From NCBI GenBank assembly GCA_029264775.1, contig JARHYT010000087.1, positions 1 to 49,472 of the forward strand: DNA of 49,472 nt. Reading direction: 5' to 3'. The DNA is from Helicobacter sp. GTDB lineage: Bacteria > Campylobacterota > Campylobacteria > Campylobacterales > Helicobacteraceae. Below are positions 1 through 49,472 of this stretch, one piece after another. The position numbers and the translations under genes were made by a program. How positions within the stretch are numbered: position 1 is the first letter of the stretch; each line of letters opens with the position of its first letter. The notes under the pieces are model-generated. The model did not search any database. It was not told the origin of the DNA and saw only the letters and a program-made list of their open reading frames with translations.

Positions 1-217
1 TAAAAGCTCTTGTTCCAAGATAATTACTAAATAAACTTTCATAACCAAAATTTACATCAATATCCCAAGAGTTATTATAATATCCATCCCAAACACTTGA
101 ATCTACTTTACCAGAACCAGCATAACCGACCATACCATATCCACCATCAACACCTACAAACACCTTTGCTTGTGCTAAAGATATGCTTAAAAGTCCTAAT
201 GCTAACATTTTTTTCAT
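1..217 (-). CDS. Outer-membrane protein, N-terminal part (runs off window)
   Basis: The reading frame opens with a typical signal peptide (MKKMLALGLLSISLAQA, then KVFVGVDGG). It continues with glycine- and aromatic-rich sequence (GYGMVGYAG, NFGYESLFSNYLGTRAF) typical of outer-membrane beta-barrels of Helicobacter. The ATG at 217 is preceded by AAAAAGGAGC, a strong ribosome binding site. Only about 72 residues are inside the window; the C-terminus lies beyond position 1. It sits downstream of rnc on the same strand, behind a perfect inverted repeat at 231-266. The exact OMP family cannot be assigned from this piece. Confidence 0.75.
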   Translation of the reverse strand, partial: MKKMLALGLLSISLAQAKVFVGVDGGYGMVGYAGSGKVDSSVWDGYYNNSWDIDVNFGYESLFSNYLGTRAF

Positions 218-230
218 ATTCTGCTCCTTT

Positions 231-266
231 TTAAAAGCTATGATTAATAATAATCATAGCTTTTAA
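231..266 (-). terminator. Inverted repeat between rnc and the OMP gene (possible terminator)
   Basis: A perfect dyad, TTAAAAGCTATGATT and its reverse complement separated by a short AT loop, lies after rnc and about 5 nt before the ribosome binding site of the OMP gene. The stem carries U-rich 3' sequence, so it may end rnc transcription. It could equally be a structured 5' leader of the OMP mRNA. The position is certain; the function is inferred. Confidence 0.5.
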
Positions 267-304
267 AAAGCAAAAGTTATGCCATGTAAATAAAAAAACA
301 GATA

Positions 305-988
305 TCACTTGTTTTCTAAAATCTCAAGAGTTATTCTTGCTGCCTCTTGTTGAGCTATTTTTTTACTAGCACCCTCACCTATTGCATAAATATTATCTCC
401 AATTTTTACTTGCATTGTAAAACTTTTTTTATGATCAGGTCCTTTTTGCAACAATAGCTCATATATAGGGATACATCCAAATTTTTCCTGTGTATATTCT
501 TGAAGTCTTGATTTATAATCCCTTAATAGCGTATTTTCATCGATATCAAATTCTCCTAACATAATAGGATAAAACACCCTTTTAACTTCATTTAAACCGG
601 ATTCTATATATATAACTGCCATAATAGCTTCAAATGCATCACTTAAAAGACTAGCTTTTAATCTACCACCATTATTGTCTTCAGAAATAGATAAATTTAT
701 ATAATCTCCTAAATGTATAGACATAGCAAGTTTATAAAAAGATTTTTCATTAACAAGTGATGCACGCATTTTTGATAATATGCCCTCATTTTTTTGAAAA
801 AATTTATTATATAAAAACTCAGCAACCACCAAATCAAGTACAGCATCACCTAAAAATTCTAGTCTTTCGTTATTATATGGCTTTCTAAGTGATTTATGAG
901 TTAAAGCTTCTCTTAATAATTCCCTATTTTTAAATACATAATCAAGTTTTTTTTCTAGTAAGGCAATGTCTTTCACCTTCATACACAT
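305..988 (-). CDS. rnc: Ribonuclease III
   Basis: Double-strand-specific endoribonuclease that processes rRNA precursors and structured mRNAs in the cytoplasm. The 227-residue protein has the RNase III signature NERLEFLGDAVLDL near residues 40-53, carrying the catalytic acidic residues. A C-terminal double-stranded-RNA-binding domain runs from about residue 157 (DYKSRLQEYTQEKFG) to GEGASKKIAQQEAA. Length is normal for the family. The start at 988 follows AGGGG at a good distance; an in-frame ATG two codons later is possible. It is the last of the leftward gene series from the origin (dnaA, dnaN, gyrB, prepilin-like, rnc). The inverted repeat just downstream may terminate it. Confidence 0.96.
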   Translation of the reverse strand: MCMKVKDIALLEKKLDYVFKNRELLREALTHKSLRKPYNNERLEFLGDAVLDLVVAEFLYNKFFQKNEGILSKMRASLVNEKSFYKLAMSIHLGDYINLSISEDNNGGRLKASLLSDAFEAIMAVIYIESGLNEVKRVFYPIMLGEFDIDENTLLRDYKSRLQEYTQEKFGCIPIYELLLQKGPDHKKSFTMQVKIGDNIYAIGEGASKKIAQQEAARITLEILENK

Positions 989-1060
989 TAAAATACCCCT
1001 TTATATTATTAAGTGAAATTCTACCAAAAAATACATACAATATCAAATAAAATAATATTA

Positions 1061-1459
1061 TCATTTCTTTTGTTTCCTATGATATAATTTTCTACATAAT
1101 AAATTTGAATGATTACATGTAATAATATATTGATTATTTGAATTTACTTTAATTGTGAGATATAATCTCTGGCTTTGTATTGTCAATATATATTTTTGAT
1201 TTTGCAAAACTAACGAAAAATATTTATTATTCACCTGATATTTATTTAAAACTTCTTGTATAAATGCCATATTATTTTTTTGCTTGTTTAAAAATGTTGT
1301 ATATACGCTATCGTTTAAAGTTTTCTGTATCATTTGTATATATTTACTTGCCTGCATTATCGCAATATTCCTAAATACATACGGCTTAATTACAAAAATT
1401 GAAAAAATAGATACTAATAACAGACAAAAAAGTATTTCAAGAAAGCTAAAAGCTCTCAT
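1061..1459 (-). CDS. Prepilin-like protein with N-terminal methylation motif
   Basis: A 132-residue protein starting MRAFSFLEILFCLLLV. The RA|FSFLE sequence followed by about 18 hydrophobic residues matches a prepilin peptidase site with Glu at +5, as in type IV pilins, type II pseudopilins and competence pseudopilins. The preceding residue is Ala instead of the usual Gly, which is tolerated in some pseudopilins. The rest is a small basic domain with two cysteines near the C-terminus (TCNHSNLLC). A longer reading frame reaches 1510 but would overlap gyrB; the ATG at 1459, 20 nt after the gyrB stop, puts the motif at the N-terminus. No other pilus genes are nearby. A role in DNA uptake is possible but inferred. 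Confidence 0.65.
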   Translation of the reverse strand: MRAFSFLEILFCLLLVSIFSIFVIKPYVFRNIAIMQASKYIQMIQKTLNDSVYTTFLNKQKNNMAFIQEVLNKYQVNNKYFSLVLQNQKYILTIQSQRLYLTIKVNSNNQYIITCNHSNLLCRKLYHRKQKK

Positions 1460-1478
1460 ATGCTTATCATATAATATT

Positions 1479-4926
<3,448 letters not shown>

Positions 4927-4950
4927 TCTTACTCCTTCTGTGTATTAAAA

Positions 4951-5082
4951 AGATAGTAGTTATAGTAGTGTTATTGAATTCTGTGAATTAATATTTAAAA
5001 ACATTTTTAAAGCCCTTTTATATGGAGTTTATTTATTTATTTTGAATATGAAAATATTCATAGTAAATTCACTTATATTCAC
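4951..5082. other. Putative oriC2: DnaA-trio-like TAG repeats and DnaA-box-like sites
   Basis: Between dnaN and dnaA lies a TAG-repeat tract at 4953-4968 (ATAGTAGTTATAGTAG). It is followed by the degenerate TTGAATT and then GTGAATTA (4983-4990). Two ATTCAC motifs in the opposite orientation occur at 5067-5072 and 5077-5082, 10 bp apart, and a partial ATTCA occurs at 5056-5060. ATTCAC matches the core remembered for H. pylori DnaA boxes (TCATTCAC). TAG trios beside a DnaA box in the same orientation resemble the DnaA-trio unwinding element of B. subtilis. The flanks are very AT-rich. Origin function is inferred. Confidence 0.7.
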
Positions 5083-5127
5083 ATATTTAATCCGAAATTA
5101 TAGCAAAATAATTTTTATTTAACTATT

Positions 5128-6447
5128 TTATTTAATTCTTTGTTTTAGTTTTGAGATCATATTTTTTACTTCGTTTTTCAATGTTTGGTTTTTTTCAAAT
5201 TCTTGCGATAATGATTTTATTTGTTTGCTAACTGCACTATGATCTTTTAAATTTAATTCAGATGCTATGTGAGGTAAAGTCATGTTTGTTTCTTCTCTTG
5301 TTATGTAAGCTACTATTTTTCTTGCTTTTGCTATTGTTTTTTTCCCTCTAGTTTTTGTCTTTATCTCGCTTGGTTTAATATTATATTCTAATGCTACTAA
5401 TTTTACTATTTCATCAAATGATATTATACTTGTCTCTTCTTCTCTATCTTTTAAAGCGTTTTTTATTGTTTCTATTGTTATTGGAGTATTAAAGATTGAC
5501 ATATGTCCATGTAGATTCACAATCATTCCTTCTATTTCTCTTATATTATCTTGTAGGCTAGTTGCTAGAAGACTTATAGATTCCATATCAAGTTTAATTC
5601 CATTTATATCGCATTTTTGTTTTATTATATCTATTTTTGTATTTAATTCTGGAGATTCTATTTTTGACATCATACCTCCGTTAAACCTTGATTTTAATCT
5701 CTTTTCTAATTTTTCAATTAGATTTGGGGCTTTGTCGCTTGACATTATAATTTGTCCTTTGTTTTTTATAATATCATTAAAGGTATTAAAGAATTCTTCT
5801 TGAAATAAATCTGTCTTTGCTAGGAATTGAATATCATCAATAACTAAGTAATCACATTTTCTAAACCTTTCTCTAAATTCTTCCATATTTTTTTTTGTTA
5901 CTTTATACCTATATTCATTAAACATAGTTTCTGCTGTTATGAATATTATAATTGCATTTGGCTTTTCTTTATAAACTTTATTGCATATCGCACTTAATAG
6001 GTGAGTTTTTCCTAGTCCTGTGTTCCCGTATATTAATAGAGGATTCCATTTTGCTTTTTGTTGTGCTACTTCTCTAGCTGCTTCATATGCGAATTTATTA
6101 CATTCTCCTGTTATAAAATTTTCAAATGAATATTCTGAATTAATTAGAGTTCTATTATTTGCAATCATATATTTATTTTTTTGTTTTATATTCTCATTAA
6201 TAAAATGCTTTGTCTTTGTAGTTATTTCTATGTTTGGTATCTCATTATTATTCTTTTTTATTATTTTCAGTATTTTTTCTATGTAATTTCTTTTTATCCA
6301 ATTTACTATAAATATATTATCTGCTACATAAACTAATTTATTTCTGGTTGAATTATTACTATCAAATTCTATTTTACTTATATATTTTTGATATTCTTTT
6401 TCATCTACTATTTTTTTTAGTTCTTTAAGAATTTCATTTCCTTCCAT
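5128..6447 (-). CDS. dnaA: Chromosomal replication initiator protein DnaA
   Basis: AAA+ initiator that binds DnaA boxes and melts oriC. The 439-residue protein has an N-terminal domain I (about 1-85), a short linker, and the ATPase domain with Walker A GNTGLGKT at 141-148. Walker B is VIDDIQFL, and sensor II lies in the NIREIEG segment. C-terminal domain IV ends with the helix-turn-helix signature region LNLKDHSAVSKQIKSL; the usual DHTTV is DHSAV here. Length is typical for Campylobacterota. It is flanked on both sides by clusters of GTGAAT sites, in agreement with autoregulation and a bipartite origin. The gene diverges from fabD. Confidence 0.98.
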   Translation of the reverse strand: MEGNEILKELKKIVDEKEYQKYISKIEFDSNNSTRNKLVYVADNIFIVNWIKRNYIEKILKIIKKNNNEIPNIEITTKTKHFINENIKQKNKYMIANNRTLINSEYSFENFITGECNKFAYEAAREVAQQKAKWNPLLIYGNTGLGKTHLLSAICNKVYKEKPNAIIIFITAETMFNEYRYKVTKKNMEEFRERFRKCDYLVIDDIQFLAKTDLFQEEFFNTFNDIIKNKGQIIMSSDKAPNLIEKLEKRLKSRFNGGMMSKIESPELNTKIDIIKQKCDINGIKLDMESISLLATSLQDNIREIEGMIVNLHGHMSIFNTPITIETIKNALKDREEETSIISFDEIVKLVALEYNIKPSEIKTKTRGKKTIAKARKIVAYITREETNMTLPHIASELNLKDHSAVSKQIKSLSQEFEKNQTLKNEVKNMISKLKQRIK

Positions 6448-6462
6448 GTTTAACCTTATATC

Positions 6463-6568
6463 ATTTCACAATTTTATGCAATTATATCCATTTTTTAGTG
6501 AATTAAATCCATTATTAGGTGAATATATAGTGAAAATTATGTGAATTAGAGTTTTTTCGTGTGAATTA
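6463..6568. other. Putative oriC1: helically phased DnaA-box-like array upstream of dnaA
   Basis: Five GTGAA(T/A)-type sites start at 6498 (GTGAATTA), 6519 (GTGAATAT), 6530 (GTGAAAAT), 6541 (GTGAATTA) and 6561 (GTGAATTA). An inverted ATTTCAC lies at 6463-6469. Start-to-start distances are 21, 11, 11 and 20 bp, i.e. close to whole helical turns, so the sites face one side of the DNA. Together with 4951-5082 this gives repeats on both sides of dnaA, like the bipartite oriC known from H. pylori. The region also holds the divergent dnaA and fabD control sequences. Confidence 0.72.
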
Positions 6569-6685
6569 ATTTTAAATGTATGCATGTTAAAAATCGGTTT
6601 ATTCTTTATATTTTTTAATATCTTAAAAAATATTTGTTATACTGCTGTAATTATAGCTTTTAATAGAATTTACTTTGGAGTTTTC

Positions 6686-7600
6686 ATGAATTATGCCTTT
6701 GTTTATCCGGGTCAGGGGTCTCAAACTATTTCTATGGGAATAGATTTTAGAAATAATTTTAAAATAGCAGAAGAGCTTGTCGAAAGAGCTAGTGGAGCTT
6801 TACAAGTTAATATGAATAGTATTCTTATGGACGATGAAGAAAAGTTAAATAAGACAGAATATACACAACCTGCAATATTCTTAGTTAGTGCTATGGCTCA
6901 TTATATTTTAGAGCAAGAATTTAACATAAAGCCATATGTTGCTTTTGGACATTCATTAGGTGAGGTTAGTGCGTATTGTTTAAATGGTGGTGCTAGCTTT
7001 GAAGATTCCATTATATTGACACACAAAAGAGGGTGTTTTATGACTCAATCTTGCAAAGATATAGAAGTTGGCATGATGGTGTGTCTTGGTCTTAATACTG
7101 GTAGGCTTGATGAAATATGCATAGAATCTAGGAATAAAGGTCTAAATGTTTGGGCTGCTAATTACAATGTTGAAGGACAGGTAGTTTTAGCTGGAGTTAA
7201 AAAGGATTTAGAATTAGTTAGTGAATATTTAAAGAAAGCTGGGGCTAAGAGGACACTTTTATTAAAAATGAGTGTTGCTAGTCATTGCCCACTTTTATCT
7301 AACTCTATACCACCATTTAGGGATTTGTTGCAAGAAAAAATTAAAGATAGCAATATAAATATTATCTCCAATGTTGATTCAGAGATTTATAGAACAAAAA
7401 ATGAGGCATTAGATAAACTTACAAAACAGCTAATAATGCCTGTTCTTTATAGCGAGAATGTTTTAAAAGCAAAAGAGTTAGGTGTAGAGAAATTTATAGA
7501 ATTGGGACATGGTAATGTTTTATCTGGTTTGAATAAAAAAATATCAGATATTGAAACTATATCTATTAATTCATCTGAATCTTTGAAAAATATTGGGTGA
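6686..7600 (+). CDS. fabD: Malonyl-CoA:ACP transacylase
   Basis: Transfers malonyl from CoA to acyl carrier protein for type II fatty-acid synthesis in the cytoplasm. The protein begins MNYAFVYPGQGSQT, with the conserved Gln of the oxyanion hole. It carries the nucleophile in GHSLGE and the catalytic His in VASHCPL. At 304 residues it matches the family. The frame extends upstream to 6584, but the ATG at 6686 with TTTGGAG 5 nt before it gives the normal N-terminus. It is the first rightward gene from the origin, with minC following 3 nt after its stop, so the two are probably cotranscribed. Confidence 0.96.
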   Translation: MNYAFVYPGQGSQTISMGIDFRNNFKIAEELVERASGALQVNMNSILMDDEEKLNKTEYTQPAIFLVSAMAHYILEQEFNIKPYVAFGHSLGEVSAYCLNGGASFEDSIILTHKRGCFMTQSCKDIEVGMMVCLGLNTGRLDEICIESRNKGLNVWAANYNVEGQVVLAGVKKDLELVSEYLKKAGAKRTLLLKMSVASHCPLLSNSIPPFRDLLQEKIKDSNINIISNVDSEIYRTKNEALDKLTKQLIMPVLYSENVLKAKELGVEKFIELGHGNVLSGLNKKISDIETISINSSESLKNIG

Positions 7601-7603
7601 TTT

Positions 7604-8368
7604 ATGGTAAAAATGAGACAGAGAAATCTATCGGTTTTTGAGTTTGAGCAAGGTACAGATGAAGAGATTGTTTTATATATAAAACAAAATGCAGATTTCA
7701 TGAAGAATCATTGTTTAGCATTTCATAATGATGTAAGTGATCAGTTAGAAAATCTTATGAAAGAATTAGATATTATTTTTTTTAAAGTACATAATAATAA
7801 TATTTTTAAACATTCTAAAAATCATCATTTTTTGCAAGACAATATAAATAGTAAAGAACATCAAGATACTATAATTAAAAAGAAGATAACTTTTAATTTT
7901 GATGATTCTAAACAGGTTATAACAGATACAATAGAATCAGAAGAAATTAGTAAAGAAACTTTAGAGAATAAAGAACATAGTAATTATGAAAAGCATTTAG
8001 AATATAACTTAAAAGAAAATAATAATTTTGGAAAAAATGTTATAAATTCTAAAACTCTTCCGAATATTGTTTTTAATCGCTCTATTCGTAGTGGTGAAAA
8101 TATTGTTTTACAATCTCATGCAACATTTATCAAAACAATCAATGTTGGTGCATTTATAAAAAGTCAAGGAAATTTGCATATTTATGGAAAATGTGATGGA
8201 ATTTTGGAATGTTTTGGCGATTATATTATAATAAAGGAATTTAATATGGGTAGAATTTCATTACAAGGTATTGATTTGGAAGGAAAAATGCTTGAATTTG
8301 TAAGGAATAGCGATAAATTTAAAATATTAACCATAGAGGGCAATGAAATTTCAATTAATGAAATTTAG
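7604..8368 (+). CDS. minC: Septum site-determining protein MinC
   Basis: Inhibitor of FtsZ assembly, placed by MinD/MinE so that division occurs at mid-cell. The 254-residue protein has an N-terminal domain (about 1-110), a lysine/glutamate/asparagine-rich linker and a C-terminal beta-helix domain. That last domain runs from RSIRSGENIVLQSHATF and carries the repetitive GAFIKSQGNLHIYGKCDG pattern of MinC. The linker is long and low-complexity. An alternative ATG three codons downstream (7613) is possible. It is followed 20 nt later by lpxC, and minC-lpxC is also the order remembered for H. pylori. Confidence 0.88.
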   Translation: MVKMRQRNLSVFEFEQGTDEEIVLYIKQNADFMKNHCLAFHNDVSDQLENLMKELDIIFFKVHNNNIFKHSKNHHFLQDNINSKEHQDTIIKKKITFNFDDSKQVITDTIESEEISKETLENKEHSNYEKHLEYNLKENNNFGKNVINSKTLPNIVFNRSIRSGENIVLQSHATFIKTINVGAFIKSQGNLHIYGKCDGILECFGDYIIIKEFNMGRISLQGIDLEGKMLEFVRNSDKFKILTIEGNEISINEI

Positions 8369-8388
8369 GGTTAATTTAGGAGTATAAC

Positions 8389-9294
8389 ATGAGACAAAGA
8401 ACGATAGCTAAAAGTGTTGAGCTTGTGGGTGTTGGATTACATAAAGGTGTCCCAGTAAGAATGATTTTAGAACCACTACCAAGTGATAGTGGAATTGTAT
8501 TTTTTCGCAGTGATAAAGGTGTTAGCATACCTTTAAAGATTGAGAATGTTATTGATACTACTATGGCTACTGTTATTGGAAAAGATGGTGCTAAGGTCTC
8601 CACAATTGAGCATTTATTGTCAAGTATATATGCCTATGGTATAGATAATCTTAGAATTATTTTAGATAATGAGGAAGTACCTATTATGGATGGCTCTAGC
8701 ATAGGTTTTTGTATGTTGCTTGAGGAAGCTGGAATACAAGAACTTGATAAGGTAAAGCGAGCTATTGTTATAAATGAAAATATTGAGATTGAAGATAATG
8801 GTAAGTTTGTTAGGCTAGAACCGAATGATAAAATTATATTTGACTTCACGATTAAATTTTCTCATCAGGCTATCAGAGAACAAAGCTATAAATTTGAATT
8901 TAGCACGCAGAATTATAAAGAAGAAATTGCTAAGGCACGTACTTTTGGGTTTTTGCAAGAAGTAAATCAACTTCGTGCTATGGGGCTTGGGCTTGGTGGT
9001 AGCTTTGATAATTGTATTGTTCTTGATGAAAAAGGTATATTAAATAAAGATGGATTAAGATATAAGGATGAGTTTGTTAGACATAAGATACTTGATGCTA
9101 TGGGTGATATGTCATTGCTTGGTATGCCTATAATTGGTGGGTATATTTCATTTGCAGGAAGTCATAAATTAAATCATTTTTTAACAAAAAAACTTTTAGA
9201 TACCACAAGTGCTTATAGTATTGTTGAATTAAATGATAAATCAAAAATTATGCAAAAAACTTTTGTTAATACAAAGGTAAAAGCAAAAATATAA
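8389..9294 (+). CDS. lpxC: UDP-3-O-acyl-N-acetylglucosamine deacetylase
   Basis: Zinc enzyme for the first committed step of lipid A synthesis, removing the acetyl group from UDP-3-O-acyl-GlcNAc. The zinc ligands are visible: His in TIEHLLSSIYAYGIDN, and His and Asp in VRHKILDAMGD. The general acid/base region GSHKLNHFL is near the C-terminus. At 301 residues it is full length. The start follows TTAGGAG. A hairpin with a T-run at 9342-9366 ends the fabD-minC-lpxC unit. Confidence 0.97.
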   Translation: MRQRTIAKSVELVGVGLHKGVPVRMILEPLPSDSGIVFFRSDKGVSIPLKIENVIDTTMATVIGKDGAKVSTIEHLLSSIYAYGIDNLRIILDNEEVPIMDGSSIGFCMLLEEAGIQELDKVKRAIVINENIEIEDNGKFVRLEPNDKIIFDFTIKFSHQAIREQSYKFEFSTQNYKEEIAKARTFGFLQEVNQLRAMGLGLGGSFDNCIVLDEKGILNKDGLRYKDEFVRHKILDAMGDMSLLGMPIIGGYISFAGSHKLNHFLTKKLLDTTSAYSIVELNDKSKIMQKTFVNTKVKAKI

Positions 9295-9341
9295 TAAAAT
9301 ATTATAATTTTAACTTCTAATAAATTAAAAATAAAGTATAT

Positions 9342-9366
9342 AGCCATTAAAAGAGATGGTTTTTTG
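9342..9366 (+). terminator. Intrinsic terminator after lpxC
   Basis: AGCCAT pairs with ATGGTT across an 8-nt loop, followed by a run of six T residues. The placement 47 nt after the lpxC stop and before the next gene's ribosome binding site suits a rho-independent terminator with a short stem. Confidence 0.6.
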
Positions 9367-9383
9367 TAAATAAAGGTATCTAT

Positions 9384-10727
9384 ATGTTTTTAAAAATCTT
9401 ACCATTTTTAAGTATTCTAATATTTCGTTTTATTGGTTTATTTATAGTTTTGCCGGTTATATCACTTCTTGTTTCTGCTATGCCTCATGCTAATGCATGG
9501 AATGTTGGTTTAGCTATTGGTGCTCCTTACTTATTTCAAATGCTTTTTCAGCCATTTTTTGGTAGGTTTAGTGATAAATATGGTAGAAAGCCTATTCTTA
9601 TTTTAGGATTAGTTATATTCTTTATTGGCACTATCATATGTATGTTTGAAGACTCTGTTTATTATTTGATTGTTGGTAGGTGTATTCAAGGAATAGGTGC
9701 TGTTGGTGGCATATTAACTGCATTAGTTGCTGATTCTGTCAGAGAAGATAAAAGAACTAGTGCTATGGCTTTAATGGGTATTGGAATCTTTGTAAGTTTT
9801 CTAATAGCTATGTTTCTTGGTTCTATTTTAGGGGCTAGATATGGATTAAATTCACTATTTTTATTAAGTGCTATTGTAACTTTGGTATCTATTTTTATAG
9901 CTTTAATATTTGTGAAGCCAACTCCAAAGATTGATTATATTTATCCACAACATGAAGTACATATTGAAAATGAAAGGTTAATTCAAAGGAGTATTATTGC
10001 TATGAATTTTAGCAATTTTATTCAAAAAATGCTTATGATTTTGACATTTGCTTTAATACCCATAATTCTTAATGAACATATAGAAAAAACAGAATTTTGG
10101 ATCATATATATACCTGCTATGTTGGTTAGTATTATAGCTTTAGGACCTACATCTATTATAAGTGAAAAGAAAGGTAAATCAAAGGTCGTTTTATTAGTTA
10201 GTATAATTATTTTTTTCTTATCATATTCGTATATGTTATTTTGGTATGGTAACCTAATTATGTTTGGTGTTAGTGTCGCGTTATTTTTTATTGCATTTTC
10301 TATGCAGGAAGCTTTACTGCAAAGTATGATTAGCAAGTATGCAAAGGCAAAAAATCGAGGTGGCATTATAGGTGATTTTGTTGCATTTGGGTTTGGTGGT
10401 AGTTTCATTGGTGCTATGATAGGTGGACATTTTAGTAATTATGATTCTATAATATCTTTGAGTTATATTTTATTTTGTAGTTTAATATTGCTTTCTGTGA
10501 TTTGGTTTTTTTCAATAATAATTATGGTAAAAGATACACATACATATAAGACCATGTATGTTTCTTTGGGAGATATAAAGCTAAAAGACTTAGAAGAGAT
10601 AAATAATATAGTTGGTATTATGGAATGGTATGAAAATATATATGATAATCTACTAATTATCAAATATAATTCAGAGATTTTAGAATCCAATTATATCAAT
10701 AAGATTCTAGGTGTAAAAAATAATTGA
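9384..10727 (+). CDS. MFS transporter, YajR-like with C-terminal cytoplasmic domain
   Basis: A 447-residue inner-membrane protein with about 12 predicted membrane segments. MFS signatures are present: FGRFSDKYGRKPIL in the loop between helices 2 and 3, and YLIVGRCIQGIGAVGG in helix 4. After the last helix there is a soluble tail of about 60 residues (from LGDIKLKDLEEINNIVG). This resembles the small C-terminal ferredoxin-like domain of E. coli YajR. The substrate is unknown; drug/proton antiport is a family-level guess. AAAGG at 9371-9376 supports the start, and lolA follows 10 nt downstream. Confidence 0.8.
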   Translation: MFLKILPFLSILIFRFIGLFIVLPVISLLVSAMPHANAWNVGLAIGAPYLFQMLFQPFFGRFSDKYGRKPILILGLVIFFIGTIICMFEDSVYYLIVGRCIQGIGAVGGILTALVADSVREDKRTSAMALMGIGIFVSFLIAMFLGSILGARYGLNSLFLLSAIVTLVSIFIALIFVKPTPKIDYIYPQHEVHIENERLIQRSIIAMNFSNFIQKMLMILTFALIPIILNEHIEKTEFWIIYIPAMLVSIIALGPTSIISEKKGKSKVVLLVSIIIFFLSYSYMLFWYGNLIMFGVSVALFFIAFSMQEALLQSMISKYAKAKNRGGIIGDFVAFGFGGSFIGAMIGGHFSNYDSIISLSYILFCSLILLSVIWFFSIIIMVKDTHTYKTMYVSLGDIKLKDLEEINNIVGIMEWYENIYDNLLIIKYNSEILESNYINKILGVKNN

Positions 10728-10737
10728 AAGGATTAAA

Positions 10738-11271
10738 ATGAATGTAGTTAGAATTATTTATATTTGGTTGTGTATATATACCTTTGCTTTTTCTAATGAA
10801 GAATGGCGTAATATAAAGAGTATGGAAGCTGATTTTTATCAAGAAATAAAGGGTGAGAGAGGTTCTATACCTGTTGTTTATCAAGGTAAATTGTATGCTT
10901 TTAATAATAAAGTCAAATGGGAATATACAGCACCTTTAAAAAAAGAAGTTTATCTAGAAAAAAATCAAGCATATATTTATGAGCCAGAGTTAAAACAGGT
11001 TACGATTGGTAGTTTAAAGGAAAATGTTGATTTTTTTCATATACTGAAAAATGTTAAAAAAACATCAAATAATCATTATGAAACAAAAATAGGTGATACT
11101 TTATATTTTCTTGTTATTAAAGATTCTAAGCCCAACATGTTAATGTATAATGATAGCCTTGATAACTATATAACAATTTCTTTTAAGAATATAAAAATTA
11201 ATACGAAAATAGATAGTAGTATCTTTATATTTCAACCACCAGATGATGTAGAATATATAGATACAAATTAG
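10738..11271 (+). CDS. lolA: Outer-membrane lipoprotein carrier protein LolA
   Basis: Periplasmic chaperone that carries lipoproteins from LolCDE to the outer membrane. The 177-residue protein has an N-terminal signal peptide (IYIWLCIYTFAFS) and LolA features: MEADFYQEIKG, then YQGKLYAFNNKVKWEYTAP with its conserved W-x-Y-x-x-P, and a beta-strand-rich remainder. Length is typical. The start follows TTGAAAGGATTAAA. The gene is close behind the MFS gene and ends in a terminator that overlaps the stop codon. Confidence 0.9.
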   Translation: MNVVRIIYIWLCIYTFAFSNEEWRNIKSMEADFYQEIKGERGSIPVVYQGKLYAFNNKVKWEYTAPLKKEVYLEKNQAYIYEPELKQVTIGSLKENVDFFHILKNVKKTSNNHYETKIGDTLYFLVIKDSKPNMLMYNDSLDNYITISFKNIKINTKIDSSIFIFQPPDDVEYIDTN

Positions 11272-11289
11272 CATAAAGCGTGCTATTTT
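11269..11289 (+). terminator. Intrinsic terminator overlapping the lolA stop
   Basis: TAGCA (its TAG is the lolA stop codon) pairs with TGCTA across a 7-nt loop and is followed by TTTT. This is a short stem but correctly placed before atpB. Confidence 0.45.
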
Positions 11290-11352
11290 AGCTATTTTTA
11301 AGAGTTTTTTTGGTAGTATATAGAATCAATTGCACTAAACAAAGGGATTAGA

Positions 11353-12033
11353 ATGGAAGACAGACTCTTTACATTTGCAGGTTTAATTAGTACTAATCAT
11401 TCGTTCATTACAATATTTTATACTATTTTATGTTCAGTAATTACCATTGGCATAAGCATGTTTGCTGTTAGAAAGATGCAAATTATTCCAACTGGCATAC
11501 AGAATTTTTACGAGTGGATTATTGGTGGCATGTTATATATAGGTAAAGATGCCTTGGGCGATAAGTTAGCTAGAAAATATTTTCCTCTTGCTGGTACTAT
11601 TGGTGTTTTAGTATTTTATTGTAATATTATTGGTATGATACCCGGATTTGAGGCACCTACAGCTAGCATAAGTTTTACACTTGTGTTAGCATTAGTAGTT
11701 TTCTTTTATTATCATTTTGAGGGTATTAGGGTGAATGGTGTTGTAAAATATTTTGGGCATTTTGCCGGTCCAATCAAGATCTTATCACCTTTACTTTTTC
11801 CTGTTGAGATTATTTCTCATTTTTCTAGGATTATTTCTTTATCTTTCCGTTTATTTGGAAATATTAGAGGTGATGATATGTTCCTATTGGTAATGTTGCA
11901 ACTTGCACCATGGGTTGTTCCATTACTTCCATTTGGTATATTAATGTTTATGGCTGTTTTACAGGCATTTGTTTTTATGATATTAACTTATGTTTATTTG
12001 GCTAGTGCAGTCTTATTAGAAGAAGAACACTAA
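11353..12033 (+). CDS. atpB: ATP synthase F0 subunit a
   Basis: Membrane subunit that forms the proton half-channels beside the c-ring. The 226-residue protein has five to six membrane helices and the key segment [18 protein letters not shown], with the essential Arg of the stator helix. The C-terminal helix begins with [14 protein letters not shown]. As in other Campylobacterota it stands apart from the F1 genes. The start follows AAAGGGATTAGA. A small membrane protein gene follows after 16 nt and is probably cotranscribed. Confidence 0.97.
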
Positions 12034-12049
12034 TTTAGGTTATTTCGCC

Positions 12050-12349
12050 ATGAATAAAGCTGAAATGAGACGCTTTTTAGCAGTTATGGAGTTTTTTTAT
12101 GGTTTTTTATTTGGTGTAGCTATATTTGGTGCTACACTTGTTTTTCTTATTGTTTCTGATTTTTTTATTGCTATTTTGTTTTCTGTGTGTATTTTTTCCA
12201 TGTTTATTTTTTTAACTGCGTTGGTTCGCTATTGCATTATCCGTATAAAAATATCACAACAAACTCTTGAGGCTACACTTGAATGTAAAACATGTCAGGA
12301 ACATATATTAAATGGAATTAATATTATTGTAGATGAAAACAAAATCTAA
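12050..12349 (+). CDS. Small two-helix membrane protein downstream of atpB
   Basis: A 99-residue protein with two long hydrophobic segments (about residues 12-33 and 36-62) and a short soluble tail containing a CxxC motif (ECKTCQEHI). The CxxC near the C-terminus could bind metal or be redox active, but no family is recognised. It lies 16 nt behind atpB, and Campylobacter has a membrane-protein gene in the same place. A link to ATP synthase assembly is only inferred from position. Confidence 0.7.
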   Translation: MNKAEMRRFLAVMEFFYGFLFGVAIFGATLVFLIVSDFFIAILFSVCIFSMFIFLTALVRYCIIRIKISQQTLEATLECKTCQEHILNGINIIVDENKI

Positions 12350-12561
12350 GTATAATGCAAACTGCATATAATAATACTAAACTATTATAGGTGTTTATAA
12401 CATAAATCTATTTAATAAATTAATAGAAAAATAACAGAATACTTGATTTTAGTATATATCATTTAATTTATTAAGATTATGTTAGATTCTATTCCTTGAT
12501 ATTAAAATTATTAGCATATAACTGATACATAGTTGAAGCATTAAATACAATTATAAGTATA

Positions 12562-12586
12562 TAAAAGCAGTAAATAAAATACTGCC
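12562..12586 (-). terminator. Intrinsic terminator of the Dcu transporter gene
   Basis: On the minus strand GCAGTA pairs with TACTGC across a 7-nt loop and is followed by TTTTATA, 10 nt after the transporter stop codon. Stem, loop and U-tract fit a rho-independent terminator. Confidence 0.7.
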
Positions 12587-12595
12587 ACTATATAA

Positions 12596-14170
12596 TTAAA
12601 TATAGCCAGCAATTTTTGCTAAGAAATATCCTGCTATACATGAAGTTGCTACGCCTATAAGACCCGGTAGAATAAAACTATGATTAATAACAAACTTACC
12701 TATATGAGTAGTTCCCGTTCTATCAAATTGAATTGTAGCTAAATCGCTAGGATATGTTGGCAATATATAATATCCATAACATGCTGCTGCAAATGCCACA
12801 ATGATTCCGGGTTCTACTCCGATTCCTAAAGCCAAAGGCACAAAGGCTGCAAGTGCTGCTGCTTGAGAATTAACAAACTTAGATATAAGTAAAAGCATAA
12901 TAGCATAAGTCCAAGGATATTCTTTTACAACATTTCCTAACGCATCTTTCATCATAGGTGTATGCACAGCAAACATTGTATCTGCCATCCAAGAGATTCC
13001 AAATACTGCCACTAGTGCTATCATACCTGATTTAAAAATTTCATTATTTCCTATTTTTTTTGCATCTGTGTTAGTGAAGATTATAATTAATGCTCCTGCT
13101 AATAGCATAAATGCTTGTATTACATTTACCATAGAAATATAGTCTAATTCCGGTTTTCCCATTTTATCTTTTTGTGGCAAAACCTCTATTTGTCCAGATT
13201 CTATCGCAGAATTAAATTTACTAATTTCACCATCTTTTGATTTTTGATCAAATCCTATAGATTTTAAATCAAACACACCTTTATTTTCACCATTTGGCGT
13301 CCATTTAATCTTAGCTTCTTCAATTTGTGCTTGATATGCAAATTTTTGCCCCCAATTTGGTTTTATAGAATCTATTGCACCCACTAAAGCTACCAATGCA
13401 ATAGCACCTAAAAATATCCACATAGCAAGCCAATTTGAATATGGTAACTTTTCGTTTAATAATGTTTTAGAATCTCCATAAACATATTGCTTAAACTCTT
13501 CATCTTTTAATTTTGCTTGAAATTCTTCATCCTTATCTAAATCTTTGCCCCTAAACCAACTAAATATACCGACACACAAAACACCAAAAAGTGTGCTTGG
13601 TATTGTTATTTGTAGTAAGCTTATGTAACCATCAAAACCTGCTAACTTATGATCTGCTGCAAGTAAAAAGGCGGTTAAACTTACAACAGCGACAGATACA
13701 GGGGAAGCAATCACTCCCATTTGACTAGATATAGAAGCTGCTGCCATAGGACGCTCTGGACGAATACCATTTTTTATAGCAATATCATAAATAATTGGCA
13801 TTATTGTATAAACTACATGCCCTGTACCACATAGCATAGTTAAAAAACATGTTATAAAAGGAGCTAATATTGTTAAGAGTCTTGGATTTTTTCTTAATAT
13901 TTTTTCAGCAATTTGTAGCATTACATCTAGCCCACCGCTTGCCTGTAATGTAGCACTCGCCACTACTACAGCAAGTATTGTTAGCATAACATCAATAGCA
14001 GGTTTTCCGGGCTTTATATGGAAGAAAAACACAAGCATTAAAATACCAATTCCACCTAAAAGACCAAGGGCTATACCACCTTTTCTAGCACCATAAAATA
14101 AACAAATAAGAATAACTATTAATTGAATAAAAAATTGCCACCCTTCACTAAGATTCACTAAAAAACCCAT
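12596..14170 (-). CDS. Anaerobic C4-dicarboxylate transporter, DcuA/DcuB family, enlarged
   Basis: Inner-membrane carrier of the Dcu family, which exchanges fumarate, aspartate or malate for succinate in fumarate-respiring cells. Family sequences are clear: [15 protein letters not shown] near the N-terminus, [34 protein letters not shown] and [14 protein letters not shown] in the first half, and [20 protein letters not shown] near the end. The protein is 524 residues against about 440 usually. The extra length is in a hydrophilic central loop (about residues 210-345) rich in Lys, Glu and Asp. It has its own promoter (TGTTACAAT at 14201-14209, minus strand) and terminator. The substrate is inferred from the family. 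Confidence 0.88.
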
Positions 14171-14200
14171 ATAAAACCCTTTATACTTTTGATGGGATAT

Positions 14201-14209
14201 ATTGTAACA
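14201..14209 (-). promoter_or_regulatory. Extended -10 promoter of the Dcu transporter
   Basis: On the minus strand TGTTACAAT (extended -10, TGn-TACAAT) lies about 30 nt before the start codon, followed by the ribosome binding site AAAGGG. The same TGT-TAnAAT form precedes several other genes in the window. Confidence 0.5.
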
Positions 14210-14377
14210 TAAAAAGCAAAAATATATAATTTTTTATTTTATTTATCTAAAATTTATTTATTATTTATCAAATTGTATATTTTTATTTACAAATATTTTT
14301 TATGTTTAGTTTATATAGAATATATTATGTTTAACATAGGTATTAACTAAGTTAAATTATTATATTTTAGCAATATT

Positions 14378-14953
14378 TTAAAGGAAATATTCATTATTTA
14401 GAATATCAGGATAACCTACTATATCCATATCTCCTAGTGAATTTATATCTATTTCAAAATAATTACCCTCTTTTATATCATTTGCTGAATAACGATTACT
14501 TAAAAAATCTATAACTTGATTACTTGAGCCTCTAAGTTGCAATGAAGTATCTCTTAATGATTCTATATATCTACCATATATTAGGACATCTATCTTATTA
14601 AATATATCACATTTGTTTGCTTTGATTAATTCCTCTTTTTCATATCCGCTATATACTATAGTGCCTATATCAAGAGGCTTTATTAGTTCCATTAGCTTTT
14701 CTAACTCGCGATATTGTAAAAAAGGCTCACCACCAAGTATTGTTAAGGCTTGTATAGGAAATTCTTTTGAGTCTATTTGATTTTTAATTTTTTCAAATAT
14801 TTCTTGTACAGATAATTCAAAACCTCCTTTTATGTCCCATGTATTTTTATTCCAACAACCTTTACAAGCTAAATTGCAACCTTGAGTCCATACTACAAAA
14901 CAAGGTTCAAAGCCGTATATCTCTGAATACGGCTTTATGCTTGATAATCTCAT
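14378..14953 (-). CDS. Small radical-SAM (NrdG-like) protein of the DUF1257/DUF2997 operon
   Basis: A 191-residue protein with the radical-SAM cysteine motif C26-x3-C30-x2-C33 (GCNLACKGCW), which would hold a 4Fe-4S cluster. GGEP at 74-77 is the SAM-binding motif. It resembles activating proteins of the NrdG/4Fe-4S single-cluster family, but no glycyl-radical enzyme (NrdD, PflB) is encoded nearby. Its start overlaps the stop of the DUF1257 gene by one base (TAATG), indicating translational coupling. It may modify or activate one of its operon partners or a distant glycyl-radical enzyme; the substrate is unknown. Annotation as NrdG alone would hide the unusual context. Confidence 0.8.
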   Translation of the reverse strand: MRLSSIKPYSEIYGFEPCFVVWTQGCNLACKGCWNKNTWDIKGGFELSVQEIFEKIKNQIDSKEFPIQALTILGGEPFLQYRELEKLMELIKPLDIGTIVYSGYEKEELIKANKCDIFNKIDVLIYGRYIESLRDTSLQLRGSSNQVIDFLSNRYSANDIKEGNYFEIDINSLGDMDIVGYPDILNNEYFL

Positions 14954-15366
14954 TATTTATACCTAACGCAAACAAGTTGTATTTTATCGCCTTTCTTAAC
15001 TTCTTTTACTTGATAGCCTTGCTTTTTTGCTTTTTCTATTATTTGTTTTTTTTGTTCTTCTTTAAATCTTTCTAGCCTTTCTTGCTCTTCTTTTAATTTC
15101 CTCTCTATTCTCTCTTGCTCTAACCTTTCCATTTTTTGTTTATAGAATTTTAGATAGCTTTTCTCTATAGAATCAACTAACTTTGCCTCGCTATTATGAT
15201 CTCCATAATATGATACTTTATAGTGAGTATTTCTTTTCTCATATCGTATATTACCTATTGCGAAATCCTCTCCATGTTGAGTGTATTTGCAATTATTGTC
15301 CTTGATAGCCATTATTAAACATTCTATATCTATAACTGGTGTTCTTGTCTTTACTCTATAACTCAT
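14953..15366 (-). CDS. DUF1257 (Ycf35-like) protein
   Basis: A 137-residue protein. The N-terminus (MSYRVKTRTPVIDIECLIMA) and C-terminus (KKQGYQVKEVKKGDKIQLV) fit DUF1257, the family of the plastid/cyanobacterial protein Ycf35. Between them lies a charged helix rich in Glu, Lys and Arg (about residues 75-110), probably a coiled coil. The molecular function of the family is not established to my knowledge. The start overlaps the upstream DUF2997 stop by four bases (ATGA), and its stop overlaps the radical-SAM start, so the three proteins are made together. The AAA+ ATPase partner Ycf46 is encoded separately at 29920. Confidence 0.78.
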   Translation of the reverse strand: MSYRVKTRTPVIDIECLIMAIKDNNCKYTQHGEDFAIGNIRYEKRNTHYKVSYYGDHNSEAKLVDSIEKSYLKFYKQKMERLEQERIERKLKEEQERLERFKEEQKKQIIEKAKKQGYQVKEVKKGDKIQLVCVRYK

Positions 15367-15566
15367 TTTTTTACCTCCTGTTTTTGTTTGGTGTTTCGTA
15401 CTTCTTTTTGATAATATTCATCTGTTTTTTTGCTTGATTCTATTGACAAATCTTCGCTCAATACCGCTTCTATCTCTGCTATGCAAGCCTCGCCTTTAAT
15501 ACCTTCACTTTTTAAGTCAAGGCTACCATCTTCATTTATTGTTACAACTATTTTTTCCTCTCTCAT
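15363..15566 (-). CDS. DUF2997 protein
   Basis: A 67-residue acidic protein. EKIVVTINEDGSLDLKSEG followed by IKGEACIAEIEAVL matches DUF2997, a small beta-hairpin/helix domain usually encoded beside DUF1257. The tail is a charged Ser/Lys/Glu-rich helix. The frame extends ten codons upstream, but the ATG at 15566 is preceded by ATAAGGAGTAAC, the strongest ribosome binding site here, so it is taken as the start. It is the first clear gene of the three-gene operon. Function is unknown. Confidence 0.75.
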   Translation of the reverse strand: MREEKIVVTINEDGSLDLKSEGIKGEACIAEIEAVLSEDLSIESSKKTDEYYQKEVRNTKQKQEVKK

Positions 15567-15567
15567 G

Positions 15568-15669
15568 TTACTCCTTATGGCTAATAGGTTTTGCACTTAG
15601 TTTTGCATTTAATATTTTAGCATCTTCTTGTGCTTTTTTCAATTCCTTGTAAGATTCTATCTTTAGCAA
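15568..15669 (-). CDS. Possible 33-residue small ORF leading the DUF2997 operon
   Basis: A frame from a TTG codon at 15669 encodes LLKIESYKELKKAQEDAKI and so on, a Lys/Glu/Ala-rich amphipathic helix, and stops one base before the DUF2997 ATG. It has no clear ribosome binding site and begins only about a dozen nucleotides after a TATAAT (15682-15687). It could therefore be a leaderless small protein, a remnant of a longer gene, or chance. Protein-like composition is the only support. Confidence 0.25.
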   Translation of the reverse strand: MLKIESYKELKKAQEDAKILNAKLSAKPISHKE

Positions 15670-15681
15670 TCTTTTATTTAT

Positions 15682-15687
15682 ATTATA
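15682..15687 (-). promoter_or_regulatory. Putative -10 element of the DUF2997 operon
   Basis: TATAAT on the minus strand in an AT-rich stretch between tpiA and the DUF2997 gene. It would let the operon be transcribed independently of the upstream co-directional tpiA. Confidence 0.4.
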
Positions 15688-15713
15688 TTTAACATGCTAA
15701 TTATTTGAATTTA

Positions 15714-16397
15714 TTAAAGAGCTTTAATCATATCTCCAAAAACATAAGGATCTAGGCTAGCACCACCTACTAAGACACCATCAGTAATTTTACAAATTTT
15801 AGAAATGTTATTAAGATTTACACTGCCACCATATAGAATCTTTTTTACACCTATATTGTGTAAAATATCAATTATATTAGAAATGTCGCTAAGCTCTGGT
15901 GTTCTACCGCTACCAATAGCCCAAACTGGTTCATATGCAATTGTGAGTAATGGATAATCTAGATCTATTTTATCAAGTTGAGATTCTAAAAAACATCTTA
16001 TATCCTTTACATTGTTATCCTCTCCTATACATAGCATAATACGCATATTTGCCTTTGCAAAGAAATTAAACTTAGTTAATATTATCTCATTATTTTCTTG
16101 CAATATATTGCGTCTTTCACTATGTCCTATCATAACATGTTGTATGTTCAAAGATTGTAATACTTCTAATCCTATCTCACCTGTGAAAGCCCCATTTAAA
16201 ATAGGATAGGCATTTTGTGTGCCTATATTAAAATCTTTATATGTATTATCTATTAAACTTGCTTGATTTGGAAATATAATGATCTCATTTGACTTTATAT
16301 TATTCATATTGTCAATTTGTGTTTGTAATACATCACAATATGTCTTTATACTTTTTGGTGTGTGATTTGCTTTTAAATTTGCAGCAATTATTTTCAT
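15714..16397 (-). CDS. tpiA: Triosephosphate isomerase
   Basis: Interconverts dihydroxyacetone phosphate and glyceraldehyde 3-phosphate in the cytoplasm. The 227-residue protein begins MKIIAANLKANHTP, with the substrate-binding Asn and Lys. The catalytic His is in HVMIGHSERR, the catalytic Glu is in IAYEPVWAIGSGRTP, and the phosphate-binding end is YGGSVN...LVGGASL. It is slightly shorter than the common 250 residues, as in other Helicobacter. The frame runs on to 16439, but the ATG at 16397 after AAGGG gives the correct N-terminus. The DUF2997 operon follows on the same strand. Confidence 0.96.
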   Translation of the reverse strand: MKIIAANLKANHTPKSIKTYCDVLQTQIDNMNNIKSNEIIIFPNQASLIDNTYKDFNIGTQNAYPILNGAFTGEIGLEVLQSLNIQHVMIGHSERRNILQENNEIILTKFNFFAKANMRIMLCIGEDNNVKDIRCFLESQLDKIDLDYPLLTIAYEPVWAIGSGRTPELSDISNIIDILHNIGVKKILYGGSVNLNNISKICKITDGVLVGGASLDPYVFGDMIKAL

Positions 16398-16659
16398 GTA
16401 ATCCCTTATAACTATAAAAATATCATGTAATAATAGCATTAAATTCTATAATGCAATTTTATTTGTCAAAAAACTTTTTTATTTGTATCTTGTAGAATCT
16501 TTGTTTTACTATTGTTATAGTAAAATTAACACAACCATTTTTTATGTTTCTAATATACTCTTTCATTAGATGTTTTTATACTAGGGGAGTATTAAAAAAC
16601 AACTTGTTTCATTTAAATAATTAAAGTTCCTTATTGCAACAAATTTACATTTAACTATA

Positions 16660-16697
16660 AAAGCAATTTAAAATTTTTAAATTGCTTTTTTTATAAT
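16660..16697 (+). terminator. Strong hairpin with T-run upstream of pyrG
   Basis: AAGCAATTTAAAA pairs with the mirrored TTTAAATTGCTT and is followed by seven T residues. It has the form of a rho-independent terminator on the plus strand. No plus-strand gene precedes it, so it either ends an unrecognised transcript starting near 16450 or acts as an attenuator or insulator in front of pyrG. Confidence 0.55.
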
Positions 16698-16703
16698 TTA
16701 TCA

Positions 16704-16709
16704 TATAAT
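16704..16709 (+). promoter_or_regulatory. Putative -10 element of pyrG
   Basis: TATAAT about 30 nt before the pyrG start and just downstream of the hairpin at 16660-16697. It is followed by AAAAAGG as ribosome binding site. Confidence 0.5.
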
Positions 16710-16738
16710 TACGATTGTAAAAAATAAAAAGGTTATTT

Positions 16739-18349
16739 ATGAATACAAAATATATTTTTGTAACTGGTGGTGTTTTAAGCTCTCTTGGCAAAGGAATATC
16801 ATCGTCATCTATAGGAACATTACTAAAACATTCTGGTTTCTCTGTATCTATTTTAAAGATTGATCCATACATAAATGTTGATCCGGGCACAATGAGCCCC
16901 CTTGAGCATGGAGAAGTTTTTGTAACTACTGATGGAGCAGAAACAGACCTTGATATAGGGCATTATGAGAGATTCTTAAATACGAGTTTTTCTCGCGATA
17001 ATAATTTCACAACAGGGCAAATATATTTATCTGTAATTGAAAAGGAACGCAAAGGGGAATATTTAGGTAAAACAATACAAATAGTGCCGCATATAACAGA
17101 TGAAATAAAAATGCGTATAAAAAAAGCTGGAAAAGGATTTGATTTTTTAATTGTAGAGCTTGGCGGAACGGTTGGAGATATAGAGGGTATGCCATACTTA
17201 GAGGCTATGAGACAATTAAAACATGAAAAAGGCGTTAATAATGTGCTAAGCATACATGTAACGCTTGTTCCTTATGTAAAAGCTGCAGACGAGTTAAAGA
17301 CAAAACCAACACAGCATAGCGTGCAAGAATTGCGTAGAATAGGTATTAGCCCACAAATAATAATAGCTCGTTCTGAAGTGCCTTTATCAAAAGAAACAAA
17401 GAATAAAATTGCTCTTGCTTGTGATGTTGATTATGATAGTGTTATAAGTGCCGAAGACGCACAAACTATCTATAAATGTCCTATAAATTTTATGCGTGAG
17501 GGGATATTAGCCCCTATTTCTAGAATCTTGAGTTTAGAGATTAATCCAAACCTTAATGAATGGGATTTGCTTGTAAAAAAGATTTTATCCCCGACTAAAT
17601 ATATAAAAATAGGTTTTGTGGGTAAATATCTTTCGCTTAAAGAATCTTATAAATCATTACTAGAGGCATTAACACATGCTGGTGCTAATTTGGATACAAA
17701 AATAGATATTGATTTTATAGATTCTGAAAGAATTGATGTAGATAGCCTAAAAAATTTAGATGGCATATTAGTGCCGGGTGGATTTGGAGAAAGGGGTATA
17801 GATGGTAAAATATTTGCGATTAAGTATGCTAGGGAAAATCAGATTCCATTTCTTGGAATCTGTCTTGGTATGCAATTAGCCCTTATTGAATTTGCAAGAA
17901 ATGTTTTGAAAATACAAGATGCTAATTCTAGCGAATTTGATAAAAAATGTAAGAATCCTATCATATATATGATTGAGGACTTTATAGATACACAAGGTAA
18001 TAAGCAAATAAGAACGCATAATTCGCCGCTTGGTGGTACAATGAGGTTAGGTGAATATGAATGCTATCTAAAAGAAAATACAAAAATATCAAAGATTTAT
18101 AATGACGAAAAAGTTATAAGGGAAAGGCATAGGCATAGATATGAGGCAAATCCAAAATATAGAGATTCATTTGAAAAACATGGATTGATAATTAGCGGTG
18201 AATGTAATGGGCTTATAGAAATCATAGAGATAAAAGATCATCCATTTTTTATTGGAGTGCAATTTCATCCTGAATTTACCTCAAGATTACAAAACCCAAA
18301 CGCAATAATTTTTGACTTTGTAAAACAAGCTCAAGCTTTTAAACAATAA
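16739..18349 (+). CDS. pyrG: CTP synthase
   Basis: Converts UTP to CTP with glutamine and ATP, in cytoplasmic tetramers. The 536-residue protein has the N-terminal synthetase domain with [18 protein letters not shown] as nucleotide loop and [16 protein letters not shown]. The class I glutamine amidotransferase domain has its nucleophile Cys375 in GICLGMQL and the His-Glu pair in QFHPEFTS near the end. Length is normal. It heads a plus-strand run with recJ and a pseudouridine synthase, the same order as remembered for H. pylori. Confidence 0.98.
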
Positions 18350-18374
18350 TTAAGAGGTTATAAGGACTTCTAAT

Positions 18375-20177
18375 ATGGATAATTATTTAGAAATAGAAAA
18401 CGATAAAATAATACAAATAAAAGAAAAGTTAAAAACTTTTAAAAACATAGATGAAATAGAGAGTGTTTTGCAAGAGAGATTCTCTTTGTTTGCATTCAAT
18501 AGTCTAAGCGGGATTCCTCACCCACAAGAATTATATAATAATATTGAAGCGGGCTTGCTTGTATGCCAAAGTATATTAAAAAATGAAAAAATTATAATTG
18601 TTGGTGATTATGACGCAGATGGAATCTGTGCTACTTGCATTATGCTAGATTTCTTTGAGGCTTTAGCATATCCATATATAGATTTTGCTATGCCAAACCG
18701 CTTTATACATGGTTATGGTTTTAGTAGGGCTTTATTTGAAGAAATAATAAGACTTCATCCCGATACAAAGCTAATTATAACAGTTGATAATGGTGTTAGT
18801 AGCTTTGAATCTGGTGATCTTTGCAAAGAAAATAATATAAAATTAATTATAACAGATCACCATACATTAGAAATCGATAATATAGGTAATACTAAGATTC
18901 CTGTATGTAATTTTTTAATCAATCCTCAACAAAAAGTATGTAACTTTCCTTATAAAGATATTTGCGGTAGTTTGGTAGCATGGTATCTTTGTTGTTCTAT
19001 CAAGATTAATATGCAAAAGATATGTAATGATACACATGTTGCATTTCAATATATCAAACAAATAAGGCAATATGAAAGTATAGATTATAACAGGGTAAAA
19101 ACTCTTACAAACACATATATAAGTAACCTTAGTAGTTTGCGTATGGAATCTCTTTTATTGTTGGTTGGTATTGCTATTATTTCTGATGTTATGCCATTAA
19201 ATGCAATAAATCATACAATTTGCAAATATGCTATTAAGAATCTACCAAATAATAAAAGATTTGCATTTCAGATTCTAATGGAATATTTAAAATGTAATAT
19301 AGATTCTCAAGCTCTAGGCTTTCGGTTGATACCCCTTTTGAATGCAGCAGGTAGAATCGATGACGGCAAAATAGCACTAGAATTTTTGCGTTCAAAGTCT
19401 TTGATAGAGGCAAAAAGATATTTTAAACAATTGAAAGAATTGAATAAAAAAAGAAAAGTTTTACAAGATGAGGTAACCGCACAAGCATTTAGCATGATTA
19501 GAGAAACAAAGCAAAACCCATATATGATTTGTGCGGTTGGGGATAATTGGCATGAGGGGGTATTAGGTATTGTAGCTGGTAAAATGACTGATGAATTTCA
19601 AAAACCATGCTTTGTTCTTGCGAATAATAATGGAGTTTGCAAAGGTAGCGGCAGGAGTTATGGCGATATTGATTTAATTGCCAGTATGCAAAAAATAGGT
19701 CATTTGATGAGGAGGTATGGAGGGCATGTTGGTGCAGTTGGATTAGAAATTGATTATTGTAATATTAAATCTTTTATGCAATATTTTAAACCTATCGCAT
19801 ATAATTATGAACAAACAGATGATGTTTTGGGTATATTAAGCCCTTCTTTACTCAACAAAGATCTTTTGCAATGTATCAATTATTTTGAACCCTATGGCAA
19901 TGGGAATCCTTCCCCTAAATTTTTTATTGAATTAGATATTGCTGAATATAAACGCACAGGACAAGGATTTATTGAGTTTAAATTAAAGTACCTAGAAAAC
20001 AAGATTATTAAGGCTATGTTTTTTAATACAAAATATGCAAATTATGTATTTAAGGTTGGCGATACATTGCATTTTAAAACTATGATTAGTCTTGATCTAA
20101 TGGGTAATTACTATACAAATACTAATCAAGATATTATGCTTATAATAGATAAAATATATGGGCTTCAAAAAAACTAA
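18375..20177 (+). CDS. recJ: Single-stranded-DNA-specific exonuclease RecJ
   Basis: 5'-3' exonuclease used in recombination and mismatch repair. The DHH phosphoesterase motifs are present: D78-YDADG, TVDNGVSS, and D161-H162-H163 followed by TLE. The second (DHHA1) domain has GSGRSYGDIDLI and MRRYGGHVGAVGLEI. At 600 residues it is somewhat longer than the H. pylori enzyme. The start lies 25 nt after pyrG; the 3' end overlaps the pseudouridine synthase start by 20 nt. Confidence 0.94.
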   Translation: MDNYLEIENDKIIQIKEKLKTFKNIDEIESVLQERFSLFAFNSLSGIPHPQELYNNIEAGLLVCQSILKNEKIIIVGDYDADGICATCIMLDFFEALAYPYIDFAMPNRFIHGYGFSRALFEEIIRLHPDTKLIITVDNGVSSFESGDLCKENNIKLIITDHHTLEIDNIGNTKIPVCNFLINPQQKVCNFPYKDICGSLVAWYLCCSIKINMQKICNDTHVAFQYIKQIRQYESIDYNRVKTLTNTYISNLSSLRMESLLLLVGIAIISDVMPLNAINHTICKYAIKNLPNNKRFAFQILMEYLKCNIDSQALGFRLIPLLNAAGRIDDGKIALEFLRSKSLIEAKRYFKQLKELNKKRKVLQDEVTAQAFSMIRETKQNPYMICAVGDNWHEGVLGIVAGKMTDEFQKPCFVLANNNGVCKGSGRSYGDIDLIASMQKIGHLMRRYGGHVGAVGLEIDYCNIKSFMQYFKPIAYNYEQTDDVLGILSPSLLNKDLLQCINYFEPYGNGNPSPKFFIELDIAEYKRTGQGFIEFKLKYLENKIIKAMFFNTKYANYVFKVGDTLHFKTMISLDLMGNYYTNTNQDIMLIIDKIYGLQKN

Positions 20178-21651
20178 ATACAATATAGAGTATGCTATAA
20201 AAGCCACAAAATTTTTACTAAAATTAGGGTATAGCACATCTGAAACGCAAAAAATACTTGATAAAAAAAGACTATATCAAAATAAAAAAATTATAGGCAA
20301 AAAAGATATTTTACAAATAGGCGAAGTGGAACTTATAGAATTTAATGCCAATAATATAGATTTAAAACCACTTGTTGCATATATCCCTACAGGCTATAAT
20401 ATTGAGAAATTAAAAGATATAAATATTAAATATACTGATAACATGCCATATTTTTGTATTTTTAATAAACCATCAAGATTACTAACGCATCCTAAGAATC
20501 TAAAAGATTCTAAAAGCATTCTTGATAGTGCTAGATATTACTTTGGCAATAAATGCAATCCATGCCATAGATTAGATTATGATACAAGCGGGTTAATATT
20601 GTGTTCGCTTGATAAAAAAAGCGAGATCTTAATAAAAAACTTATTTATAAATAAAAAAATACATAAATATTATATAGCAGTAATAAAAGGCTACATAAAA
20701 GATAGCATATGTATAAAATCAGATATTGTTTTTCCCAAAAGCTTTGGTAATCTATGTATAAAAGGAGGGGCTAGTAATATACAAACTACAATCATTAATA
20801 AGCATAGTATAACAAAGATTCTCAAAAGTTATTCAACTAATATTGATTCAAATTCTAAAGCAGTAACGATATTGCAGCCCATTAAACATTTTAAAAACAA
20901 ACACGCATTACAATATTTTCTAAATAAAAATAAAGAAATATTTTCAATGCAACATGAAAAAGATCATATGGAATCAAGTGTTAAAAATAGCGACATGCCG
21001 ACACTAAATAGCATTAGCACTAATGCTATTTATAATGCTAAATTATTAAATGAATATTATGCAAGATTTGTACGGGTAATATCACAAGAAAACAATCACA
21101 ATGAATATACACTTGTTAAATTGCTTCCTATAAGTGGTAAAACCCATCAATTAAGAATACATACTTCATCTATAGGGCATAATATAATGGGAGATATGCT
21201 TTATGGCATACATCCAGTTATTGCTAGTTTCTTTCTTGATTCTAAGGGAATTAATAATTTTACTTCTTTACAATCTTATTTAAAATATAAAACATCTATT
21301 ACAATAACTAATATAGACAATGTAACGCATGCAAGTTGTGTGTGTATTAGAAATGAAAAATACATAGCAAAATATCTAAATTCAATGTATTTTTCATATA
21401 AATTCATATCTACTATTCTAAGCTATGAAATAACTACTTGTTTATTCTCACACCATGATTTAAATATTGAATATGAAAATATATTTTATATGTTTCTTTT
21501 ATTTTTTAATGTTATGCCAGAACAAAGAGATAATATTGTAAATGATATGAGAAAGTATTATTGTGGTTCAAGTAGGCTTATGTTGCATTCATATAGATTA
21601 GAATTCTTAAATCATGCTTTTGTATTTCCAACATATGTTAATAACTTTTAA
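20158..21651 (+). CDS. RluA-family RNA pseudouridine synthase, enlarged
   Basis: Isomerises uridine to pseudouridine, probably in 23S rRNA. The catalytic motif HRLDYDTSG carries the nucleophile Asp140, and the later motif is KLLPISGKTHQLRIH from residue 321. The distance between these motifs is about 180 residues, roughly 90 more than usual. The extra part (about 215-295) is Asn/Lys/Ser-rich with no recognised fold. A C-terminal extension of about 100 residues follows the normal end. The total is 497 residues against about 300 for relatives. The N-terminus overlaps recJ by 20 nt, so translation is probably coupled. Which RNA site it modifies cannot be told. Confidence 0.85.
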   Translation: MGFKKTKYNIEYAIKATKFLLKLGYSTSETQKILDKKRLYQNKKIIGKKDILQIGEVELIEFNANNIDLKPLVAYIPTGYNIEKLKDINIKYTDNMPYFCIFNKPSRLLTHPKNLKDSKSILDSARYYFGNKCNPCHRLDYDTSGLILCSLDKKSEILIKNLFINKKIHKYYIAVIKGYIKDSICIKSDIVFPKSFGNLCIKGGASNIQTTIINKHSITKILKSYSTNIDSNSKAVTILQPIKHFKNKHALQYFLNKNKEIFSMQHEKDHMESSVKNSDMPTLNSISTNAIYNAKLLNEYYARFVRVISQENNHNEYTLVKLLPISGKTHQLRIHTSSIGHNIMGDMLYGIHPVIASFFLDSKGINNFTSLQSYLKYKTSITITNIDNVTHASCVCIRNEKYIAKYLNSMYFSYKFISTILSYEITTCLFSHHDLNIEYENIFYMFLLFFNVMPEQRDNIVNDMRKYYCGSSRLMLHSYRLEFLNHAFVFPTYVNNF

Positions 21652-21707
21652 GCTATACAACTATCATAATTTACTTGCTTTTTCACATTATTCTTAAAAA
21701 TCTATGT

Positions 21708-21713
21708 TATTAT
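21708..21713 (+). promoter_or_regulatory. Putative extended -10 element of hemC
   Basis: TGT-TATTAT ahead of the hemC ribosome binding site (AAGGAT), about 25 nt before the start codon. Confidence 0.35.
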
Positions 21714-21737
21714 AAGGGTTTTATTTAAGGATATGTA

Positions 21738-22730
21738 ATGATTGCGCAAAGATATAAGGATGAAGTAAGTAAAAAACCGCTTATACTTGGGACTAGATCT
21801 TCTTTATTGGCATTATGGCAAGCAAATCATATTAAAGATAAATTAGAAGAAAGTGGTTTTGAGGTTATTATTAAGAAAGTTAAAACAAAAGGAGATAAAA
21901 TTCTTGATGCTCCTTTGTCAAAAATTGGGGGTAAGGGGCTTTTTACAAAGGAGCTTGAAAATCAGCTTTTAAGCGGTGAAATAGATTTTGCCGTGCATTC
22001 TTTGAAAGATGTTCCTGTTACTATTGATCCGCATTTAATGTTAGTTTCTATCACTCAGAGGGAAGATCCTAGAGATTGCTTTATTAGTGAAAAGTATTCA
22101 GATATAGAATCTTTACCGCAAAATGCTAAAGTGGGAACTACTTCATTAAGAAGAAGTATGCAAATAAAAAGGATTAGAAAAGATTTAGAAACATTGTCTT
22201 TAAGGGGAAATGTGCAAACGCGTTTAGAAAAACTTAGAAATGGTGATTTTGACGCAATAATACTGGCTAGTGCAGGATTAAACCGATTAGATTTAAAAGA
22301 TGATATTGCATTTATATCACATTTTCAAATTTCTAATTTTATTCCTGCTATGGGACAAGGTGCATTAGGTATTGAATGTAGAAATCCAAAATATTCATCA
22401 GATTTTAGAGATCAAGCTATTATGAAAGTATTAGAATCTTTGCATGATAAAAAGAGTGCCTTATGTTGTAATATAGAGAGGGCATTTATACAATTGCTTA
22501 ATGGCGGCTGTCAATCTCCTATTGGGATTCATGCAAGTATGCTTGATAGCAAGGAGCTACATATTCAATGTGTTGTTGGTAATCTTGATGCTACAAAAGT
22601 ATTACATGAAGCAAGGGTATGTAGTAAAGGTGAGGTGGAGTATGTTTTACAAGATATTATAAATTCATTAAAGAAAAACAATATAGATGATATATTAAAA
22701 GAAGTTCATGAAAGTTTGAATAATGTATAA
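21738..22730 (+). CDS. hemC: Porphobilinogen deaminase (hydroxymethylbilane synthase)
   Basis: Polymerises four porphobilinogen units into hydroxymethylbilane for haem synthesis. It shows LGTRSSLLALWQANHI near the N-terminus, KDVPVTIDP and LRRSMQIKR. Cys258 in NGGCQSPIG is the attachment point of the dipyrromethane cofactor. At 330 residues it is about 15-20 longer than usual; the excess is an N-terminal extension of about a dozen residues before KPLILGTRSS. The start has AAGGAT upstream. cvpA follows after 15 nt. Confidence 0.97.
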   Translation: MIAQRYKDEVSKKPLILGTRSSLLALWQANHIKDKLEESGFEVIIKKVKTKGDKILDAPLSKIGGKGLFTKELENQLLSGEIDFAVHSLKDVPVTIDPHLMLVSITQREDPRDCFISEKYSDIESLPQNAKVGTTSLRRSMQIKRIRKDLETLSLRGNVQTRLEKLRNGDFDAIILASAGLNRLDLKDDIAFISHFQISNFIPAMGQGALGIECRNPKYSSDFRDQAIMKVLESLHDKKSALCCNIERAFIQLLNGGCQSPIGIHASMLDSKELHIQCVVGNLDATKVLHEARVCSKGEVEYVLQDIINSLKKNNIDDILKEVHESLNNV

Positions 22731-22745
22731 TTTTTAAGGAAGCAA

Positions 22746-23336
22746 ATGGAAACAAGCAATTATATAGATATTGGTGCTATTGTTATTGTTATGATACTTG
22801 GTATAAGGGGGCTAAAAAATGGTCTTATACACGAAATAATGGGCGTTATAGGTGTAGTTTTAGGAATCTATTTAGCCTCTAAATATTGCGTTGATTTTTC
22901 ATATTACATTAAATTAGCAGGATTAGAGCTTGAAAATGAAACTATGCTTTGGACATTGGCTTTTATCATTATATTGTCTGTAGTTTGGATTGGCTCATTA
23001 ATTATTGGTTATATCATATCATCATGTGTTATTGTTATACCCGGAATTGGCATAATCAATTATTTTGGTGGTTATATATTTGCTACCTTGAAATATTTTG
23101 TAATTTTATGTATTGTTGTATATGCTTTATCACAAGTTGGCTTTTTAAAATCACCTATAAAGGAATTTACAAAAGGCACAAAGAGCTACCCAATAATGTA
23201 TTCAACAGCAGAAAAGATTATGAATATGGACGCTTTATATGAGCTACAAAATACATATAATGAAAAATCTCAAGAGATAGAGAAGCAAATTGAAAAAAAG
23301 AAAGAAGAAATTAAGAAGAATTTAGTTAAACCTTAA
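22746..23336 (+). CDS. cvpA: CvpA family membrane protein
   Basis: A 196-residue inner-membrane protein with four hydrophobic segments in the first 135 residues. The typical CvpA opening is [26 protein letters not shown], cut here as [19 protein letters not shown]. The tail is a highly charged Glu/Lys helix. CvpA proteins were named from colicin V production; their general role in envelope homeostasis is not clear. The cvpA-lysS-glyA order is the one remembered for H. pylori. lysS begins 13 nt downstream with a strong ribosome binding site. Confidence 0.85.
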
Positions 23337-23349
23337 GGAGAAATATTTA

Positions 23350-24879
23350 ATGTTTGAAAATACATATATACAACAAAGAATACAAAAAGCAAATGCACTT
23401 CGTGAGCTAGGATTGAATCCGTATAGAAATGATTCTAAGGTAGATTTACATAATGATGAGTTTTTAAACAAATTTGCATACATTAAAGATTTAGATCTTG
23501 ATGAAAAAAAAGATGAAAATATTAAGGTTTGGATTAAGGGTAGGGTGAAATTCTTGCGTATTATGGGAAAAGCAAGTTTTATAAAAATAGAAGATTCTAA
23601 TGCTTTATTACAAGTGTATTTTTCACAAAATGAATTAGGTGATTTATTTAAAATTTTAAAGAAAAATTTAGAAGTAGGCGACATTGTCAATGTATGCGGA
23701 TTTCCATTTGTAACAAAAACGGGTGAATTGAGTTTGCATGCAATTGAATTTAAACTGCTTACAAAATCAATTGTGCCTTTACCAGAAAAATTTCACGGCT
23801 TGAGTGATGTAGAGCTAAGGTATCGTCAAAGATATTTAGATTTAATTGTTAATCAGGAAGTAAAAGAAACTTTTGTTGTTCGTAGTCAAGTTATTTCTTT
23901 AATGCGTAAATTCTTTGAGTCTAAGGGATTTTTAGAGGTTGAAACTCCGATGTTACATCCAATACCCGGTGGGGCTAATGCAAGACCATTTATAACACAT
24001 CATAATGCACTTAATGTTGAAAGGTATTTGCGTATCGCACCTGAATTATATTTAAAAAGATTGGTTGTTGGTGGTTTTGAAGCAGTATTTGAAATCAATA
24101 GAAACTTTAGAAATGAGGGTATAGATCATAGCCATAATCCAGAATTTAGTATGATTGAATTTTATTGGGCTTATCATACTTATGATGATTTAATAGAATT
24201 AAGTAAAGAGCTTTTTTATTTTTTATTAGAATCTTTAAATTTATCAAAGCAACTTCCATTTGGTGATATGATTATTGATTTTACTGATTTTAATATTATA
24301 GCATATAAAGATTCTTTAACTAAGATTGGGGGCATTCCAAAGGATATTGTAGATAACAAAGAGAAGTTAGAAAATTTTTTAATCCATAATAACATAAAAC
24401 TAGATAAAGAATTAAGCTATGATAAATTGCTTAATGAAGCTTTTGATAATTTTGTAGAATCTAAATTGATTAATCCTACATTCATTACACAATATCCTAT
24501 TGAAATTAGCCCATTAGCAAGGAGAAATGATATAGACGGCATGATTGCAGATAGATTTGAGTTGTTTATTGGTGGTAGAGAAATTGCAAATGGTTTTTCA
24601 GAGTTAAATGATCCAATAGATCAATTAAATAGATTCCTAGCACAGGTTGCAGAGAAAGAAAAAGGAGATGAAGAAGCACAATACATGGATGAGGATTTTG
24701 TTTGGGCTTTGGGACATGGTATGCCACCAACAGCTGGACAAGGTATAGGTATTGATAGGCTAGTTATGCTTTTGACTAATAATAAAAGCATAAAAGATGT
24801 AATATTGTTTCCTGCTATGAAACCTGTAACAGAAAACTATAATAATATACATGAAGAAAATGCGTACAAAACACAATGA
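23350..24879 (+). CDS. lysS: Lysyl-tRNA synthetase, class II
   Basis: Charges tRNA-Lys. The 509-residue protein has the N-terminal OB-fold anticodon-binding domain ([18 protein letters not shown]). Class II motifs follow: [20 protein letters not shown] around motif 1, [20 protein letters not shown] as motif 2, and [11 protein letters not shown] as motif 3. Length is normal. The start is preceded by AAGGAG. Confidence 0.98.
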
Positions 24880-24968
24880 TTATTGCAACATGTTAATGAT
24901 ATACCTATAAAATTAACATATATAGCTTAAGAGTTTAAACTCTACTTAATATTTTAAAAGGAGATAAA

Positions 24969-26219
24969 ATGGCATATTATATGCAACAACACGATTCAGA
25001 AGTGTTTGAGCTTATACAAAAAGAATTAGAAAGGCAAAACGATCATTTAGAGATGATTGCTAGCGAAAACTATACTTTTCCTAGTGTTATGGAAGCAATG
25101 GGCAGTGTTTTAACAAACAAATATGCTGAAGGCTACCCAAATAAACGATATTATGGTGGATGCGAATTTGTAGATAAGATAGAATCTATTGCCATTGAAA
25201 GAGCAAAAAAACTATTTGGCTGTAAGTATGCAAATGTTCAACCTCATTCAGGCAGTCAAGCTAATGGTGCTATATATGGTGCGTTATTAAAGCCTTACGA
25301 TAAAATTCTAGGTATGGATTTAAGCCATGGTGGGCATTTAACGCATGGTGCAAAGGTGAGTATAACAGGCAAGATATATCAAAGTTTTTTTTATGGTGTA
25401 GAGCTTGATGGTAGAATCAACTATGATAAGGTTATGGAATATGCAAAGGTGGTAAAACCTAATATTATTGTATGCGGTTTTTCTGCTTATACACGAGAGC
25501 TTGATTTTGCTAAATTTAGAGAAATTGCAGATAGTGTTGGAGCTATATTAATGGCAGATATTGCACATGTAGCAGGGCTTGTTGTTGCAGGAGAATATCC
25601 AAATCCTTTTCCATATTGCGATGTTGTTAGCACAACAACACATAAGACTTTGAGGGGACCTAGAGGTGGAATAGTTCTCACAAATAATGAAGAAATAGCA
25701 CAGAAAATTGACAAAATGGTATTTCCGGGTCTTCAAGGTGGTCCGCTTATGCATGTTATTGCGGGTAAGGCTGTTGGCTTTGGTGAGAATCTAAAGCCTG
25801 AATGGAAAGCTTATGCTAAACAAGTAAAAGCAAATATTAAAGTGCTTGCGAAAGTGCTTGTTGATCTTGGCTTTGATTTAGTAAGTGGTGGCACGGACAA
25901 TCATTTGATTTTAATGAGTTTCTTACATCGTGAATTTAGTGGAAAGGATGCGGACATAGCATTAGGTAACGCAGGCATAACTGTAAATAAAAATACCGTC
26001 CCGGGTGAAACTCGTTCTCCTTTTGTAACAAGTGGCTTAAGAATAGGTTCACCAGCATTAACAGCTAGAGGCATGAAAGAGAAAGAGTTTGAGTGGATTG
26101 GCGAAAAAATAGCAGCTATTTTATCTGATATAAAAAATGTAGCATTACAAGAAAGTATTAATAATGAAATAAAGAATTTCAATAAAAACTTTATTGTTTA
26201 TGATAAGCCTATATTTTAA
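24969..26219 (+). CDS. glyA: Serine hydroxymethyltransferase
   Basis: PLP enzyme that converts serine and tetrahydrofolate to glycine and 5,10-methylene-THF. It shows [29 protein letters not shown] and PLP-binding Lys226 in [14 protein letters not shown]. The 416-residue length is standard. AAAAGGAGATAAA precedes the ATG. It follows lysS after 89 nt. Confidence 0.98.
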
Positions 26220-26275
26220 CATGAAATATGTATATACATGAATTTTTAATATATTGCTAAAATTTTTATAATTTA

Positions 26276-26284
26276 TGTTAGAAT
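26276..26284 (+). promoter_or_regulatory. Extended -10 promoter before the DUF1882-like gene
   Basis: TATGTTAGAATCACGG contains the extended -10 TGT-TAGAAT, 50 nt before the start. Nearly the same sequence precedes rpmE and argJ (TGTTATAATCAC). Confidence 0.5.
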
Positions 26285-26333
26285 CACGGCACAACAATGG
26301 TTTATCTATATAGGATAAAAAAGGAATAGCAGA

Positions 26334-26873
26334 ATGACCGAGATGGAATTGAAGTTAATAAAGATTAATACAAGCTATTACTACACTAAAGTTAAAGGTT
26401 TAGGGCAGAAAACAACTCATAATGGTAGAATGTTTTATGATAAATTTGAGCGTGTAGATTCTATGCTAACTTCGCAAATCATGCAAAGTCATTTTAGAAA
26501 AGAGATTATAGTAGCACATTCTCTTATTTTACGCGGTAATAAGGTGGAGAATATAGTATTTGATTACAATGGAAGAGATCCGCAGAGATTTTACCACAAG
26601 GCACAGCTTATGTTGCGAGATGAGGGATTTATAAACTTCACAGCATATCAAACAAAGACCCCCGGACATTTGCATCTTTACATACACAAGGGGCATACAG
26701 ATTTAGAGGAAGGTAAAAGGCTTGCTAAAAGTCTTTCTATGAAATTAGCTTCTAAATGTCCTATTGAATGGAGAATGTTTCCAACAAATGATGTACCCCC
26801 ACAATTTAATATATTAGCATTACCATATGATGTGTATGCAAAAGAGCGTGGTGCTTGGGCAAAACATATGTAG
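26334..26873 (+). CDS. DUF1882-like conserved Campylobacterota protein
   Basis: A 179-residue soluble protein matching, by position after glyA and by general sequence, a conserved hypothetical protein of Helicobacter and Campylobacter (DUF1882, from memory). It has no signal peptide or membrane segment. Notable are [11 protein letters not shown], then [13 protein letters not shown] and the C-terminal [19 protein letters not shown]. The order of an acidic segment, a K-T-x-G-x-x-H-L-Y segment and a late L-x-x-P-Y recalls motifs of archaeo-eukaryotic-type primases such as the LigD polymerase domain. That is a speculation on motif shape only. AAAAAGGAATAGCAGA supports the start; a SPOR gene follows 15 nt downstream. 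Confidence 0.75.
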
Positions 26874-26888
26874 ATTTAAGGAGATATA

Positions 26889-27968
26889 ATGAAAAATGGT
26901 AATGTAAAAAATAATTCTGCAGTTGATGATATATTCAAAAACGATAATAGCAATAAAAATAGAACAAAGACCATATTGTTACTAGCTATAGTTGCTATCA
27001 TATTAATATCTGTTTTTTTGATTATTGCGTGGGTGATGACTAGGGATAATCCTATGCAAAATATAGAAGAAGTGGATCAAGAAAAAAAGGTCTTAAATGA
27101 ACAAAGTAGCAATCAGCAGTCTCCACTCCCATATGCACACAATATAGATACAAGCAAAAATAACAATCCGCTAGGCATTAATGATAGTATAAGTTCAAAT
27201 TTAGCAAATCCCAATAATGTAGAGGTACCAATGTCTTCTACCCCACCTCTTGGGGTTCAGGCTAGTGATTTAGATAAATCTACACAGAATACAAATAATA
27301 TGCCCAATAAAGAGCATGCTAATTTTGAGGATGATGCAAGATATGTAGCTGCTTACAAGGCATTACAAGATAAATATGAGGCAAACAAAGATACAAAGTC
27401 CCAACAAGATAAAAAGGAGCAAGAAGTTACTCAGCCTAAAGTGATAACGCCGCTAGAGCCAAAGAAAGTTACTATTGCACAAGCCCCAGATCCTACCATA
27501 AGAAATCAAGCTAAATCGACTGATGTGAAGGCTAATACAAAGCCAAATACAGAAGCACCAAAGCAAGCACAAAAAGATTCTAAACCAACATTAAAAGATC
27601 CTAAAAAAGAAGAACAAAAACAAGTGGTACAAGTGAATAAGGATAAACCAAAAGAAACAGTTACTAAACAGCCTTCACCAGATAAAGTTATACCAAGACC
27701 ACAGAGTGTAGCAGGTGAAAATCAAGGAAAAGCACCAGAAAAAGGACATTATATACAAGTTGGCTCTTTCACAGTACAGGATAAAATAACACCTGAGTTT
27801 TTAAATAAAGTATCTAAGTATAGTTACAGAAAAGAAAATTCAGAATACAATGGCAAGCCAAGTGTAAAATATCTTATAGGACCATATAAAACACGCGAGG
27901 AAGCTAAGCAAGTTGAATCTAAAATTAGAACAGAGATTAAGTCTGATGCATTCTATGTAAAAAGGTAG
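26889..27968 (+). CDS. Membrane-anchored SPOR-domain protein
   Basis: A 359-residue protein with a short cytoplasmic N-terminus and one membrane helix (about residues 27-50, ILLLAIVAIILISVFLIIAW). A long Pro/Lys/Gln/Asn-rich periplasmic linker follows, then a C-terminal SPOR domain from about residue 285 (GHYIQVGSFTVQDKITPEF) to the end. SPOR domains bind denuded peptidoglycan at division sites, so a role in septal wall processing is likely. The linker is low complexity and probably disordered. The same gene order after glyA is remembered for H. pylori. recG starts 16 nt downstream. Confidence 0.85.
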   Translation: MKNGNVKNNSAVDDIFKNDNSNKNRTKTILLLAIVAIILISVFLIIAWVMTRDNPMQNIEEVDQEKKVLNEQSSNQQSPLPYAHNIDTSKNNNPLGINDSISSNLANPNNVEVPMSSTPPLGVQASDLDKSTQNTNNMPNKEHANFEDDARYVAAYKALQDKYEANKDTKSQQDKKEQEVTQPKVITPLEPKKVTIAQAPDPTIRNQAKSTDVKANTKPNTEAPKQAQKDSKPTLKDPKKEEQKQVVQVNKDKPKETVTKQPSPDKVIPRPQSVAGENQGKAPEKGHYIQVGSFTVQDKITPEFLNKVSKYSYRKENSEYNGKPSVKYLIGPYKTREEAKQVESKIRTEIKSDAFYVKR

Positions 27969-27984
27969 TTATAGAAGGTTTTAT

Positions 27985-29841
27985 TTGTCTATTTTATCAT
28001 ATTGTCTAGCAAATATACCCAAGTCTTATGATACAACATATCCTATAAGTACGCTAACAAATGGAGAGAGAGGTACTATACGAGTTAGGATATGTCAAAA
28101 AAAAACTCGTGTCAATACAATTTATATTGATTCTTTTTCAGCGGATTTAGGTAGTATAATTAGAATAATCATATTTAACGCTAAAGCGTATCATTCGCAA
28201 ATATTTTCCATTGGCAAAGAAATGTATGTGTTGGGAACATTAGAGTTTCAATGCGATAGATTAACAAATCAACAGATTCCAACGCTAATTAATCCACGAG
28301 TTGTTACAGAGATAAACGCTATTACAATGCAATTTAAAACTCGTAGTATAAAACCACATGAATTGAGAGAAAAAATTACATTACAATCATTATTAGAATC
28401 TGGCATTCCAGATGTATATGCTACACACATGCACACAATATTTAATCCCAGCAAACATTTTTTTGATGAATACTATGCAAATAATGGATTTCCGCCTGTA
28501 TATAAAAAGACTTTAAAGTTTGTTGAAATTTTTAATTATATAAAGAGATTACGCAACAAAAAGATAAATTTTAGAGCAAAGTTTAGCTGTAATGGTAGCA
28601 TAGATGATTTTTTGCATAATCTGCCTTTTCGTCTTACAAATGCACAAATGCAAACTATTGGGAAAATACAACAAGATTTAAGCGGTAAGGAAGCTTGTAG
28701 GCGTATTGTAATGGGAGATGTTGGTTGTGGCAAAACAATGGTTATACTTGCAAGTGCAATGATTGCTTACCCTCAAAAATCCATATTAATGGCTCCAACG
28801 ACTATTCTTGCAAAACAATTGTATGAAGAGGCAAAAAAATATCTACCATCTTATATCAATATAAAATGTGTTATATCTACATCAAAAAAAGAATCTAAAA
28901 ATCCACTTGATGGAGATTTTATAATAGGGACGCAGGCTATCTTATATAGAGATGGAGATTTTAGCGATTTTGCACTTGTTATGACAGATGAACAGCATAG
29001 GTTTGGAACAAGTGTTAGAGCTAAATTAGAGCAAATGATGGAAAAAAAAATAGATAATGAAAAGACAAAACCGCATAATATACAATTTTCAGCTACACCA
29101 ATACCACGCACAATGGCAATGTTAAAAAATAATGTAATATCATTTTCTTTTATAAAAGAATTGCCATTTAAAAAAGATATTGATACTAATATAATTAGCA
29201 AAAAAGATTTTTCACACTTAATAGAACATATTAGATCAGAAATTGCACGTGGAAACCAAATAGCAATAATATATCCAAAGATTGAAAGTAACGATGAATA
29301 TGTGCAACACACAGAATCTAATGATATAAAAAAACGCAATCAAATACCATATATGTCATTAAAAGATGCACAAGATTACTGGGTAAAGAATTTTACAAAT
29401 GTGTTTAGTACACATGGAAAAGATAAGGAAAAAGAAGAGATTTTAGAACAATTTGCAAACACTGGTAGCTCGATTTTACTTGCTACTACAATGATAGAGG
29501 TTGGAATCTCTCTGCCAAAATTAAGTATTATTGTTGTGGTAGGTGCAGAAAGGCTCGGTCTTGCAAGTCTTCATCAGCTAAGAGGAAGGGTTAGTAGGAA
29601 TGGTTTAAAGGGATACTGCTATTTATATACACATAATACAAGCAATGAGAGATTAAATAGATTTGCTAAAACCTTGAGTGGATTTGATATTGCAGAGATT
29701 GATTTAGAATATAGAAATAGTGGTGATTTGCTAGATGGTGTATTGCAAAGTGGCGAACATTTTTGTTATTTTAATTTTTTAGATGATGGAGATTTGTTGC
29801 AAGAGGTTAATGATATTTTAAATACAAGTAAAATCTCATAG
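27985..29841 (+). CDS. recG: ATP-dependent DNA helicase RecG
   Basis: Remodels stalled forks and branched recombination intermediates. The helicase motifs are clear: Walker A GDVGCGKT (244-251), D335-E-Q-H followed by RFG, FSATPIPRTMAM, TTMIEVGISLPK and QLRGRVSRNG. The N-terminal wedge domain is rather divergent. Its 618 residues match the short Helicobacter form. The start is a TTG (27985) with GAAGG upstream; no better ATG precedes the conserved region. An A9 tract lies at 29042-29050 inside the gene. It follows the SPOR gene closely. Confidence 0.93.
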   Translation: MSILSYCLANIPKSYDTTYPISTLTNGERGTIRVRICQKKTRVNTIYIDSFSADLGSIIRIIIFNAKAYHSQIFSIGKEMYVLGTLEFQCDRLTNQQIPTLINPRVVTEINAITMQFKTRSIKPHELREKITLQSLLESGIPDVYATHMHTIFNPSKHFFDEYYANNGFPPVYKKTLKFVEIFNYIKRLRNKKINFRAKFSCNGSIDDFLHNLPFRLTNAQMQTIGKIQQDLSGKEACRRIVMGDVGCGKTMVILASAMIAYPQKSILMAPTTILAKQLYEEAKKYLPSYINIKCVISTSKKESKNPLDGDFIIGTQAILYRDGDFSDFALVMTDEQHRFGTSVRAKLEQMMEKKIDNEKTKPHNIQFSATPIPRTMAMLKNNVISFSFIKELPFKKDIDTNIISKKDFSHLIEHIRSEIARGNQIAIIYPKIESNDEYVQHTESNDIKKRNQIPYMSLKDAQDYWVKNFTNVFSTHGKDKEKEEILEQFANTGSSILLATTMIEVGISLPKLSIIVVVGAERLGLASLHQLRGRVSRNGLKGYCYLYTHNTSNERLNRFAKTLSGFDIAEIDLEYRNSGDLLDGVLQSGEHFCYFNFLDDGDLLQEVNDILNTSKIS

Positions 29842-29883
29842 ATAATTTCATATTTCATTCTAGTTTATTTGATGTAAATTTTG

Positions 29884-29899
29884 CTATAATTAATTATAG
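29884..29899 (+). promoter_or_regulatory. Palindromic extended -10 promoter of the Ycf46-type ATPase
   Basis: CTATAATTAATTATAG is a perfect 16-bp palindrome whose left half gives TTGCTATAAT, an extended -10 (TGC-TATAAT at 29885-29890), about 30 nt before the start codon. A dimeric repressor could bind here, or symmetry may only reflect base composition. Confidence 0.5.
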
Positions 29900-29919
29900 T
29901 TTTTATTTTAGGGATATAT

Positions 29920-31500
29920 ATGAAATATAGTGTAGAGGATGAAATTTTTGAAGTATTAGATTCTGTATCTATTATTCAGTTGATTAGTTTTGAATTTGAG
30001 CGTATTGATGCATTAGTTGCTAAGGTTGCAAGGAGGGCAGATAAAAGCCTATATAGATGGAATGTCGCTCAAGGTTTATATAGATTTAATGAAGAGACAA
30101 AGCGTTTTGAACAATATGAAGAAAAAGATATAGATGACATGTTAGATTGGTTTCAAAATGAGGCAAAAGATTGTATATTAATATTAGAAGATTTTTATCC
30201 CTTTATGGATGAAAACAATGCTAAGAATATTAGAATCTTCAGAAATATTTCCAGAGATGTTGCAAAAAACAATACAATAATATTATCTCAGCCAATATCA
30301 TATTTGCCAAGAGAGCTCGAGAAAGATACACATATAATAACTCTAGATTTGTCTAATAAAGAAGATTTAAAAGTGATTTTTGAGCAATGTTGCAAACATT
30401 CAAAATTTAGTGTTTCTGATGTTAATTCTTCGCTTGAAAATAGAATTGTAGAGGCAGCTTTAGGATTAACTATAATGGAGGCAAGAAAAGTATTTAGTAG
30501 GGCTATATCACGAAGTAATGGGCTCTTAAGTGAAGAACAAATAGAATTGATAATAGGTGAAAAAGAAAGAATTATAAAAAATAGTGGTTTTTTGGAATAT
30601 TATCACCATAAAGAAGCATTAAATGATGTAGGTGGGCTAGATAACCTTAAAAGCTGGCTTAAGAAAAGAGGCAGGGCATATGAACAAGAAGCAAGAGAAT
30701 ATGGTTTAGAGATTCCAAAAGGCGTTTTGTTGTTAGGGATACCCGGAACAGGTAAAAGTCTATGTGCTAAAGCAATAGGCAATGAATGGAAATTTCCCAT
30801 TATAAAGCTTGATATGGGTAGAATTTTTGGTGGAATTGTAGGCGAGAGTGAAAGTAATATAAGAAAAGCTCTACAAATAGCAGAGACTATATCGCCATCT
30901 GTATTATGGATTGATGAAATAGAGAAAGGTTTTTCTGGGCTTAGCTCATCGGGCAGTACAGATGGCGGTACTACCTCAAGAGTGTTGGGAACATTTTTGT
31001 CATGGATGCAAGACAAAACAAAGCCTGTTTTTGTGGTAGCTACTGCAAATAATATAAACCAATTGCCACCAGAACTTTTAAGAAAGGGTAGGATTGATGA
31101 AATATTTTTTGTTGATTTGCCATCTTTTAATGCAAGGAAGGAAATTATAAAGATACATCTAAAACGATTAAAAAGGGATGAAAAAAACTTTGATTTAGAT
31201 GAGTTATCTAATAGTTTTGTGGGATTTTCAGGTGCAGAAATAGAGGAATGTATAAAAGATGCGCTATTTCAAAGTTTTGATAGTGCAAAAGAGATAAATA
31301 ATTCACATATAATAGAATCAGCTAAAAAAACCTATCCCATATCAAAAACAATGGTAGAGGTTATAAGAAATATGAGAAAATGGGCAAAGGCTAGGGCAGT
31401 GTTGGCATCAAGTGAAGAATTTGATGGCAATTTAGAAACTAACAAGAATAAGATACCAACATTAAAACAAGAAACTATGGAAAATCCATTTATGGACTAA
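29920..31500 (+). CDS. Ycf46-type AAA+ ATPase
   Basis: A 526-residue protein. The N-terminal half (about 1-240) looks like a degenerate AAA domain (SLYRWNVAQGLYRF, LILEDFYPFM, IILSQPISYLP), as in Ycf46 proteins. The C-terminal half is an active AAA+ domain. It has Walker A GIPGTGKS (273-280), Walker B VLWIDEIEKG (328-337), sensor 1 in VATANNINQLPPELL, and arginine-finger region LRKGRIDEIFF. Ycf46 is known from cyanobacteria and plastids, often with DUF1257 (Ycf35). Here DUF1257 and DUF2997 are encoded 15 kb away, suggesting a split functional unit. It has its own promoter and is followed after 330 nt by clpS-clpA. The substrate is unknown. Confidence 0.88.
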   Translation: MKYSVEDEIFEVLDSVSIIQLISFEFERIDALVAKVARRADKSLYRWNVAQGLYRFNEETKRFEQYEEKDIDDMLDWFQNEAKDCILILEDFYPFMDENNAKNIRIFRNISRDVAKNNTIILSQPISYLPRELEKDTHIITLDLSNKEDLKVIFEQCCKHSKFSVSDVNSSLENRIVEAALGLTIMEARKVFSRAISRSNGLLSEEQIELIIGEKERIIKNSGFLEYYHHKEALNDVGGLDNLKSWLKKRGRAYEQEAREYGLEIPKGVLLLGIPGTGKSLCAKAIGNEWKFPIIKLDMGRIFGGIVGESESNIRKALQIAETISPSVLWIDEIEKGFSGLSSSGSTDGGTTSRVLGTFLSWMQDKTKPVFVVATANNINQLPPELLRKGRIDEIFFVDLPSFNARKEIIKIHLKRLKRDEKNFDLDELSNSFVGFSGAEIEECIKDALFQSFDSAKEINNSHIIESAKKTYPISKTMVEVIRNMRKWAKARAVLASSEEFDGNLETNKNKIPTLKQETMENPFMD

Positions 31501-31570
31501 TAAGGCATAGCAATATTTAATTATGTTGTGTTTATCCCTTACTAACTATATGATTTAACTTTTCTACAAT

Positions 31571-31604
31571 TGCTTATATGCTGATGTCAGCATATAAGCA
31601 TTTT
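31571..31604 (+). terminator. Long-stem hairpin after the Ycf46-type gene
   Basis: TGCTTATATGCTGA and its exact reverse complement, separated by TG, are followed by TTTT. It is 70 nt after the ATPase stop and fits an intrinsic terminator with an unusually long stem and a short U-tract. Confidence 0.55.
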
Positions 31605-31793
31605 AACAAACTATACTAATAAAATTTATAGCGTAATAAAAACACAATAATACATAATTATAGCGAAGTAATTGATTAAGCATTCTAACATTCATTCTAA
31701 CATTTATTTTTATAGTATTATTGCAATCAAAAAGTATAAAATGAATTGCAAAAATGGTAAAAATATTTATTTTGCTCCAAAAAGACATCAAAA

Positions 31794-31804
31794 TTTGATA
31801 TAAT
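31794..31804 (+). promoter_or_regulatory. -10 promoter of clpS
   Basis: TTTGATATAAT lies about 28 nt before the likely clpS start. The same form, TTTGATACAAT, precedes the orphan gene at 35157. Confidence 0.55.
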
Positions 31805-31832
31805 AAATCCCCACAGAGATATGGAGTTTATT

Positions 31833-32168
31833 ATGGCAAACAATAAATATAGTTATTCTACTTCCGAAGATGAAGAATTTGTTTATGAGATAACCAATGA
31901 ACATTCAGTATTACAACCAAAATTGCAAGAAATAGTAATACTCAATGATGATTATACAAGTGTTGAATTTGTTATTACGCTGTTAATGCGTGTATTTAAT
32001 AAAAGTATGTCAGACGCACAAAGTATTACACAATTTGTGCATAATACAGGTGAAGGAAGTTGTGGCATATATCCATATGATGTTGCAGAACTAAAATATA
32101 CATTAGCAACCAACTTTATCAAAGATAGTGGTATGCCCCTAAGAATACTTTTAAGAGATATAAATTAG
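31833..32168 (+). CDS. clpS: ATP-dependent Clp protease adaptor ClpS
   Basis: N-end-rule adaptor that delivers substrates to ClpAP. The 111-residue protein has an acidic, flexible N-terminus and the ClpS core: VILNDDYTSVEFVITLLMRV, with the acidic pair and hydrophobic pocket residues, and then HNTGEGSCGIYPYDVAE. A longer frame begins at 31821, but its ATGGAG is the ribosome binding site of the ATG at 31833, which is chosen. clpA follows 9 nt downstream, the conserved pair. Confidence 0.93.
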   Translation: MANNKYSYSTSEDEEFVYEITNEHSVLQPKLQEIVILNDDYTSVEFVITLLMRVFNKSMSDAQSITQFVHNTGEGSCGIYPYDVAELKYTLATNFIKDSGMPLRILLRDIN

Positions 32169-32177
32169 GGGCGAAAT

Positions 32178-34463
32178 ATGGAGGAGCTTAACGAAAATCT
32201 TTCAAGCATTTTTCAAAAAACTTTAAATTTTGTTGAAGAGATGCACCATGATATTGTAACAATAGAACACGCTTTTTATGTGTTGTTAAATAATCCGTTA
32301 GGGAATCAACTTGTGAGTGCAACAGGTGTGAATACTCAAGATTTGTTGGATTCTCTTACAAAGTATTTAAATACATATATACCAAAAGGGCGTCTTCTAA
32401 AAGACTTAGAAGCACCACACCAAACACCAGCTTTTATGCGTGTTTTTGAACAAATGATAACACATGCAAAGAATGCAAATAAATCAAGTATAGGCGTGGG
32501 AGATTTCTTTGTTGCAATTATGCAAGAAAAGGAATGTCATTGTGCCAGATTGTTAAGGGCTAGGGGAGTTAATACAGAAGATGTTATGCGTGTGGTGGTA
32601 GATTTTGGTGAAGGTGAAAGTAACGAAAAAGACAAAACAAAAGACACTAATAGTCAATTAGAAAAATACGCAAAAAACCTTAATAAATATGCAATTGATG
32701 GTAAGATTGATCCTCTGATAGGAAGGGATAATGAAATTAGACAAATAGCTCAAGTTTTATGTCGTAGAAAAAAGAACAATCCAATTCTTGTTGGTGAAGC
32801 AGGTGTGGGAAAAAGTGCTATAGTTGAAGGTTTAGCATTAAAAATTGTAAGCGGAGATGTACCTAAAAAACTTATTAGTAGCGTAATTTATTCTGTAGAT
32901 GTTAGTTCTATTGTGGCAGGGACAAAGTATAGGGGCGAGTTTGAAACGCGTATAAAAAAGATTTTAGCCGAAGTGGAAAAAGATAAAAATATTATCATTT
33001 TCTTTGATGAAATACATATGATAGTTGGTGCTGGACAATCTCATAGCGGAAGTATGGATTTTTCAAACCTATTGAAACCTATGCTTGGCAATGGTAGTTT
33101 AAGATGTATTGGCGCAACAACTCTTAGTGACTATAAAACTTCATTTGATAAAGATAAAGCTTTAGCTAGAAGATTCACTCAAATAAAGATTGAAGAGCCA
33201 AGCCAAGAAGAATGCTTACAAATATTGCAAAAAATAGCCCCACTTTATGAAAACTTCCATAATGTAAAGTATGAAAGTGATGCTATAAGGGCATGTGTTA
33301 GTTTATCAAGCAAGTATATAACAGAAAAGCACTTACCAGACAAAGCAATAGATTTGATGGATGAGGCTGGAGCTAAAGCACAACTCAATGAGTATATAGT
33401 AAGTAACAATCTAAGTGGTGCAAGCAAAACTATAGAATCAAAGAAGCATTCTAAGGGTATGTATGAAAAGAATAATATTATAACTCAACATCATATAGAG
33501 ATATTAATGTCTGATATCACAAATATACCAAAGACTACAATAAATGCCAATGAGGGTATGTTGCTTAAGAATTTGGAATCTAATTTGAAAAAACGAATTT
33601 TTTCTCAAGATATTGCAATAGAAAAAATAGCAGAGAAGATAAAAATAAATAAAGCAGGATTGGGCGAGTTAAATCGTCCTATAGCAAGTTTTCTATTTAT
33701 AGGTCCATCCGGTGTTGGAAAGACGGAATTAAGCAAAGAATTGGCAAAGACATTAGGAATAAAGTTTGAGCGGATAGATATGAGTGAATATGCAGAATCT
33801 CATAGTATTAGCAAGCTTATAGGCTCTCCAGCCGGGTATGTGGGGTATGAAGATGGCGGATTATTAATAAATAAAATTAGAACAAATCCTCATTGTGTTT
33901 TGTTGCTTGATGAGTTAGAAAAAGCCCATAGCGATGTGTATAATATATTGTTGCAGATTATGGATTCTGCTACATTAACGGATAATCAAAATAATAAGGC
34001 AGATTTTAAAAATGTTATATTGATAATGACTAGTAATGCAGGGAGCAAAGAGGGTAATTCTGTTGGATTCTTTGATACAAGTAATAATAGGGCTGATAGG
34101 GCAGTAAAAGATACCTTTAGTCCTGAATTTAGGAGCAGACTTGATGCGATAATAACTTTTTCTCCACTTGGTGTTGGAGATATGCAAAAAATTGCAGAAA
34201 AATATATAATGGATTTAAACGAAACACTGAAAGAAAAAAATGTTTATATACATATTGCACCTAAAGCATCAAAGCTAATAGCACAAAGTTCGATAGAAAC
34301 AGCATTAGGTGCAAGAGAAATTAAAAAAATTATTGATAAAGCCATAAAGTTACCTTTAAGCAATGAGATACTATTTGGTGCTCTAAATAAAGGTGGTGAT
34401 GCACAAATAAGTGTGAAAAAAGGTGAGATTATACTAGAGGTTGTCAAAAATAAGGTACGATAA
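32178..34463 (+). CDS. clpA: ATP-dependent Clp protease ATP-binding subunit ClpA
   Basis: Hexameric unfoldase that feeds proteins to ClpP. It has the N-domain (1-140), a first AAA+ module with Walker A GEAGVGKS (206-213) and Walker [11 protein letters not shown], and a second with GPSGVGKT (509-516) and [17 protein letters not shown] in the second module stands where the IGF/IGL ClpP-docking loop is expected. There is no ClpB-like middle coiled coil. At 761 residues it is typical. It is coupled to clpS. Confidence 0.96.
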
Positions 34464-35156
34464 ATATAGTTTAGTGTGCTTTCATATGTGTTTTTGGCTT
34501 GTATGATGTTTTATAGCAAAACCACGCTATTTTAATAATTGCCTTGTTGATTTTTTTGCTATTTAATGTAATATTATAATTCATAATGCAAATATAGTTA
34601 GTTATATTTGTGTTAATATAGACAATAATAAATAAAATTGTATTTTTGTTTTATTTGATTGCATATTGAATTGTTGTTACAATAAAAGATATTATTTAAT
34701 ACAGAATCTGCAATTTGCTTACTTTTAAATGCACATTTTTCCTGCTATTCTAATAATATTCTTGCTGAATATTTGTTGATATTATTTTATAACAAGGTAG
34801 TAATATATTACACATTTATTTTTTCACTATCTTACTAAATGTTAAATAATGTATGTTTTATATTGACATTTTTTTGAATTGTATGGCGTTTATATATTAT
34901 ATCTTCATTAACTACAAAGTCGCTATCATTAGATTAAGCGATATATTGCCTATCCTTATCTGCTTGTGTTCTTATTGTTTTAAAACAACCTGTAGTAGTT
35001 TAAATGAAATAAGACTTATTTGAAAAAGTCAAATTTATTTTATACTAATTTTCTTATAAAATAACTTCCGATAGATTCGTAAAAGTTTGATACAATATGT
35101 TGCAATAATTTTTAACTAATTTTTCTAAATATACTTTATTTGTTTGAGGAGCAGCA
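34464..35156. other. 693-nt AT-rich gene desert after clpA
   Basis: No intact gene was found. A weak hairpin with T-run (ATAGC/GCTAT, 34513-34533) may terminate clpA. On the minus strand, coding-like stretches without starts occur around 34690-34720 and 34860-35000 (e.g. GCFKTIRTQADKDRQYIA, stop, SNDSDFVVNEDIIYKR). They suggest a decayed gene of unknown identity. TTTGATACAAT at 35086-35096 is the probable promoter of the following orphan gene. Confidence 0.45.
35086..35096 (+). promoter_or_regulatory. Putative -10 promoter of the orphan 102-residue gene
   Basis: TTTGATACAAT, nearly identical to the clpS element, 60 nt before the start codon. Confidence 0.45.
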
Positions 35157-35465
35157 ATGTATAACCAAGTTCAATGGGAAAAATCAGGAATAACACCGAG
35201 CGGAAATGTTTATCATTATTATCCAAGAGACGATGATTTATTTAAAGGAGAAGTTGTGAGAAAAGGTGGAATGATTGTTGAGATCTATGAAAATGGAAAA
35301 CTTATAGGAAAAAGGCAAACAAGAAGTCAAGGCACAAAATGGATTTCCCCTATTTTCTCATATCTTAAAACAATGACAACAAATGGAGTCAAGTTTGAAA
35401 AATGCTATAAAAATTGTTATTTATATGCTTACCCAATAGGATATGAAAGTGAGGTAGGGTTATGA
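35157..35465 (+). CDS. Orphan 102-residue protein of unknown function
   Basis: A strong GAGGAG ribosome binding site 6 nt before the ATG and a promoter-like sequence support a real gene. The protein is soluble, Lys/Tyr-rich, without signal peptide, and contains a repeated-strand look (VVRKGGMIVEIYENGKLIGK). Two cysteines lie near the end (KCYKNCYLYAYP). I do not recognise a family. It stands alone between a gene desert and rpmE. Its middle resembles toxin-antitoxin or morn-type beta strands only vaguely, so no function is offered. Confidence 0.65.
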   Translation: MYNQVQWEKSGITPSGNVYHYYPRDDDLFKGEVVRKGGMIVEIYENGKLIGKRQTRSQGTKWISPIFSYLKTMTTNGVKFEKCYKNCYLYAYPIGYESEVGL

Positions 35466-35493
35466 TTATATAAGCTATATTTAAGAATAAAAA

Positions 35494-35502
35494 TGTTAGA
35501 AT
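35494..35502 (+). promoter_or_regulatory. Extended -10 promoter of rpmE
   Basis: TGTTAGAAT, 33 nt before rpmE and upstream of its TTTGGAG ribosome binding site; it matches the element before the DUF1882-like gene. Confidence 0.5.
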
Positions 35503-35534
35503 GCGAGCTTTTACTTTAAATTTGGAGATAGATT

Positions 35535-35735
35535 ATGAAGAAAGATATTCATCCTAAATATGTACCATGTAAGGTAACATGTGTAACTAGTGGAAAGGAG
35601 ATTGAGGTTCTTAGCACAAAGCCTGAATTAAGGATTGATATTTCTGGATTCTGCCATCCTTTTTATACAGGCAGTGATAAGATAGCTGATACTACTGGTA
35701 GAGTTGAAAGGTTTAGAAAGAAATATAACCGCTAG
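35535..35735 (+). CDS. rpmE: 50S ribosomal protein L31, zinc-binding type
   Basis: A 66-residue ribosomal protein with the conserved start [16 protein letters not shown] and the later [10 protein letters not shown]12, C16 and the Cys of GFCHPF are the zinc-ligand set of the C+ form. The C-terminus [12 protein letters not shown] is typical. rsmI follows, as in H. pylori. Confidence 0.97.
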
Positions 35736-35825
35736 TTTTATAGAATTATCTCAGTTTTTTAGTAGAAAATAGACAATGGGATTAGCTGTTAAGTATTTGT
35801 GTTGTGGGACTTGTTGAGGAAGTAA

Positions 35826-36692
35826 GTGTTATTTTTTGTTCCTACTCCATTAGGTAATTTGTCTGATATTTCTTTACATGTTTTAGATATTTTCAATAAA
35901 TGTGATGTCTTTATATGTGAGGACACAAGAGTTACAAAAAGGTTGCTTGTATTGCTTGCCGGGAATAAAATTATACAAGACAATTTCCCCAATATAAATG
36001 TTAAAAATAAGAGATTCTATAGTTTTCATACACACAATCAAGCAGTTTTTTTATCCAATTTAACGCCTAATTTTTTTAATTGTGATGTAGTTTTTTGTAC
36101 TGATGCTGGTATGCCAAGCATAAGCGACCCGGGATCGCTATTGGTACGATACGCCCGTATAAACAATATAAAATATGAGATTGTTCTTGGTGGATGTGCC
36201 TTCAGCCATGCTTTTGTCTGTAGTGGATTGGAGGGTAGTTTTTGTTTTTTTGGGTTTTTCCCACATAAGCAGCACGACAGACAAAGATTTATAAAGCAAC
36301 TAGTTATGTATCATAAAGCTTTACATATAGTATTATATGAAAGCCCAAAACGACTTAAAGATACTTTGTCTGATATATCGCTTGTTTTGCCAAATGCTAA
36401 TGTGTATGTGTACAAGGAATTAACAAAACTTTATCAAGCAGAATATATTGGACGAGCAGATTCTGTATTAGGTGAATTACCAGATATAATCAAAGGTGAA
36501 TATTGCATAGTTATAGAAAAGGAATGTAGATTAGATTCTAGAAATGGTGAAGAATCTAGTGCAGTATTGTGCTTAACACAAGATGATATTATCAAGCTTG
36601 ATATGCCACTAAAGCAAAAAGCAAAGCTATTAACACAAATAAGCTCAAAAAGCACGAAAGAGTGGTACTCCATATTAATGCAAGAAAAATAA
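35826..36692 (+). CDS. rsmI: 16S rRNA (cytidine-1402-2'-O)-methyltransferase
   Basis: SAM-dependent methyltransferase acting on C1402 of 16S rRNA. The signature sequences are FVPTPLGNLSDISLHVLD, CEDTRVTKRLL, TDAGMPSISDPGSLLV and YESPKRLKDTL. At 288 residues it is normal. The start is GTG at 35826, preceded by GAGGAAGTAA; no ATG is available before the conserved N-terminus. The usual G-x-S-A segment is replaced by LGGCAFSHAFVCSGL, a moderate divergence. Confidence 0.93.
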   Translation: MLFFVPTPLGNLSDISLHVLDIFNKCDVFICEDTRVTKRLLVLLAGNKIIQDNFPNINVKNKRFYSFHTHNQAVFLSNLTPNFFNCDVVFCTDAGMPSISDPGSLLVRYARINNIKYEIVLGGCAFSHAFVCSGLEGSFCFFGFFPHKQHDRQRFIKQLVMYHKALHIVLYESPKRLKDTLSDISLVLPNANVYVYKELTKLYQAEYIGRADSVLGELPDIIKGEYCIVIEKECRLDSRNGEESSAVLCLTQDDIIKLDMPLKQKAKLLTQISSKSTKEWYSILMQEK

Positions 36693-36802
36693 ACATAGAA
36701 TTAAAAAATTTTGTATTAAAAATCTTGTTTTTATGGTGAATTAAGTTGTTTTTTTATACAATTTGGATAGTATTCTTAAATCTATATAAAGAAAGGAAAA
36801 TT

Positions 36803-37936
36803 ATGTTGAGTTTTAAAAACAAGGCATGCAATGCACAGCAAAAAGCCAAAAGTGAGGTATCTAAAGGCATGTTATTATCTAGTTTTCGTATCTTTGCATT
36901 AAGTGGGATTTTGATGTCTTATGCGTATGCTACTACGAGTAATGCAAATGAGTATATAGAGGCATCAATTGCGGAAATGTTTGATAATACAAGTAATTTT
37001 GAGTGTGAAGGTGGTAAAAGGAGTGCGGAATGCAGGGTTGATAGATATGAGATCAATGATGATATGGGGCTTGCATTGCGTAACTATAGATATACGGTTG
37101 ATTATCAAACATCAAGGGTGATAGAGAGAATCAGTAGCAATGTAGAGGTTGCGAGTAACTATGAGTATAGGGAGTTTTTGCCTAAGCATTTTGAATGTTC
37201 TGATTTTACACAAATTCACAATGATAAAAAGCAAATTAATGAACAGCTTGTTTGTTCTTTTAGTGGCGATTTATACAGGGTGTGGTTTAGACTTAGAGCA
37301 AAAGCCACTTCGCCTTTATTTTCAAATATAGATTCTATGGGGCTTATGAAAAAAAGCACAATAGTTTTAAATGTTTTAACAAAGGAACTTACAGGCTCTA
37401 TAGGTATGGATGAGAAAAGTGCACTTACTAGAGTTTTTAAGGATTTTGATGTTAATTTATATGGAATTGATGTTTATGTAACAAAGCCAAAACTCCCACA
37501 AAAAATTTATGAATATATGTTTGGGGATATTATTGATGATGAAAAAGGGGGGCATAACAGACTTAGCCAAATGTCAAAAACAGCCTATAACTCTGGAGTA
37601 GGTTATATTTATGGCAATATCATGGGATATGTTTGGGGTAATGATACAATAGATGATAGAACAAAACAAAGCCTAAATAATCTTTTTGTTGCATTGAGAG
37701 ATTCTGCTATGCTTGATTCAGATATTAGAAGTGTTTATATTAATATAGTGAATAGGACCAAAGATGGTTTTAATCTTGGTGATGTCGTGGCAACAATAAC
37801 AGATAAATCTGCTCTTAATGTAAATAATTTGGATAAGCATATGGCGGGCAAAGTACTTAATCTGTTTAGTGGAGATGTTTTAAATAGGTACAGAATAGAG
37901 GCTCAAGCGTTGAAATCTAAAAATCATGACTATTAA
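36803..37936 (+). CDS. Exported protein of unknown function with paired cysteines
   Basis: A 377-residue protein. The frame begins at 36746, but the ATG at 36803 after AAAGGAAAAT is the likely start. An unusually long basic N-region (about 25 residues) precedes a hydrophobic segment (FRIFALSGILMSYAYA) that looks like a signal sequence. Four cysteines (FECEGGKRSAEC, then HFECSDF and LVCSFSG) could form two disulfides in the periplasm. The rest is mixed and lacks membrane helices. An A5G6 tract at 37542-37552 inside the frame is the longest G run noticed in the window. No family is recognised. Confidence 0.65.
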   Translation: MLSFKNKACNAQQKAKSEVSKGMLLSSFRIFALSGILMSYAYATTSNANEYIEASIAEMFDNTSNFECEGGKRSAECRVDRYEINDDMGLALRNYRYTVDYQTSRVIERISSNVEVASNYEYREFLPKHFECSDFTQIHNDKKQINEQLVCSFSGDLYRVWFRLRAKATSPLFSNIDSMGLMKKSTIVLNVLTKELTGSIGMDEKSALTRVFKDFDVNLYGIDVYVTKPKLPQKIYEYMFGDIIDDEKGGHNRLSQMSKTAYNSGVGYIYGNIMGYVWGNDTIDDRTKQSLNNLFVALRDSAMLDSDIRSVYINIVNRTKDGFNLGDVVATITDKSALNVNNLDKHMAGKVLNLFSGDVLNRYRIEAQALKSKNHDY

Positions 37937-38472
37937 TTGAATCTATATTATTTTGGGAAATGTATAGATAAATTTAATATCAACTTGCTACTATTTGATT
38001 TATGGGTAAATAAGGATTCTATATCCTTAAGCCGTTTTTAGATTAATAGCTTAGAATTATTTATTAAACTCTAAGCATATTGTTGTTTAAATATATTTTA
38101 CTAATCTTATTTTTTGTTTTTCATATAATAAATATTTGTGTAATCAATTAAAAATGTTATCGTGAGGCTATTTTGCAACAACAAAATAAAAATATATATA
38201 AGGTTATGATATACCTCAAACCACAATGAAAAATCATGAAAATAAAGCCGTTTCATTAAAATAATTAATTATTGTTATAAAACATAGTTCTAAGATTATA
38301 AGAAAAGCTTAGAGTAATATAAATCTACTAGACTACATAGAGCGGTTATTCTGGTGTGTAAGTCATATTGTGATTGATATTTAAACGACAAATATAGCTA
38401 AAGCAAATGAATACCCTATTTGTATTTTTATTAAAAATAATTAGTTTATATTTTTTCTAAATATCATTTAAG
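37937..38472. other. 536-nt AT-rich gap between convergent genes
   Basis: No convincing gene on either strand. A 7-bp hairpin, TAAGGAT/ATCCTTA at 38021-38039, followed by AGCCGTTTTT may terminate the upstream exported-protein gene. An 18-codon frame starting TTG near 38173 is too weak to call. No tRNA-like or repeat structure was recognised. Confidence 0.5.
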
Positions 38473-39102
38473 CTAGAATGTATATGAATACATAAGTATA
38501 TATGTAATATTTGCATATACTTTATTTGATAATTCTATGCGATTGTATGGAATACGGACGATTCCATCAATTCTGCTTCTACCGCTATCAAAAACAAAAC
38601 CTAGTCCGCTATGGAATTGTCCTAGTAATTGCCCTTGTTTTCCTGATATATAATACTCTTTGTAGCCCATACTACTACCTATTAGAATGCCCATGCCAAA
38701 CTGCTCTGTCTGTACAAAATCCCAAATAATATCCATACCAACACCACTATAAAATCCGCGTTGATTATTATCAAAAATACCATGTAGTTTTAAGCCAAAT
38801 GTTTTATGGAAGAAATAACTATATCCTAGTATCGTGCTAGCATTTATTTTTATTGCATTTTCTTGTATATTATAGACAAAATTTGCACCTATACCAACAT
38901 TAACACCACTTTTTGTTTTTCTTATTTTCTCTGAAATGTCATACTCAAAAGAATCCTCACCAGCAAGCTCCAATTTTTCTACCTCATTGGTGTTTTGTGT
39001 TGGCAATGCAATATTTGTGCTATTTTCTTCACCATAAACATTACTAAATGAAAATACATAAATCACAAAAAAACACATAATAACATTTCTAATAAATGAC
39101 AT
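38473..39102 (-). CDS. Outer-membrane beta-barrel protein, small
   Basis: A 209-residue protein with a signal peptide (MSFIRNVIMCFFVIYVFSFS, then NVYG). A short Glu-rich region follows, then beta-strand-rich sequence alternating polar and hydrophobic residues. It ends in the C-terminal signature YILMYSYTF with terminal Phe, required for BAM-mediated insertion. It resembles the small Helicobacter OMP families (GFYSGVGMDIIWDF, GFVFDSGRSRIDGIVRIP). The start at 39102 follows TTGGAG; a TTG four codons earlier is less likely. It is transcribed divergently from the TauE-ZnuB-like operon, from which it is separated by operator-like repeats. Confidence 0.8.
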   Translation of the reverse strand: MSFIRNVIMCFFVIYVFSFSNVYGEENSTNIALPTQNTNEVEKLELAGEDSFEYDISEKIRKTKSGVNVGIGANFVYNIQENAIKINASTILGYSYFFHKTFGLKLHGIFDNNQRGFYSGVGMDIIWDFVQTEQFGMGILIGSSMGYKEYYISGKQGQLLGQFHSGLGFVFDSGRSRIDGIVRIPYNRIELSNKVYANITYILMYSYTF

Positions 39103-39189
39103 ACGACACTCCAAGGCTAAGATAGTGATAATTGATTGTTAAGAAATCTTATATTATAATAATAGTATAATAGCATTCTATAATTACTC

Positions 39190-39239
39190 TTGCTTAAATT
39201 AAGCAAAATAGATTCCAAATAGACATTTAAGGTCTATTT
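39190..39239. promoter_or_regulatory. Two operator-like dyads between the OMP and TauE-ZnuB-like genes
   Basis: TTGCTTA-AAT-TAAGCAA is a perfect 7-3-7 dyad at 39190-39206. Eleven bases on there is a second, AAATAGAC-7-GTCTATTT, at 39217-39239. They lie in the 172-nt divergent intergenic region and could bind a dimeric regulator, possibly metal-responsive given the downstream genes. The second could also be an mRNA hairpin. Confidence 0.45.
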
Positions 39240-39274
39240 ATACTAAATTATCATCGATAAATGGTGGGGTAACC

Positions 39275-40192
39275 ATGAGTTTTGAAATATATATTCTATT
39301 TTTGTTTGCCACTTTGATGGCTTCTTTCTCGCATTGTATTGGAATGTGCGGAGGCATTGTAGTTGGTTTAAATATGAGAAAATTTGATAATTCTAAAATA
39401 TTACAGGCATTCGCAAATGTTTTATATTTTGTTGGTAGAATGTGTGGCTATATTATAATAGGGCTTTGTTTTACATTGATTGCTAAAAATTTTGGATTTA
39501 ATGAAACAGCAAGGGCTATTATCCTTATAGTTCTTGGTGTGTTGTTATTTTTGGTGGCATTCATTATTACATTTTATCCAAGATTATTAGGTAATGTCTC
39601 TCCAAGCGGCAATTACGCATGGTATAAGAATGCTTTTCAAAAAGCCATAAAATCACAAAGTATTTTTGCATTTTTTATTGTTGGTCTTCTCAATGGTTTT
39701 TTACCATGCCATTTAGTTTATATGGCTTCTATTAAGGCTGCTGATTCTTTGAATATTTGGCATTCAATACTTACAATGTTTATTTTTTCTATAGGTACTT
39801 TTGTGCCACTATTTCTTGTTGGAATCTTTAGCTCAAGTCTATTGCAATCATCGCTTAGAAAAATTTTTTTATGGATTGCATTTGTAATTATGAGTTATTT
39901 TGCATTTAATAACATTTATAATGGTATAAATATGCTTAGTAATTCTCAAGATTCAATGCAACACCATATGGATCATAGTATGCATATGATGAACATTGAA
40001 TCTAAAGATATGCCAAGTAAAATTCATATTGATAACCAGCATCATAAGAATATGCAAATTGATTCGAATCATATGATGCTAGATAAGAGTACACAAGAAT
40101 ATCATATGAAACATGAAACAATACCGACAAATTCAAAAAATAGCCATAGCTTACACAATCATGGCACACATGAACATCATATTGCTGAATAG
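39275..40192 (+). CDS. TauE/SafE-like (DsbD-related) membrane protein with His/Met-rich tail
   Basis: A 305-residue protein with six membrane helices in the first 225 residues and the family cysteine motifs SHCIGMCGG and GFLPCHLVY, as in the DsbD_2/'sulfite exporter' family. That family includes proteins linked to metal and cytochrome oxidase assembly. The last 80 residues hold about 16 His and 10 Met (e.g. QHHMDHSMHMM, SLHNHGTHEHH), a clear metal-binding tail. The tail and the neighbouring ZnuB-like permease suggest handling of zinc, copper or nickel rather than sulfite. The weak GGTGGGG upstream serves as ribosome binding site. The next gene starts 9 nt after the stop. Confidence 0.82.
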   Translation: MSFEIYILFLFATLMASFSHCIGMCGGIVVGLNMRKFDNSKILQAFANVLYFVGRMCGYIIIGLCFTLIAKNFGFNETARAIILIVLGVLLFLVAFIITFYPRLLGNVSPSGNYAWYKNAFQKAIKSQSIFAFFIVGLLNGFLPCHLVYMASIKAADSLNIWHSILTMFIFSIGTFVPLFLVGIFSSSLLQSSLRKIFLWIAFVIMSYFAFNNIYNGINMLSNSQDSMQHHMDHSMHMMNIESKDMPSKIHIDNQHHKNMQIDSNHMMLDKSTQEYHMKHETIPTNSKNSHSLHNHGTHEHHIAE

Positions 40193-40201
40193 GAATGTAA
40201 A

Positions 40202-41041
40202 TTGAACGCCGTAGAATCTTTTTTTGATGCTATCATACAAAACCCTTTTTTACATAATGCGTTGTTTGCAATATTGCTTATTGGGATTACATCTGGCATT
40301 ATAGGTTCTTTGCTTGTGTCAAATAGAATAGTGTTTGTTGGCGGTGGTGTTGCACATTGTGCTTATGGTGGTATTGGAATTGCTATATTTTTTGGGTTTT
40401 CTGTTTTACTTGGTTCTAGTATAAGTGCAATATTGGTAGCATTTTTACTTGCATTTGTAAAAAAGAATTTTGAAAGCCATATTGATACTTTCAGTGCTAT
40501 TTTGTGGGCTTTTGGTATGTCTATTGGAGTGGTATTTATAAATATTTCTTCTAATTCTAATATTGATATGGAATCTTATTTATTTGGTTCATTAATTAGC
40601 GTAGATATGCAGTCTCTTGTGTTTATGAGTATTTTTGATATAATGTTAATAATCTTCATATGTGTTTATTACAGGGAGGTTTTAAATATAAGCTATGATT
40701 ATGAGTTTTGCAAGCTCAAGGGTATTAATACTAATTTATTTATGAATATAATATTTGTGTTTATTGCTATAGGTGTTATTTTTAGCATGCAAGTATCCGG
40801 GTTGATTCTTGTTTTAGCTATGCTTTCTATACCTGCTTATATAGCTAATATTTTTACAAAAACACTTAAAGCACAAATGGTTGTTGCGGGTTTATTTTCA
40901 TTTATGTTTATGATAGTAGGGTTATTTTTAGCATTTACATATAATATTTTACCCGGAGCAGCTATTACATTTGTTGGCACAATTTGCATTATTGTCATAC
41001 ATATGTTTAGATTTATAATAAACACAATAAGGAATATATGA
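40202..41041 (+). CDS. ZnuB-like ABC-3 family metal transporter permease
   Basis: A 279-residue integral membrane protein with eight or nine helices and ABC-3 signatures: SNRIVFVGGGVAHCAYGGIG near the N-terminus and MQVSGLILVLAMLSIPA in the second half. This family imports Zn, Mn or Fe with an ATPase and a binding protein, but neither gene is adjacent. The start is TTG at 40202 after AGGAATGTAAA. It follows the His-rich protein by 9 nt and overlaps the next gene by 4 nt, so the three are one operon. Metal specificity is inferred from context. Confidence 0.87.
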   Translation: MNAVESFFDAIIQNPFLHNALFAILLIGITSGIIGSLLVSNRIVFVGGGVAHCAYGGIGIAIFFGFSVLLGSSISAILVAFLLAFVKKNFESHIDTFSAILWAFGMSIGVVFINISSNSNIDMESYLFGSLISVDMQSLVFMSIFDIMLIIFICVYYREVLNISYDYEFCKLKGINTNLFMNIIFVFIAIGVIFSMQVSGLILVLAMLSIPAYIANIFTKTLKAQMVVAGLFSFMFMIVGLFLAFTYNILPGAAITFVGTICIIVIHMFRFIINTIRNI

Positions 41042-41313
41042 TGGATAACACTCAAAATAACAATGAAAGCGTAAGAGACTTAGACTCCCAACTAGAGAGT
41101 ATTAGGAATGAAATGCTAAGCATGAAACAAGAGCTTAACATATGCAAAAAGACAACTAAGAATGCTTTAAAACTATCCATTATTGTTGGTCTTGCATGTT
41201 TCTTTTTTGTAGCCTTGAATTTTAGCATACTTTTTACTGTTGCTGGTGGAGTTGCTGGAAATGAGAGAAAAATACAATCTATACAAGAACATAGTCTCCA
41301 TATAAGAAAGTGA
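41038..41313 (+). CDS. Small coiled-coil membrane protein of the ZnuB-like operon
   Basis: A 91-residue protein: N-terminal coiled coil (about residues 14-40, LDSQLESIRNEMLSMKQEL), one membrane helix (about 49-72) and a short tail. Its ATG overlaps the permease stop (ATGA), and a second ATG follows directly, so the start may be 41041. Translational coupling points to a joint role with the permease. The family is unknown. Confidence 0.7.
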   Translation: MMDNTQNNNESVRDLDSQLESIRNEMLSMKQELNICKKTTKNALKLSIIVGLACFFFVALNFSILFTVAGGVAGNERKIQSIQEHSLHIRK

Positions 41314-41473
41314 AATTATAAATGTCAATGGTTTGTGGGTATAGCAACATAAAGTTATAAATATTTTATGATTGCTTAATTTTGTTTGTTATGTAATTTT
41401 ATTGTCTATTGTGCATGCCAGTTATTTAGGTATTAAAAACAATTTCTTAGCATACAAGCCATAACAATATCTG

Positions 41474-43003
41474 TTAAAACAAAGCTTTATCCATTTCTTG
41501 CGGTATATCAATACCCATTATTTTTAGCACACTAGGGGCTATATTGCTTAAACTTCCGTTGTTTATAGATTCTATATTTTCAGAATCTATAAAACAAAAA
41601 ACATCTCCTATTGTATGATTTGTAAGTGGTTTTAGATCAGAATCTTTCATTTCTTCACAATTTCCATGATCGCTTGTCATTATAATGCTATAACCTTTTT
41701 GTTTTGCAAGATTCCATATTTTTGCTATTTCTTTGTCTAATGCTTCTACTGCTTTTATGCTAGCTTCAAAACTTCCTGTATGCCCTACCATATCCCCATT
41801 TGCAAAATTTACCACAATAAAATCATAACCTTTATTAATATAGCTACATACTCCATTAGCAACTTCGCTAGCACTCATTTCAGGTTTTAAATCATAGGTT
41901 TTCACTTTTGGAGATTCTATCAATAGCCTTTCTTCGCCTATCCACTCATCTTCCTTGCCACCATTAAAAAAGAATGTAACATGTGCGTACTTTTCTGTTT
42001 CTGCTATGTGGGCTTGTAATAATCCTTTTTGTGAGATTACTTGTGCTAATGTATTTGATATTTTATCTTTTGGGAATAAAATAGGGAATGGGAATTTTTC
42101 ATCATATTCGCACATGCAGGCAATAAGAATATTTGGAAAAAATTTTCTTTCAAATCCATCAAAATTTTTCAATCCCAAACTAGCGACAATCTCTCTAGCC
42201 CTATCACTTCTGTAATTAATGAATATAAAACCCTCTGTATTGGAATCTATTGCATTTTTATCAATATAATCTATGTTTAAATCATTTTTTGACTTAAATC
42301 CATTGTAATCATTGAAACTAGCTGGTATTATAAATTCATCAAATACTTGTTTGTTGTAGCTATCCTCTATATATGATTCTATGCTACATGTTTGAGGATT
42401 GTTACCATATACAATAGTATCAAACGCTAATTTAACTCTATCCCATCTTTTATCTCTGTCCATAGCATAGAATCTACCGCAAATTGTTGCTATTTTTATA
42501 GAATCGTTTAATATTGATTCTATATTTTTTAGATATTTTAGAAAACTTTGTGGTTTTACATCTCTGCCATCTGTAATTAAATGTAACCATACTTTTTTAT
42601 TTTTATCGTTTGCAATCTTTGCTATTGCCTTTAAGTGATCTATATGGGAATGCACGCCACCATCGCTTGCTAAAATACATAAGTGCATCGTATTTGTGGA
42701 ATCTAAAACAAAATTCAACGCCTCATTTTTTGCTATACTATTATCATCTATAGCCATATTGATTTTTACTAAATCTTGAAATAAGATTCTACCGCTTCCC
42801 AAACTCATATGTCCTACTTCAGAGTTTCCCATTTGCCCTTCAGGCAAACCAACGCTTAAACCATGCGTTTTTATAAGCGAGTTTGGAACATGTTTAAATA
42901 AATAATCATAATGTGGTTTTTTTGCATGATAAAACGCATTATATTGTGTCTTTTCGCTATAGCCAATTCCATCTGTAATAATCAACACAACTTTTTTATT
43001 CAT
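41474..43003 (-). CDS. gpmI: 2,3-bisphosphoglycerate-independent phosphoglycerate mutase
   Basis: Two-manganese enzyme of glycolysis and gluconeogenesis that interconverts 3- and 2-phosphoglycerate. The nucleophile is Ser61 in GNSEVGHMSLGSGR. Metal-binding parts are LIITDGIG at the N-terminus, NFANGDMVGHTG and MTSDHGNCEEM near the C-terminus. YRSDRAREI and FYAMDRDKRWDR bind substrate. At 509 residues it is full length. It is isolated on the minus strand, convergent with the ZnuB-like operon and divergent from mraY. Confidence 0.97.
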   Translation of the reverse strand: MNKKVVLIITDGIGYSEKTQYNAFYHAKKPHYDYLFKHVPNSLIKTHGLSVGLPEGQMGNSEVGHMSLGSGRILFQDLVKINMAIDDNSIAKNEALNFVLDSTNTMHLCILASDGGVHSHIDHLKAIAKIANDKNKKVWLHLITDGRDVKPQSFLKYLKNIESILNDSIKIATICGRFYAMDRDKRWDRVKLAFDTIVYGNNPQTCSIESYIEDSYNKQVFDEFIIPASFNDYNGFKSKNDLNIDYIDKNAIDSNTEGFIFINYRSDRAREIVASLGLKNFDGFERKFFPNILIACMCEYDEKFPFPILFPKDKISNTLAQVISQKGLLQAHIAETEKYAHVTFFFNGGKEDEWIGEERLLIESPKVKTYDLKPEMSASEVANGVCSYINKGYDFIVVNFANGDMVGHTGSFEASIKAVEALDKEIAKIWNLAKQKGYSIIMTSDHGNCEEMKDSDLKPLTNHTIGDVFCFIDSENIESINNGSLSNIAPSVLKIMGIDIPQEMDKALF

Positions 43004-43136
43004 AATCTAACCTTTCAATAAAATTTCAGCAAAAATTCCATATAATTGTAACATGAAAAAATCAAATATGATTTGCATAAAGACCTGATTTATCCGCCTT
43101 AGTCTTTATTGAATTTTATCAGTTTTAAGGAATATT

Positions 43137-44201
43137 ATGTTGTATGAACTTCATAATTTGTTTGGTATTTCAATATTAAAATATATTACTTTTCGTGCTG
43201 GATTAGCTTTTTTTATAGCATTTTTGCTAAGTGTTTATTGTATGCCTGTGTTTATTAGATGGGCAAAGGCAAAGAAAGCTAGTCAGCCTATTTCAGATTC
43301 TATAAAAGCACATGCCAATAAAAAAGATACACCAACTATGGGTGGTTTGGTGTTTGTAAGCTCTGCTATTGTATCAAGCTTAATAACCGCAAAGCTTAAT
43401 AATCCATATGTTCAAATAGGTCTCATTTGTCTTGTAGCATTTATGTTAATAGGTGCTAGAGATGATTATATGAAAATTTCTGCTAAAAGCAATGCAGGCA
43501 TGAGCTCCAAAACAAAGTTTTTGTTTCTCTCACTTATTGCTATTGTGGTTAGTTTTTTGTTATATAGAGCAGGGCTAAATACAGACTTTTATATACCTAT
43601 ACTTAAGAAGCCATTATTAGAGCTTAGTGATTTTTCGTCTTTAATGATTATTTTTTGGGTAATTGTGTTTCTTGCAACTACAAATGCAGTAAATGTAACA
43701 GATGGGCTTGATGGATTAGCAACGATTCCTAGTATTTGTGCTTTAGCTTCTTTAAGTGTGTTTATGTATGTTGGTGGTAATTTTGAGATGTCAAAATATT
43801 TATTGTGGCCACATATAGTAGATTCTGGTGAAGTTATGGTTTTAAGCCTTGCTATGATTGGTGCTCTTTTTGGATTTTTATGGTATAACTGCCATCCTGC
43901 TCAAGTGTTCATGGGGGATAGCGGAAGTTTATCTTTAGGTGGATTCATAGCATATTGTGCAATAGTATCAAAGAATGAAATTTTACTCATTTTAATGGGT
44001 TCTATTTTTGTTATTGAGACAATATCTGTGATACTTCAAATTGGAAGTTATAGGTTAAGGCATAAAAAAATATTTTTAATGGCACCGATACACCATCATT
44101 TTGAAGTAAAGGGTTGGGCAGAAAATAAGATTATAGTTAGATTTTGGATTATTGCGATTTTATCAAATATAATAGCTTTAATCACACTTAAAATTCGTTA
44201 A
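43137..44201 (+). CDS. mraY: Phospho-N-acetylmuramoyl-pentapeptide transferase
   Basis: Inner-membrane enzyme that makes lipid I from UDP-MurNAc-pentapeptide and undecaprenyl phosphate. The 354-residue protein has ten membrane helices and the motifs [37 protein letters not shown] and [12 protein letters not shown]. The start has TTTTAAGGAATATT upstream. In H. pylori murD follows; here an Eis-like acetyltransferase comes next, 13 nt after the stop. Confidence 0.98.
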
Positions 44202-44214
44202 TTATGGTGGCAAT

Positions 44215-45447
44215 ATGAATAAATCTCAAATAAGAAATCAGCTTACATTAAGGCAACTTAATGCTAATGATATAGAGGAGTTTAACGAGCTTTTAAGATA
44301 TGCTTTTCAAGTTACAGAAAAAGATCTTTTGCATTTTGGTTGGGATAATGCAGAAATAAAGCAATCAAAATATCCAATTTTGCAAAATGCGTATGTTTTA
44401 GGTTGGTTTAATAAAAATAAACTTATATCTCAAATAGCTTTGTATCCTATGCAAATGAACATTTATAATAAAATTTTTAAAATGGGCGGTATAACAGGTG
44501 TTGCCACCTATCCTGAATACTCTGGTATCGGTTTAATGGCTGATTTGATGAAGGAGATTCTATCTACTATGCGTACTAATAAGCAAAGTATTTCATGTTT
44601 ATATCCATATTCTATACCATACTATCGTTCCAGAGGTTGGGAGATAATAAGCGATAAAATGACTTTTAGTATGGCAGATCATCAAGTACCAAAAGTACCT
44701 AAAGTGCAAGGTATGATTCAGAGGGTTGAATGTGATAATGATGATTTAATAAAGCTTTATGATAAGTTTGCAAGGCAGACTCATGGATGTTTAATAAGAG
44801 ATAAACTTGCTTGGGATGAATATTGGCGTTGGGATGTAGAACATGAGGTTGTAGCGATATATTATGATACTAATAATAATCCTACAGGATATATTATATA
44901 TTTGCTTGAAAATGATGTATTTAAGATTAAAGAGATGATATACTTAAATAAAGAGGCACAATATGGAATATGGGGATATATAAATGCTCATCAATCTATG
45001 TTTGATAAAATAAAGGGAGCAAACTATAGTAATCATAATTTAGCATTTTTATTAGAGGATGGACATATTAAAGAAACAACCAAGCCTTATATCATGGCGA
45101 GGATAGTAGATGTTGAGCAATTCTTGAAAGATTATCCATTTGATTCTATAAACTTTGATACTACAATATGTTTTATTGTTAGCGATCCCTTACTTGATTG
45201 GAATAAAAAAGCATTTATTTTACATTTTAAGAGCAATACAATAAGTTTGGAATTAAATAACCTAGAAACAAGAAAATATGATAATGAGATTGTAATTGAC
45301 ATACAAACTCTTACCACCATGCTTTTGGGATATAAAAGACCTTTATATTTGCGTCAAATAGGGAGACTTGATGCAAATGATCAGGCAATAGATATATTAG
45401 AGGAAATAATACCCGAAGGCAAGGCATACTTTAGTGATTACTTTTAA
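44215..45447 (+). CDS. Eis-like GNAT acetyltransferase
   Basis: A 410-residue protein with the three-part Eis architecture: an N-terminal GNAT domain (ITGVATYPEYSGIGLMADLM as acetyl-CoA loop), a second GNAT-like domain and an SCP2-like C-terminal domain. YPYSIPYYRSRGWEI contains the tyrosine of the Eis catalytic region. The protein ends in Phe (YFSDYF), as in mycobacterial Eis, whose terminal carboxylate takes part in catalysis. Eis relatives acetylate aminoglycosides or other amines; the substrate here is unknown. The family is commoner in Gram-positives, so transfer is possible. It sits between mraY and an LPS glycosyltransferase, which may mean an envelope target. Confidence 0.83.
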   Translation: MNKSQIRNQLTLRQLNANDIEEFNELLRYAFQVTEKDLLHFGWDNAEIKQSKYPILQNAYVLGWFNKNKLISQIALYPMQMNIYNKIFKMGGITGVATYPEYSGIGLMADLMKEILSTMRTNKQSISCLYPYSIPYYRSRGWEIISDKMTFSMADHQVPKVPKVQGMIQRVECDNDDLIKLYDKFARQTHGCLIRDKLAWDEYWRWDVEHEVVAIYYDTNNNPTGYIIYLLENDVFKIKEMIYLNKEAQYGIWGYINAHQSMFDKIKGANYSNHNLAFLLEDGHIKETTKPYIMARIVDVEQFLKDYPFDSINFDTTICFIVSDPLLDWNKKAFILHFKSNTISLELNNLETRKYDNEIVIDIQTLTTMLLGYKRPLYLRQIGRLDANDQAIDILEEIIPEGKAYFSDYF

Positions 45448-45471
45448 TTATTTTAGCTTTTTGGTATTACT

Positions 45472-46539
45472 ATGAGAGAACCAAGGTTTATCTATAATTT
45501 AAAAGGTATAATTAGGGCTTTAATCCCTAGAGCAATAACACAAAATATGCTAGAGTATAAATTAAATCATTTGTTGCGTAAATACGAAAAAAAACTAGAT
45601 ACAATAAAGCAAAGAGTTAATTATTATAATAAATTGCAAAGTCAATTTGTCATGCCAACAAATCAAGATGATTTACCAAAAGATGAGCCATATACAAAGA
45701 ATCTACCACCTTATCCTAGTCGTATTTGTTATTTAAATCTAATAAAACCAGATTTAGATATATTAAAGAATAACAGATATAAAAGCAGGGGTTCTGTATA
45801 TTACTTTGATACATATCAATGGACAAGATATTTTAATGATTCTTTGTATTGGGCTTTTTTATTTTATGATATAAATCAGCTCATAAGTTTTCCTGCTATT
45901 TGCAAGTCTCGCCCCATAATTCAAGACAACAATAATTCTGTTATTTTGCAATTAGACAAATATAGACATTTTCAATTTATAAAAGATTCTATTAAATTTG
46001 AAGATAAAAATGATTTGTTATTTTTTAGAGGTGCTGTTTATCAGGAGCATAGGACAAGATTTTTTGAAAAGTATTATAATAGTGCTCTTTGTGATATTGG
46101 ACATGTTGGGAATAAAGATTCAAATCCACAATGGTTAAAAGAAAAAGTCCCTATTAAAGCTCATTTGACCTATAAATTTTTACTTAGTCTTGAAGGTTAT
46201 GATGTGGCTAGCAATCTTAAGTGGATCTTAAGCTCTAATTCATTATGTATAATGCCAAAACCAGAGATTGAAACATGGTTTATGGAGGGAACACTGATTC
46301 CCAACATTCATTATGCAGAGCTTGATATAAATTATAGTAATTTAGATTCTATAATAGAATATTACAAAACACACACAAGAGAAGCAAAAGAAATTATAAA
46401 TAATGCAAATATATATTGCAAACAATTTTATGATAAAAATTTTGAAGGACTACTTAACATGCTTGTGTTGAGAAAATATTTTTATCTATCTGGGCAAATA
46501 GATGTAACAAATATAGAACGAGAATTATTTAGTAACTAA
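45472..46539 (+). CDS. Family-90-type (LpsA/CAP10-like) glycosyltransferase
   Basis: A 355-residue cytoplasmic-side protein without membrane helices. The diagnostic region LLFFRGAVYQEHRTRFFE is followed by KFLLSLEGYDVASNLKWIL, SSNSLCIMPKPEIETWFMEG and TLIPNIHYAEL, matching LPS glycosyltransferases of the LpsA/GT90 type that add a sugar to the LPS outer core. Acceptor and sugar cannot be told. It is 24 nt after the Eis-like gene and probably in the same operon. Confidence 0.85.
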   Translation: MREPRFIYNLKGIIRALIPRAITQNMLEYKLNHLLRKYEKKLDTIKQRVNYYNKLQSQFVMPTNQDDLPKDEPYTKNLPPYPSRICYLNLIKPDLDILKNNRYKSRGSVYYFDTYQWTRYFNDSLYWAFLFYDINQLISFPAICKSRPIIQDNNNSVILQLDKYRHFQFIKDSIKFEDKNDLLFFRGAVYQEHRTRFFEKYYNSALCDIGHVGNKDSNPQWLKEKVPIKAHLTYKFLLSLEGYDVASNLKWILSSNSLCIMPKPEIETWFMEGTLIPNIHYAELDINYSNLDSIIEYYKTHTREAKEIINNANIYCKQFYDKNFEGLLNMLVLRKYFYLSGQIDVTNIERELFSN

Positions 46540-46617
46540 CATGAATACTTAAAAAACTATTAAATACCGCATTGTTATTGAAAGTTTATAATTTTTATGT
46601 TCTTATAACATAATTTT

Positions 46618-46626
46618 TGTTATAAT
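46618..46626 (+). promoter_or_regulatory. Extended -10 promoter of argJ
   Basis: TTTTTGTTATAATCAC contains TGT-TATAAT, 30 nt before argJ and just upstream of its GGAAGGAAAGGAG ribosome binding site. Confidence 0.55.
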
Positions 46627-46656
46627 CACTTCAAACAATGGAAGGAAAGGAGATTT

Positions 46657-47949
46657 ATGGCAGAGGATATTAAAAATCTAGAAAATGCAAGTGGTAACAA
46701 TCACAATAAGGGTATATTTATAGCAAATAGTACAAAGTTACCAAGTGGTTTTGAAATATCTGGCATTAAAGCTGGCATAAAATATAAAAATAGGTTAGAT
46801 CTAGCTTTAATTTATTCAAAACATCCGTGTGAATATGTTGGCGTATGGACACAAAATAAGATTCAAGCTGCTTGTATCAAACATAATAAGTCAAACTATG
46901 ACAATAAGATTCATGCAATTATGATAAATTCTGGTTATGCTAATGCTTGCACAGGTAAAGATGGGGATAAAGATTGTGCGTTATGTGCGGATAGATTAAG
47001 TAAATCTTTAAATATAGATTCTAATGCTATTTTGTTGTCATCAACAGGTGTGATAGGTCAAAGATTACCAATGGATAGAATCACAAAGGCTATTCCTAAG
47101 TTAGTTTCTAGCAAGAGCAATACAAAAGATTCTATGAAAAATGCAAGTAAAGCAATTATGACAACAGATACTTTTAGAAAAGTATGTGGAGTGAAGTTTA
47201 ATTTAACCTCTAAAGATTCTGATGAATCACAAAGTATTGTCAGAATTTGGGGCATGGCAAAGGGTTCTGGTATGATACATCCAAATATGGCAACCATGCT
47301 TGGATTTATACTAACTGATGTAGCAATAAGTAAATCGCTTTTGCAGGAATCACTAAGCGATATAGTGAAAGAAACTTTTAATCAAATTAGCGTTGATGGA
47401 GATACTTCCACAAATGATATGGTTATAGTTTTAGCAAATGCTAGGGCAAATAATAAAATAATTGACACAAAAAACAAAGATTATGAAATTTTTAAAGAGG
47501 CATTAAAAAAAGTTTGTTTAAGGCTTGCAAAACAAATCGCAAGAGATGGAGAAGGTGCTACACATTTGCTTGAAGTTCAAGTTAAAAATGCAAAGACATT
47601 AGAGCAGGCACAAAAATTAAGCAAGTCTATTATTGGTTCTAATTTGGTAAAGACTGCTTTTTTTGGTAAAGATGCAAATTGGGGTCGTATTATATGTGCA
47701 ATGGGATATAGCGATGCAGATTTTGATACAACAAAATTAGATTTGTGCTTTGAAAGCAAAAAGGGCAGGGTTGTTGTTGTAAAAAATGGAGTTGGTGTAA
47801 AGTTTAATGAAAATAAAGCTAAAAATATATTAAGAGCTGATAAAATTCGTATTGATATAAACCTAAAAGAAGGTGAATGTAGTGCTAAGGCATGGGGTTG
47901 TGATTTAAGCTATGATTATGTGAAGATAAATGCGGATTATCGCTCATGA
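46657..47949 (+). CDS. argJ: Glutamate N-acetyltransferase / amino-acid acetyltransferase
   Basis: Recycles acetyl from N-acetylornithine to glutamate in arginine synthesis, and may also acetylate glutamate with acetyl-CoA. It is made as a precursor that cleaves itself. Cleavage occurs before Thr213 in GMIHPNMATMLGF, the nucleophile. Other signatures are GYANACTGKDGD, SVDGDTSTNDMV, RDGEGATHLLEV and GKDANWGRI. At 430 residues it has an N-terminal extension of about 30 residues. The strong ribosome binding site AAGGAAAGGAG is 6 nt upstream. No other arg genes are in the window. H. pylori lacks this pathway. Confidence 0.97.
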   Translation: MAEDIKNLENASGNNHNKGIFIANSTKLPSGFEISGIKAGIKYKNRLDLALIYSKHPCEYVGVWTQNKIQAACIKHNKSNYDNKIHAIMINSGYANACTGKDGDKDCALCADRLSKSLNIDSNAILLSSTGVIGQRLPMDRITKAIPKLVSSKSNTKDSMKNASKAIMTTDTFRKVCGVKFNLTSKDSDESQSIVRIWGMAKGSGMIHPNMATMLGFILTDVAISKSLLQESLSDIVKETFNQISVDGDTSTNDMVIVLANARANNKIIDTKNKDYEIFKEALKKVCLRLAKQIARDGEGATHLLEVQVKNAKTLEQAQKLSKSIIGSNLVKTAFFGKDANWGRIICAMGYSDADFDTTKLDLCFESKKGRVVVVKNGVGVKFNENKAKNILRADKIRIDINLKEGECSAKAWGCDLSYDYVKINADYRS

Positions 47950-48196
47950 TAGTACTACAAATTATCTATATCTTTACACAATGTTATGTAAAACACAAGC
48001 AAGGTTTCTATTATCAACTTGGTATAGTAGTGCATATAGACAAAATGAATACATATCAACACTATGGGGAAAATTTCATATTGATATAATTGAACATTTC
48101 TACCATTTAGGAGCAAGCGAAAAAAATAGAAATGCAATAAAGGAATCATTAATTAATAATTATCGTATCAATAAATATACAAGTATCTACATATAA
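47950..48196 (+). pseudogene. C-terminal remnant of a D12-class adenine-N6 DNA methyltransferase
   Basis: Directly after argJ a frame encodes ARFLLSTWYSSAYRQNEY, then EHFYHLGASEKNRNAIKES and LINNY. This resembles the C-terminal part of D12/Dam-type DNA adenine methyltransferases (final strand and the Glu-x-Leu-Ile-x-Asn ending). The catalytic DPPY and FxGxG motifs are absent, and the frame begins inside the argJ end, so only about 75 residues remain. It is probably the leftover of a restriction-modification locus. The match is from memory of the family. Confidence 0.5.
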
Positions 48197-48491
48197 TAAC
48201 AACATTTAAAAATAATAAACTAAAACTTGATAACATAGCCTAAAAGTCAAAAAACTAGATAAATGCAGATATATTTAAAAATTTAGTAGAAATTTCAGCA
48301 AAATAACTAGGTTTATTAATTATTGCTTAATAATATACTTACAAAAAGCAATATAATGATGCCTTAGATTCTATTTACTCAATCTTAGAGATGACATGAA
48401 TTCTTCTATAAAATTTTTAGAGAATGTGAAACTTGTTTGTATTCTATTTACTTTTTTTATTTATCTTAATTATAATATAGGAGATTTAAGT
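48197..48491. other. AT-rich gap before the EcsC-family gene
   Basis: No gene recognised. TATAAT at 48352-48357 (GCAATATAATGATG) is the likely promoter of the next gene. A longer N-terminal frame from 48396 lacks a ribosome binding site. Confidence 0.45.
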
Positions 48492-49238
48492 ATGGACTTA
48501 ACAAATGGCAGTCAAGTATTAACATTAATCAAAGCAACATCTAATATACCATTAGTTAAAATAAACAGGGACGAATATTTGTCAAAAGAATTTTCTAAAG
48601 ATTTTGCAAATATACAAGACAAAATTTTACAATTAGGTCCATATGAAGCTGGTGTGCCTATTGAGATAATACAACAAAAAGCGAAATCTGCTATAAATTA
48701 TGAAACCAATAAAGCCACAGCTGTTTCTTTTGCTAATGGAATACCAGGTGGTTTTGCCTTATTTGCAACTATTCCGGCAGATATAACACAATTTATGGGG
48801 CATTCTATGAGAATTATGCAAAAATTATGTTATTTGTCTAGTATGCCGGGTTTTTCTAGAATTGATGATATGACAGATGAAGAAGCCAATGCAGTATTAA
48901 TCTATCTTGGAGTTATGTTTAGTAGTGCTGGTGCAACATTAGCTGTCCAACAAATAGCAAATCATCTAGCCGAATTTGCACTAAAAGAGATTCCTAAGAT
49001 GGCATTAACAAAAGTAGTAGGATATAATGTTCTAAAAGATATCTTAAAAATGGTGGGTATAAAATTAACCAAAGATACGACAGCAAAAAGTGTTGCTAAA
49101 ATTGTACCTATACTTGGTGGTATTATATCTGGCGGGATAACATTTATACAATTGCAAAAGATGTCCAATAGGCTATATAATGAGTTTGAAAAAAATAGAC
49201 TCAAGCAAGATATAAAATATATTCCAGAGCATATATAA
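48492..49238 (+). CDS. EcsC-family protein
   Basis: A 248-residue protein from the ATG at 48492, preceded by ATAGGAGATTTAAGT. The hydrophobic, Gly/Ala-rich middle is FANGIPGGFALFATIPADIT. Later segments GVMFSSAGATLAVQQIANHL and VPILGGIISGGITFIQL match the EcsC family (related to DUF697), whose members associate with membranes; the biochemical role is unclear. A frame from 48396 would add a hydrophobic N-terminal piece but has no good ribosome binding site. Confidence 0.7.
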   Translation: MDLTNGSQVLTLIKATSNIPLVKINRDEYLSKEFSKDFANIQDKILQLGPYEAGVPIEIIQQKAKSAINYETNKATAVSFANGIPGGFALFATIPADITQFMGHSMRIMQKLCYLSSMPGFSRIDDMTDEEANAVLIYLGVMFSSAGATLAVQQIANHLAEFALKEIPKMALTKVVGYNVLKDILKMVGIKLTKDTTAKSVAKIVPILGGIISGGITFIQLQKMSNRLYNEFEKNRLKQDIKYIPEHI

Positions 49239-49330
49239 TAAGCTTATTGTTAAATCTGTAATTTATTTGCTATAAATACATATTGATAAATTAGCATATT
49301 AGCAATATGAGAGTTGCAATTAGCTTTTTT

Positions 49331-49472
49331 CTATAAAGCCAAAGCATCACCAACCTTAATAATGCTTCTACCTATATGCAAATTATTTTGTAATGAATAT
49401 AGCGTGTTTTCAAGGTTTTGTAATGTAACTTCTTTAATATCAAGCTTATGTATAATTTCTTTTTTCAAACTA
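49331..49472 (-). CDS. C-terminal end of an unidentified gene (runs off window)
   Basis: On the minus strand a frame open from the window edge ends at a TAG at 49331. It encodes about 46 residues: SLKKEIIHKLDIKEVTLQNL and finally NNLHIGRSIIKVGDALAL. Composition is protein-like and helical. The family is not recognised from this piece. It converges on the EcsC-family gene. Confidence 0.55.
   Translation of the reverse strand, partial: SLKKEIIHKLDIKEVTLQNLENTLYSLQNNLHIGRSIIKVGDALAL

Follow-up and report, generated by a model that had tools for sequence, protein, structure and literature searches.

A composite of DnaA boxes and DnaA-trios in the dnaA-dnaN spacer of Helicobacter sp. (GenBank assembly GCA_029264775.1, contig JARHYT010000087.1) is very probably oriC2, the module at which the chromosomal origin is unwound. 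The window, i.e., the whole stretch of 49,472 nucleotides that was analysed, encodes the initiator gene dnaA (5128–6447, minus strand; Pfam DnaA_N, Bac_DnaA and Bac_DnaA_C) and the sliding clamp gene dnaN (3814–4926, minus strand; Pfam DNA_pol3_beta, all three domains present). Pfam assignment gives the gene order dnaA, dnaN, gyrB, and a gene with an acyl-transferase domain (PF00698) is divergent from dnaA. The composite is located at the dnaN end of the 201-bp spacer (4927–5127). Its plus strand carries ATAGTAGTTATAGTAG at 4953–4968, TTGAATT at 4974–4980 and GTGAATTA at 4983–4990, exactly where the first-pass annotation had placed them. Read on the minus strand (4954–4990) it is TAATTCACA-GAATTCAAT-AACA-CTA-CTA-TAA-CTA-CTA, followed by TCT. 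The strong box TAATTCACA (4982–4990, minus strand) is of the R1 type, faces the trios on the side of the putative DUE and has the TTCAC core found in epsilonproteobacterial boxes. The weak tandem box GAATTCAAT (4973–4981, minus strand) shows four mismatches to TTATTCACA and follows in a 9-bp tandem register, which is found in most relatives, where the weak-box copy is often TTCAC. The 4-nt spacer AACA (4969–4972, minus strand) occupies the place of the GC-rich spacer. It is followed on the same strand by trios 1 and 2 (CTA CTA, 4963–4968; 3'-GAT-GAT-5' on the plus strand), a broken trio 3 (TAA, 4960–4962) and trios 4 and 5 (CTA CTA, 4954–4959).

Judged by its sequence the element is of a known kind, and what is new here is the split-trio variant, an interrupted repeat that is missed by published search rules. 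By the definition of the Bacillus subtilis basal unwinding system (BUS; DnaA-box 6/7 and DnaA-trios), TAATTCACA has no more than two mismatches to the lineage consensus and is no more than 16 bp away from the trios; its distance to trio 1 is 13 nt, the commonest published spacing between strong box and trio 1. GAATTCAAT provides the second tandem box of the commonest arrangement (four mismatches or fewer), which is clearer in relatives. Repeated 3'-GAT-5' trios share the register of the box and are on the expected strand, four of five being intact. The first-pass annotation had drawn a parallel to B. subtilis, and it holds for the 13-nt gap, the tandem boxes, the strand and polarity of the trios and the position in the dnaA-dnaN spacer. 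The differences are a TTCAC instead of a TCCAC core, the lack of a GC-rich spacer and the interrupted trios.

Epsilonproteobacterial origins have box clusters flanking dnaA, with a TTCAC core, an R1-type box toward the DUE and distal boxes pointing outward, and are opened between dnaA and dnaN. The window shows this layout in every feature readable from sequence. Boxes with the TTCAC core are found in the dnaA-dnaN spacer (oriC2), the R1-type box is turned toward the composite as the predicted DUE, and the distal boxes AAATTCACT (5065–5073) and ATATTCACA (5075–5083), 10 bp apart on the plus strand, point outward in the orientation opposite to the strong box. A second cluster upstream of dnaA (oriC1; 6498–6568, minus strand) consists of five same-direction TTCAC boxes within 71 bp, partly in 11-bp steps. 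The oriC2 of H. pylori (ts1/ts2 boxes, GC-rich spacer, DnaA-trios and A+T-rich DUE), in which TCATTCCAT is the ts1 box and CTG the third trio, shares the tandem boxes, the trio polarity, the number of five trios, the TTCAC core and a second box cluster across dnaA. The differences are in the order of the boxes (here the strong one is distal and the weak one adjoins the trios), in the A+T-rich spacer and broken trio 3 of the window, and in the position of dnaN, which comes after dnaA here but not in H. pylori. The C. jejuni oriC likewise has no GC-rich spacer, and it has a degenerate DnaA-trio and a DUE between dnaA and dnaN; it was reported to be monopartite with boxes inside the 3' end of dnaA, whereas here dnaA is preceded by an oriC1 array. 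A. butzleri, W. succinogenes and S. denitrificans share the oriC1-dnaA-oriC2-dnaN layout, the TTCAC core, the outward distal boxes and the trios, but the usual neighbour of dnaA in these species is ruvC instead of a divergent PF00698 gene.

The full composite is rare. CTACTANNNCTACTA has a single occurrence in the window, and none of 100 dinucleotide shuffles contains it. TTCAC-N14-CTACTANNNCTA (a box, a 14-nt gap from TTCAC, CTACTA and a further in-register CTA) is found at a single place in the 1.68-Mb genome (reversed control, zero). A looser box-gap-CTACTA pattern was found in 17 of 100 shuffles, so the weight rests on the full composite and its conservation. TTCAC-N12-16-CTACTA was rejected as a genome-wide marker, with several matches per genome and more from the reversed control. 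A chance origin of the element is rejected on the basis of the shuffles, its uniqueness in the genome and its conservation.

For the conservation analysis we compared the DNA upstream of dnaN from 14 genomes of the genus and 77 further genomes from the family and order, and the DNA downstream of dnaA from six genomes (five H. pylori-like genomes with dnaN elsewhere, and G121, in which the contig with dnaN ends too soon). Eight genomes of genus g6 that have no element upstream of dnaN were excluded at that place. By a fixed score for tandem TTCAC and trios, 84 of 97 regions, among them those of all 14 genus genomes, came out above every one of 200 dinucleotide shuffles of their own sequence. 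The element is at the same place in all 14, i.e., the close relatives in which conservation of the tract had been proposed as a check, and in most of the approximately 30 genera of the order; a DnaA box is present at the strong-box position in 14/14 genus members. Named control records from Bacillaceae, Sulfurovum, Nautiliaceae, Arcobacteraceae and Sulfurospirillum show matching geometry and strand. The alignment was anchored solely on the boxes and trios 1 and 2, and frequencies were weighted by genus. The middle T is found in 97% (trio 1) and 99% (trio 2) of the weighted relatives, both of these trios having served as anchors. At trios 3, 4 and 5 its frequency is 0.80, 0.73 and 0.81, and at trio 6 it is 0.22; the trio periodicity stops sharply past trio 5. 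The genus falls in the family of H. pylori-like genomes, and genomes of this family carry TTTTCATTCCATCCATTCACGCCCCTACTACTGTTACTA (TCATTCCAT-box-CTACTACTGTTACTA) downstream of dnaA, with the ts1 box and the CTG third trio known from H. pylori.

The box-trio element does not always keep the same neighbour. In L018, L019 and L021 (G026, G033 and G022) and in G137, dnaA has moved to a place about 7 to 40 kb from dnaN, and dnaN is the gene that has kept the element. In H. pylori-like genomes dnaA has kept it. Most genomes of genus g4 have trio-proximal boxes with TTCAA(C), not TTCAC (e.g., L183–L186, L207, L208 and L210), hinting at a shifted DnaA-box specificity or at weakened boxes.

By analogy with published relatives, DnaA would occupy the strong box at 4982–4990 and, weakly, the tandem box at 4973–4981. 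The distal boxes (5065–5083) may assist, and the oriC1 array on the other side of dnaA is probably brought in by looping. The DnaA filament would be passed to the plus strand and read the trios in the 3'-to-5' direction (TAG TAG ... TAG TAG), and the duplex would open from 4968 toward the dnaN start. The proposed unwinding element (4927–4968, 42 bp) runs from trio 1 up to the start codon of dnaN and includes the dnaN ribosome-binding site; in relatives the distance to the dnaN start is mostly 38–50 nt. The match to the B. subtilis-type system and to the H. pylori/epsilonproteobacterial oriC2 argues for unwinding beside the dnaN start, as the first-pass annotation had suggested. In H. pylori in vitro, DnaA-dependent opening takes place at the first trio and is abolished by disruption or reversal of the trios.

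It is quite unlikely that the origin is here but opens in the A+T-rich DNA at 5020–5069 or in oriC1, with the TAG tract being secondary. The spacer is A+T-rich, yet the trio side is not its least stable part; 5020–5069 is, and by stability 5030–5069 ranks in the lowest 1% of the window's 40-bp stretches. The oriC1 array also has more boxes. However, in all four epsilonproteobacteria tested, as in C. jejuni, the opened DNA belongs to oriC2 and is on the side of the R1-type box that faces the DUE, and H. pylori can do without the A+T-rich part but not without the trios. Duplex stability was considered as a pointer to the opening site and dropped; it does not discriminate.

A role of the conserved stretch as a dnaN leader or promoter element, controlling transcription or translation with no part in an origin, is very unlikely. 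The trio tract is indeed 28–42 bp upstream of the dnaN start codon (27 bp between trio 5 and the start) with the ribosome-binding site adjacent. But RNA folding is no better than that of shuffles (z −0.74), there is no terminator-like site, promoter-like sites are not in excess, and H. pylori-like genomes carry the element behind dnaA, away from dnaN. It is highly improbable that the tract is a decaying relic of an origin now active elsewhere, which would explain the broken trio 3: in one subclade of the family, dnaA and dnaN seem to have lost the element, but here trios 1, 2 and 5 and the boxes are conserved across the genus with variation confined to trios 3 and 4, and the GC skew switches sign at the locus (at about 6–7 kb in the window, which has further sign changes elsewhere).

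Across the genus, the oriC1 array (6498–6568 in the window; L232–L242) is built of TTCAC boxes that all point the same way and follow an 11-bp lattice. At least two boxes are present in each of 11 genus members examined. With G003 left out, 17 of 27 spacings are multiples of 11, a figure whose significance is overstated since the genomes are not independent. G003 has nine consecutive boxes at exactly 11 bp. A subclade of the Helicobacter-like genus g6 (G061, G067, G068, G071, G072, G089, G090 and G073; L254–L261) is without a box-trio element at dnaA and dnaN; seven of these genomes were checked, and none has a forward TTCAC box in the roughly 800 bp upstream of dnaA. Most genomes of the subclade have one box-trio element elsewhere, which suggests a relocated origin as a candidate. 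In several of eight loci read, this element is near acpS-like and fliL-like genes (gene names assigned by eye). The GC skew in G068 and G071 is weak and noisy.

The tract preferred here as the unwinding module reads TAG-TAG-TTA-TAG-TAG. Four of its five triplets are perfect trios, all in one register, and the tract is split 2+1+2. It had been described as a run of TAG/TTA triplets; the run is present at 4953–4968, but TTA (3'-ATT-5' read from the box) is not a valid trio because the invariant middle A is lost. With two consecutive trios at most, the tract is not matched by the published BUS rule of at least three consecutive trios, nor are those of eight of the 14 genus members. The middle base of trio 3 (T in 4/14) shows at least four changes within the genus on a DnaA+DnaN tree and that of trio 4 (T in 6/14) at least three, these counts being minima on an uncertain tree with open forks. 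Trio 5, which was not used for anchoring, has the middle T in 13/14 and a single change on the same tree. Several of the 14 genomes are near-identical and the trio figures are thus not independent. Some other origins (L174 and L171, i.e., G127 and G128; L039) carry CTACTA-TTTA-CTACTA, a one-base register slip between trio pairs.

A filament that keeps its register across an unread triplet is plausible, given that a degenerate DnaA-trio has already been published for C. jejuni and that in B. subtilis a one-base register shift slows unwinding while deletion of a whole trio does not. Since the third and often the fourth trio lack the invariant middle base, contacts at trios 1, 2 and 5 seem to suffice. 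We tentatively propose, at somewhat less than even confidence, that the filament reads no unbroken trio array in this genus: subunits 3 and 4 would sit on sequence that need not fit, trios 1, 2 and 5 would be under selection, and register rather than base contact by each subunit would carry unwinding. If this is true, the rule of three consecutive trios undercounts functional origins. The likely opening site of the chromosome is now located in an uncharacterised genus of the Helicobacter family, and the broken trio explains concretely how some genomes escape the published rules for finding origins. Origins in which the third trio is broken also form a natural series, on which it can be tested directly which trios the filament must contact.
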